From positions 1-43,506 of the forward strand of contig SIRU01000065.1 of NCBI GenBank assembly GCA_004366385.1: DNA of 43,506 bases, given 5' to 3'. Shown one piece after another: positions 1 to 43,506 of this stretch (position 1 is its first letter; each line of letters starts with the position of its first letter). The stretch is from Actinomycetota bacterium. Its GTDB lineage: Bacteria > Actinomycetota > Thermoleophilia > Gaiellales > Gaiellaceae. Both the position numbers and the translations under genes were made by a program. Under the pieces are notes generated by a model, which was given only the letters and a program-made list of their open reading frames with translations, was not told the DNA's origin and did not search any database.

Positions 1-5
1 ATGGG

Positions 6-95
6 TGGGGGAAGGGCGCCGGCCTCGAACCGGAACCGGCTCACGCCGGTCGACCGCTTCTCACGCGGTCGTCCCGCCTCGGGAGTCAACCCTCC
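6..95 (-). tRNA. class II tRNA-like gene, anticodon GAG, non-canonical cloverleaf
   Basis: Read on the minus strand this folds into a full cloverleaf. The anticodon arm has a 6-bp stem GACCGC/GCGGTC and the 7-nt loop GTGAGAA, giving anticodon GAG (Leu codons CUC/CUU). The long variable arm has a 6-bp stem and tetraloop GTGA. The T arm is CCGG-TTCGAGG-CCGG with a canonical T loop. The best fit with an encoded CCA (8..6) is a 9-bp acceptor (95-87 with 18-10, one U-C mismatch) plus a 4-bp T stem and a short D arm (TCCCG-AGG-CGGGA). A conventional 7/5 reading is possible but leaves a T-stem mismatch, extra bases before the D stem and CCA out of register. The discriminator is C, unlike normal Leu (A) or Ser (G), and base 37 is A. 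It may be a divergent tRNA-Leu, an allo-tRNA/Sec-like tRNA or a decaying tRNA. Confidence 0.55.
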
Positions 96-184
96 GCCGG
101 GATCCAAGGTAGGGCGTGGCCGGTACTCAGAAGAGCCCTCGTCACGAGGTCGGCACGCACTCGGCTCCGACTTGTGACGAAGCG

Positions 185-1501
185 CTAGCCGAGCAACGAC
201 AACGCCGCCGCGCGCAGCATCTCCACGCCGAGCTCGAGGTCGTCGACGTGCGTCCGCTCGTTCGCGGAGTGGATGAGCATCGTCGCGAGCTGCGTGTCCA
301 TCGCCTTCATCGGGAAGAAGCCGTACGCGACGGTGCCGTACGCCTCGCGCAGATAGTGGCTGTCGGTGAAGCCCGGACAGGCGACCGGCGCCAGCTTCGC
401 GCCCTCCTCGATGCCCTCCGTGAACTCGGCGAGCGCGTCCCAGAGCGGCGTCTCGATCGGGGAGCGCGTCCCGCCCGTCGCCTCCGTCCAGACGAGCTCG
501 TACTCGCCGTGGCCGAGCGCGGCGCGGAGCAACGCCTCAGCGTCCTCGGGCGTCTGCTCCGGGAGCAGCCGGCAGTCGACGACGACCTCGCAGAGCGCGG
601 GGATCACGTTCCGCTGGTCGGACGCGTGCGCCATGGTCGGGGAGAGCGTGAGCGAAAGGAGCGGCTCGACGAGCGCCGGCAGCAGCGGATGCACGTCAGC
701 CGCCCGCGCGAGCGCCTCCTCGACCGGCGGCGCCTCGCCGAGGATCGCCTCGAGGAAGCCGCGCGCCTCCGGGATCATCTCCCGCGGCGGCACGTACGAG
801 CCGAGGACGTCGACGTAGCGCGCCGCCTTCACGAGCGCGTTGTCCGCGATCCCGGGCATGGAGCCGTGCCCGCTCCGCCCGTGCACGCGCAAGGTGAACG
901 GCGCGGACATCTTCTCCGCGGTCGCGCAGACGTACACCGGACTCCCGCCGAGCTCGAGCCGCTGGCCGCCACCCTCGTTGATCGCGTAGTCGCAGCGCGC
1001 CGCGTCCGGGTGAGCCTCCACGAGCCACACGAGCCCGTACCCGTCGCTCCCGCCCACCTCCTCGTCCGCAACCGAGAGGTAGACGAGGTCGCCCGACGGC
1101 TGGAAGCCCTCACGGACGAGCGAGGCGAACGCCACCGCGGAGGCCGCGGCCTGGTCCTTCATGTCGAGCGCGCCGCGCCCCCACACCTCGCCGTCGACGA
1201 GGTCACCGGACCACGGGCCCCGCTCCCACTCCGCGGGATCGGCGAGGACGGTGTCCGTGTGGGAGAGGAACGCGAGCGAAGGCCCGTCGCCGCCCTTCAC
1301 CCGCGCCACGACGTTCGGGCGGTCCGGGTCTCGGCCGAGGAGGTCGGCCTCGATCCCGTTCAGCGCGAAGTACTCGTGCAGGAGCCGCGCCGCGCGGATC
1401 TCGTTCCCGGGCGGGTTGACGGTGTTCACGCGCAGGAGCTCCTGGAGGAGCACGGTCGCCTCGTCGCGAAGCGACGTGCGCGGCTCGGTCTCAGCCTTCA
1501 C
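185..1501 (-). CDS. M20-family metallo-amidohydrolase (ArgE/DapE-like)
   Basis: A 438-residue zinc-dependent hydrolase of the acetylornithine deacetylase/succinyl-diaminopimelate desuccinylase family, which cleaves amide bonds of N-acylated amino acids or peptides. Visible motifs in family order are LSHTDTV (first zinc ligand His and catalytic Asp), GRGALDMK (bridging Asp) and DEEVGG (catalytic Glu and ligand). A dimerisation lid domain follows around HGRSGHGSMPG, and the last His lies in LIHSANERTH. The GTG start overlaps the 3' end of the upstream kynA by 11 bp, so the two are probably co-transcribed and translationally coupled. Substrate cannot be read from sequence. The link to kynA makes a kynurenine-pathway acyl compound possible but unproven. 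Length is normal for the family. Confidence 0.88.
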   Translation of the reverse strand: MKAETEPRTSLRDEATVLLQELLRVNTVNPPGNEIRAARLLHEYFALNGIEADLLGRDPDRPNVVARVKGGDGPSLAFLSHTDTVLADPAEWERGPWSGDLVDGEVWGRGALDMKDQAAASAVAFASLVREGFQPSGDLVYLSVADEEVGGSDGYGLVWLVEAHPDAARCDYAINEGGGQRLELGGSPVYVCATAEKMSAPFTLRVHGRSGHGSMPGIADNALVKAARYVDVLGSYVPPREMIPEARGFLEAILGEAPPVEEALARAADVHPLLPALVEPLLSLTLSPTMAHASDQRNVIPALCEVVVDCRLLPEQTPEDAEALLRAALGHGEYELVWTEATGGTRSPIETPLWDALAEFTEGIEEGAKLAPVACPGFTDSHYLREAYGTVAYGFFPMKAMDTQLATMLIHSANERTHVDDLELGVEMLRAAALSLLG

Positions 1502-2219
1502 CGGCGTCCTCCTCCTTCGACAGCGCCGTGAGGTCGTTCCGGACCTCCCACAGCTCCGGGAACGAGGTCTTCGTGATCAGGCGGCCGAGGAGCTCGACGG
1601 GCGTGCCCTGCGTCCCGACGACCTTGTCGCCGATCACGCGCGCGACGGTCTGGTAGTGGCGCATGCGCCAGAGCTGCGCCTGCTCGTCGAGCTCGATCAG
1701 GGCCTCGGCGAGCCGGTACAGGTCCTCGTGCTCGCGCCCACGCACGTAGACGTCGCGGACCGAGAGGCCCTCGGCGCGACGCGCGGCGTGGAACGCCTGC
1801 CCGAGCCGTGGCAGGACCTTGCGGAGCTCGTTCCAGCCCGGCGAGTCGAACCCCGACCCGTGCCCGAGGACCTTGCGGATCTCCTGGTACTCCCACGGCG
1901 ACATGCGCTCGAGCATGTCGAGCTGCTGGACGAGGAAGCGGATGCAGAGCGCCGCACGGTCGAGCAGGCGAAGCGCGGCCTGCACGTCACCCTCCTCGAC
2001 GAGCCGCGCGGCCTCGTCCGCGTCGTTCCACGCGAGCTTCAGCCAGAGCTCGGAGGACTGGTGCGTGACCTGGAAGAGGAGCTCGTCGCGGTGCACCCAC
2101 TCGTCCGCGGTCTTCTGCAGCTTGAGCAACTCCTCGGTGTTCAGGTAGCGCTCGTAGTCGGATGCCGCGTCGCCCGCGAGCACCGGCTGCGAGTAGTCCT
2201 CCACCTCGTGACCCGCCAC
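1491..2219 (-). CDS. kynA: tryptophan 2,3-dioxygenase
   Basis: Heme enzyme that opens the indole ring of L-tryptophan with O2 to give N-formyl-kynurenine, the first step of the kynurenine pathway; cytoplasmic. The family signatures are clear: YLNTEELLKLQ near residue 25, DELLFQVTHQSSELWLK near residues 45-61 (His53 matches the active-site His), and the helix WRMRHYQTVARVIGDKVVG near residue 180 that supplies the proximal heme His, followed by the GTQGT substrate loop. It is 242 residues from a GTG start, somewhat shorter than the usual 270-280, with the missing part at the ends rather than the core. It is first in a two-gene operon with the M20 hydrolase. No kynurenine formamidase or kynureninase lies in the window. 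Confidence 0.93.
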   Translation of the reverse strand: MAGHEVEDYSQPVLAGDAASDYERYLNTEELLKLQKTADEWVHRDELLFQVTHQSSELWLKLAWNDADEAARLVEEGDVQAALRLLDRAALCIRFLVQQLDMLERMSPWEYQEIRKVLGHGSGFDSPGWNELRKVLPRLGQAFHAARRAEGLSVRDVYVRGREHEDLYRLAEALIELDEQAQLWRMRHYQTVARVIGDKVVGTQGTPVELLGRLITKTSFPELWEVRNDLTALSKEEDAGEG

Positions 2220-2239
2220 GACCGGAGCATACTTCGGCG

Positions 2240-3487
2240 GTGGCCGACCTCTTCTCGGAAGCCGCCGGCGACCGGCTCGCCGAGAGCGCCCCGCTGGCCG
2301 TGCGGCTGCGGCCGACGACGCTCGAGGGCCTCGTGGGGCAGGGCCACGTGCTCGGGGAAGGCTCGGCGCTGCGGCTCGCGATCGAGCAGGACCGGCCGCC
2401 TTCGATGATCCTCTTCGGGCCGCCGGGGACGGGGAAGACGACGATCGCGCGGATCGTCGCCGAGCGCACGGGCGCGGCCTTCGAGGAGCTCTCCGCGGTC
2501 TCCGCGCGCGTCGACGACGTGCGCGCGGTGATCGCGCGGGCCCGCGACCGGCTCGGCGGCAACGGCCGGCGGACGATCCTCTTCATCGACGAGATCCACC
2601 GCTTCAACAAGGCGCAGCAGGACTCGGTGCTGCACGCGGTCGAGGACGGGCTCGTCACGCTCATCGGGGCGACGACCGAGAACCCGTACTTCGAGGTGAA
2701 CTCGGCGCTGCTCTCGCGCTGCACCGTGATCGAGCTGCAGGCGCTCTCGGACGAAGAGGTCGCCGTCGTGCTGCGCCGTGGCGCGGCCGAGCTCGGGACG
2801 GAGCTCTCCGACGAGCTCGCCGCGCTCGTCGCGACCCGAGCCGGAGGCGACGCGCGCGCCGCGCTCCAGATCCTCGAGCTCGTCGCCGAGACCGCACGCG
2901 CCGAAGGCGTCCCCATCTCCGAGGAGCACGTCCTCGACGCGGCCCGCAAGCGGCCGCTCAGGTACGACCGCAAGGGCGACCAGCACTACGACTTCGCGTC
3001 CGCGTTCATCAAGTCGATGCGCGGCGGCGATGCGGACGCGACGGTCTACTACCTCGCGGCGATGCTGGAGGCCGGCGAGGACCCGCGGTTCATCGCGCGG
3101 CGCATGGTCATCCTCGCCTCCGAGGACGTGGGCAACGCCGACCCGCAGGCGCTCGTCGTCGCGGTAGCGGCGGCGCAGGCCCTCGAGCACGTCGGGCTCC
3201 CGGAGGCACAGCTCAACCTCGCGCAGGCGGCGATCTACCTCGCGCGCGCGCCGAAGTCGAACGCGTCCGCGGTCGCGATCTGGGAGGCGCGGCGCGACGT
3301 CCGCGAGCACGGGAACGCCCGGCCGCCGCTCATGCTCCGCTCGACGGGACACGAGGGCGCGACGGCGGCGCGAGGACACGGCGAGGGCTACGTCTACCCG
3401 CACGACGACCCGGAGGGGTTCGAGGTCTCGTACCTCCCCGAGGATCTCCGGGGCCGCCGCTACTACCGACCCGACGACGGTGAGTGA
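2240..3487 (+). CDS. rarA: replication-associated recombination protein A (RarA/MgsA AAA+ ATPase)
   Basis: AAA+ ATPase related to clamp-loader subunits that acts at stalled replication forks. The chosen start is GTG at 2240, giving VADLFSEAAG..., because the family begins almost exactly there; earlier starts would run antisense into kynA. Walker A GPPGTGKT is at residues 60-67, Walker B ILFIDEIHRFNK near 115, sensor 1 GATTENP near 143, and the C-terminal tetramerisation/MgsA region contains PLRYDRKGDQHYDFASAFIKS and the conserved end DDPEGFEVSYLPEDLRGRRYY. Length is 415 residues, typical. Only about 20 bp separate it from divergently read kynA. The last 8 bp overlap the next gene, suggesting coupling. 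Confidence 0.95.
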   Translation: MADLFSEAAGDRLAESAPLAVRLRPTTLEGLVGQGHVLGEGSALRLAIEQDRPPSMILFGPPGTGKTTIARIVAERTGAAFEELSAVSARVDDVRAVIARARDRLGGNGRRTILFIDEIHRFNKAQQDSVLHAVEDGLVTLIGATTENPYFEVNSALLSRCTVIELQALSDEEVAVVLRRGAAELGTELSDELAALVATRAGGDARAALQILELVAETARAEGVPISEEHVLDAARKRPLRYDRKGDQHYDFASAFIKSMRGGDADATVYYLAAMLEAGEDPRFIARRMVILASEDVGNADPQALVVAVAAAQALEHVGLPEAQLNLAQAAIYLARAPKSNASAVAIWEARRDVREHGNARPPLMLRSTGHEGATAARGHGEGYVYPHDDPEGFEVSYLPEDLRGRRYYRPDDGE

Positions 3488-3860
3488 CGAGCCGGTCGTG
3501 CTCGTCGACGCGCGGAACGCCATGCGGTCGCGGTGGCCGAACCTCCACGAGGACCGGTTCCTCCAGTTGACGCGCGCGTGGGGCGAGGACGAGGGCGTCC
3601 GCCTCGTCGTCGTGTTCGATGGCCCTGCGCCGGGAGACCTCGTCGGCGTTCACGAGCTCGACGAGCGGACGACCCTCGTCGGGACGGGCGGCGACATCGC
3701 CGACGACTGGATCGCGGAGCATGCGCCGACGCTGGGGGACCGCGTGTGGCTCGTCTCCTCCGACCGCGGCCTGCGCGCGCGCGTCCCGGGCGTGGAACGC
3801 GTCATCGGCGGCGGATCGTTCGCCGGCCGGCTGGAGGCGCTCGAGCAGGATCGAGCCTGA
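3480..3860 (+). CDS. NYN/YacP-like putative ribonuclease domain protein
   Basis: A 126-residue protein with a PIN-like NYN fold. An N-terminal strand ends in a conserved Asp (VVLVDARNAMRSRWPNL), a second acidic strand follows (LVVVFDGPAP), then GGDIADDWIAEHAP with paired acidic residues, and VWLVSSDRGLRARV near the C-terminus. These are the usual positions of the metal-binding aspartates of PIN/NYN nucleases such as YacP (Rae1), so RNA cleavage is a reasonable inference. The GTG start overlaps the rarA stop by 8 bp, placing it in the same transcript. The family is known only by weak similarity and the substrate is unknown. Confidence 0.7.
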   Translation: MSDEPVVLVDARNAMRSRWPNLHEDRFLQLTRAWGEDEGVRLVVVFDGPAPGDLVGVHELDERTTLVGTGGDIADDWIAEHAPTLGDRVWLVSSDRGLRARVPGVERVIGGGSFAGRLEALEQDRA

Positions 3861-3886
3861 CTGCACGGTTACTATCGCGCGACGCC

Positions 3887-4345
3887 ATGGCCGTGACGAC
3901 GAGTGAGAAGGCGCCCGAGTTCGACCTCGAGGTGAATCACGGGGAGCGCGTGCGGCTCTCGGACTTCCGGGGCCGCTCGAACGTCCTGCTCGTGTTCCAC
4001 CCCTTCGCGTTCACACCGGTGTGCGAGGAGGAGGCGCGCGACCTCCAGGAGAACCTCGAGTCCTTCACGAACGCGCAGACGGAGATCGTCTTCGTGTCCT
4101 GCGACTCCGCGCCCGCACGGCAGGCGTGGAAGGAGGAGATCGGCGCGGAGTTCACGTTCGCGTCCGACTTCTGGTCGCACGGCGCGGCTGCGAAGGCCTA
4201 CGGCGTGTTCAACGACGAGAACGGCGCGCCGCACCGCGGCACGTTCCTGATCGACAAGGACGGGACCGTGATCTGGTCGCTCGTGAAGTGGTCGGACGAG
4301 CGACGGACGGAGATGGTTCCGGAATCGCTCGAGACCCTCGCGTGA
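3887..4345 (+). CDS. peroxiredoxin, AhpE/AhpC-TSA type
   Basis: A 152-residue thioredoxin-fold peroxidase that reduces H2O2 and organic hydroperoxides. The active-site signature HPFAFTPVCEEE places the peroxidatic cysteine at residue 46, preceded by the conserved Pro and Thr. A second cysteine lies in FVSCDSAPARQAW, where many Prx proteins keep Ser or Asp. The tail has the family strand GTFLIDKDGTVIWSLV. The layout resembles mycobacterial AhpE, a 1-Cys enzyme; whether the second Cys resolves the disulfide is not clear. ATG at 3887 is the only start that fits the family N-terminus. The stop codon overlaps the next gene start by 4 bp (GTGA). Confidence 0.92.
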   Translation: MAVTTSEKAPEFDLEVNHGERVRLSDFRGRSNVLLVFHPFAFTPVCEEEARDLQENLESFTNAQTEIVFVSCDSAPARQAWKEEIGAEFTFASDFWSHGAAAKAYGVFNDENGAPHRGTFLIDKDGTVIWSLVKWSDERRTEMVPESLETLA

Positions 4346-5115
4346 GCCTCCACGTCGAGCGCTTCGGCGGGCCGGGCGGGCCGCGGGTCGTCTGCCTGCA
4401 CGGCGTGACGAGCCACGGCCGCCACTTCGCGAAGCTCGCAGAGGCGCTCGCCGGTTTCGAGGTGCTCGCTCCGGACCTGCTCGGCCACGGAGCGTCGCCG
4501 TACGAGCCGCCGTGGTCGCTCGAGGCGCACGTGGACGCGGTGGTCGAGGCCGTCGATGCCGAGCCTGCCTTCCTCGTCGGCCACTCGTTCGGCGGGCGGC
4601 TCGCGTTCGAGCTCGCCGCCCGCGCGCCGAAGCTCGTGCCCCGGCTCGTGCTGCTCGATCCCGCGATCCACCTCCTCCCGCACGTGGGACTGTGGGCGGC
4701 CGAGAACGCACGCAAGGAGCGCGCGTACGTCTCCTTCGCAGAGGGGATCGACCAGCGCTACGTCGAGAGCCAGCTCCAGCGCGCGCCGCGCGAGCTCGTC
4801 GAGGAGGAGCTCGAGGGTCACCTCGTCTGGACCGAGGACGACCTGTACCGCTACCGATACTCGCAGTCTGCGGTCGTCGCCGCGTACGGTGAGATGGCGT
4901 CGCAGCCGCCCCCGTTCGAACGCGTGCGCGTCCCGACGCTCCTCGTCCTCGGCGAGGAGTCGTACCTCCCGTACGACCATCTCCTGGACGCGCACCGCGA
5001 GGCGCTCGGGGACCTGCTCGAGGTCGTCGTCGTGCCGGGTGGGCACACGGTGCTGTGGGACGCGCTCGAGGAGACGAGCGCCGCGGTCGCCGGGTTCCTG
5101 TCCGGCGACCGATGA
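4342..5115 (+). CDS. alpha/beta-fold hydrolase
   Basis: A 257-residue alpha/beta hydrolase. The oxyanion region is CLHGVTSHGRHF, the early strand APDLLGHGASP is typical, and the nucleophile elbow is GHSFGG (Ser82). The catalytic His is in PGGHTVLWD near residue 235. A cap region of about 80 residues lies between. The GTG start overlaps the peroxiredoxin stop (GTGA), so the pair is almost certainly one operon. Substrate is not predictable; such enzymes next to peroxiredoxins may be esterases or haloperoxidase-like hydrolases, but that is only context. Confidence 0.88.
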   Translation: MSLHVERFGGPGGPRVVCLHGVTSHGRHFAKLAEALAGFEVLAPDLLGHGASPYEPPWSLEAHVDAVVEAVDAEPAFLVGHSFGGRLAFELAARAPKLVPRLVLLDPAIHLLPHVGLWAAENARKERAYVSFAEGIDQRYVESQLQRAPRELVEEELEGHLVWTEDDLYRYRYSQSAVVAAYGEMASQPPPFERVRVPTLLVLGEESYLPYDHLLDAHREALGDLLEVVVVPGGHTVLWDALEETSAAVAGFLSGDR

Positions 5116-5171
5116 GTCACCAGTCGCCTGTCAGTCTCTGAGTCGACGCGGCCGGTGCAGGCCGCCGGGAC

Positions 5172-5178
5172 AAGGAGG
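5172..5178 (+). promoter_or_regulatory. strong Shine-Dalgarno AAGGAGG for the YCII-domain gene
   Basis: AAGGAGG lies 9 bases before the ATG at 5188. An out-of-frame ATG at 5181 sits between them. This fixes the start of the YCII gene and implies high translation compared with the weak or absent Shine-Dalgarno sites of most neighbours. Confidence 0.75.
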
Positions 5179-5187
5179 CAATGAGAG

Positions 5188-5529
5188 ATGCCGCGCTACC
5201 TGATCTCGTTCGACGACGGCTGGATGACCTTCCCCGAGGAGGATCTGCCCGACGTCGCCGCGGCTGCGCACGCGGTGGCCCAGGAGGCCGAGGACGCCGG
5301 CGTCTGGGTGTTCGGCGGCGGCCTGCACTCCCATGAGCAGGTGAGCCTGGTGGGCACCGACGGGACGGTCACCGACGGCCCGTCCGCAGCGAAGAACGCG
5401 TACATCGGCGGCTTCTCGATCCTCGATGTGCCCTCGCGCGAGGAGGCGCTGGAGTGGGCCGCGAAGCTCGCCGTCGCGTGCCGCTGCGCGCAGGAGGTCC
5501 GCGAGTTCGGGCCCGGCTCGAAACCCTGA
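5188..5529 (+). CDS. YCII/DGPF-domain protein
   Basis: A 113-residue protein with the ferredoxin-like YCII fold. The family signature is present as TDGPSAAKNAYIGGFSILDV (DGP..., then GGF.I.D), followed by the helix EEALEWAAKLAVACR. Members act as small stand-alone enzymes or as subunits near sigma factors and antibiotic biosynthesis genes, and their chemistry is largely unknown. A strong Shine-Dalgarno precedes the start. It is read towards the AAC-like gene, ending only 4 bp from it. Cysteines near residue 99 are not a known motif. Confidence 0.8.
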   Translation: MPRYLISFDDGWMTFPEEDLPDVAAAAHAVAQEAEDAGVWVFGGGLHSHEQVSLVGTDGTVTDGPSAAKNAYIGGFSILDVPSREEALEWAAKLAVACRCAQEVREFGPGSKP

Positions 5530-5533
5530 TCTC

Positions 5534-6067
5534 TCACCAGACGTCGCCGTAGCGCCAATCGCAGGCGAGCGGGCCCGTGAGATCGAGGTCCGGGCTCGTC
5601 GGCGTGCGAAGGACGAGCACGCCGCCGTCGTCCTCGTCGGTGCGCGTGAGCCCGGACGGCGCGAGCACGTACGTGGGGCCGAGCCAGCGTTCCCAACCGG
5701 TGCGCTCGTAGAAGCCCTCGAGCCCGGTCGAGAGCGCGCCGAGGTCGTACGCGGCCGCGATCACGCGCTCGGCCTCGGCCATGACCGCACGCCCATGGCC
5801 TTCTCGCCTGCGATCGCGCCGGACGGCGACGGCCTCCACGTAGCCCGTGCGGATCGGGAGCTCCCCGTGCAGGAGCTGCCGCTGGACGACTGCCGCGTGC
5901 GCGATCGACGAGCCGTTCTCGCGCAGCAGCACGTGGAGCCCGCCGAGCGCGTGCTCGAAGTCCTCGTCCGCGAAGCCCCCGTCGAACGCGTCGACCAGGA
6001 AGGCGTGCAGCTCGTCACGCTCGCGACCGCTGAGGTCGGCCGTGTGGACGACGGAGAGCAGCGTTAT
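5534..6067 (-). CDS. aminoglycoside 2'-N-acetyltransferase-like GNAT, AAC(2')-I family
   Basis: The 177-residue product follows the AAC(2')-I family along its whole length. It has VVHTADLSG at the start, LGGLHVLL, IAHAAVVQRQL, GYVEAVAVRRDRR with the acetyl-CoA loop, YDLGALS, WLGPTYVLAPSGLTRT, DDGGVLVL, and the family-typical end CDWRYGDVW. Known members (Mycobacterium AAC(2')-Ic, Providencia AAC(2')-Ia) acetylate the 2'-amine of gentamicin- and tobramycin-type aminoglycosides, and some may modify cell-wall or thiol compounds. No ATG, GTG or TTG exists at the N-terminus. The reading frame continues to ATA at 6067, which overlaps the upstream aminotransferase stop as ATAA. CTG at 6061 is the alternative. 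Co-transcription with the catabolic genes is likely. Confidence 0.85.
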   Translation of the reverse strand: MTLLSVVHTADLSGRERDELHAFLVDAFDGGFADEDFEHALGGLHVLLRENGSSIAHAAVVQRQLLHGELPIRTGYVEAVAVRRDRRREGHGRAVMAEAERVIAAAYDLGALSTGLEGFYERTGWERWLGPTYVLAPSGLTRTDEDDGGVLVLRTPTSPDLDLTGPLACDWRYGDVW

Positions 6068-7416
6068 GCGTCGACGTGCTCGTCGGCGATGGCGAGCACC
6101 TCGTCGAGGATCGCGATCCCCTCGTCCACCTCGTCGCGCGTGATCGTCAGCGGCGGGACGACCATGATCACGTTCCAGTGCGTCATCAGGTAGAGGCCGC
6201 GCTCGAGCGCCGCCTTCGCCATCCGCGCGACCGGGGCCGCCGCGTCGCCCGACGCGTTGAACGGGACGAGCATCTCGCGCGTCTCCCGGCTCTTCACGAG
6301 CTCCACGCCCCAGAAGCAGCCGAGCCCGCGCACGTCGCCGATCGACGGGTGGCCGGCGGCGAGCCCGCGCAGCCGCTCGCCCAGGTACGCGCCTACCTCG
6401 GCCGCGTTCTCGACGACGCCCTCCTCGCGGAAGGCCTCGATCGACGCCACCGCCGACGCGCACGCGAGCGGGTGCCCCGCGTACGTCAGGCCGCCGGGGA
6501 AGAACCGCGAGCGCACCCACTCCTTCAGATGCTCGCGGATGACCATCGCGCCCAGCGGGACGTAGCCCGAGTTGATGCCCTTCGCGACCGTGAGAATGTC
6601 CGGGACGACGTCCCAGTTCTCGCACGCGAACCAGCGGCCGGTTCGCCCGAAGCCCGCCATCACCTCGTCCAGCACGAGCAGGATCCCGTGCCGGTCGCAG
6701 ACCTCGCGGATCGACTGCAGGTAGCAGTCGGGCGGCGGGATGATCCCGTTCGTCCCCGTGACCGTCTCGAGGACGACGGCCGCGACCGTGTGCGCGCCCT
6801 CGTACTCGAGGATCTCCTCGAGGTGCGGAGCCCCCGAGCACACCGGGCACGGATCCGGGTGCCCCGCCGGGCAGCGGTACGTGTACGGGTCGAACATCCG
6901 GACGACGCCCGGCATCCCGGGCTCGTTCGGCCAGCGGCGCGGGTCGCCCGTGAGCGAGATCGAGCCGTGCGTGGCCCCGTGGTACGAGCGGTAGCGGACG
7001 ACGATCTTGTGGCGACCGGTCGCGAGCCGCGCGAGCTTGATCGCGTTCTCGTTCGCCTCCGCGCCCGAGTTCGTGAAGAAGGACATGCAGAGGTCGCCGG
7101 GCGTGACCTCGGCGAGCAGCCGCCCGAGCTGCGAGCGCGACTCGCTCGCCATCGGCGGGCCGATCGTCGCGAGCCGGTCGGCCTGCTCCTTGATCGCCGC
7201 GACGATCCTCGGGTGCTGGTGACCGATGTTGACGTTGACGAGCTGCGACGCGAAGTCGAGGTAGCGCTTCCCGTCGTAGTCCCAGAAGTAGCGCCCCTCC
7301 GCGCCGGCGACCGGGATCGGCTGGATGGCGTCCTGCACCGACCACGAGTAGAGGACGTACTCCTTGGCGTCCTCGACGATCCGGGCGCCGAGGTTGGCGT
7401 CGGTCTCGACGGCCAT
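6064..7416 (-). CDS. class III PLP-dependent aminotransferase (omega-amino acid type)
   Basis: A 450-residue fold-type I transaminase. It shows the PLP phosphate region TNSGAEANENAIKLAR, YRSYHGATHG, the PLP-binding Asp in LVLDEVMAGFGRTG, and the Schiff-base lysine in TVAKGINSGYVPLGA (Lys279). Class III enzymes move terminal amino groups to pyruvate or 2-oxoglutarate. Its operon partner is the dihydropyrimidinase directly upstream (TGATG, 1-bp overlap), so beta-alanine or beta-aminoisobutyrate is a likely amino donor, by inference. An insert at residues 182-193, CPAGHPDPCPVC, carries three cysteines that could bind a metal or form a disulfide. The stop TAA overlaps the possible ATA start of the acetyltransferase gene. 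Confidence 0.9.
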   Translation of the reverse strand: MAVETDANLGARIVEDAKEYVLYSWSVQDAIQPIPVAGAEGRYFWDYDGKRYLDFASQLVNVNIGHQHPRIVAAIKEQADRLATIGPPMASESRSQLGRLLAEVTPGDLCMSFFTNSGAEANENAIKLARLATGRHKIVVRYRSYHGATHGSISLTGDPRRWPNEPGMPGVVRMFDPYTYRCPAGHPDPCPVCSGAPHLEEILEYEGAHTVAAVVLETVTGTNGIIPPPDCYLQSIREVCDRHGILLVLDEVMAGFGRTGRWFACENWDVVPDILTVAKGINSGYVPLGAMVIREHLKEWVRSRFFPGGLTYAGHPLACASAVASIEAFREEGVVENAAEVGAYLGERLRGLAAGHPSIGDVRGLGCFWGVELVKSRETREMLVPFNASGDAAAPVARMAKAALERGLYLMTHWNVIMVVPPLTITRDEVDEGIAILDEVLAIADEHVDA

Positions 7417-8822
7417 CAGCCTGCCCGCACCGGGAGCAGCTCCTGCCCGAACGCCGCGCGCTCGACGAACTCCCCGATCCCGGGCTCCGCGACCAGCCCA
7501 CCGTTCTCGACCAGCACGTTGCCGCGCAGCAGCACGGTCTCGGGCGAGCCCGTGACCTCGGTGCCCTCGTACAGGTTGTAGTCCGTCTTCGAGTGCTGAG
7601 TGGCGGCGGTGATCAGGTGCCGCTTATCCGGGTCGAAGATCACGATGTCGGCGTCGGAGCCGGGCGCGATCGTGCCCTTCCGCGGGTACAGGCCGAACAG
7701 CTTCGCCGGGTTCGTCGAGAGCAGCTCCACCATCCGGTTGAGCGAGATCCGGCCGGCGCGCACGCCGAACTCGTGGATCATGTGCAGCCGGTTCTCGAGC
7801 CCCGGCCCGCCGTTCGGGATCTTCGAGAAGTCGTCCTTCCCCATCGTCTTCTGCCCGTCCCAGAGGAACGCGCAGTGGTCGGTGGAGACGACCGAGAGGA
7901 TGTCCGAGCGCACCGCGTGCCAGAGCACTTCCTGGTTCTCGATCGGCCGCGGCGGCGGCGTGTACACGTACTTCGCGCCCTCGAAGTCGGGGCGCTCGAG
8001 GTACGTGTAGTCCACGAAGAAGTACTGCGTGCACGTCTCGCCCCACACGTCCCAGCCCTGCTCGCGCGCGCGGGCGATCGGCTCGACCGCCTCCTTGCAC
8101 GAAACATGGACGACGTACAGCGGCGCGCCGGCGACGCGGGCGAGCATGATCGCGCGGTTCGTCGCCTCGCCCTCCGTCTCGGGCGGCCGCGTGAGGGCGT
8201 GGAAGTGCGGTGCCGTGTTCCCGGCCGCCAGCGCCTGCTGCACGAGGACGTCGATGGCGTCACCGTTCTCCGCGTGCACCATCACGAGCGCGCCGGTCTC
8301 GGCGGCAACCTCCATCGTGCGGAAGAGCGTCTCGTCGTCGACCATGAGCGCGCCCTTGTAGGCCATGAAGAGCTTGTACGAGGTGACGCCCTGCTCCGGC
8401 AGGCGCGCGAGCTCCTCGAGCGAGCCGCCCTCGCGCAGGTCGGTGACGGCGATGTGGAAGCCCATGTCGATGACCTGCTTCCCCTCGCGCTTGCCGTGCC
8501 ACGTGTCGAGCGACTCCGCGAACGAGGTGCCAGGCGTCTGGATGCAGAAGTCGACGTGCGTCGTCGTGCCACCGAACGCGGCCGCTGTCTGCCCCGACGT
8601 GACGTCGTCGATGGTCGTGGTCCCGCCGAACGGCATGTCGAGGTGCGTGTGCGGGTCGACGCACCCGGGCAGGACGTAGCGGCCCTCGGCGTCGATCACG
8701 CGATCGGCGTCGACGTCGAGCGTCTCCCCGACCGTCGTGATCCGCTCTCCCTCGACGAACACGTCGCCCACGTAGTCGTCGGCGGCGGTGATGATCCTCC
8801 CGCCCTTGATGAGTACCGACAC
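7416..8822 (-). CDS. hydA: dihydropyrimidinase / D-hydantoinase
   Basis: A 468-residue cyclic amidohydrolase that opens 5,6-dihydrouracil/dihydrothymine or 5-substituted hydantoins to N-carbamoyl amino acids. The two metals are held by His58 and His60 (DPHTHLD), the carboxylated lysine Lys150 in SYKLFMAYKG, His in MVHAEN and VVHVSCK, and Asp in STDHCAF. All are at family-standard positions and Lys150 has the exact usual number. GTG start. It heads a minus-strand operon with the aminotransferase and AAC-like gene, and diverges from a matching carbamoyl-amino-acid hydrolase, which supports a pyrimidine or hydantoin degradation role. Substrate choice between pyrimidine and hydantoin is not settled. 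Confidence 0.93.
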   Translation of the reverse strand: MSVLIKGGRIITAADDYVGDVFVEGERITTVGETLDVDADRVIDAEGRYVLPGCVDPHTHLDMPFGGTTTIDDVTSGQTAAAFGGTTTHVDFCIQTPGTSFAESLDTWHGKREGKQVIDMGFHIAVTDLREGGSLEELARLPEQGVTSYKLFMAYKGALMVDDETLFRTMEVAAETGALVMVHAENGDAIDVLVQQALAAGNTAPHFHALTRPPETEGEATNRAIMLARVAGAPLYVVHVSCKEAVEPIARAREQGWDVWGETCTQYFFVDYTYLERPDFEGAKYVYTPPPRPIENQEVLWHAVRSDILSVVSTDHCAFLWDGQKTMGKDDFSKIPNGGPGLENRLHMIHEFGVRAGRISLNRMVELLSTNPAKLFGLYPRKGTIAPGSDADIVIFDPDKRHLITAATQHSKTDYNLYEGTEVTGSPETVLLRGNVLVENGGLVAEPGIGEFVERAAFGQELLPVRAG

Positions 8823-8862
8823 GACCTCACCTCGCTTTCCGCCTGCGGCGGTCGACCCTCTC

Positions 8863-8896
8863 GGCTCCGCTATTCCACCACACCCGGAGTGGAGCC
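8863..8896. promoter_or_regulatory. possible operator dyad between divergent catabolic operons
   Basis: The 104-bp divergent gap between hydA and the amidohydrolase holds an imperfect dyad with arms GGCTCC and GGAGCC and an inner CCAC/GTGG pair. It sits between the two start codons, where a common regulator would bind. No clear -35/-10 pair could be assigned. Short GC-rich dyads occur by chance here, so this is weak. Confidence 0.22.
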
Positions 8897-8926
8897 AGGC
8901 GCGGGCGGAGGGTTAAGCTCGGATCC

Positions 8927-10177
8927 ATGCCTCTCGACCCGAGCCGCACGGTCGCCGAGCTGAAGGAGCTGCGCGAGCTCACGGGCGACGCGAACGGCGC
9001 ACAGCGAGCCGCGTGGACGGACACGTGGGAGCAAGCTCGGGCCTGGCTCCGCGACAAGGTCGCGCCCACGGGCGCGGAGCACGAGATCGACGAGGCCGGG
9101 AACCAGTGGTTCACGCTCCGCGGCGACTCGGACCGCGCAGTACTGATCGGCGGGCACATGGACTCGGTGCCGAACGGCGGCTGGCTGGACGGGTGCCTCA
9201 ACGTCCTCGCGGGCGTCGAGTCGCTGAGGCGGATCGCGGAGGAGGGGACGCCGCCGGTCACGGTTCGACTGGTGGACTGGGCCGACGAGGAGGGCGCCCG
9301 CTTCGGGCGCAGCCTGGTCGGCTCGAGCGCGGCGGCGGGCTCGATGGCCGACCAGGACGAGCTACGCGTGCTGAAGGATGCGGACGGCGTCGCCCTGCCC
9401 GACGCGCTCGCCGCGCACGGCATCGACCTCGACCGCGCGCTCGACGCGCGCTCGCAGCTCGAGAGCGCTGCCGCCTACCTCGAGCTGCACATCGAGCAGG
9501 GTCCCGTGCTCGAGTCGCTCGACCTCCCGCTCGGCGTCGTGCTGGGCACCTTTGGGGTCGAGCGGCACCGCGTCACGTGGCGCGGCCAGGCGGCGCACGC
9601 AGGCTCGACGCCGATGGCAGAGCGCCGCGACGCACTCGCGGGCGCGGCGAAGCTCGCGCTCGAGATCCGGGACATCGCCGCGCGCGTCGGCGATGGTGCC
9701 GTCTGCACCTCGGGCGGCGTCATCTGCAAGCCGGGGATCGTGACCTCCGTCGTCGAGACCGCCGAGCAGCTCCTCGACCAGCGCCACCTGGACGCCGCGA
9801 AGCTCGCGGAGCTGCTCGCACAGGCGAAGGAGGCGAGCGAGCGCTTCGCGGCCGAGGAGCGGATCGGCGTCGAGTGGGAGCGACTCTGGTCGATCGGGCC
9901 GATCCTCTTCGACGAGACGCTCGTCGGCTTCGCGGACGAGGCGATCACGGAGGTCGCCGGCGCGTCACACCGCCTGCCGTCCGGCCCGCTGCACGATGCC
10001 GCAGAAGTGTCCCGTGCAGGAGTCCCGACGGTGATGCTGTTCGTCCAGAGCCTGCGCGGCCTCTCGCACACGAAGCTCGAGGACACCAAGGAGGAGCACA
10101 TCGAGCTCTCGGCCGCCGCCCTCGACGGCCTCGCGCGCCGCACGATCGACTGGGTCGCGAGCGGCGGTGGCAGGTAG
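8927..10177 (+). CDS. Zn-dependent N-carbamoyl amino acid / beta-ureidopropionate hydrolase (M20, AmaB/HyuC-like)
   Basis: A 416-residue M20 amidohydrolase of the allantoate amidohydrolase, L-N-carbamoylase and bacterial beta-ureidopropionase group. Motifs: GGHMDSVPNGGWLDG (metal His and bridging Asp), WADEEGARFG (catalytic Glu and metal Glu), LELHIEQGPVLE (metal His), the dimer lid AAHAGSTPM, and SGPLHDAAEVSRAGVPTVMLF with the final His/Asp. It would hydrolyse the N-carbamoyl product of hydA to CO2, ammonia and an amino acid. It is divergent from hydA across 104 bp, which suggests shared control. The 3' end overlaps the following GNAT gene by 11 bp. Confidence 0.9.
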   Translation: MPLDPSRTVAELKELRELTGDANGAQRAAWTDTWEQARAWLRDKVAPTGAEHEIDEAGNQWFTLRGDSDRAVLIGGHMDSVPNGGWLDGCLNVLAGVESLRRIAEEGTPPVTVRLVDWADEEGARFGRSLVGSSAAAGSMADQDELRVLKDADGVALPDALAAHGIDLDRALDARSQLESAAAYLELHIEQGPVLESLDLPLGVVLGTFGVERHRVTWRGQAAHAGSTPMAERRDALAGAAKLALEIRDIAARVGDGAVCTSGGVICKPGIVTSVVETAEQLLDQRHLDAAKLAELLAQAKEASERFAAEERIGVEWERLWSIGPILFDETLVGFADEAITEVAGASHRLPSGPLHDAAEVSRAGVPTVMLFVQSLRGLSHTKLEDTKEEHIELSAAALDGLARRTIDWVASGGGR

Positions 10178-11084
10178 CCGCAGGGTGCCCGCGACGATCC
10201 GGGCGGCCTCCGCGAGCGAGCTCGCCGAGCTGGCGCGGTTCGTCACCCGTCTCCAGGAGCGCCCCGAGAGCGCCATCCCGTCGCTCGGCCGCACCGCGGC
10301 CGAGATCGCCGCGCAGGTCGAGGGCTGGGGCGCGGACTGGTTCGCCCGGTGCACCGTCGCAGAGCTCGACGGCGAAGTCGCCGGCTTCATCGGCGCAGAC
10401 GTCGACACGGAGATCGAGCGGGCCTGGGTTCACGGGCCGCTGGTCACGCCGTCCCACTGGGACGAGCTCGCCGAGCGGCTGCTCGAACGGTCGATCGCGA
10501 CCGCTGCGGCGAGCGGCGTCCACGACCTCGAGCTGCTCGGTGACGTCGCGAACGCGCGGCTCGCCGAGCTCGCCGGCGCGCACGACTTCGAGCGCCGAAC
10601 GCCGGCGTACTCGCTCGAGATCCGCAGAGAGCACATCCTCGCCCTGCCGCCTACGTCCGTGCCGCCGTTCGGCGACGACCACCGCGAAGCCCTGTTCGAG
10701 CTCCACGAGACGCTCTTTCCGGGCACCTACTACTCGGGAGCGCAGCTCGCCGACCAGCATCGGCGCGGCGAGGCGACGCTGCTCGCGCTCGTCGAGAACG
10801 GAGAGCTGGTCGGCTACGCGGCCGGGCGCGTCGACCCCGCGGGAGGTGATGGCTACCTCGACTTCGTCGGCGTCGCGGAGGCCGCCCGGGGCCGCGGGCA
10901 CGGCAGGACACTCGTGGTCGCGATCTGCCGGCAGCTGGTCGTGGACCCGCGCTGCGCGAAGGTCGCGCTCACGGTCTACGAGGACAACGTCTCCGCACTG
11001 GCGCTGTACGACCGGCTCGGCTTCACCCGCGCGGCCTCGATGGTCGGCTACCGGCGCACCTCCGCCCCCGCAAGCGGGCGATAA
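10167..11084 (+). CDS. tandem GNAT-domain N-acetyltransferase
   Basis: A 305-residue protein with two GNAT folds. The N-terminal one (about 1-155) keeps the overall strand order but lacks a clear acetyl-CoA loop, while the C-terminal one (about 160-300) has VGVAEAARGRGHGRTLV, the R-x-x-G-x-G/A phosphate loop, and the closing AL.VYEDNVSALALYDRLGF helix typical of GNAT enzymes. The start is GTG at 10167 overlapping the amidohydrolase; GTG at 10185 is equally possible. Acceptor unknown. In this cluster it might acetylate an amine intermediate, but that is only location. Confidence 0.82.
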   Translation: MAGSRRVPATIRAASASELAELARFVTRLQERPESAIPSLGRTAAEIAAQVEGWGADWFARCTVAELDGEVAGFIGADVDTEIERAWVHGPLVTPSHWDELAERLLERSIATAAASGVHDLELLGDVANARLAELAGAHDFERRTPAYSLEIRREHILALPPTSVPPFGDDHREALFELHETLFPGTYYSGAQLADQHRRGEATLLALVENGELVGYAAGRVDPAGGDGYLDFVGVAEAARGRGHGRTLVVAICRQLVVDPRCAKVALTVYEDNVSALALYDRLGFTRAASMVGYRRTSAPASGR

Positions 11085-11100
11085 TCGCAGCCTGCGAACG

Positions 11101-11106
11101 AAGGAG
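11101..11106 (+). promoter_or_regulatory. Shine-Dalgarno AAGGAG for the LLM oxidoreductase
   Basis: AAGGAG ends 5 bases before ATG 11112 and fixes that start. The site lies in the 27-bp gap after the GNAT gene. Confidence 0.65.
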
Positions 11107-11111
11107 AGATC

Positions 11112-12134
11112 ATGTCCCTGAGCTTCGGCGTCACCGTCCTCCCCGACCCGCCTCCCGACAGGCTCGTCGAGCTCTTCCGGCTCGCGGAGTCGAACGGCTT
11201 CGAGTACGGCTGGACCTACGACTCCCACGTCCTCTGGCAGGAGTCGTTCCCGTTGCTCACGCTCGCCGTGCAGGCGACCTCCACGATGAAGTTCGGCCAC
11301 TGCGTGACGAACCCGGGCACGCGCGAGCCGACCGTGCTCGCGAGTGGCTACGCGACGCTCCAGGACATCTCGAACGGACGCATGGTCATGGGCATCGGCC
11401 GCGGAGACTCCGCGCGGCGGTTCATCGGCCAGAAGCCCGTGCGCGTCGCGGAGTTCGAGCGGCGGCTGGCGATGATCAAGGACTTCATGAACGGGCGCGA
11501 GGTGCACTGGAACGAGAAGGACCTCCAGCTCAAGTGGGTGCGCCCCGAGCTCCCCGATATTCCAATGCACGTCGCAGGCTACGGGCCGAAGGCGCTCGCC
11601 GTCGCGGGGCGCGTCGGCGACGGCGTGATCATTCAGCTCGCCGACCCCGTGATCATCCAGTGGATCATGGGCACGGCGCGGAAGGCGGCCGAGGAGTCCG
11701 GCCGCGACCCGGACGCGCTCGAGTGCATCGTGTGCGCGCCGAGCCACATCTCCGACGACATCGCGGACGCGCGCGAGCAGGTGCGCTGGTTCCCGGCGAT
11801 GGTCTCGAACCACGTGATGGATCTCATCGAGCGCTACGGCTTCGACTCGGAGATCCCGCACGAGCTGACCGAGTACGTGCGCGTGCGCAAGTTCTACGAC
11901 TACGAGGAGCACTCGCGCGTCGGCGCGAAGCACGGCGAGTTCGTGACCGACGAGATCTGCGACCGCTTCTGCGTGCTCGGGAACGCGGAGCAGGCATCCG
12001 CGAAGCTGAAGGCGCTCGAGGACGTCGGCGTCGACCAGTTCAACATCTACCTCATGACCGAGGGCCAGGAGGCGACGCTGGCCGCGTACGGGAACGACAT
12101 CATCCCGCAGCTCGCGGGCTCGCCCGCGTCGTAG
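11112..12134 (+). CDS. LLM-class flavin/F420-dependent oxidoreductase
   Basis: A 340-residue TIM-barrel enzyme of the luciferase-like monooxygenase superfamily. Features include the N-terminal LSFGVTVLP strand, AESNGFEYGWTYDSH, the LGTAV-equivalent KFGHCVTNPGTREPTVLAS with the conserved non-prolyl turn, GRMVMGIGRGDSARRFIG for cofactor phosphate binding, and PMHVAGYGPKALAVAGRVGDGVII. It looks like the CPS_4043-like F420-dependent branch related to methylene-tetrahydromethanopterin reductase; the choice of F420 over FMN is inferred from that resemblance. It follows the carbamoyl hydrolase and GNAT genes on the same strand with a good Shine-Dalgarno, so a redox step in the same pathway, perhaps pyrimidine ring reduction, is a reasonable hypothesis. 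Confidence 0.87.
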   Translation: MSLSFGVTVLPDPPPDRLVELFRLAESNGFEYGWTYDSHVLWQESFPLLTLAVQATSTMKFGHCVTNPGTREPTVLASGYATLQDISNGRMVMGIGRGDSARRFIGQKPVRVAEFERRLAMIKDFMNGREVHWNEKDLQLKWVRPELPDIPMHVAGYGPKALAVAGRVGDGVIIQLADPVIIQWIMGTARKAAEESGRDPDALECIVCAPSHISDDIADAREQVRWFPAMVSNHVMDLIERYGFDSEIPHELTEYVRVRKFYDYEEHSRVGAKHGEFVTDEICDRFCVLGNAEQASAKLKALEDVGVDQFNIYLMTEGQEATLAAYGNDIIPQLAGSPAS

Positions 12135-12356
12135 CCCCCCGAGTCCGGGCGCGTCGCGGCGCGCACTCCGCGCGCGCTCTTAGCGCCGAACGCCCCCACC
12201 GCCCCCAACCACCCCCAGGGGCACTCCCGTGTCCCTTCGGTCACGCTAGCGAGAATTCGCTCGCGCCTGGATGCCGATTCCGTGCCAACTTCCCAACGCG
12301 CGCGCTCCGAGCCGACACACCGCCGACGCGTGGTGGCGCCCGGGGGAGCGCCTCGC

Positions 12357-13262
12357 CTACAGGATCTTCTTTCCGAGGGCGCTCGCGACGAGCTCGACCG
12401 CGGTGAGCGCAGTCGTGTTCTCGCGGTCGAGGATCGGGTTGACCTCGACCACTTCGAGCGATCCGGCCAGCCCGGACTCTGCGACGAGCTCGAGCGCGAG
12501 GTGCGCCTCGCGGTACGTGAGCCCGCCGCGAACCGGCGTCCCCACACCCGGGGCGACGTCCGGATCGAGCACGTCCATGTCCAGCGAGACGTGGACGAAT
12601 CCGCCCCCGGCGATCCGGTCGAGCGCCTCGCGCACCGCCCGCTCGATCCCGATCCGGTCGATCTCGCTCATCGTGAACACGCGGATGCCGGCCTCGCGCA
12701 GGAGCTTCCGCTCTCCCACGTCGAGCTCGCGCGCGCCGACAAGCGCCACGCGGGCCGGGTCGACGGCGGGGAGAGGCCACGCGTCGCTCTCGAACTCCGC
12801 TCCGGCCAGCCCGAGCGCGGCTGCGAGCGACATCCCGTGCACGTTCCCGCTCGGGCTCGTCGCCGGCGTGTTCACGTCGGAGTGCGCGTCGATCCACAGC
12901 ACGCCGCCCGAGCCGTGCGCCTTCGCCATGCCGCCGAGCGTGCCGAGCGCGACAGAGTGGTCGCCGCCGAGCACGAGCGGGATCGCGTCGTCAGCGCGCG
13001 CCTCGGTGACAAGCCGAGCGACACGAGCACAGGTCTCCTTGATCTCGGGCAGGAAGCGAGCGCGCTCGTCGTGCAGCGCGGTCGCCTCGGGCTCGGGGCT
13101 CGCGACGTTCCCGCAGTCCCGAACCTCGTAGCCGAGGCTCCGCAGCCGGTCCTCGAGCCCCGCCGCGCGCATGGCGGACGGCCCCATGTCCACGCCGCGC
13201 CGACCCTGTCCGAGGTCGAGCGCCGCACCGATCACCGTCACCTTACGACGCGTCTCCGCCAT
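12357..13262 (-). CDS. rocF: arginase / ureohydrolase
   Basis: A 301-residue manganese ureohydrolase that converts arginine to ornithine and urea. Metal ligands are plain: GGDHSVALG (His102), IDAHSDVNTP (Asp125, His127, Asp129) and SLDMDVLDPDVAPGVGTPVRGG (two Asp). The N-terminal IGAALDLGQGRRGVDMGPSAMR and the C-terminal EVVEVNPILDRENTTA are arginase rather than agmatinase in type, the VNTP..SSGN-like loop (DVNTPATSPSGNVHGM) matching arginases. ATG start. It is a single gene, divergent from tRNA-Phe, and converges with the LLM oxidoreductase across a 222-bp gap that holds only GC-rich sequence with weak hairpin potential. Confidence 0.93.
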   Translation of the reverse strand: MAETRRKVTVIGAALDLGQGRRGVDMGPSAMRAAGLEDRLRSLGYEVRDCGNVASPEPEATALHDERARFLPEIKETCARVARLVTEARADDAIPLVLGGDHSVALGTLGGMAKAHGSGGVLWIDAHSDVNTPATSPSGNVHGMSLAAALGLAGAEFESDAWPLPAVDPARVALVGARELDVGERKLLREAGIRVFTMSEIDRIGIERAVREALDRIAGGGFVHVSLDMDVLDPDVAPGVGTPVRGGLTYREAHLALELVAESGLAGSLEVVEVNPILDRENTTALTAVELVASALGKKIL

Positions 13263-13305
13263 GGCGCCGAACGCTACGCGATACCGGGCTACACTGAGTC
13301 GCCGC

Positions 13306-13378
13306 GGCGAGGTAGCTCAGCTGGTAGAGCACACGGCTGAAAACCGTGGTGTCGCCGGTTCAAGTCCGGCCCTCGCCA
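13306..13378 (+). tRNA. tRNA-Phe (GAA)
   Basis: A 73-nt canonical cloverleaf: acceptor GGCGAGG/CCTCGCC, D loop AGCTGGTAGAGC, anticodon loop CTGAAAA with anticodon GAA, T arm GCCGG-TTCAAGT-CCGGC and discriminator A. CCA is not encoded. It stands alone between the arginase and the amidase. Confidence 0.97.
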
Positions 13379-13399
13379 CTCCCTGTTACGGTCGCGCGG

Positions 13400-14788
13400 A
13401 TGGAGCTCGCGTTCCTCTCCGCGACCGAGCAGGCACGCCGAGTCCGCGCCGGTGAGCTGTCGTCTGTCGAGCTGACCGGGCACTACCTCCAGCGGATCGA
13501 GCGGCTCGACCCGCAGTTGAACAGCTTCGTCACCGTGCGCGCGGAGGAGGCTCTGACCGACGCGCGCGCCGCGGACGGAAGCGACTCCGCGGCCCCGTTC
13601 CACGGCGTGCCCATCGCCGTGAAGGACCTGACGGCGACGAATGGGATCCGGACGACCTACTCGTGCCGCGCGTTCGCCGACCACGTCCCGGACTTCGACA
13701 CGGCGGTCGTGCGGCGGCTCCGCGAGGCCGGGTTCGTGATCCTCGGGAAGACGAACACGCCGGAGTTCGGCACGGTCGCATTCACGGAGTCGGATCTGAA
13801 CGGGGCGACGCGCAATCCGTGGAGCCCTGAGCGAACACCGGGAGGGTCGAGCGGAGGCGCGGCCGCAGCGCTGGCCGCCGGGCTGATTCCCGTCGCGCAC
13901 GGCACGGACGGCGGCGGCTCGATCCGGATCCCCGCCTCGTGCTGCGGTGTCTTCGGGCTGAAGCCGGCGCGCGGCCGAGTCTCGTCTGCGCCGTTCCCGT
14001 CGCTCGAGGGGCTCTCGACGGCTGGGCCGCTCTCACGCACGGTCGAGGACGCGGCTCGGCTGCTCGACGTGCTCGCCGGCTACGAGCCCGGCGACCCGTG
14101 GTGGACACCCCCGCCGAAGCGTCCGTTCGCCGACGAGGTCGGCGCCGACCCTGGCCGCCTGCACGTCGCGGTGACCTCGACACCGCCGATCGACGCGGGG
14201 GTCCACGCAGAGTGCGAGGCCGCGCTCGGCAACGCAGCGAGCCTGCTCGACGAGCTCGGGCACGAGATCGTCGAGGCCACCCCGCCGTGGAGCGAAGGTG
14301 CGCTGCTCGACGACTTCATCACCGTCTGGCAGGTGAGCCCGGCGCTGTTCCCCGTCGACCCGGCTCTGCTCACGCCGTTGAACCAGGGGCTCGTGGAGGC
14401 CGCGCGCCGAACCTCCTCCGCGGACTACGGCGCAGCGGCCGCGCGCCTCGCCATGGCTGCTCGCACGATCGTCGCCTTCTGGAGCACGGTCGACGTCGTG
14501 CTCACACCGACGCTCGCGCTGCCGCCGGTGCCGATCGGCTGGCAGGACGAGGGCGCCGAGGGAGCCCTCGAGCAGCTGCGCAGGAACACGCTCTTCACGC
14601 CGTTCACCGCTATCGCGAACCTCACCGGCCTTCCCGCGCTGTCGCTCCCACTCCATCGCAGCGACGGCGGGCTGCCGATCGGTGTCCAGGCGATCGGGAG
14701 GCCGGCGGGCGAAGCGGAGCTGATCCGGCTGGCGGCACAGGTCGAGACGGCACGGCCCTGGCACGACGACCGCCCGCCGATCTCCTGA
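13400..14788 (+). CDS. amidase signature family enzyme
   Basis: A 462-residue amidase with a Ser-cisSer-Lys triad. Lys is in [13 protein letters not shown], the glycine-rich Ser-Ser motif is [16 protein letters not shown], and the nucleophile loop is [16 protein letters not shown]. Family members hydrolyse carboxamides (GatA, fatty amide, indole acetamide, nylon oligomer hydrolases). The start is ATG at 13400 after tRNA-Phe; upstream codons in the same frame run through the tRNA and are ignored. No GatB or GatC is near, so an independent amidase is more likely than a tRNA amidotransferase subunit. A transcription terminator hairpin follows. Confidence 0.9.
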
Positions 14789-14798
14789 CCGAGAAAGA

Positions 14799-14838
14799 GA
14801 GACGTCCGGACCGCTGTAAGGCGCGTCACGGACGTCTC
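14799..14838. terminator. inverted repeat terminator between convergent genes
   Basis: Perfect 10-bp arms GAGACGTCCG (14799-14808) and CGGACGTCTC (14829-14838) enclose a 20-nt loop, in the 82-bp gap between the amidase stop and the stop of the convergent SAM hydroxide adenosyltransferase. There is no T-run on either side, so Rho-independent action is uncertain, but the position suits a bidirectional terminator. Confidence 0.55.
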
Positions 14839-14870
14839 GTCGGTCCGAGCCTACCGCATCTCGGGGGAAG

Positions 14871-15671
14871 TCAAACGAGTGGGACGATCTTCAGCGTCTG
14901 CCCGGGCGTCGCATGGAGCATGCGCGCGGCGCTCCCTCGTGAGATCGCCACCGACATGTTCCGATAGCTGTCCTCGTACAGGATCACGTCCCCCGGCCGC
15001 GCGTCCGCGAACGTCCTCGCCATGACCGCGTAGTAGCGCTCGCCGGCGAGCTCCAGCTCCACGCGGGTGCCGGAGACGATGCCGAGCTGTTCGACGTCGT
15101 CGCGCGTCAGGTTCAGGGCGATGTTCCCGAAGCTGTCGACGTAGAGGAGGCTCGCGAGCAGCACGCCGTTCGAGACGGCCGGCTCGGGGAGATCGAGCGC
15201 GATCAGCGTCTCCGGATCGAGCGGCGGTCCGAGCTGCTCGATCGCAACGCCGCGCGCGAGGTGCGCAGCGGCGGGAGAGAAGAGATCGCGGCCGTGGAAC
15301 GTGCGCGAGATCGTCTCGAGGGCGTACGCCGGGTTCACGATCTCGTGCGCCACGTCGATCCCCGCCTTGCTCGCCGCCCGCAGCAGCAGCCCGTTGTCGG
15401 GCCCGACGTACAACCGGCCGTCGTGATCCCGGAGCACGACCGCGCGGCGCGGCCCCCCGACCCCGGGATCGACCACCGCCAGGTGCACGCCGACCGGCAT
15501 GTAGCCGATCGTGTTCGCAAGGACCATCGCGCCCTGGAGGACGGCGGTGGGCGGGATGCCGTGCGTGACGTCGATGATCTGCGCGTCGGGCGCGATGCGC
15601 TTCATGACGCCGTGACAGGTTCCGACGAAGTCGTCCTTGAGCCCGAAGTCGCTCAGGAACGTGATGAACAC
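14871..15671 (-). CDS. SAM hydroxide adenosyltransferase (DUF62 family)
   Basis: A 266-residue protein of the S-adenosyl-methionine hydrolase/fluorinase-like family, which splits SAM to adenosine and methionine with water. Motifs: FLSDFGLKDDFVG for the adenosine ribose, IDVTHGIPP, VVDPGVGGPRRAVVLR with the conserved Asp and Arg, NGLL, and FHGRDLFSPAAAHLARG with the catalytic His. These give the Asp-Arg-His water-activating set of the hydroxide enzymes; the longer insertion loop of fluorinase/chlorinase is not seen. GTG start. Its cellular purpose is not established. It is monocistronic, with a terminator hairpin downstream. Confidence 0.9.
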   Translation of the reverse strand: MFITFLSDFGLKDDFVGTCHGVMKRIAPDAQIIDVTHGIPPTAVLQGAMVLANTIGYMPVGVHLAVVDPGVGGPRRAVVLRDHDGRLYVGPDNGLLLRAASKAGIDVAHEIVNPAYALETISRTFHGRDLFSPAAAHLARGVAIEQLGPPLDPETLIALDLPEPAVSNGVLLASLLYVDSFGNIALNLTRDDVEQLGIVSGTRVELELAGERYYAVMARTFADARPGDVILYEDSYRNMSVAISRGSAARMLHATPGQTLKIVPLV

Positions 15672-15936
15672 GGGAGCAGCGTAACGCGCCCCCTCTCTGC
15701 GGTCGGCGGTCCGTCAGCGGGAGCGGGTGCGCATCCGCGTCGCACAGCGCCCACGGCGATGCCGGTTGGGCTCGCCGCAGAGACGAGGCCCGCGAGGGCG
15801 GATCCGAACGAACGCGGTTGGGGCCTGAACCGGTAGCGGCCGCCCGGCCAGAGCCGGCCGCCTCACCGAGCGTCTCCGTTCCTCTCGCGTGTCCGGCTCC
15901 CCGGCACGCGGGCAGCATAGAGAGAGCTCCGGCGGG
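15672..15936. other. 265-bp intergenic region without a visible gene
   Basis: This lies between the start of the SAM hydroxide adenosyltransferase gene and the end of the ccm operon. It is GC-rich with a short hairpin CCGGC-CAGA-GCCGG at 15844-15857, which lies about 80 bp beyond the ccmD stop and could help end the ccm transcript. No tRNA fold, coding frame with good start, or known riboswitch was recognised. Confidence 0.35.
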
Positions 15937-16095
15937 TCACGAGGCGTTTCCCCCGGCTCTCCTGCGGGCGAGCTCGACGAGCTCGGCGGCCTCGCGCTCG
16001 AGCCGCACCAGCTTCGCCGCGATGATCGCGACGTAGACGAGCACGACCACGAACACGACTCCGTACGCCGCCGCGACGTACTGGCCCTGGCTCAC
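15937..16095 (-). CDS. ccmD: CcmD-like small membrane protein
   Basis: A 52-residue protein with one central transmembrane helix (AAAYGVVFVVVLVYVAIIAAKLV, about residues 7-29, given here in outline) and a basic, charged C-terminal tail, the layout of CcmD, which helps CcmABC release heme-loaded CcmE. The GTG start overlaps the ccmC stop by 4 bp. Sequence identity in this family is low, so the call rests on size, topology and position. It is the last gene of the operon. Confidence 0.7.
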   Translation of the reverse strand: MSQGQYVAAAYGVVFVVVLVYVAIIAAKLVRLEREAAELVELARRRAGGNAS

Positions 16096-16721
16096 GAGAG
16101 GAGCTCCCGCAGCTCGCGCAGGTCGCGGTCGGCCCGCTTCCCCGCGAGCTCGACCCGGTAGAGCACGTAGGCGAGCAGCGTGACCGCGGCCCACGCGACG
16201 CAGAAGGTGGCGAACATCGTCCCGGTCATCTGCGGCCCCTCGCGCGTGAAGGTCGTCGGGTGGATGAAGTCCTCCGCGAGCCTGATCGCGAGGAAGCTGA
16301 CCGGGATCAGCGCGACGCCGAAGAGCGCGTAGACCGCCGACGAGCGGGCGCGGCGGGGGCCCTCGGGCAGCGAGAAGCGGAGCATGAAGTAGGCGCAATA
16401 GAAGAGGAACAGCGTCAGGAAGAGCACGAGCTGGTTCGAGTCCCACGTCCACCACACGCCCCACGACGCCTTCGCCCAGATCGAGCCGGTGATCAGCGTG
16501 AGCGCCCCGAAGATCGTGCCCTGGTGGATCGCGACGTAGCTCTCGAGGTCGTAGCGCTCCTCGCCGCGCCAGAGCAGCCGCAGCGCCTTCCATGCGCCGA
16601 GCCCGAAGCAGTAGTAGGCGGTGAGCGCGATCGGCACGTGGATGTAGAAGATCCGCTGCGAGACCCCCTGGTCGGCGTCCTCGGGCGCGACGAAGAGCGC
16701 CATCAGCAGCGCGAGGCCCAT
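16092..16721 (-). CDS. ccmC: heme exporter permease CcmC
   Basis: A 209-residue polytopic membrane protein that presents heme to CcmE in cytochrome c maturation system I. The diagnostic tryptophan-rich WGVWWTWDSNQLVLFL periplasmic motif, IFYIHVP with one heme-ligand His and the second His in FIHPTTF are all present. The first ATG at 16721 cuts into the first transmembrane helix. The same frame continues upstream (LPTLALVAAGA...) as far as CTG 16775, close to the ccmB stop, without ATG/GTG/TTG. A rare start or a small sequence error is likely. The 3' end overlaps ccmD. Confidence 0.9.
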   Translation of the reverse strand: MGLALLMALFVAPEDADQGVSQRIFYIHVPIALTAYYCFGLGAWKALRLLWRGEERYDLESYVAIHQGTIFGALTLITGSIWAKASWGVWWTWDSNQLVLFLTLFLFYCAYFMLRFSLPEGPRRARSSAVYALFGVALIPVSFLAIRLAEDFIHPTTFTREGPQMTGTMFATFCVAWAAVTLLAYVLYRVELAGKRADRDLRELRELLS

Positions 16722-16782
16722 GGCTCCCGCGGCGACGAGGGCCAGCGTGGGGAGGCTGCGGATGCGCGCGGTCAGCTGGCTC

Positions 16783-17424
16783 TCACGACTCGGTCACGAC
16801 GTACTCGAACGACGCCCACGACAGTACCGCGAAGATCGCGTCGTACAGCGCGAGAAGGAGGAGGTAGCGCCCTCCGTCGGGCGAGATCGCGGCGCCCACG
16901 CCGCCGACGACGAGCGGGATCGCGAGCGGGAGGAAGAGCAGCGGCAGCAGCAGCTCGCGCGCACGGCCCGCTGCGGCGAGCGCTGCCACGAGCGAGCCGA
17001 CGGCGCAGATACCGAGGTCGGCGAGCAGGACGCCCGCGAGCGCGGTGGCATCGAGCGGCGCGAAGAAGAGCACGAACGCGGGCAGCGCGACCGCCTGGGC
17101 GGCGAGGAGGAACACCAGAGTCGCGAGCGTCTTCCCGAGCCAGATCGCGCTCCGGTCGCAGGGTGCGAGGACGAGGCTGTCGAGGACGCCGTGCTCGTGC
17201 TCCGGGACCCACGCGCGCGCGAGCCCGAGGAGCGCCGTGAAGACGATCGCCACCCAGAGCAGCCCGTACGCCGCGCTTTCACCCGTCCCCTCCGGGAGCG
17301 CGAAGTGGAAGACGACGAGCGTGGAGAGGACGAAGAGCAGCATCGCGGGCAGGGTGTCGCGGGCGCGGAGCTCCACCCGGAGGTCCTTGCGCGTGAGCGC
17401 GGCCACGTCCGAGAGGTACGTCAC
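16783..17424 (-). CDS. ccmB: heme exporter permease CcmB
   Basis: A 213-residue membrane subunit of the CcmAB ABC transporter, which powers release of holo-CcmE. About six hydrophobic helices are visible, with the family start LTRKDLRVELRARDTLPAMLLFVL and the loop EHEHGVLDSLVLAPCDRSAIWLGK (quoted in part) that contacts the ATPase. The GTG start overlaps the ccmA stop by 4 bp. Length is typical. Confidence 0.92.
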   Translation of the reverse strand: MTYLSDVAALTRKDLRVELRARDTLPAMLLFVLSTLVVFHFALPEGTGESAAYGLLWVAIVFTALLGLARAWVPEHEHGVLDSLVLAPCDRSAIWLGKTLATLVFLLAAQAVALPAFVLFFAPLDATALAGVLLADLGICAVGSLVAALAAAGRARELLLPLLFLPLAIPLVVGGVGAAISPDGGRYLLLLALYDAIFAVLSWASFEYVVTES

Positions 17425-18005
17425 GCCAGCACCAGCCTTCCGCTCGCCAGCGGCCCCAGGCGCTCAGGGTCGTGCGACGAGACGACGAGCGCGCGCGAGC
17501 CGGCGAGCTCCTCGAGCTCGCGATCCAAGAGCGACGAGCCGGCATCGTCGAGCCCGGCGTACGGCTCGTCGAGGACGAGGAGCTCCGGCTCGTGCAGGAG
17601 CGTCCGGCAGAGCGCGAGACGCTGCTGCATCCCGCGCGAGAAGGCGGCGACGCGCTCGTTCCGCGCGTCCCAGAGCCCGAAGCGCTCGAGCAGCATCCCG
17701 ATCCGCTCGCGCCGCTCGGGCACGCGGTAGAGCCGTCCGAAGAGATCGAGGTTCTCGAGCGCGGTGAGCTCGCGGTAGACGAGCGGCTCGTGCGCGAGGT
17801 AGCCGAGCCGCCCCCGGTCCACCGCTACCTCGAGCGCGCCGCGGGTCGGCGCGGTCAACCCGGCCAGGATGCGCAGCAGGGTCGTCTTGCCCGAGCCGTT
17901 CGGGCCGGTGACGAGCAGGAGCCCCGCGCGGTCGAGCTCGACGTCGACGCCGCGCAGCACGCGGCGCCGCCCGAAGCGCTTCTCGATCCCGGTCGCGCGG
18001 ATCAC
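17421..18005 (-). CDS. ccmA: heme exporter ATPase CcmA
   Basis: A 194-residue ABC ATPase paired with CcmB. Walker A is GPNGSGKTT near residue 34, the Q-loop region YLAHEPLVYRELTALENL is CcmA-like, the signature is FSRGMQQRLA, Walker B is LLVLDEPYAGLD and the switch His is in VVSSHDPER. It is slightly short but complete. Both ends overlap neighbours by 4 bp in the moaC-to-ccmD operon. Confidence 0.93.
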   Translation of the reverse strand: MIRATGIEKRFGRRRVLRGVDVELDRAGLLLVTGPNGSGKTTLLRILAGLTAPTRGALEVAVDRGRLGYLAHEPLVYRELTALENLDLFGRLYRVPERRERIGMLLERFGLWDARNERVAAFSRGMQQRLALCRTLLHEPELLVLDEPYAGLDDAGSSLLDRELEELAGSRALVVSSHDPERLGPLASGRLVLA

Positions 18006-18868
18006 CCGACTAGCACGTCCGCGGCGACGAAAGCGAAGAACACCACGCTGACCACGCCGTTGACCGTGAAGAACGCCGCGTCGAGCCTTCGGAGGTCGCC
18101 CGGGCGGACGATCGAGTGCTCGTAGCCGAGCAGCACCGCCACCGCCAGGACGCCGAGCCAGTAGAGCACCCCTACCCCGAGACCTGCGCCCGCCGCGGCG
18201 AGGAGCGCAACCGTGGCCGCATGGAACGCGCGGGCGGCCCAGAAGACGCCGCGCTCACCGAAGCGCACCGCCCACGAGTGCAGGCCCTCCCTCCGGTCGT
18301 GCTCGAGGTCGAAGAGCGAGTAGAAGAGGTCGAACCCCGCGACCCAGAGCGCGACCGCGCCCGCGAGCGTCCACGCCTCCCACGGCGCCGTCCCCGACAC
18401 TGCGAGCCACGCTCCGACCGGCGCCAGGCCGAGGCAGGCGCCGAGCCAGAGGTGGCACAGCCAGGTGAAGCGCTTGAGGTACGGGTAGACGAAGAACAGT
18501 GCGACCGGGATCGGCCAGAGCAGGCGGACGACCGGGTCGAGCTGGAAGACGGCGACGAGGAACACGGCGAGCGCGACGGCCGACAGCGCGACCACCTGGC
18601 CCCGGCTCAGCGCCCCGGTCGCGAGCTCACGCGACGCAGTACGCGGATTCCGCGCGTCGAGCTCGGCGTCGGCGAGCCGGTTGAGCGCCATCGCGAGCGT
18701 CCGGGCGCCGGTCATCGCCACCGTCACCCAGAAGACGTCGGCGAGGCCCGGCCATCCACCGGCGGCGAGGAACGCCCCGACGTAGGCGAACGGCAGCGCG
18801 AAGACGGTGTGCTCGATCCGGACGAGGGAGGCGAGCCGGCGCGGCAGCGGGGCTACGGTCGTGCTCAC
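18002..18868 (-). CDS. UbiA-family prenyltransferase, MqnP/4-hydroxybenzoate type
   Basis: A 288-residue membrane prenyltransferase with about eight helices. The two Asp-rich motifs that bind prenyl diphosphate magnesium are NRLADAELDARNPRT near residue 60 and DLEHDRREGLHS near residue 185. The C-terminal end GYEHSIVRPGDLRRLDAAFF is common in bacterial UbiA proteins of the futalosine menaquinone route (MqnP), which prenylate the naphthoquinone precursor. The GTG start at 18868 overlaps mog by 4 bp. The MqnP assignment is inferred; no other mqn genes are in the window. Grouping with cytochrome c maturation fits a respiratory theme. Confidence 0.85.
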   Translation of the reverse strand: MSTTVAPLPRRLASLVRIEHTVFALPFAYVGAFLAAGGWPGLADVFWVTVAMTGARTLAMALNRLADAELDARNPRTASRELATGALSRGQVVALSAVALAVFLVAVFQLDPVVRLLWPIPVALFFVYPYLKRFTWLCHLWLGACLGLAPVGAWLAVSGTAPWEAWTLAGAVALWVAGFDLFYSLFDLEHDRREGLHSWAVRFGERGVFWAARAFHAATVALLAAAGAGLGVGVLYWLGVLAVAVLLGYEHSIVRPGDLRRLDAAFFTVNGVVSVVFFAFVAADVLVG

Positions 18869-19347
18869 GTCTGCTCGTGGGCCGTCTCGGTGTCGCCGGC
18901 TGCGAGCTCGAGCCCGTGGCGCAGCGCCGGGCGGAGCACCTCGAACCCGTCGCGGCAACCGCCTGGCGAGCCGGGGAGGTTGACGACGAGCGTCACGCCA
19001 CGAAGACCGGCGACGCCGCGCGAGAGCAGCGCATGCGGGGTCCGCGCGCGTGCGTCCGCCCGAATCGCCTCCGCGACGCCCGGCGCCTCCCGGTCGAGGG
19101 CGTCGAGGGTCGCCTCCGGCGTCACGTCGCGCGGCGCGAAACCGGTGCCTCCGGTCGTGAGCACGAGCGCGGCGCCCGGCGACAGCTCCTCGATCGCCTC
19201 CCGGATGTCGCCCGCGTCGTCCGGGACGACGCGGCGCGCGACCTCGAACCCCTCACCGGCGAGGAGCTCCGCGAGCACGTCGCCGCTCCGGTCCTCGCGG
19301 GTGCCCGCGTGGACGCCGTCGGAGACCGTGAGCACCGCGGCCCTCAC
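18865..19347 (-). CDS. mog: molybdopterin adenylyltransferase (MogA/MoaB family)
   Basis: A 160-residue MogA/MoaB-fold protein that adenylates molybdopterin before molybdenum insertion. It has [17 protein letters not shown] at the start, [19 protein letters not shown] for the substrate phosphate and NLPGSPGG near the end, all family signatures. GTG start overlapping moaC by 4 bp. It works with MoeA, encoded elsewhere in this window. Confidence 0.93.
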
Positions 19348-19793
19348 TCGATCGGCTCCTTGGTCTTCTCCACGAGCCTGACGTCGCCGACCGACATCCC
19401 CTTGTCGATCGCCTTCGCCATGTCGTAGACCGTGAGGGCCGCCACGCTGGCCGCGACGAGCGCCTCCATCTCCACCCCGGTCTGCGCCGTCGTCTCAGCG
19501 GTCGCCACGATGCGGACGGCACCCGGCTCGACCTCGAGCGAGACGTCCACGTGGGTCAGTGGCAGCGGGTGGCAGAGCGGGATCAGGTCCGCTGTCCGCT
19601 TCGCGGCCATGATCCCCGCGAGCTGCGCCGTCACGAGCGCGTCGCCCTTCGGCAGCGTGCGCAGACGGTCGGCGGTCGCGGCCGCCATCGTCACGCGCGC
19701 CTCCGCCACGGCGCGCCGCCGCGAGAGCGGCTTGCCGCCGACGTCGACCATCCCGACGTCGCCCGACTCACCCACGTGCGAGAGCTCCGTCAT
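19344..19793 (-). CDS. moaC: cyclic pyranopterin monophosphate synthase MoaC
   Basis: A 149-residue enzyme that, after MoaA, turns the GTP-derived intermediate into cyclic pyranopterin monophosphate. Conserved stretches: [20 protein letters not shown], the [19 protein letters not shown] motif with catalytic His, [20 protein letters not shown] and the active-site lysine region [10 protein letters not shown]. The ATG start is preceded by GGAGAA. It is the first gene of the operon; the 105-bp gap behind it from the HtrA-like gene probably holds the promoter, though no clear -35 was seen. Confidence 0.96.
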
Positions 19794-19898
19794 CCGTTCT
19801 CCATATTGGCAACCTGGCCGGACGGCACGACGCGAACGATCGCGGCACGGTGCACGCTGCTCACCTCGGGATCGTAGTCCGCGCTACTCAGAGGAGGC

Positions 19899-21077
19899 TC
19901 AGTCGCGCGGGCGGTCGGGGCGAGTGCCGAGGACGATGTCGACCGTCATCCGCTCTCCGTCCCGCACGACCGTGAACGGGACTCGGTCGCCCGGCAGGTA
20001 GCGGTCCGTGAGGATCCGGGCCACGTCGGCTGCGGCCTCGACCGTCGTCCCGCCGATGGCGACGATCACGTCACCCCCGACGCTGACGGTGAGGCCGCGG
20101 TAGCGCGCGGTGCGCGAGCCGGCCCGGATGCCTGCGCGCTCGGCCGGAGAGGCCTGCTCGACCGTCGCGACCTGCGCGCCGCGCCGGACACCGAGGTCGA
20201 AACGCTCGGCGAGGCCGGGAGTCACGTCCTCGGTCCTGATCCCCACGTACGGGTAGACCACGCGCCCGGTCGCCTCGATCTGCTCGAGCGCCCGGCGGGC
20301 CGCGTTCACGGGCACGGCGAACCCGACGCCCTCCGCGGTCCCGGAGTCGGACCGGATCTGCGCGTTGATCCCGATCACCCGGCCGCGCGCGTCGAACAGC
20401 GGGCCGCCCGAGTTCCCGCGGTTGATGGGAGCGTCGATCTGGATCGCGTCGACGAGCCGATAGCCGGAGGTCAAGGTCGGGACCGAGCGCCCGACCGCGG
20501 AGACGACCCCGACCGCGAGCGAGCCCTGGTTCCCGAACGGGCTGCCGATCGCAGCGACGGGATCGCCGACCGCGACCGCGGACGAGTCGCCGAGCGGGAC
20601 GCGCTCGAGCCCGCCCGGCGGGTCGTCGAGCCGGAGGACGCCCGTGTCGGAGAAGAGATCCCAGCCGAGGATCTTCGCGCCGAACCGCTCTCCGCCGGCG
20701 AGCTCCACGACGACGGAGCGCGCCTTGCGGGTCACGGGCGTGCTCCCGGCGCTCGTGATGACGTGCGCGCTCGTGAGGATCGTGCCGGCGCTGTCGACGA
20801 CGAACCCCGACCCCTGCGACTCGCCGCTTCCGGGGATCTCGGCGTAGACCGTCACGACACCGTTCGCGCGCGCCGCGTAGATCGCCGCCGGATCGAATGC
20901 GTTCCCGAGCAGCGGCCGCGGGGCTCTCGCGCCCCCGGACTGCACGGTCGTCGACCGGTCGAGGACGACGGTCTCCGTACCGCCGTCGAGACCTCCCGAG
21001 ACGGCGACGACGCCGAGCGTCACGCCGGCGCCGAGCGCTCCGGCGCAGAGGGCCGCCACGAGCACCTGGGAGCGCAC
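19899..21077 (-). CDS. HtrA/DegP-like trypsin-PDZ serine protease
   Basis: A 392-residue secreted or membrane-anchored protease. An N-terminal hydrophobic segment (residues 5-28) acts as anchor. The trypsin-like domain has His105 (LTSAHVIT), Asp144 (FSDTGVLRL) and Ser223 (INRGNSGGPLF), and a C-terminal PDZ domain (about 285-385) contains VGGDVIVAIGGTTV. These enzymes degrade or refold damaged extracytoplasmic proteins. The GTG start is 5 bp after the sensor kinase gene, making a regulator-kinase-protease operon, a common envelope-stress arrangement. A palindrome resembling parS lies 39 bp upstream. Confidence 0.93.
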   Translation of the reverse strand: MRSQVLVAALCAGALGAGVTLGVVAVSGGLDGGTETVVLDRSTTVQSGGARAPRPLLGNAFDPAAIYAARANGVVTVYAEIPGSGESQGSGFVVDSAGTILTSAHVITSAGSTPVTRKARSVVVELAGGERFGAKILGWDLFSDTGVLRLDDPPGGLERVPLGDSSAVAVGDPVAAIGSPFGNQGSLAVGVVSAVGRSVPTLTSGYRLVDAIQIDAPINRGNSGGPLFDARGRVIGINAQIRSDSGTAEGVGFAVPVNAARRALEQIEATGRVVYPYVGIRTEDVTPGLAERFDLGVRRGAQVATVEQASPAERAGIRAGSRTARYRGLTVSVGGDVIVAIGGTTVEAAADVARILTDRYLPGDRVPFTVVRDGERMTVDIVLGTRPDRPRD

Positions 21078-21082
21078 GCCAC

Positions 21083-22519
21083 TCAGGGTAGTCGGATGCG
21101 ATCGGATGTGTCGACGCCGTTTTCACGTGAAAACGGCGGGGCCTGGTCGTCGGCGGGGACGTGCAGAGTGACGACTGTCCGCCCGGGCGCGGACTCCAGG
21201 CGCACCGAGCCGTCCATCAGCCGCGCCAGCTCGCGCGCGATCGCGAGCCCGAGCCCACTGCCGGACGCCTTCCCGCCCTCGACTCGGTAGAAGCGCTCGA
21301 ACACGGCCTCGCGCTGCCCCGGCGGGATCCCGGGCCCGTCGTCCTCGACTGCCAGCTCGGCCGTCGCCGGCCCGCGGGAGGCGCGGATCGTGATCCGCGA
21401 CCCGCCCGGCGTATGCACGAGCGCGTTCATCACCAGCGCCCGCCCGATCTGGAGCACGCGCTCCTCGTCCGCGAGGGCCCACACGTCGTCCGCGGGCGGC
21501 GTCTCGAGCACGTGGTGCGACGAGACCGCAACGTGCTCGAACTCCTCCGCCAGCGCGCGCACGACCTCCGCCAGGTCGACCGGCTCCGCCGTGACGCGCA
21601 GCTGGCCGGCGTCGACGCGCGACAGGTCGAGCAGGTCGGTGGACAGCTTCGTGAGCCGCTCCACCTGCCCGCGCATCGTCTGGAGGAACTCCCGGCGCGT
21701 CTCGTCGTCGAGATCCTCGTCCGCGAGCAACTCGAGAAAACCGCCGAGCGAGAAGATCGGCGTGCGGAGCTCGTGGGACGCGTTCGCGACGAACTCCTTC
21801 CGTGCCGTGTCGAGCTGCGCGAGCTGCACGCGCATGCGGTCGAACGCGGTCGCGAGCTGCCCGATCTCGTCGTCGCCGTGGTCCACGATCGGAGCGTCGA
21901 AGTCGCCGCCGGCGATGCGCTCGGCGGCCGACTCCAGGCGGCGCAGGCGGTTCGCGAGCATCCCCGCGGCCGTCAACCCGAGGACGAGCGCGAGCGCGAG
22001 CGCGAAACCGGTCGCGAGCAACAGCCGCCGCTCGACGAGCCGCACCGTCGCAAGTGAGTCCGCAAGAGCGGCGCGATAGAGCACGACCGCCGAGTTCGCC
22101 GACAACGGGACCGCGACCTCGGCGTACTCGTCCACGGAATCGGCGGTGCGACCGCGCTCGACCTCGCCTGAGATCGCCGCGCGCAGCGCGACCGGATCCT
22201 CGTCGATCGGCGGTCCGCGCCGGCGCGAGTCCGCGAAGACCAGGAGCTCCGGAGGCGTCCGTGGGAGCACGTCGAACGCGATGACGCGGGCGTTCGTCCG
22301 CACCGCGAACTCGTCGATCCGCTCGTCCCACAGGAGCCGGTCGGCCGGCAGGCCCTCTGCGAGCTCCACCCCGACCGCCTCGAGCTCGTTCAGGCGCGCG
22401 TCCACGAGCCGCTGCTCGAGGGAGGGGACGACGATCAGGTACGCCGTCCCGAGGGCGCCGGCGACGATGGCCACGAGCCCGAGCGCCAGCCGGACCCGGA
22501 TACCGCCCGGAATGCTCAC
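21083..22519 (-). CDS. sensor histidine kinase
   Basis: A 478-residue two-component kinase. One transmembrane helix at residues 11-31, an extracytoplasmic sensor of about 130 residues, a second helix at 166-190, then a HAMP domain with LRRLESAAERIAGGDFDAP, the H-box FVANASHELRTPI (His249), and a HATPase domain with N box (ALVMNALVHTPGG), G1 EDDGPGIPPG, F box FERFYR and G2 GSGLGLAI. GTG start. It follows the response regulator by 4 bp and precedes the HtrA gene. The signal sensed is unknown. Its last codons carry the parS-like palindrome. Confidence 0.95.
   Translation of the reverse strand: MSIPGGIRVRLALGLVAIVAGALGTAYLIVVPSLEQRLVDARLNELEAVGVELAEGLPADRLLWDERIDEFAVRTNARVIAFDVLPRTPPELLVFADSRRRGPPIDEDPVALRAAISGEVERGRTADSVDEYAEVAVPLSANSAVVLYRAALADSLATVRLVERRLLLATGFALALALVLGLTAAGMLANRLRRLESAAERIAGGDFDAPIVDHGDDEIGQLATAFDRMRVQLAQLDTARKEFVANASHELRTPIFSLGGFLELLADEDLDDETRREFLQTMRGQVERLTKLSTDLLDLSRVDAGQLRVTAEPVDLAEVVRALAEEFEHVAVSSHHVLETPPADDVWALADEERVLQIGRALVMNALVHTPGGSRITIRASRGPATAELAVEDDGPGIPPGQREAVFERFYRVEGGKASGSGLGLAIARELARLMDGSVRLESAPGRTVVTLHVPADDQAPPFSRENGVDTSDRIRLP
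21116..21137. other. parS: parS-like palindrome (candidate ParB binding site)
   Basis: A perfect 22-bp palindrome whose core is TTTCACGTGAAA, the same inner 12 bases as the widespread bacterial parS consensus (TGTTTCACGTGAAACA). The flanking GC pairs differ. It lies in the last codons of the kinase gene, 39 bp before the protease start, about 9 kb from parAB and 13 kb from the DnaA box cluster; native parS sites typically cluster near the origin. A regulatory operator is an alternative reading. Confidence 0.65.
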
Positions 22520-22523
22520 CGGC

Positions 22524-23222
22524 TCACTCCGACCGGAATCGGTACCCCGCGCCGCGGATCGTGAGGATCAGCTCGGGGTTGCTCGGGTCCTGCTCGATCT
22601 TCTCCCGCAGGTGGCGCACGTGCACGTCGATCGTGCGGGGCTCGCGGTAGTCGGCGCCGCCGCGCAGCCGTTCGAGCAGCTCCCGCCGCGAGAACACGAC
22701 ACCCGGGCTCGCGGCCAGGATGGTGAGCATCTCGAACTCGATGAACGTCAGCTGCACGGGCGCCCCGCGCACCTCCACGGTGCGGCGCGGGACGTCGATC
22801 CTCAGGTCGCCGCGATCGATCACCTCGATCCGCTCCATGCCAGCCTGCGTCGCCGCCGCGCGGCGGAGGAGCGCGCGGACGCGGCTCCGGAACTCACGGA
22901 TGGAGAACGGCTTCGTGATGTAGTCGTCGGCGCCGAGCTCCAGGCCGAGCACCTTGTCGAGCTCCTCGCCGCGCGCGGTGAGCATGATGATCGGGACGCT
23001 GCTCTGGCTGCGCAGCCGCTTGCACACCTCGAGCCCGTCCAGCCGCGGGAGCATGACGTCGAGGACGACGAGGTCGACGTTCTCCTCCTCGAACCGCTTC
23101 AGAGCCTCGTCACCGTCGCGAGCCTGCACGACGCGGTAGCCGTCGCGCTCGAGCGGGAAGGTGAGGAGGGTTTGAATCGACTCCTCGTCGTCGACGAGGA
23201 GGATGGTGGAGGCGTTCTGCAT
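22524..23222 (-). CDS. OmpR/PhoB-family response regulator
   Basis: A 232-residue regulator with a receiver domain (acidic pair Asp11-Asp12, phospho-acceptor Asp55 in VVLDVMLP, Thr in MLTARGE, Lys in YITKPF) and a C-terminal winged-helix DNA-binding domain with QLTFIEFEMLTIL, FSRRELLE and RTIDVHVRHLREKIE (each quoted in part). It would be phosphorylated by the adjacent sensor kinase and act on promoters. ATG start. The first gene of the operon, it diverges from the M28-like gene by 52 bp, so it may control both. It resembles MtrA/RegX3 types, but no specific assignment is possible. Confidence 0.95.
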   Translation of the reverse strand: MQNASTILLVDDEESIQTLLTFPLERDGYRVVQARDGDEALKRFEEENVDLVVLDVMLPRLDGLEVCKRLRSQSSVPIIMLTARGEELDKVLGLELGADDYITKPFSIREFRSRVRALLRRAAATQAGMERIEVIDRGDLRIDVPRRTVEVRGAPVQLTFIEFEMLTILAASPGVVFSRRELLERLRGGADYREPRTIDVHVRHLREKIEQDPSNPELILTIRGAGYRFRSE

Positions 23223-23274
23223 GGGCGTCTCTCGAAGGCCCTGCCGTGGCCTCCCGCCGTACTATAGCCCCGCG

Positions 23275-25113
23275 ATGGAAGCGGCTCGTCCGGGCGGACG
23301 GAGGCAGCGGACGCGCCGCGGCACCGTCGACAGACCCCTGAACACGCGCCTCGTCCGCGTCGCGGCGATCGTCGTCGCACCTGCGCTGCTCGCAGTCCTG
23401 TTCTCGATCTCGGCGACGGGCACGCTCCCCCGGTCGCCGATCGATCCCGTCTTCAACGGCGACACCGCCGGCGAGCTGGCGACGACGTTCGCGACCGAGC
23501 ACCCGTCCCGCGTTCCCGGGACGCCGGAGGCCGAGGCGGCGGCACTCTGGTACTCGGAGACGCTGGCCTCGCTGCGCCTCGCGACCGACGTCGACGTCTG
23601 GCGTGCCGATATCCCGGATCTCGGCGAGGTCGAGCTCCGGAACTTCGTCACCGTCGTCCCCGGCCAGTCCGCGGAGACGGTCGTCGTCGTCGCCCATAGA
23701 GACAACGCTGGAGTGGACCGCGCGACGGGCGACAACGCCTCCGGCACGGCCGCGCTCATCGAGCTCGCCCGCGGATACGCCCCCCAGAGCGCGACGCCGG
23801 CGCCGCGGCCCAGACGAACGCTCGTGCTCGTGTCCACCGACGGCGGAGCGTTCGGCGGCGGCGGTGCGCGCCGCTTCGCCGACGTCTCGCCCCACGCCGG
23901 CAAAGCCGTCGCGGCCGTCGTCCTCGACGGGATCGGCGGCCGGGGGCGTCCGCGCCTCGCCGTTGCCGGGGACGACTCTCGCTCGCCGTCGCGGGCCCTG
24001 GTCGCGACCGCCAAGGCGCGGATCGAGGAGGAGCTCGGCGTCGAGCCCGCGCTGCCGTCGTTGGCGACGCAGCTCGTCGACCTCGCGATCCCCTTCGCGG
24101 CCGGCGAGCAGGGGCCGCTCCTCGGACGAGGCGTCGCGGCGATCACGATCACGACCGAGGAGCCGGGCGATCCCGAGGTCCCCGCCGGAGACACGGCAGC
24201 GCCGATCGCCGTCGAGCGGCTCGGGCGGCTCGGGCGTGCGACGGATGCGCTGATCAGCTCGCTGGACGCCAGTGCGCCCGCGACGTTCCAGACTCCGGAC
24301 AGCGTGTTCCTCGACGACCGCGCGGCGAGCGGGTGGACGATCCGTCTGCTGCTCGTCGTGGCCATCGTTCCGTTCGCGCTCGGCGTGCTCGATCTGCTCG
24401 TGCGGTCGCGGCGAAGAGCGCTCCCGCTCAAGCCCGCGGGTCGTGCGCTGCGGACGCGCTTCCTCTTCTGGCTGTACGTCGGCGTGGTCGTGTGGCTCGG
24501 CGCCGTCGCAGGGGTGCTGCCGACGGGTGACCCGCTGCCCCTGCCGCCGTACACGGACTTCGTCGCGAACGCGCCGTTGTCGGGGATCACGCTCCTCGCG
24601 ATCGCCGTTGCACTCGGTTGGCTCGTCATCCGGCGCCCCATCGCCCCGTCGTACGCCCCGAGCCCGGAGGAGCGGCTCGCGGGCTACACCGTCGCGCTCG
24701 CCGCCCTCGGCGCTCTCGCGGTCGTGGTGGCGCTCGTGCAGCCGTACCTGCTCGTGCTCCTCATCCCGTCGCTGTACTCGTGGCTCTGGCTGCCGCTCGC
24801 CGCGGGCCCGCGGGGCCGCCTGGCCGCGTTCGCGGCGGGGCTGGTCGTCCCCGCAGCCGGACTGGTTCTCCTCGGCGCACAGCTCGATCTCGGGCCGGTC
24901 GACGTCCTGCTGTACGCGGTCGGGCTCGTCTCGGTCGGGTACGTGACCTGGGTGACGACCGCCCTCTGGCTCGCCTGGGCGGCGATCGCCGCACAGCTCG
25001 GCGCGATCGCCCTCGGCCGCTACGTCCCCTACATGCGCGGCGCGGAACCACCGCCGCCGGGACCGATGGGAACGGTGGTGTCCCGTGCAGTGCGCTACGG
25101 CAGGCGGAGGTAG
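23275..25113 (+). CDS. membrane protein with degenerate M28 peptidase domain
   Basis: A 612-residue protein with an N-terminal signal-anchor (about 27-48), an extracytoplasmic M28-like domain (about 60-340) and about seven hydrophobic helices at the C-terminus (about 358-590). The M28 part keeps VVAHRDNAG (the HxD metal motif) and GDNASGTAALIELAR (bridging Asp), but where active M28 enzymes have the Glu-Glu pair it reads VSTDGGAFGGGGARRF, with no Glu. Peptidase activity is therefore doubtful. The start at ATG 23275 fits the basic N-terminus. The last 19 bp overlap the convergent moeA gene. Function is unknown; the topology suggests a surface-exposed domain tethered to a membrane module. Confidence 0.75.
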   Translation: MEAARPGGRRQRTRRGTVDRPLNTRLVRVAAIVVAPALLAVLFSISATGTLPRSPIDPVFNGDTAGELATTFATEHPSRVPGTPEAEAAALWYSETLASLRLATDVDVWRADIPDLGEVELRNFVTVVPGQSAETVVVVAHRDNAGVDRATGDNASGTAALIELARGYAPQSATPAPRPRRTLVLVSTDGGAFGGGGARRFADVSPHAGKAVAAVVLDGIGGRGRPRLAVAGDDSRSPSRALVATAKARIEEELGVEPALPSLATQLVDLAIPFAAGEQGPLLGRGVAAITITTEEPGDPEVPAGDTAAPIAVERLGRLGRATDALISSLDASAPATFQTPDSVFLDDRAASGWTIRLLLVVAIVPFALGVLDLLVRSRRRALPLKPAGRALRTRFLFWLYVGVVVWLGAVAGVLPTGDPLPLPPYTDFVANAPLSGITLLAIAVALGWLVIRRPIAPSYAPSPEERLAGYTVALAALGALAVVVALVQPYLLVLLIPSLYSWLWLPLAAGPRGRLAAFAAGLVVPAAGLVLLGAQLDLGPVDVLLYAVGLVSVGYVTWVTTALWLAWAAIAAQLGAIALGRYVPYMRGAEPPPPGPMGTVVSRAVRYGRRR

Positions 25114-26285
25114 CGGACCGGCGAGCCCGCCCGGATCTCCCCCGTCCCGCGCGGCACGTGCACGAGCGAGTCGGCCGAGGCGGCACGCACGATCATGTGC
25201 GACTCCTGGCCGGTGACCGGCTCGAGCAGCGGGCCGTCGTCCCCGACCCGACGGGCGCGGAGGAACTCGTCGCGCTCGGCGTTGCGACGCAGCGCGATCG
25301 TCGCTCGCCCGTGCTCGTACGCGGGCCGGGGATCGGCTGCGCCCTGGAGCGCCCGCAGAGCCGGAGTGACGAAGACGACCGACCCCACGAGCGCCGAGAC
25401 GGGATTCCCGGGAAGCCCGAAGACCAGTGTCGATCCGCGCACGCCGAACGAGACCGGTTTCCCCGGCTTGATCGCAACCCTCCAGAACAGCTCTTCGACG
25501 CCGAGCTCCGTCGCGACCCTCCGGACGAGGTCGTGCGGCCCCATCGAGACTCCGCCGGTGCTGACGAGCACATCGGCGGCGAGGCCCTCCTCGAGCGCGC
25601 GGCGGTGGGCTGCCTCGTCGTCGGGGGCCACCGGAAGCACGGCGACGTCGGCGCCGGCGGCTGCGAGCGCGGCCGCAACCATCACCCGGTTCGACTCGTA
25701 GATCTGGCCCGGCTCGAGCTCCCCACCCGGCGGCCGAAGCTCGGACCCGGTCGCGAGAACCGCGACGCGCGGGCGCCGCCCGCACACCACCTCCGCGACC
25801 CCGGCTGCCGCGAGCGCGCCGATCCTGGCCGCACGCAAGGTCTCGCCGGGGGTCGCGACGGGCTCGCCGGCGCGGACGTCTCCTCCTCTGGGCCGGATGT
25901 GGGCCGCAGCCCGCGCCGCGGAGGGGATCTCGACCTCGCCGTCCGCCTCCGAGACGAGCTCGACGGGGACGACGGCGTCCGCACCCGGCGGCACGACCGC
26001 CCCAGTGGCGATCCCGGCGGCCGTCTCGGGCTCGAGCACATGGGCGAGCGGGTCGCCGGCGGCGATCCTGGCGGCGATCGGAAGACGGCCCGGCGTGTCC
26101 GCGGCGCGGACGGCGAACCCGTCCATCGCCGAGCTCGGGAACGGCGGGAGGTCGACACGCGCGAGCGCCGGCTCGGCGACGACCCTCCCCGTCGCGACCG
26201 CGAGCGGCACGAGCTCCGCCGGCAGCGGTCGCGCGCGGGCGAGCACGACCTCGAGCGCGTCGTCGAGCGAGAGCGGCTCGGCCAC
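25095..26285 (-). CDS. moeA: molybdopterin molybdotransferase MoeA
   Basis: A 396-residue enzyme that inserts molybdate into adenylated molybdopterin. Features: SSAMDGFAVRAADT, the ATGAVVPPGADAVV strand, RPRGGDVRAGE, ATGSEL, STGGVSMGPHDLVRR with the conserved acid, IKPGKPVSFG and FGLPGNPVSALVG, then the C-terminal beta domain. The chosen start is GTG 26285, 8 bp after the PBP1A stop. It completes, with moaC and mog in the other operon, part of the molybdenum cofactor route. Co-transcription with PBP1A is likely, which has no obvious functional reason. Confidence 0.95.
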   Translation of the reverse strand: MAEPLSLDDALEVVLARARPLPAELVPLAVATGRVVAEPALARVDLPPFPSSAMDGFAVRAADTPGRLPIAARIAAGDPLAHVLEPETAAGIATGAVVPPGADAVVPVELVSEADGEVEIPSAARAAAHIRPRGGDVRAGEPVATPGETLRAARIGALAAAGVAEVVCGRRPRVAVLATGSELRPPGGELEPGQIYESNRVMVAAALAAAGADVAVLPVAPDDEAAHRRALEEGLAADVLVSTGGVSMGPHDLVRRVATELGVEELFWRVAIKPGKPVSFGVRGSTLVFGLPGNPVSALVGSVVFVTPALRALQGAADPRPAYEHGRATIALRRNAERDEFLRARRVGDDGPLLEPVTGQESHMIVRAASADSLVHVPRGTGEIRAGSPVRYLRLP

Positions 26286-26293
26286 GGCGGCCG

Positions 26294-28384
26294 TCAGCGG
26301 ACCTGGCGGATCGGCGGGGTCGGCGGCGGCTTCGACTCCGTCTCGGTCTGCGTCGTCGTGCGCGCAGCGCTCGGGTCGTAGCTCCGCGCGTACGTCCCCT
26401 GCGTGAACGACTTCCACTCGGGCCACACGGACGGCTCCGGGAAGGCCGCTCGCTCCACGTTCTCGAGCGCGCCCTCCATGAAGAGCCGCCAGATCTCCGC
26501 GGGGAAGCTGCCGCCGCTGACGGCGATCCCGTGCACGTTCTCCATCGGGATCTCGCCGCGCGTGTACCCGATCCAGACGGTGGTCGCGAGGCCCGGCGTG
26601 TACCCGGCGAACCAGGCGTCCTTGTGCTCCTCGTTCGTCCCGGTCTTGCCCGCCGCGGGTCGCCCGAACGCCGCGCGCGTGCCGGTACCCGACTGCATGT
26701 TCTGCTCGAGGATGCGGGTCACGACGGCTGCGGTCCCCTCCGAGATGGCGCGGCGCCGCTTGGGGACGCCCCAGCCGGCGGTCTTGTCCTCGCGACCGTC
26801 GGCGAGGACGACACGCCGGATCGCGGTCGGCTCCGCGTGCACGCCGCCGGCCGCGAGCGTCGCGTACCCGGAAGCGAGGTCGAGCGGGGAGACGGCGACC
26901 GATCCGAGCCCAATCGACGGAACGTATGCGCCCTTGACGTCGAGGGGCGAGCGGACGCCCATCTTTCGCGCCACCTCGGCCACCTTCTCCGGTGTGACGT
27001 CGAGGGTGAGCTGCGCGTACACGGCGTTGTCGGACCGGATCGTCGCGCTCCGGATCGAGCTCCACCCGTAGTAGTCGTTCGCGTACGTGTGCACACACCA
27101 CCACGAGCCGTCGTCGCAGTTCCCGGCCGGGTGGACCTTGTACGTGAACGGCGCCGACACGTAGTAGGTCGAGTCCGGGTTCACGCCCAGCTCGATGGCG
27201 GCGGCGAGAACGAACGTCTTGAACGTCGAGCCGGGCTGCCGGCGCGCTTGCGAGAGGAGGTTGAACTCGTTCTTCGGCCTGTTCGGGACGACCGCGGCCA
27301 TCGCGCGAATCGCGCCGGTGCGCGGGCTGATCGAGATGAGCGCAGCGGCGGGATCGGTGGGACGGTTCAGCGTGTCCGTGATCGCCTGCTCCGCGAGCCG
27401 CTGGTAGCGCGGGACGATGGTGGTGTAGACGCGGAGACCGCCCGAGCGGACGGTGCCGGCGCCGTACACCTCGATCAGCTTGTCCCGCACGAACCCGAAG
27501 AAGTACGGCTCCCGGATCTGGCTGTACAGCCGCCCCGGCTTCAGCCCGAGCGGCGTCTTGACGGCGCGCGCGAACCGCCGCTGCGGGATCACGCCGGTGT
27601 CGCGCATCGCGCGCAACACCTCCGCCCGCCGGGCGAGCGCGCGCTGCGGGCTCGTGAACGGGTTGAAGACCGACGGCGCCTGCGTGAGGCCGGCGAGCAA
27701 CGCGGACTCCGTGAGCGTGAGCTCCAGCGACGGCTTCGAGAAGTACGTCTGGGAGGCGGCCTCGATCCCGTAAGCCTGGTTCCCGTAGTAGACCTGGTTG
27801 AGGTAGACGGTGAGGATCCGGTGCTTCGACCACTTGCGGTCGAGCTTGGTTGCCAGGCAGGCCTCCTTGAGCTTCCGCTCCACGGTTCGCTCGCGCCCGA
27901 TGTAGAGGTTCCGCACGAGCTGCTGGGTGATCGTGGACCCACCCTCGACGATCCTCCCGGCCTTGATGTCGGTGACGGCCGCGCGCGCGATGCCCTCGAC
28001 GTCCACGCCGCCGTGCCGGAAGAAGCGCCGGTCTTCGACCGCGATCGTCGCGCGACGGATCCACGGCGACATCTCGGCGGCCGTGACCGGCTGCCGGTTG
28101 CGCTCGGCGGGGATCGAGCCGAGCAGCGAGCCGTCCGCGGCGTAGAGGAACGAGTTCTGGCCGATCCTGATCGAGCGCAGCGAGTCGAGGTCGCAGGACG
28201 AGCCGTACGCGAAGACCGCGGCGCCGCCGCCCAGCGCCGCGGCGACCCCGAGCGCGCCGACCACGGCGAGGCCGACGGCGATGCCCTGGCGGCGACGGCG
28301 ACGGCGCGCCGCTCGGAGCCGCCGGTTCCGGGCGTGACGCAGCTCCGAGTCGACGGACGAGCGCCTGCTGCCCCGCGGGCTCAT
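26294..28384 (-). CDS. class A penicillin-binding protein (PBP1A-like)
   Basis: A 696-residue bifunctional cell-wall synthase. A basic cytoplasmic tail and one transmembrane helix (about 34-60) precede the GT51 glycosyltransferase domain with EDRRFFRHGGVD (catalytic Glu), GGSTITQQLVRNLYI and RKLKEACLATKLDRKWSK. The transpeptidase domain has SxxK in PGSTFK near 389, SxN (SDN) near 455 and KTGT near 580. The C-terminal tail is rich in Thr, Pro and Lys. ATG start. It diverges from the CPBP gene by 93 bp. It joins glycan strands and crosslinks peptidoglycan in the periplasmic space. Confidence 0.95.
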   Translation of the reverse strand: MSPRGSRRSSVDSELRHARNRRLRAARRRRRRQGIAVGLAVVGALGVAAALGGGAAVFAYGSSCDLDSLRSIRIGQNSFLYAADGSLLGSIPAERNRQPVTAAEMSPWIRRATIAVEDRRFFRHGGVDVEGIARAAVTDIKAGRIVEGGSTITQQLVRNLYIGRERTVERKLKEACLATKLDRKWSKHRILTVYLNQVYYGNQAYGIEAASQTYFSKPSLELTLTESALLAGLTQAPSVFNPFTSPQRALARRAEVLRAMRDTGVIPQRRFARAVKTPLGLKPGRLYSQIREPYFFGFVRDKLIEVYGAGTVRSGGLRVYTTIVPRYQRLAEQAITDTLNRPTDPAAALISISPRTGAIRAMAAVVPNRPKNEFNLLSQARRQPGSTFKTFVLAAAIELGVNPDSTYYVSAPFTYKVHPAGNCDDGSWWCVHTYANDYYGWSSIRSATIRSDNAVYAQLTLDVTPEKVAEVARKMGVRSPLDVKGAYVPSIGLGSVAVSPLDLASGYATLAAGGVHAEPTAIRRVVLADGREDKTAGWGVPKRRRAISEGTAAVVTRILEQNMQSGTGTRAAFGRPAAGKTGTNEEHKDAWFAGYTPGLATTVWIGYTRGEIPMENVHGIAVSGGSFPAEIWRLFMEGALENVERAAFPEPSVWPEWKSFTQGTYARSYDPSAARTTTQTETESKPPPTPPIRQVR

Positions 28385-28477
28385 GTGCGGATGCTAGCCG
28401 CCACACCGCGGGATTCGACACGGAGGATCCCGCTCCTCAGCGGACGCTCCAGCGCCTCGTGATGGAATGCGCGGCCT

Positions 28478-29176
28478 ATGGAGAGCGGCACTCCCCCGTC
28501 CGCGGCCCGGTCCAGGCCGGGCCGCCCGCTCCCGGCACGACTGGCCGGCTGGCTCGTCTTCGTCCTCGCACTCACCGCACTGAGCTACGGATCGCGGCTC
28601 GGAGGCGCAGAGGCGCCGGACGACCTCGCGTACCGGTACTCGTCGTCGATCGCGGCGCTCGTGCAGTACGGCCTCATGCTCGGGATCCTCCTGCTCATCG
28701 CGCGCGGGCTCCCACTGCGCGACGCCTTCGCCCTGCACCGGCCCGCGTCCTGGCCGCGCGCGGTCGGCCTCGCCGCGCTCACGCTGCTCGCGATCTGGGG
28801 GGCGAGCGCAGCGCTGGCGCCCTTCCTCGACGCGACGGGCGAGCAGGGCCTCGTCCCCAAGGAGTGGGACTCGAACCGCGCCGGCGCATTCGCGGTCTTC
28901 TTCGTCGTCGTCGCACTCGTCGCGCCGACGGTCGAGGAGCTCACGTATCGCGGCCTGGGCTACACCCTGCTGGCCCCGTACGGGACCTGGGTCGCGATCC
29001 TCGTCACGGGCGTCCTCTTCGGAGCGGCGCACGGCCTGCTCGTCGCGTTGCCCATCCTGACCTTCTTCGGGATCGCGGTCGGGTGGCTCCGCTCCAGGAC
29101 GGAGAGCATCTACCCGCCGGTGCTGCTGCACGCGGTCTTCAACGGGACCGCCCTGGTCGTCGCGATCGTGGCCTGA
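28478..29176 (+). CDS. CPBP-family intramembrane metalloprotease
   Basis: A 232-residue membrane protein with about six helices. The ABI/CPBP motifs are complete: motif 1 VEELTYRGLG (EExxxR), motif 2 FGAAHG (FxxxH type) and motif 3 HAVFNG. These form the metal site of Rce1/CAAX-like proteases. Prenyl substrates are unlikely in bacteria; members take part in bacteriocin immunity or membrane-protein processing. ATG start after a weak upstream region. It ends 6 bp from the convergent bifunctional nuclease gene. Confidence 0.88.
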   Translation: MESGTPPSAARSRPGRPLPARLAGWLVFVLALTALSYGSRLGGAEAPDDLAYRYSSSIAALVQYGLMLGILLLIARGLPLRDAFALHRPASWPRAVGLAALTLLAIWGASAALAPFLDATGEQGLVPKEWDSNRAGAFAVFFVVVALVAPTVEELTYRGLGYTLLAPYGTWVAILVTGVLFGAAHGLLVALPILTFFGIAVGWLRSRTESIYPPVLLHAVFNGTALVVAIVA

Positions 29177-29182
29177 CGGACG

Positions 29183-29761
29183 CTACGCCTCGTCCTCTTC
29201 CTCGTCGCCCTCCTCACCCGACTCCTCGTCGTAGCCGAGCGACTCGAGGCTCGAAGCGAACTCCTCCACCGTCACGTTCTCGAGGAAGCGCCGGAACTCG
29301 TCCGGGTCGAGGTCGCTGAGACGCGACGCGGACATCAGCCCGGGCTGCTCTCCCTCCTCGGCCTGGAAGTCGATCCCCGACTCCTCGATCACGTCGTCGT
29401 CCGCGAAGATCTGGGCGTCGCAGCGCACGGCGAGAGCGATCGCGTCGGACGGGCGCGAGTCGATCTCGACCTCGCGGCCGTCCTGCACGATCGTGATTCG
29501 CGCGAAGAACGTGTTCTCACGGAGCTCCGTCACCGTCACCCGGACGACCTCGCCCTGGAGCTCGGCCACGACGTCGCTCAGCAGGTCGTGCGTCATCGGC
29601 CGCGGGGGAGTGGCGCCCTGGAGCTTCATGAGGATCGCGGCCGCCTCGGCGTGCCCGATCCAGATCGGCAGGAACTTGTCGTCGTCGGCGGTCTTCAGGA
29701 GCACGATCGGCTGCTTGCCGACGGGCTCGAAGCTCACGCCGTAGAGGGTCATCTCTCGCAT
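29183..29761 (-). CDS. bifunctional nuclease family protein (DUF151)
   Basis: A 192-residue protein of the BFN family. The core MTLYGVSFEP, PIVLLKTADDDKFLPIWIGHAEAAAI, RPMTHDLL and VEIDSRPSDAIALAVR (quoted in part) matches DUF151, whose plant member has RNase and DNase activity. The C-terminal 50 residues are strongly acidic (EESGEEGDEEEDEA end), which is unlike the compact minimal family. Two closely spaced Met codons (29761 and 29752) are possible starts. Physiological role in bacteria is not known; the gene stands between CPBP and tRNA-Ile. Confidence 0.85.
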   Translation of the reverse strand: MREMTLYGVSFEPVGKQPIVLLKTADDDKFLPIWIGHAEAAAILMKLQGATPPRPMTHDLLSDVVAELQGEVVRVTVTELRENTFFARITIVQDGREVEIDSRPSDAIALAVRCDAQIFADDDVIEESGIDFQAEEGEQPGLMSASRLSDLDPDEFRRFLENVTVEEFASSLESLGYDEESGEEGDEEEDEA

Positions 29762-29837
29762 CGCCGGGCCGGACTCATCTTAGACACGACCCTCCGCTAC
29801 AGTTGCCCCGCTGGTCGATCGCCGAGATCGAGCACAC

Positions 29838-29911
29838 GGGCGATTAGCTCAGTCGGTTAGAGCGCCGCTCTGATAAGGCGGAGGCCCCTGGTTCGAGTCC
29901 AGGATCGCCCA
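29838..29911 (+). tRNA. tRNA-Ile (GAT)
   Basis: A 74-nt canonical cloverleaf: acceptor GGGCGAT/ATCGCCC, D loop AGTCGGTTAGAGC, anticodon loop CTGATAA with GAT, T arm CCTGG-TTCGAGT-CCAGG and discriminator A. CCA is not encoded. It is a stand-alone gene, not within an rRNA operon here. Confidence 0.97.
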
Positions 29912-29916
29912 CCTGG

Positions 29917-29943
29917 CGTGGGGGAGCCCATGGTTCCCCCACG
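29917..29943. terminator. hairpin after tRNA-Ile
   Basis: Arms CGTGGGGGA (29917-29925) and TCCCCCACG (29935-29943) form a 9-bp stem with a 9-nt loop, 5 bp behind the tRNA and facing the parB 3' end. The following sequence is C-rich without a T-run. It probably ends the tRNA transcript and may also serve the parAB side. Confidence 0.5.
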
Positions 29944-30041
29944 AGCCCCCTCCTTCGCCGCGACGCACAGCACAACGCCTCTTGGCCTCCCGGCGGGCGA
30001 AGCCCGCCTCCGGCCACGAGCGGGGAGCTCGTGAAGGCGCC

Positions 30042-30887
30042 TCAGCCCGCGGCGGCTTCGAAGGCTTCGACGAGCTCCTCGAGCTTCACCTCGTCGTCGA
30101 AGCGGATCTGGAGCCTGCCGCCGACAACGCGCACAGGGAGCCCCGTGATGCGCTCGGCGGCGGCAGTCGCGCGGTCGACGAGGGCGGGGTCGAAAAGGTC
30201 GGTGCGACGCGGGCGGCGCTGGGCCCCGCCTTCGCGGGCGGCGCGCTCGGCCGCCCTGACGCTGATCCCGTCGCGGACGATCCTGCGCGCGAGCTTCTTC
30301 CGGGCCTCGTCGTCGGGGAGCGCGAGCACGGCTCGAGCATGGCCCTCCGTCAGGTCCCCGCGCGCGAGCATCCAGAGCACCTCCTCCGGAAGCTCGAGCA
30401 GCCGCAGGCGGTTCGACACCGCCGGCTTCGAGCGGCCGACGTGCTCGGCGACCTCGCCGAGCGAGAGCTCGAACTCGTCCACGAGCGACGCGTACGCGCG
30501 CGCCTCCTCCACTGGGGAGAGCTGCTCGCGGGCGACGTTCTCGACGAGGCCCAGCAGCAGCGAGTCGCCGTCCTCGGCGTCGCGCACGACCGCAGGCAGC
30601 GTGGGGATCCCTGCCGCCTGGGCGGCCCGCCACCGGCGCTCGCCGGCGATGAGCTCGAAGCCGCCCTCGGATCGCCGGCGCACCACGATGGGCTGGAGCA
30701 CGCCCTGGAGACGGATCGATGCGGCGAGCCCGGCTGCCGCCTCGGGCTCGAAGCGCCTGCGCGGCTGTCGCGGGTTCGGGTGGATCGACTCGACGGGGAG
30801 GTGCAACAGCTCCGGCTGGCCAGCCTCGCCCAACAGCACCTCGAGGCCGCGGCCCAGGCCGCGCCGCTCCTTAGGAACGCTCGACAA
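30042..30887 (-). CDS. parB: chromosome partitioning protein ParB
   Basis: A 281-residue CTP-dependent DNA clamp that loads at parS. Conserved parts: the N-terminal ERRGLGRGLEVLLG that touches ParA, PNPRQPRRRFE, the CTP-binding GERRWRAAQAAG and LVENVAREQLSPVEEA, a helix-turn-helix region SLGEVAEHVGRSKPAVSNRLRLL (quoted in part) for parS recognition, and a C-terminal dimer domain. TTG is the start codon, overlapping the parA end by 17 bp. A candidate parS site lies about 9 kb to the left. Confidence 0.95.
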   Translation of the reverse strand: MSSVPKERRGLGRGLEVLLGEAGQPELLHLPVESIHPNPRQPRRRFEPEAAAGLAASIRLQGVLQPIVVRRRSEGGFELIAGERRWRAAQAAGIPTLPAVVRDAEDGDSLLLGLVENVAREQLSPVEEARAYASLVDEFELSLGEVAEHVGRSKPAVSNRLRLLELPEEVLWMLARGDLTEGHARAVLALPDDEARKKLARRIVRDGISVRAAERAAREGGAQRRPRRTDLFDPALVDRATAAAERITGLPVRVVGGRLQIRFDDEVKLEELVEAFEAAAG

Positions 30888-31653
30888 GCTCCATCGCCAC
30901 CTTCCAGTACGCCTCCGCGCCGACTGAGCGGCGGTCGTACGCGATCGCAGGAAGCCCGTGGCTCGGCGCCTCCGCGAGGCGGACCGAGCGGGGCACGGTC
31001 TGGGTGAAGACGAGGTCGCCGAAGTGCCTCCGCAGCTCGGCCTCGACCTCGGCTGCCAGGCGGGTGCGGGAGTCGGCCATCGTCAGCAGGATCCCCGCGA
31101 CCGCAAGCTCCGGGTTCAGGCGCGCCTGCACGAGGTTGACGGTCCCGAGGAGCTGCGAGAGCCCCTCGAGCGCGTAGTACTCGGCCTGCACCGGCGCGAG
31201 CACGCGCTGCGCGGCTGCGAGCGCGTTCACGGTCAGCGGCCCGAAGGACGGCGGGCAGTCGAGGAAGACGAACGAGTAGGGGTCGAGCCTCCCCTCGAGC
31301 GCCTCGGCCAGGTACCGCTCACCACCGGGTCGCGTGGACAGGTCGACGGCCGCCGCCGCAAGGTCGCTCTTCGCCATCACGACGTCGAGGTTCGGGAAGC
31401 CGGACGGCTTCGCCAGACTCGCGAGCGCGCCACCGTCGAGCAACTCGTGCGTCGAGGCGCCGTTCGCACGGAGACCGAGCCCCGAGGTCGCGTTTGCCTG
31501 CGGATCGAGGTCGACGAGCAGCACCCGCTCCCCTGCCTCGGCGAGGCACGCGCTCACGTTCACCGCGGTCGTCGTCTTCCCGACGCCGCCCTTCTGGTTC
31601 GCAACGGCGTAGACCTTTGCTCTGCGCAAGATCGAAGACCCCGGGGCCGACAC
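30871..31653 (-). CDS. parA: chromosome partitioning ATPase ParA/Soj
   Basis: A 260-residue deviant Walker ATPase. The P-loop is NQKGGVGKTTTAVN at residues 19-32 with the signature Lys, Walker A' is LLVDLDPQANATSGLG, and Walker B VFLDCPPSFGPLT is near 130. ATP-bound ParA coats the nucleoid and is released by ParB, which moves the origin. GTG start; the first dozen residues are not conserved, so a later start is possible but none is obvious. Third from the end of the long yidC-to-parB run. Confidence 0.95.
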   Translation of the reverse strand: MSAPGSSILRRAKVYAVANQKGGVGKTTTAVNVSACLAEAGERVLLVDLDPQANATSGLGLRANGASTHELLDGGALASLAKPSGFPNLDVVMAKSDLAAAAVDLSTRPGGERYLAEALEGRLDPYSFVFLDCPPSFGPLTVNALAAAQRVLAPVQAEYYALEGLSQLLGTVNLVQARLNPELAVAGILLTMADSRTRLAAEVEAELRRHFGDLVFTQTVPRSVRLAEAPSHGLPAIAYDRRSVGAEAYWKVAMELVERS

Positions 31654-31701
31654 CCGCTCAACCTACCGAGGCCGCCGGACGCCTTCAGCGTGCCTGCGGC
31701 G

Positions 31702-32298
31702 TCAGCGCAGCGGTCGCTTCTTGGCCACTCCGGGACGCCGCGGAAAGCCCTCTGGCGTAGGTCCGAGCTTGCGCAGGACCACGAGGCCCCCGGGAGACGA
31801 CTCGAGCTCGCCCGCGAGGTGCCCGGCGACACGGGCGACGTGGTCGAGGTCTGCCGTCTCGCCGACCCAGAGGATCGCCGCGCCGCCCGGCTCGACGAGC
31901 GGGAGGCAGAGCTCGGCGGCGACGGGGGGCTTGGCGAGCGCCTTCGCGAGCGCGGCGCCGTAGGCATCCGCGGGCTGAGCCTCGGCGCGGCCCCACACGA
32001 CCTCGACGTTGGCGAGTCCCCGCGCGATCCGCTCGAGGAACTCGCACTTCCTCCGCTCGGCCTCGAGCAACGTGAACGTCCGCTCCGGAAGCGAGACGGC
32101 CAGCGGGATCCCGGGCGAGCCTCCGCCCGAGCCGACGTCGATCACCGGCCCGGTCTCCTCCCGGAGGAGCGGCGCGGCACGAAGCGCGTCCTCGAGCAGC
32201 ACGCGACGCGCGTCGTCCCCCGAGAGGGCAGTCAGCCCGGGCGTGGCGACCACCGAGTCGAGCCACCGCTCGAGGAGCTCGCCCGAGCCGCCCTCCAC
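31702..32298 (-). CDS. rsmG: 16S rRNA (guanine527-N7)-methyltransferase RsmG
   Basis: A 198-residue SAM methyltransferase that modifies G527 of 16S rRNA. The SAM motif is VIDVGSGGGSPGIPLA, with the following TLLEAERRKCEFLE, and the C-terminal LRKLGPTPEGFPRRPGVAKKRPL ends the protein (quoted in part) as in other RsmG/GidB proteins. GTG start, 7 bp after khpB. Loss gives low-level streptomycin resistance in other bacteria. Position between khpB and parA is conserved around bacterial origins. Confidence 0.95.
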   Translation of the reverse strand: MEGGSGELLERWLDSVVATPGLTALSGDDARRVLLEDALRAAPLLREETGPVIDVGSGGGSPGIPLAVSLPERTFTLLEAERRKCEFLERIARGLANVEVVWGRAEAQPADAYGAALAKALAKPPVAAELCLPLVEPGGAAILWVGETADLDHVARVAGHLAGELESSPGGLVVLRKLGPTPEGFPRRPGVAKKRPLR

Positions 32299-32305
32299 CG
32301 GGGCC

Positions 32306-32977
32306 TCAGCCGCGCGGAGCGACCACGACGTAGCGGTTCGGCTCGGAGCCCTCGCTCCGGGTCTCGACCTCGGCGTCGTCCTTCAGGGCCTCGTGCACGA
32401 CCTTGCGCTCGATCGACGTCATGGGGTCGAGCTCGACCGGGTGGCCGGTGCTCGCGGCCCGGCGGGCAGATCGCTCCGCGATCGCCTCGAGGGACGCACG
32501 GCGGCGCGCACGGTAGCCGGCCGCGTCGACGACCACCTCGTACTCACCGCCCTCCGTCCGGGCGATCGCGTTCGCCAGGTACTGGATCGCGTCGATCGTC
32601 TGCCCGTGCTTCCCGATGAAGAGCCCGAGATCGGCGCCGGAGCACGTGACGGTCACGACGCCGTCCATGTCGACGGCGGACACGGACACGTTCGCCCCGA
32701 TCGCGGCAGCGACCCGCCGGACGAAGTCACCCGCCGTCGCGGCGGCCTCGCTCGTCTCGGCCGGCACATTGGCATCGGCGACGCGCGCGACGACCCGGGC
32801 CGGCGTGTGCCCGACGCCGAGCAGGCCGCGCTCGCCCTCCGACACGACCTCGAACTCGACGCTCTCGCGCTCGAGACCGGGCACGAGCCGCTCGAGCTCG
32901 CGGAGAGCCGTCCACTTCGCCTCGCCCACGGTCTCGCCCGTGCTCTCGACGGTCACCTGGGTGGCCTCCTCGCTCAT
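32306..32977 (-). CDS. khpB: Jag/KhpB RNA-binding protein
   Basis: A 223-residue RNA-binding protein with an N-terminal Jag domain (VGEAKWTALRELE; GLLGVGHTPA), a KH domain with the GKHGQTIDAIQYL helix near residue 125, and a C-terminal R3H domain ending in DPMTSIERKVVHEAL. KhpA/KhpB bind small RNAs and influence cell division and elongation. The ATG start overlaps the yidC stop (ATGA). Conserved position after yidC. Confidence 0.92.
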   Translation of the reverse strand: MSEEATQVTVESTGETVGEAKWTALRELERLVPGLERESVEFEVVSEGERGLLGVGHTPARVVARVADANVPAETSEAAATAGDFVRRVAAAIGANVSVSAVDMDGVVTVTCSGADLGLFIGKHGQTIDAIQYLANAIARTEGGEYEVVVDAAGYRARRRASLEAIAERSARRAASTGHPVELDPMTSIERKVVHEALKDDAEVETRSEGSEPNRYVVVAPRG

Positions 32978-33786
32978 CGCTTCCGTCCGCCCTTCTTGCG
33001 CTTGACCCGGCGCGGCGGCCCCGTGCGGGCGGGTGTGGAGCCGTCACCAGCCGCTGCGGCCGCAGGCTCCGCGGTGGCTCCCCTCGGCGGCGTCCGGCTC
33101 GATCGCTTCGGCGGAGGCGCCGGGCGCGGCATGAGCCTCCGGGTGACGATTCCCTGGCCGGTCGTCCACAGGTTCGTGGTGAGCCAGTAGATCATGAGCC
33201 CGGCCGGGAACCTGAGGATGAACGGGATGAAGAAGATCGGCAGCAGCATGATCAGCCAGCGCTGCGCGGCGCTCTGCATCGCGGTCGACATGAGCCACGT
33301 CGACGTGAGCTGGCTCAGGACGTAGACGACGAGAAGCAGCGGCCCCCAGCCGATACTCGTGTTCTCGGTGATGTTCACGAGGTTCAGCCATTCGAGCGTC
33401 GACTCCGGGTAGTTGACGTAGATCTCGTCCTGGAAGTCCTTGAGGACGAAGAAGAGCGCGATGAAGATGGGGATCTGGAGGACGATCGGCAGGCACGACG
33501 CATACGGGTTGATCTTGTTCTCCCGGTAGAACTTCATGAGCTCTTCGCTCTGGCGCTGCCGGTCGCTCTTGTACCGCTGCTGGATCGCCTTCATCTCGGG
33601 CGCGTGCAGCTGGAGGCTCTGCATCGAGTGGATCTGCTTGACCGCGAGCGGCACGAGCAGGATCCGCACCATCACGACGAGCGCGACGATCGACCAGGCC
33701 CACGTGAGGCCGGCGGTGACGTGCAGCCAGATCAGGACCTCCGTCAGGATGTTCTCGATCGGGGAGAGCACGCTCGCGAGGCTCAC
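32974..33786 (-). CDS. yidC: membrane protein insertase YidC
   Basis: A 270-residue Oxa1-type insertase with five predicted helices. Visible: LTWAWSIVALVVMVRILLVPL, the cytoplasmic hairpin MQSLQLHAPEMKAIQQRYK, NPYASCLPIVLQIPIFIALF, and FFIPFILRFPAGLMIYWLTTNLW (each quoted in part), plus a basic Arg/Lys-rich tail for ribosome contact. The hydrophilic-groove Arg is in MVRILL. It lacks the large periplasmic domain of Gram-negative YidC, as in Gram-positives. The GTG start at 33786 overlaps the yidD stop by 4 bp. Confidence 0.95.
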   Translation of the reverse strand: MSLASVLSPIENILTEVLIWLHVTAGLTWAWSIVALVVMVRILLVPLAVKQIHSMQSLQLHAPEMKAIQQRYKSDRQRQSEELMKFYRENKINPYASCLPIVLQIPIFIALFFVLKDFQDEIYVNYPESTLEWLNLVNITENTSIGWGPLLLVVYVLSQLTSTWLMSTAMQSAAQRWLIMLLPIFFIPFILRFPAGLMIYWLTTNLWTTGQGIVTRRLMPRPAPPPKRSSRTPPRGATAEPAAAAAGDGSTPARTGPPRRVKRKKGGRKR

Positions 33787-34040
33787 GTCTTCGCCCGTCT
33801 CGAGCGGAACAGGGGGAACAGGGTCTGGTCGCTTGCGTGGTCGACGCCGCCATGGCTCCAGGGGTTGCAGCGCAGGAGCCGCCAGCCGGCGAGGATCGAC
33901 CCGCGCGCGAGGCCCTGCTCCCGGAGCGCGTCGATCGCGTACTGGGAGCAGCTCGGGTGGTACTTGCAGGTGCCCGGCGGCGTCAGGAGGCCGAACGTCC
34001 AGCGCCACGCGTGGACGAGGGCGATGCCGAGATACCTCAC
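33783..34040 (-). CDS. yidD: membrane protein insertion efficiency factor YidD
   Basis: An 85-residue small protein with the family motif TCKYHPSCSQYAIDAL (three conserved Cys/His/Tyr positions) and LLRCNPWSHGGVD. YidD helps YidC-dependent insertion. The GTG start overlaps the rnpA stop by 4 bp. Confidence 0.95.
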   Translation of the reverse strand: MRYLGIALVHAWRWTFGLLTPPGTCKYHPSCSQYAIDALREQGLARGSILAGWRLLRCNPWSHGGVDHASDQTLFPLFRSRRAKT

Positions 34041-34387
34041 GAGCGCACCTTCTCGAGCGCGCTCGCGACCTCGCCGACGAGCCAGTCCTGGCCGCGGGCA
34101 GCGACGGGCTCGACGATGCCCGGCCTCGCGACGAGCACGTAGTCGTGCCCGGCCGGGATCTCGGGCAGCAGGCGCCTCCAGGCCTCGCGCAGCTGGCGCT
34201 TCATACGGTTCCGGACGACCGCGGAGCCGATCGACCGCGGCACGGCGAGCCCCAGCCGCGGGTCGCCGCTCGCGTCGGTCTCTCGCGGGAACCAGTGGAG
34301 CACGAGGTACCGGGTGCTCGCGGAGGTGCCGTGGCGGTACACGTCGTCGAAGTCGCGCGAGCGCGAGAGCCGGTGGCGGCGCTGCAC
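34037..34387 (-). CDS. rnpA: ribonuclease P protein component
   Basis: A 116-residue basic protein that, with the RNase P RNA, removes 5' leaders from pre-tRNA. The start HRLSRSRDFDDVYRHG and the signature helix GSAVVRNRMKRQLREAWR are typical. GTG start, 13 bp after rpmH. Confidence 0.95.
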   Translation of the reverse strand: MQRRHRLSRSRDFDDVYRHGTSASTRYLVLHWFPRETDASGDPRLGLAVPRSIGSAVVRNRMKRQLREAWRRLLPEIPAGHDYVLVARPGIVEPVAARGQDWLVGEVASALEKVRS

Positions 34388-34400
34388 TGCCCGAGCGCCT

Positions 34401-34535
34401 TCAGGCTGAGAGCCGCTTCCGCCCTCTGGCGCGCCGGCGCTTCAGGATTGTGCGCCCGCCGCGCGACGACATGCGCGCTCGAAACCCGTGTCGCCGCTTC
34501 CGGCGGCGCACGTTCGGCTGGTAGGTGCGTTTCAC
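34401..34535 (-). CDS. rpmH: ribosomal protein bL34
   Basis: A 44-residue very basic ribosomal protein: [20 protein letters not shown] at the start and [19 protein letters not shown] at the end, matching bL34. The GTG start at 34535 gives the right length. First gene of the leftward ribosome/membrane/partition run; a -10-like TATACT lies on this strand at 34590-34585, but no clear -35 is seen, and DnaA boxes lie just upstream of it. Confidence 0.96.
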
Positions 34536-34600
34536 GGTCTCGTCGTCCTTGCTGAGGGGGTGGTTCCGGGGTCCGGGAGCGACGAGTATAGACCACCGTC

Positions 34601-34768
34601 TGTGGAGCCGGTTTTCCACAGTCCGCGATCCGCGAGTGACGCTCGAAACTGCTGCTCACGAGGACGGCGGGTTGTCCTACGAGTGAACGCGGCATGCTTC
34701 TTCCACACCTGTGGAGAATCGTGTGGAATAGATAAAAAACCTGCAAAACCGGGGGGTTTTCTTCCACA
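34601..34768. other. oriC: oriC: DnaA-box cluster with AT-rich element between rpmH and dnaA
   Basis: The 318-bp rpmH-dnaA gap holds several DnaA-box-like 9-mers: TGTGGAGCC (34601-34609, reverse), TTTTCCACA (34612-34620), TCTTCCACA (34699-34707), TGTGGAGAA (34710-34718, reverse), TGTGGAATA (34722-34730, reverse) and TCTTCCACA (34760-34768). Some form inverted pairs. Between the last two lies ATAGATAAAAAACCTGCAAAA, given in part, the most AT-rich stretch in a GC-rich region and a good unwinding candidate. The gene order rnpA-rpmH-dnaA-dnaN-recF-gyrB-gyrA supports the assignment. The dnaA-dnaN gap may also belong to the origin. Confidence 0.82.
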
Positions 34769-34788
34769 GGACGCCCTGTTGATCCCCA

Positions 34789-34817
34789 TTGAGGGGGCGC
34801 TGGAACGGTGCTATGCT
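34789..34817 (+). promoter_or_regulatory. candidate dnaA promoter
   Basis: A -35-like TTGAGG (34789-34794) and a -10-like TATGCT (34812-34817) are separated by exactly 17 bp. Transcription would start near 34824, leaving a 30-nt leader with GGAG-GAG about 10 bases before the GTG start. A DnaA box ends 20 bp upstream of the -35, so autoregulation is plausible. Confidence 0.5.
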
Positions 34818-34853
34818 CGCCGCTCTCTCGACCGCCGGAGGAGCCCGACGAGC

Positions 34854-36263
34854 GTGGAGCAGACCACGAGACCGACCCCGGAGAGCGCCTGGACCACGAT
34901 CGCTGCAGGCCTCCGCGGAACACTCAGCGACACGATCTTCGACACCTGGTTCGCCCACGCGGAGCCTCGGGCGCTCGACGACTCGGGGCTCGTCGTGGCC
35001 CTGCCCAACGACTTCACGCGAGACTGGGTCGAGAGCCACTTCTCCGCGTTCGTGGCGAGCGCCGCCGCCCAGGCGGCGGGGCGAGAGCTCGCCGTGACCT
35101 TCGTCGTCGCGGACGCGCCCGTGCCCGGAGACGGCGAGCCCGCGGGGCCGCCGTCCTCGGTTTCGCTGGCCCCGGCGACCTCCGAGCCGCAGCGTGCGGG
35201 CACCGACCTGCGCGACCGCGACTCGAACGAGCTCGAGCTGAACCCGAAGTACACGTTCGACCTCTTCATCATCGGCTCCTCGAACCGGTTCGCGCACGCG
35301 GCCGCCTTGGCGGTCGCCGAGGCGCCTGCCCAGGCGTACAACCCGCTCTTCATCTACGGGGACACCGGCCTCGGCAAGACGCATCTCCTCCAGGCGATCG
35401 GCCACTACGTCCGCCAGCACACGCGGCGGCTGACGCGCCGCTACGTCACGAGCGAGACGTTCATGAACGACTTCATCGACTCGCTTCGCGACAAGCGGAT
35501 CGAGGGCTTCAAGCGGCGGTACCGGAGCTACGACGTGCTCCTGATCGACGACATCCAGTTCTTCGAGGGCAAGGAGCGGATCCAGGAGGAGTTCTTCCAC
35601 ACCTTCAACTCGCTGTACGAGGGCGGGTCGCAGATCGTCATCTCCTCGGACCGCCCGCCGCGCGAGATCGCGACGCTCGAGGAGCGGCTCCGGTCGCGTT
35701 TCGAGTGGGGGCTGCTCACGGACATCCAGCCGCCCGACCTCGAGACGCGCATCGCGATCCTGCGGAAGAAGGTGAACACGGAGCGGATCGCCGTCGACGA
35801 CCCGGAGGTGCTCACGTTCATCGCCGGCCGCGTCTCCTCCAACATTCGCGAGCTCGAGGGTGCGCTCACGCGCGTGGTGGCGTTCTCGTCGCTCACGGAT
35901 CGCGCGATGACCGTGGAGCTCGCCGAGCAGGTGCTGAAGGACGTGTTCCCCCAGGGTGACGCGGCGCCCGAGGTCACGATCCCACGGATCCAGGAGGCGG
36001 TCTCGGAGCGGTTCGGGGTCACGCTCGAGGAGCTCGTCAGCCCTCGCCGCTCACAGTCCGTCGCCTACCCGCGTCAAGTCGCGATGTACCTCTCGCGCGA
36101 GCTCACCGACTCCTCGCTCCCCAAGATCGGGAAGGAGTTCGGCGGGCGCGACCACACGACCGTCATGCACGCGACGTCGAAGATCACCCGGCTCATCCGT
36201 GAGGATCGGTCTGTGTACAACCTCGTGCAAGAGCTGACCGCGCGTGTGAAACAGGCCCGCTGA
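34854..36263 (+). CDS. dnaA: chromosomal replication initiator DnaA
   Basis: A 469-residue initiator. Domain I (about 1-85, [15 protein letters not shown]), a linker (about 90-125), the AAA+ domain with Walker [10 protein letters not shown] near 169-177, Walker [14 protein letters not shown] and the sensor II arginine region, and domain IV with [14 protein letters not shown] and the DNA-binding signature [11 protein letters not shown]. It binds DnaA boxes as an ATP complex and opens the origin. The start is GTG 34854, which fits the family and follows GGAGGAG; earlier in-frame codons run through the origin. Length is typical. Confidence 0.97.
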
Positions 36264-36434
36264 AGTGGGGGACCCGAGGGCGACGCCCGAACCGGGTGTG
36301 GAAGACGTGGACGGCCGTGAACAACTCCGTCCACCGACGTTTTCCCCGCACGTAGCCCTGAAATCGGGCGTCTTCCCCGTCATTCACACTCCTACTACTC
36401 CTACGATCGTATTTCTAGAACTACAGTCACAACC
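36264..36434. promoter_or_regulatory. dnaA-dnaN intergenic region with DnaA box and TAG-like repeats
   Basis: This 171-bp gap carries a reverse TGTGGAAGA (36297-36305), the same box type TCTTCCACA found twice upstream of dnaA, plus weaker look-alikes (TCTTCCCCG at 36371-36379). It then becomes relatively AT-rich. At 36389-36404 the minus strand reads TAG-GAG-TAG-TAG-GAG, a 3-base repeat like the DnaA-trio that follows boxes in some origins. The region may be a second origin element or the dnaN promoter area. Confidence 0.5.
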
Positions 36435-37559
36435 GTGAACACCGATCTCGCGACCGGCACCGACCTCCGAGCGATCTGCTCGAGCAGCGAGCTCGCGACG
36501 ACGCTCGCGACGGTGTCGCGCGGGCTCTCGACGCGCGGCACGGTGCAGGTTCTCGGTGGCATCCTCATGCGCGCGGAGGAAGGCCGGCTCGCACTCGCTG
36601 CGACGGACATGGAGATCTCCATCCGGGCGAGCGTCTCGGGCACCGTCGAGGGCGACGCCGCGGTCGTCGTGCCGGGGAAGCTCCTCACCGATCTCGTGCG
36701 GCTCCTTCCCGGCGACACGGTCGAGCTCGCCTACGAGGAGGGCGACGGCGTGCTCGTCGTGACCTCCGGAAGCCATTCGTCGCGACTCAACGTCTTCAGC
36801 GCGGAGGACTTTCCACGGCTGCCGGCGATCGACGGCGAGCTGCACGCAACCGATGCTTCGGCGCTCCTGGCGACCATCGAGAAGGTCTCGCGCGCGGCCT
36901 CTCGGGACGAGTCGCGACCGGTGCTGACCGGCATCCTCGTGAAGTTCAGCGGCGACAAGCTCGTCATGGCGGCGACGGACTCGTATCGCCTCGCCGTCAA
37001 GGAGACACCTCTCGACGCCGGCGCCGTCGACATCGAGGCGATCATCCCGGCCAGGGCGCTCCAGGAGCTCGCGCGCCTCGCGGCGGGCACCGACGAGGTG
37101 AGGCTCGGGCTCCAGGAGAACCACGTCGTCTTCGGTGCCGGCGACGTGTGGCTGACCAGCCGTCGCATCGACGGACAGTTCCCCAACTACGAGCAGCTCC
37201 TCCCGGACACGTTCGAGGTCGAGCTCACGTGCGAGCGCGCTCCCCTGCTCGAGGTGATCCGCCGCGCGGGCGTGCTCGCCCAGCGCAACGCGCCGCTCCG
37301 CCTCCGCTTCGCCGAGGGCGAGCTGACGGTCTCGGCGCAGACACAGGACGTCGGCGAGGCCCACGAGTCGATCGCGGTGGAGTACACGGGAGACGCGCTC
37401 GAGATCGGGTTCAACCCGGACTTCCTCCGCGACGGCCTGGAGGCGATCGCCACCGACACGGTGGAGCTGAAGCTCATCAACCCGTTGCGCCCGGGCCTGC
37501 TCGTATCGCCGAGCGAGAGCCTCTGGTACCTGATCATGCCGATCCGGCTCCCTGACTGA
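36435..37559 (+). CDS. dnaN: DNA polymerase III beta sliding clamp
   Basis: A 374-residue ring-forming clamp with three similar domains (about 10-130, 140-250, 255-374). Recognisable segments: PVLTGILVKF..DKLVMAATDSYRLAVKE, DGQFPNYEQLLP, and the C-terminal LINPLRPGLLVSPSE...YLIMPIRL that forms the partner-binding pocket (quoted in part). GTG start. It tethers the polymerase and other clients to DNA. 40 bp ahead of recF. Confidence 0.96.
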   Translation: MNTDLATGTDLRAICSSSELATTLATVSRGLSTRGTVQVLGGILMRAEEGRLALAATDMEISIRASVSGTVEGDAAVVVPGKLLTDLVRLLPGDTVELAYEEGDGVLVVTSGSHSSRLNVFSAEDFPRLPAIDGELHATDASALLATIEKVSRAASRDESRPVLTGILVKFSGDKLVMAATDSYRLAVKETPLDAGAVDIEAIIPARALQELARLAAGTDEVRLGLQENHVVFGAGDVWLTSRRIDGQFPNYEQLLPDTFEVELTCERAPLLEVIRRAGVLAQRNAPLRLRFAEGELTVSAQTQDVGEAHESIAVEYTGDALEIGFNPDFLRDGLEAIATDTVELKLINPLRPGLLVSPSESLWYLIMPIRLPD

Positions 37560-37617
37560 GCACATCCAGACGGAGCACGTACGAACAGACCAGCAGGGGC
37601 TGATCGCCCACGAGGTC

Positions 37618-43506
<5,889 letters not shown>

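What the first reader, a model, noticed from the sequence alone, without database searches (positions are those of the whole stretch)
6..95. tRNA-like gene with 9/4 acceptor-T architecture and GAG anticodon
On the minus strand, all four arms fold, the T loop is canonical and CCA is encoded, but the best fit is a 9-bp acceptor and a 4-bp T stem with a very small D loop and a 6-bp anticodon stem. That geometry is known from tRNA-Sec and from allo-tRNAs, not from tRNA-Leu. The anticodon GAG and a C discriminator do not match Ser, Leu or Sec rules. It could be an unusual tRNA that inserts Ser or another residue at CUC/CUU codons, or a decaying tRNA.
Basis: partly seen in the sequence, partly recalled or inferred. 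Interest (0 to 1): 0.72.

Follow-up and report, generated by a model that had tools for sequence, protein, structure and literature searches.

The report
Allo-tRNA paired with antisense RNA
The odd tRNA at the window's edge is half of a two-RNA module found across a class of soil bacteria: a serine-type tRNA with a "wrong" anticodon, followed by a small RNA that exactly complements that tRNA's anticodon arm and changes in step with it, which looks like a self-contained control or toxin-antitoxin pair made only of RNA.

Summary
The tRNA-like gene is real (window 8-95, minus). It is not this genome's tRNA-Leu: a canonical tRNA-Leu(GAG) and a full canonical tRNA set exist elsewhere, as does a true tRNA-Sec. 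It belongs to a covarying family of allo-tRNAs with Ser-type ends: 8-bp acceptor, 4-bp T stem, long variable arm, G73. Clear members occur in 22 of 399 sampled genomes of its class, Thermoleophilia. Anticodons are only GAU, GAC, GAG, GCC or GAA, never Ser.

The main discovery lies just off the contig end. In 26 of 31 family loci the tRNA is followed, on the same strand, by a second unit: a -10 box, then 11-20 nt complementary to that tRNA's own anticodon arm, a GC hairpin and a terminator. The complement covaries with the anticodon arm locus by locus (362 of 390 positions paired; partner-shuffled maximum 295), including at orthologous sites where the anticodon changed. No protein gene is conserved nearby.

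Best explanation: an antisense RNA masks a Ser-chargeable missense tRNA, working like a type VIII toxin-antitoxin pair. The architecture is well shown; charging, toxicity and neutralisation are inferred. The window copy is the most derived at its acceptor end (C73, G2·U71). I found no published antisense-coupled allo-tRNA.

The parts
8..95 (-). RNA1: allo-tRNA-like gene (8/4 acceptor/T with one bulged U, long variable arm, anticodon GAG)
   Evidence: ARAGORN; family covariance models R1/R2 match 6-96 at 91.8 and 68.5 bits; covariation in 32 relatives
60..62 (-). anticodon GAG
   Evidence: family anticodons GAU/GAC/GAG/GCC/GAA
55..71 (-). anticodon-arm segment with a reverse complement downstream in contig C41 at about 152-168 (17 nt, one of them a G.U pair; 15 nt exact), the predicted 5' end of RNA2
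106..111 (-). TACCTT, candidate -10 box of RNA1
   Evidence: TANNNT 13-17 nt before the RNA1 match in 19 of 31 loci
35..50 (-). long variable arm (ACCGGC/GCCGGU, GUGA loop)
   Evidence: variable-arm helix paired in 100% of cells, changes on both sides in all 5 pairs
1..133 (-). overlap with the start of contig G000:C41 (one base differs in the C run near window 6-11); the module continues there with -10 TACAAT, antisense segment, GC hairpin and terminator (C41 about 141-225)
185..1501 (-). upstream neighbour, M20-type peptidase; in most congeners with a homologue the next aligned gene is zwf-like, and in none of those read is it followed by the module
   Evidence: gene names from my reading of the translations

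Best explanation
Window 8-95 is RNA1 of a two-RNA module. RNA1 is a serine-type allo-tRNA with a non-serine anticodon. RNA2, made from its own promoter just downstream on the same strand, begins with 11-20 nt that pair with RNA1's anticodon loop and the 5' side of its anticodon stem; a GC hairpin and an intrinsic terminator follow. Shown here: the tRNA fold, the antisense segment, its co-evolution with RNA1, the promoter-like and terminator-like layout, and the lack of a protein partner. Inferred: RNA2 is a separate transcript, SerRS charges RNA1, and free RNA1 would insert Ser at common C-ending Ile, Val, Leu, Phe or Gly codons. RNA2 blocks this by opening and covering the anticodon arm. The pair therefore works like an RNA-only toxin-antitoxin or tightly leashed missense module.
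For: Antisense: 26 of 31 family loci; summed score 417 against a permuted-partner mean of 258 and maximum of 311 in 20,000. Anchored on G34, positions -8 to +5 pair in 85-100% of loci with several pair types; position 36 pairs in 26/26 with five pair types; 362/390 paired against a shuffled maximum of 295. At one orthologous site (RNase H-like gene, module, tRNA-Gly) the anticodon is GAC in G000 and GAU in G034/G035, with RNA2 changed to match; at a second syntenic site (G294/G378/G316) it is GAA, GAA and GAG, again matched. TANNNT within 14 nt upstream of the antisense in 23/26 loci against 1.5% background. Cognate co-folding gains 13.1 kcal/mol on average, mismatched partners 3.2. In G000 the window's 15-nt target occurs exactly only in RNA1 and its complement in RNA2. 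Ser-type ends: G1-C72 and A3-U70 nearly invariant and G73 in 29/31 members with acceptors, like tRNA-Ser. No shared neighbour genes except at orthologous sites. Three of the five antisense-less copies also carry a damaged acceptor or non-G73. The five target codons make up 23% of codons in five window genes. Allo-tRNAs with Ser identity insert Ser at Leu codons in E. coli (PMC7609411).
Against: No expression, charging or toxicity data. Five of 31 copies lack a detectable antisense, and two of those (G294b/c) have intact acceptors. Five members have C33 rather than U33, which may weaken decoding. The window copy has C73 and G2.U71 and may be impaired. TA behaviour and mobility are not shown; one site is conserved across three genomes.
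Confidence: 0.5

Rival explanations
1. RNA2 is a trans-acting regulatory sRNA and RNA1 is its tRNA-shaped sponge; decoding is irrelevant.
For: RNA2 has the usual sRNA layout (free 5' seed, hairpin, terminator). G037:C48 has an extra RNA2-like unit without its own RNA1.
Against: In G000 the 15-nt window seed has no other target at 0-1 mismatch, and 2-mismatch hits are near the reversed-pattern control. The seed changes freely between orthologous loci while the acceptor, D, T and variable arms and G73 are held, which a mere sponge would not need.
Confidence: 0.17
2. A regulated missense (phenotypic mistranslation) tRNA that benefits the host; RNA2 is a stress-responsive brake rather than an antitoxin.
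For: Same anatomy; anticodons restricted to GAN and GCC; one site conserved across three congeners.
Against: Patchy distribution: 22/399 class genomes, not found in 5 of 11 congeners including the single-contig G038. No conserved regulatory context.
Confidence: 0.17
3. Non-translational role of a charged tRNA-like RNA (for example amino-acid donor to cell-wall or lipid transferases), with RNA2 controlling its level.
For: C33 in five members; pseudo-tRNAs with non-translational roles are known (own knowledge).
Against: No transferase or other conserved neighbour. A variable anticodon with invariant G34 and A37 and mostly U33 suggests decoding constraints.
Confidence: 0.08
4. Decaying tRNA-Ser or tRNA-Leu pseudogene, or chance.
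For: Window copy has C73, G2.U71 and a bulged U.
Against: 20/26 pairs with compensatory changes; locus-specific antisense conserved; family crosses four families of the class.
Confidence: 0.03
5. DNA-level inverted repeat (integration or recombination site) rather than an antisense RNA.
For: tRNA anticodon regions are common integrase targets (own knowledge); the complement is an inverted repeat.
Against: Single inverted copy with fixed register, a -10 box just upstream and hairpin plus terminator downstream; no integrase or other shared protein.
Confidence: 0.05

Closest known systems
Allo-tRNAs (Mukai et al. 2017, as reviewed in PMC7609411)
   Same: 12-bp acceptor branch in 8/4 arrangement, Ser identity elements, long variable arm, varied non-Ser anticodons; some members suspected of links to toxin-antitoxin systems or transposons
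   Different: The review lists Clostridia, Proteobacteria and Acidobacteria, not Thermoleophilia (Actinomycetota). Here the anticodons are only GAN or GCC, and a co-evolving antisense RNA is attached, which the review does not mention.
Type VIII toxin-antitoxin systems (SdsR-RyeA, CreTA)
   Same: Two RNAs from one locus, with an RNA proposed to silence a harmful RNA; CreT acts on translation by sequestering a tRNA
   Different: Here the candidate toxin is itself a tRNA and pairing is at its anticodon arm; both RNAs are on one strand; no Cascade is involved. Toxicity untested.
tRNA-Sec (RF01852)
   Same: Small D loop, long variable arm, acceptor longer than 7 bp; some members score just below the family cut-off (45.9 against 47)
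   Different: Anticodon never UCA; G000 has a separate tRNA-Sec(UCA) at C53:7995-8086, 68.9 bits
Phage 8/4 tRNA-Ser genes
   Same: 8/4 acceptor/T with GGAG..CUCC G73
   Different: Ser-type GCU anticodon loop and no antisense unit in the flanks

Membership tests
Allo-tRNA | 12-bp acceptor branch as 8/4 or 9/3 | tested here: met
   Acceptor 8/8 pairs in most of 32 members (window copy 7/8 as aligned, 8 with one bulged U) and 4-bp T stem 97.7% paired
Allo-tRNA | SerRS identity elements (long variable arm, Ser-like acceptor, G73) | tested here: met
   Family: Ser-like acceptor start, G73 29/31, variable arm 100% paired; the window copy itself has C73 and G2.U71
Allo-tRNA | Non-serine anticodon | tested here: met
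   GAU 9, GAC 8, GAG 7, GCC 6, GAA 2
Allo-tRNA | Charged with Ser and active in translation | not testable with these tools
   Needs charging and reporter assays
tRNA-Leu | 7/5 fold found by the general tRNA model, Leu identity (A73) | tested here: not met
   No RF00005 match at E<=10; C73 here, G73 in the family; canonical tRNA-Leu(GAG) is at C37
tRNA-Sec | UCA anticodon and score above the RF01852 cut-off | tested here: not met
   Anticodon GAG; members scanned fall below the cut-off; true tRNA-Sec elsewhere
Type VIII toxin-antitoxin | Toxin RNA and antitoxin RNA encoded at one locus | tested here: inconclusive
   Two co-evolving complementary units found; transcription of either not observed
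Type VIII toxin-antitoxin | One RNA is toxic and the other neutralises it | not testable with these tools
   Needs expression in cells

The most novel reading that the evidence does not exclude
A new kind of RNA-only toxin-antitoxin module: the toxin is an intact serine-charged missense tRNA aimed at abundant C-ending codons, and the antitoxin is an antisense RNA that unfolds and covers its anticodon arm; pair specificity diversifies by co-substitution in the anticodon arm.
Probability: 0.35. Interest if true: 0.92.

Novelty: new variant of a known kind. Interest (0 to 1): 0.8.

Why it matters
Allo-tRNAs have had no explained natural role. A dedicated antisense partner that follows the changes in the anticodon arm suggests that this arm is the business end and that its activity must be held in check. 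It offers a direct test of whether bacteria keep missense tRNAs as toxins or regulated mistranslation devices. It also provides natural, mutually specific tRNA/antisense switches for synthetic biology, and a search rule (tRNA followed by a complement of its own anticodon arm) that can be run elsewhere.

Tried and rejected
Canonical tRNA-Leu: rejected.

tRNA-Sec: rejected.

9-bp acceptor supported by the conserved C-1:G73 pair: considered and dropped, because tRNA-Ser genes of these and related genomes also have C-1 (47/59).

Second genomic copy at C41: it is the same locus, since the two contig ends overlap with one base different.

Phage or plasmid origin: no blastn match to the window copy; the three viral pattern hits are phage tRNA-Ser without antisense.

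L31-leader match (24.6 bits against a cut-off of 35) and istR match in L131 (27.6 against 45): sub-threshold, treated as chance.

Hits outside the class (53.5 bits and below): those examined are ordinary tRNA-Ser.

T-box or other cis-regulation of a downstream gene: rejected, as neighbours are not shared between unrelated sites.

The Chloroflexota 8/4-like gene in L159 has no antisense in its flanks (only about 300 nt are held downstream), so the coupling is not shown to be general for allo-tRNAs. Acidobacterial allo-tRNAs could not be reached.

The original Mukai 2017 paper is not held, so I could not rule out that it mentions downstream complements.

Full report
The observation. On the minus strand, 8-95, ARAGORN finds a tRNA with anticodon GAG. 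The Rfam tRNA model does not find it, even at E<=10, although it finds 47 other tRNAs in the same 2.73-Mb genome, including a canonical tRNA-Leu(GAG) at C37:10683-10768 and isoacceptors for the other amino acids. The RF01852 scan adds a true tRNA-Sec(UCA) at C53:7995-8086. So the gene is an extra, odd tRNA.

The contig end. The window's first 133 bases overlap the start of contig C41 of the same assembly, with one base different in a C run. The DNA 3' of the tRNA is therefore readable in C41. Contig C41 continues ...CGCATACGTACAATGGCGATGCTTCTCACGCGGTCGCGGGCAACTGCCCGCTTCA...: a -10-like TACAAT, then a reverse complement of the tRNA's own anticodon arm (15 nt exact, 17 nt with one G.U pair), a GC hairpin, and a GC-rich hairpin with the form of a terminator.

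The family. A model (R1) from five homologues found in the family search identifies relatives in congeners and in other families of the class. Named hits (Conexibacter arvalis, Conexibacter sp. CPCC 205762, Solirubrobacterales and other Thermoleophilia MAGs) place the class as Thermoleophilia. With R2, built from 32 members, clear members (55 bits or more) occur in 22 of 399 class genomes and 6 of 11 genomes of the genus. In a phylum-wide sample of 396 genomes nothing outside the class exceeds 53.5 bits, and the top outside hits examined are ordinary tRNA-Ser. The fold is supported by covariation: 97.3% of cells paired, 20 of 26 pairs with two-sided changes, covariation score 0.543 against 0.192 shuffled.

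What kind of tRNA. Members read (C-1)GGAG...CUCC-G73 with an 8-bp acceptor, a 4-bp T stem and a long variable arm. The window copy is unusual: G2.U71, a bulged U and C73. Anticodons are GAU 9, GAC 8, GAG 7, GCC 6 and GAA 2, with G34 and A37 invariant and U33 in 27 of 32. This fits the allo-tRNA class described in PMC7609411. The review says S. bohemicum allo-tRNAs put Ser at Leu codons in E. coli, and that other, untranslatable ones were guessed to be linked to toxin-antitoxin systems or transposons. It names Clostridia, Proteobacteria and Acidobacteria and does not mention an antisense RNA.

The antisense partner. In 26 of 31 loci the DNA 3' of the tRNA carries 11-20 nt complementary to that tRNA's anticodon arm. 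The summed score is 417; with partners permuted the mean is 258 and the maximum of 20,000 is 311. The register is fixed on G34. Positions -2 to +2 pair in 100% of loci and -8 to +5 in 85-100%, with up to seven letter combinations per position; the variable anticodon position 36 pairs in 26 of 26. Overall 362 of 390 positions pair, against a partner-shuffled maximum of 295. One caution: the complement in each locus was chosen as the best in 300 nt, but applies the same choice to the non-cognate partners. Loci are related, so the permutations overstate independence.

Co-substitution at orthologous sites. At the site between an RNase H-like gene and tRNA-Gly, shared by G000, G034 and G035, the anticodon is GAC in one and GAU in the others, with the antisense changed accordingly. 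At another syntenic site, G294 and G378 have GAA and G316 has GAG, again matched. In G142 the module is tandemly duplicated and each copy carries its own matching antisense (seen by eye).

RNA2 as a separate transcript. TANNNT lies within 14 nt upstream of the antisense in 23 of 26 loci, against 1.5% in background windows. A hairpin and a terminator-like hairpin follow. Cognate pairs gain 13.1 kcal/mol on co-folding on average, mismatched partners 3.2. In G000 the exact 15-nt target exists only in RNA1, its complement only in RNA2, and there is no one-mismatch site. Transcription itself is inferred.

Surroundings. Flanking proteins are shared only between orthologous sites, so there is no protein partner. 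Homologues of the M20 peptidase upstream of the window's module exist in eight congeners. In the sequence read after them the module is absent, and in most the next aligned gene is zwf-like, where G000 has about 2 kb of other DNA including the module. Long-form modules elsewhere have a stable linker hairpin whose loops weakly complement the same anticodon loop (total 128, permuted mean 111.8, about 1 in 10,000).

Mechanism. The simplest reading is that RNA2 neutralises RNA1 by invading its anticodon stem-loop. If SerRS charges RNA1, free RNA1 would place Ser at AUC, GUC, CUC, UUC or GGC, which make up 23% of codons in five window genes, and would be harmful. Three of five copies without antisense also have a damaged acceptor or non-G73, as expected if the antisense is needed only while the tRNA works, though two do not. 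This is how a type VIII toxin-antitoxin pair would behave (definition in PMC10767807), but charging, toxicity and neutralisation are untested. I put the antisense-coupled two-unit architecture at about 0.95, antisense control of a translation-competent tRNA at about 0.5, and a true toxin-antitoxin role at about 0.35.

Novelty. Allo-tRNAs and RNA-RNA toxin-antitoxin pairs are both known. An allo-tRNA with a dedicated, co-evolving antisense RNA against its anticodon arm was not found in five literature searches. The library is incomplete and the primary 2017 paper was not held.

Noticed in passing
window 1-133 and G000:C41:1-132 (L076): The two contig ends are the same locus with one base of disagreement in a C run, so the contigs should be joined; the window's 3' end of the tRNA is uncertain by one base.
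   Followed up: yes
Long-form loci such as G142, G213b, G295, C61, G035 (L120, L137, L125, L130, L149): A 40-120 nt linker between the tRNA and RNA2 folds into a stable hairpin whose loops carry a second, shorter complement (5-9 nt) to the same anticodon loop, possibly a self-masking kissing loop.
   Followed up: partly
G037:C48 (L079), just after the first terminator: A second RNA2-like unit (GGGTGTCAGCCGGTCGCGGGCATTGCCCGC) with its own -10 box but no adjacent tRNA of its own.
   Followed up: no
G039:C158:25633-25705 (L145): A degenerate upstream copy of the module: the tRNA has lost its 3' acceptor strand and the RNA2-like unit no longer matches it.
   Followed up: partly
L159 (OY282448.1, Chloroflexota MAG), 315-408 minus: An 8/4 Ser-like allo-tRNA with anticodon loop CTTAGAC (probably UAG) and no antisense in the available flanks.
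   Followed up: partly
L160-L162 (IMG/VR viral contigs): Phage-borne 8/4 tRNA-Ser(GCU) genes, some next to other tRNA-like sequences; no antisense unit.
   Followed up: partly
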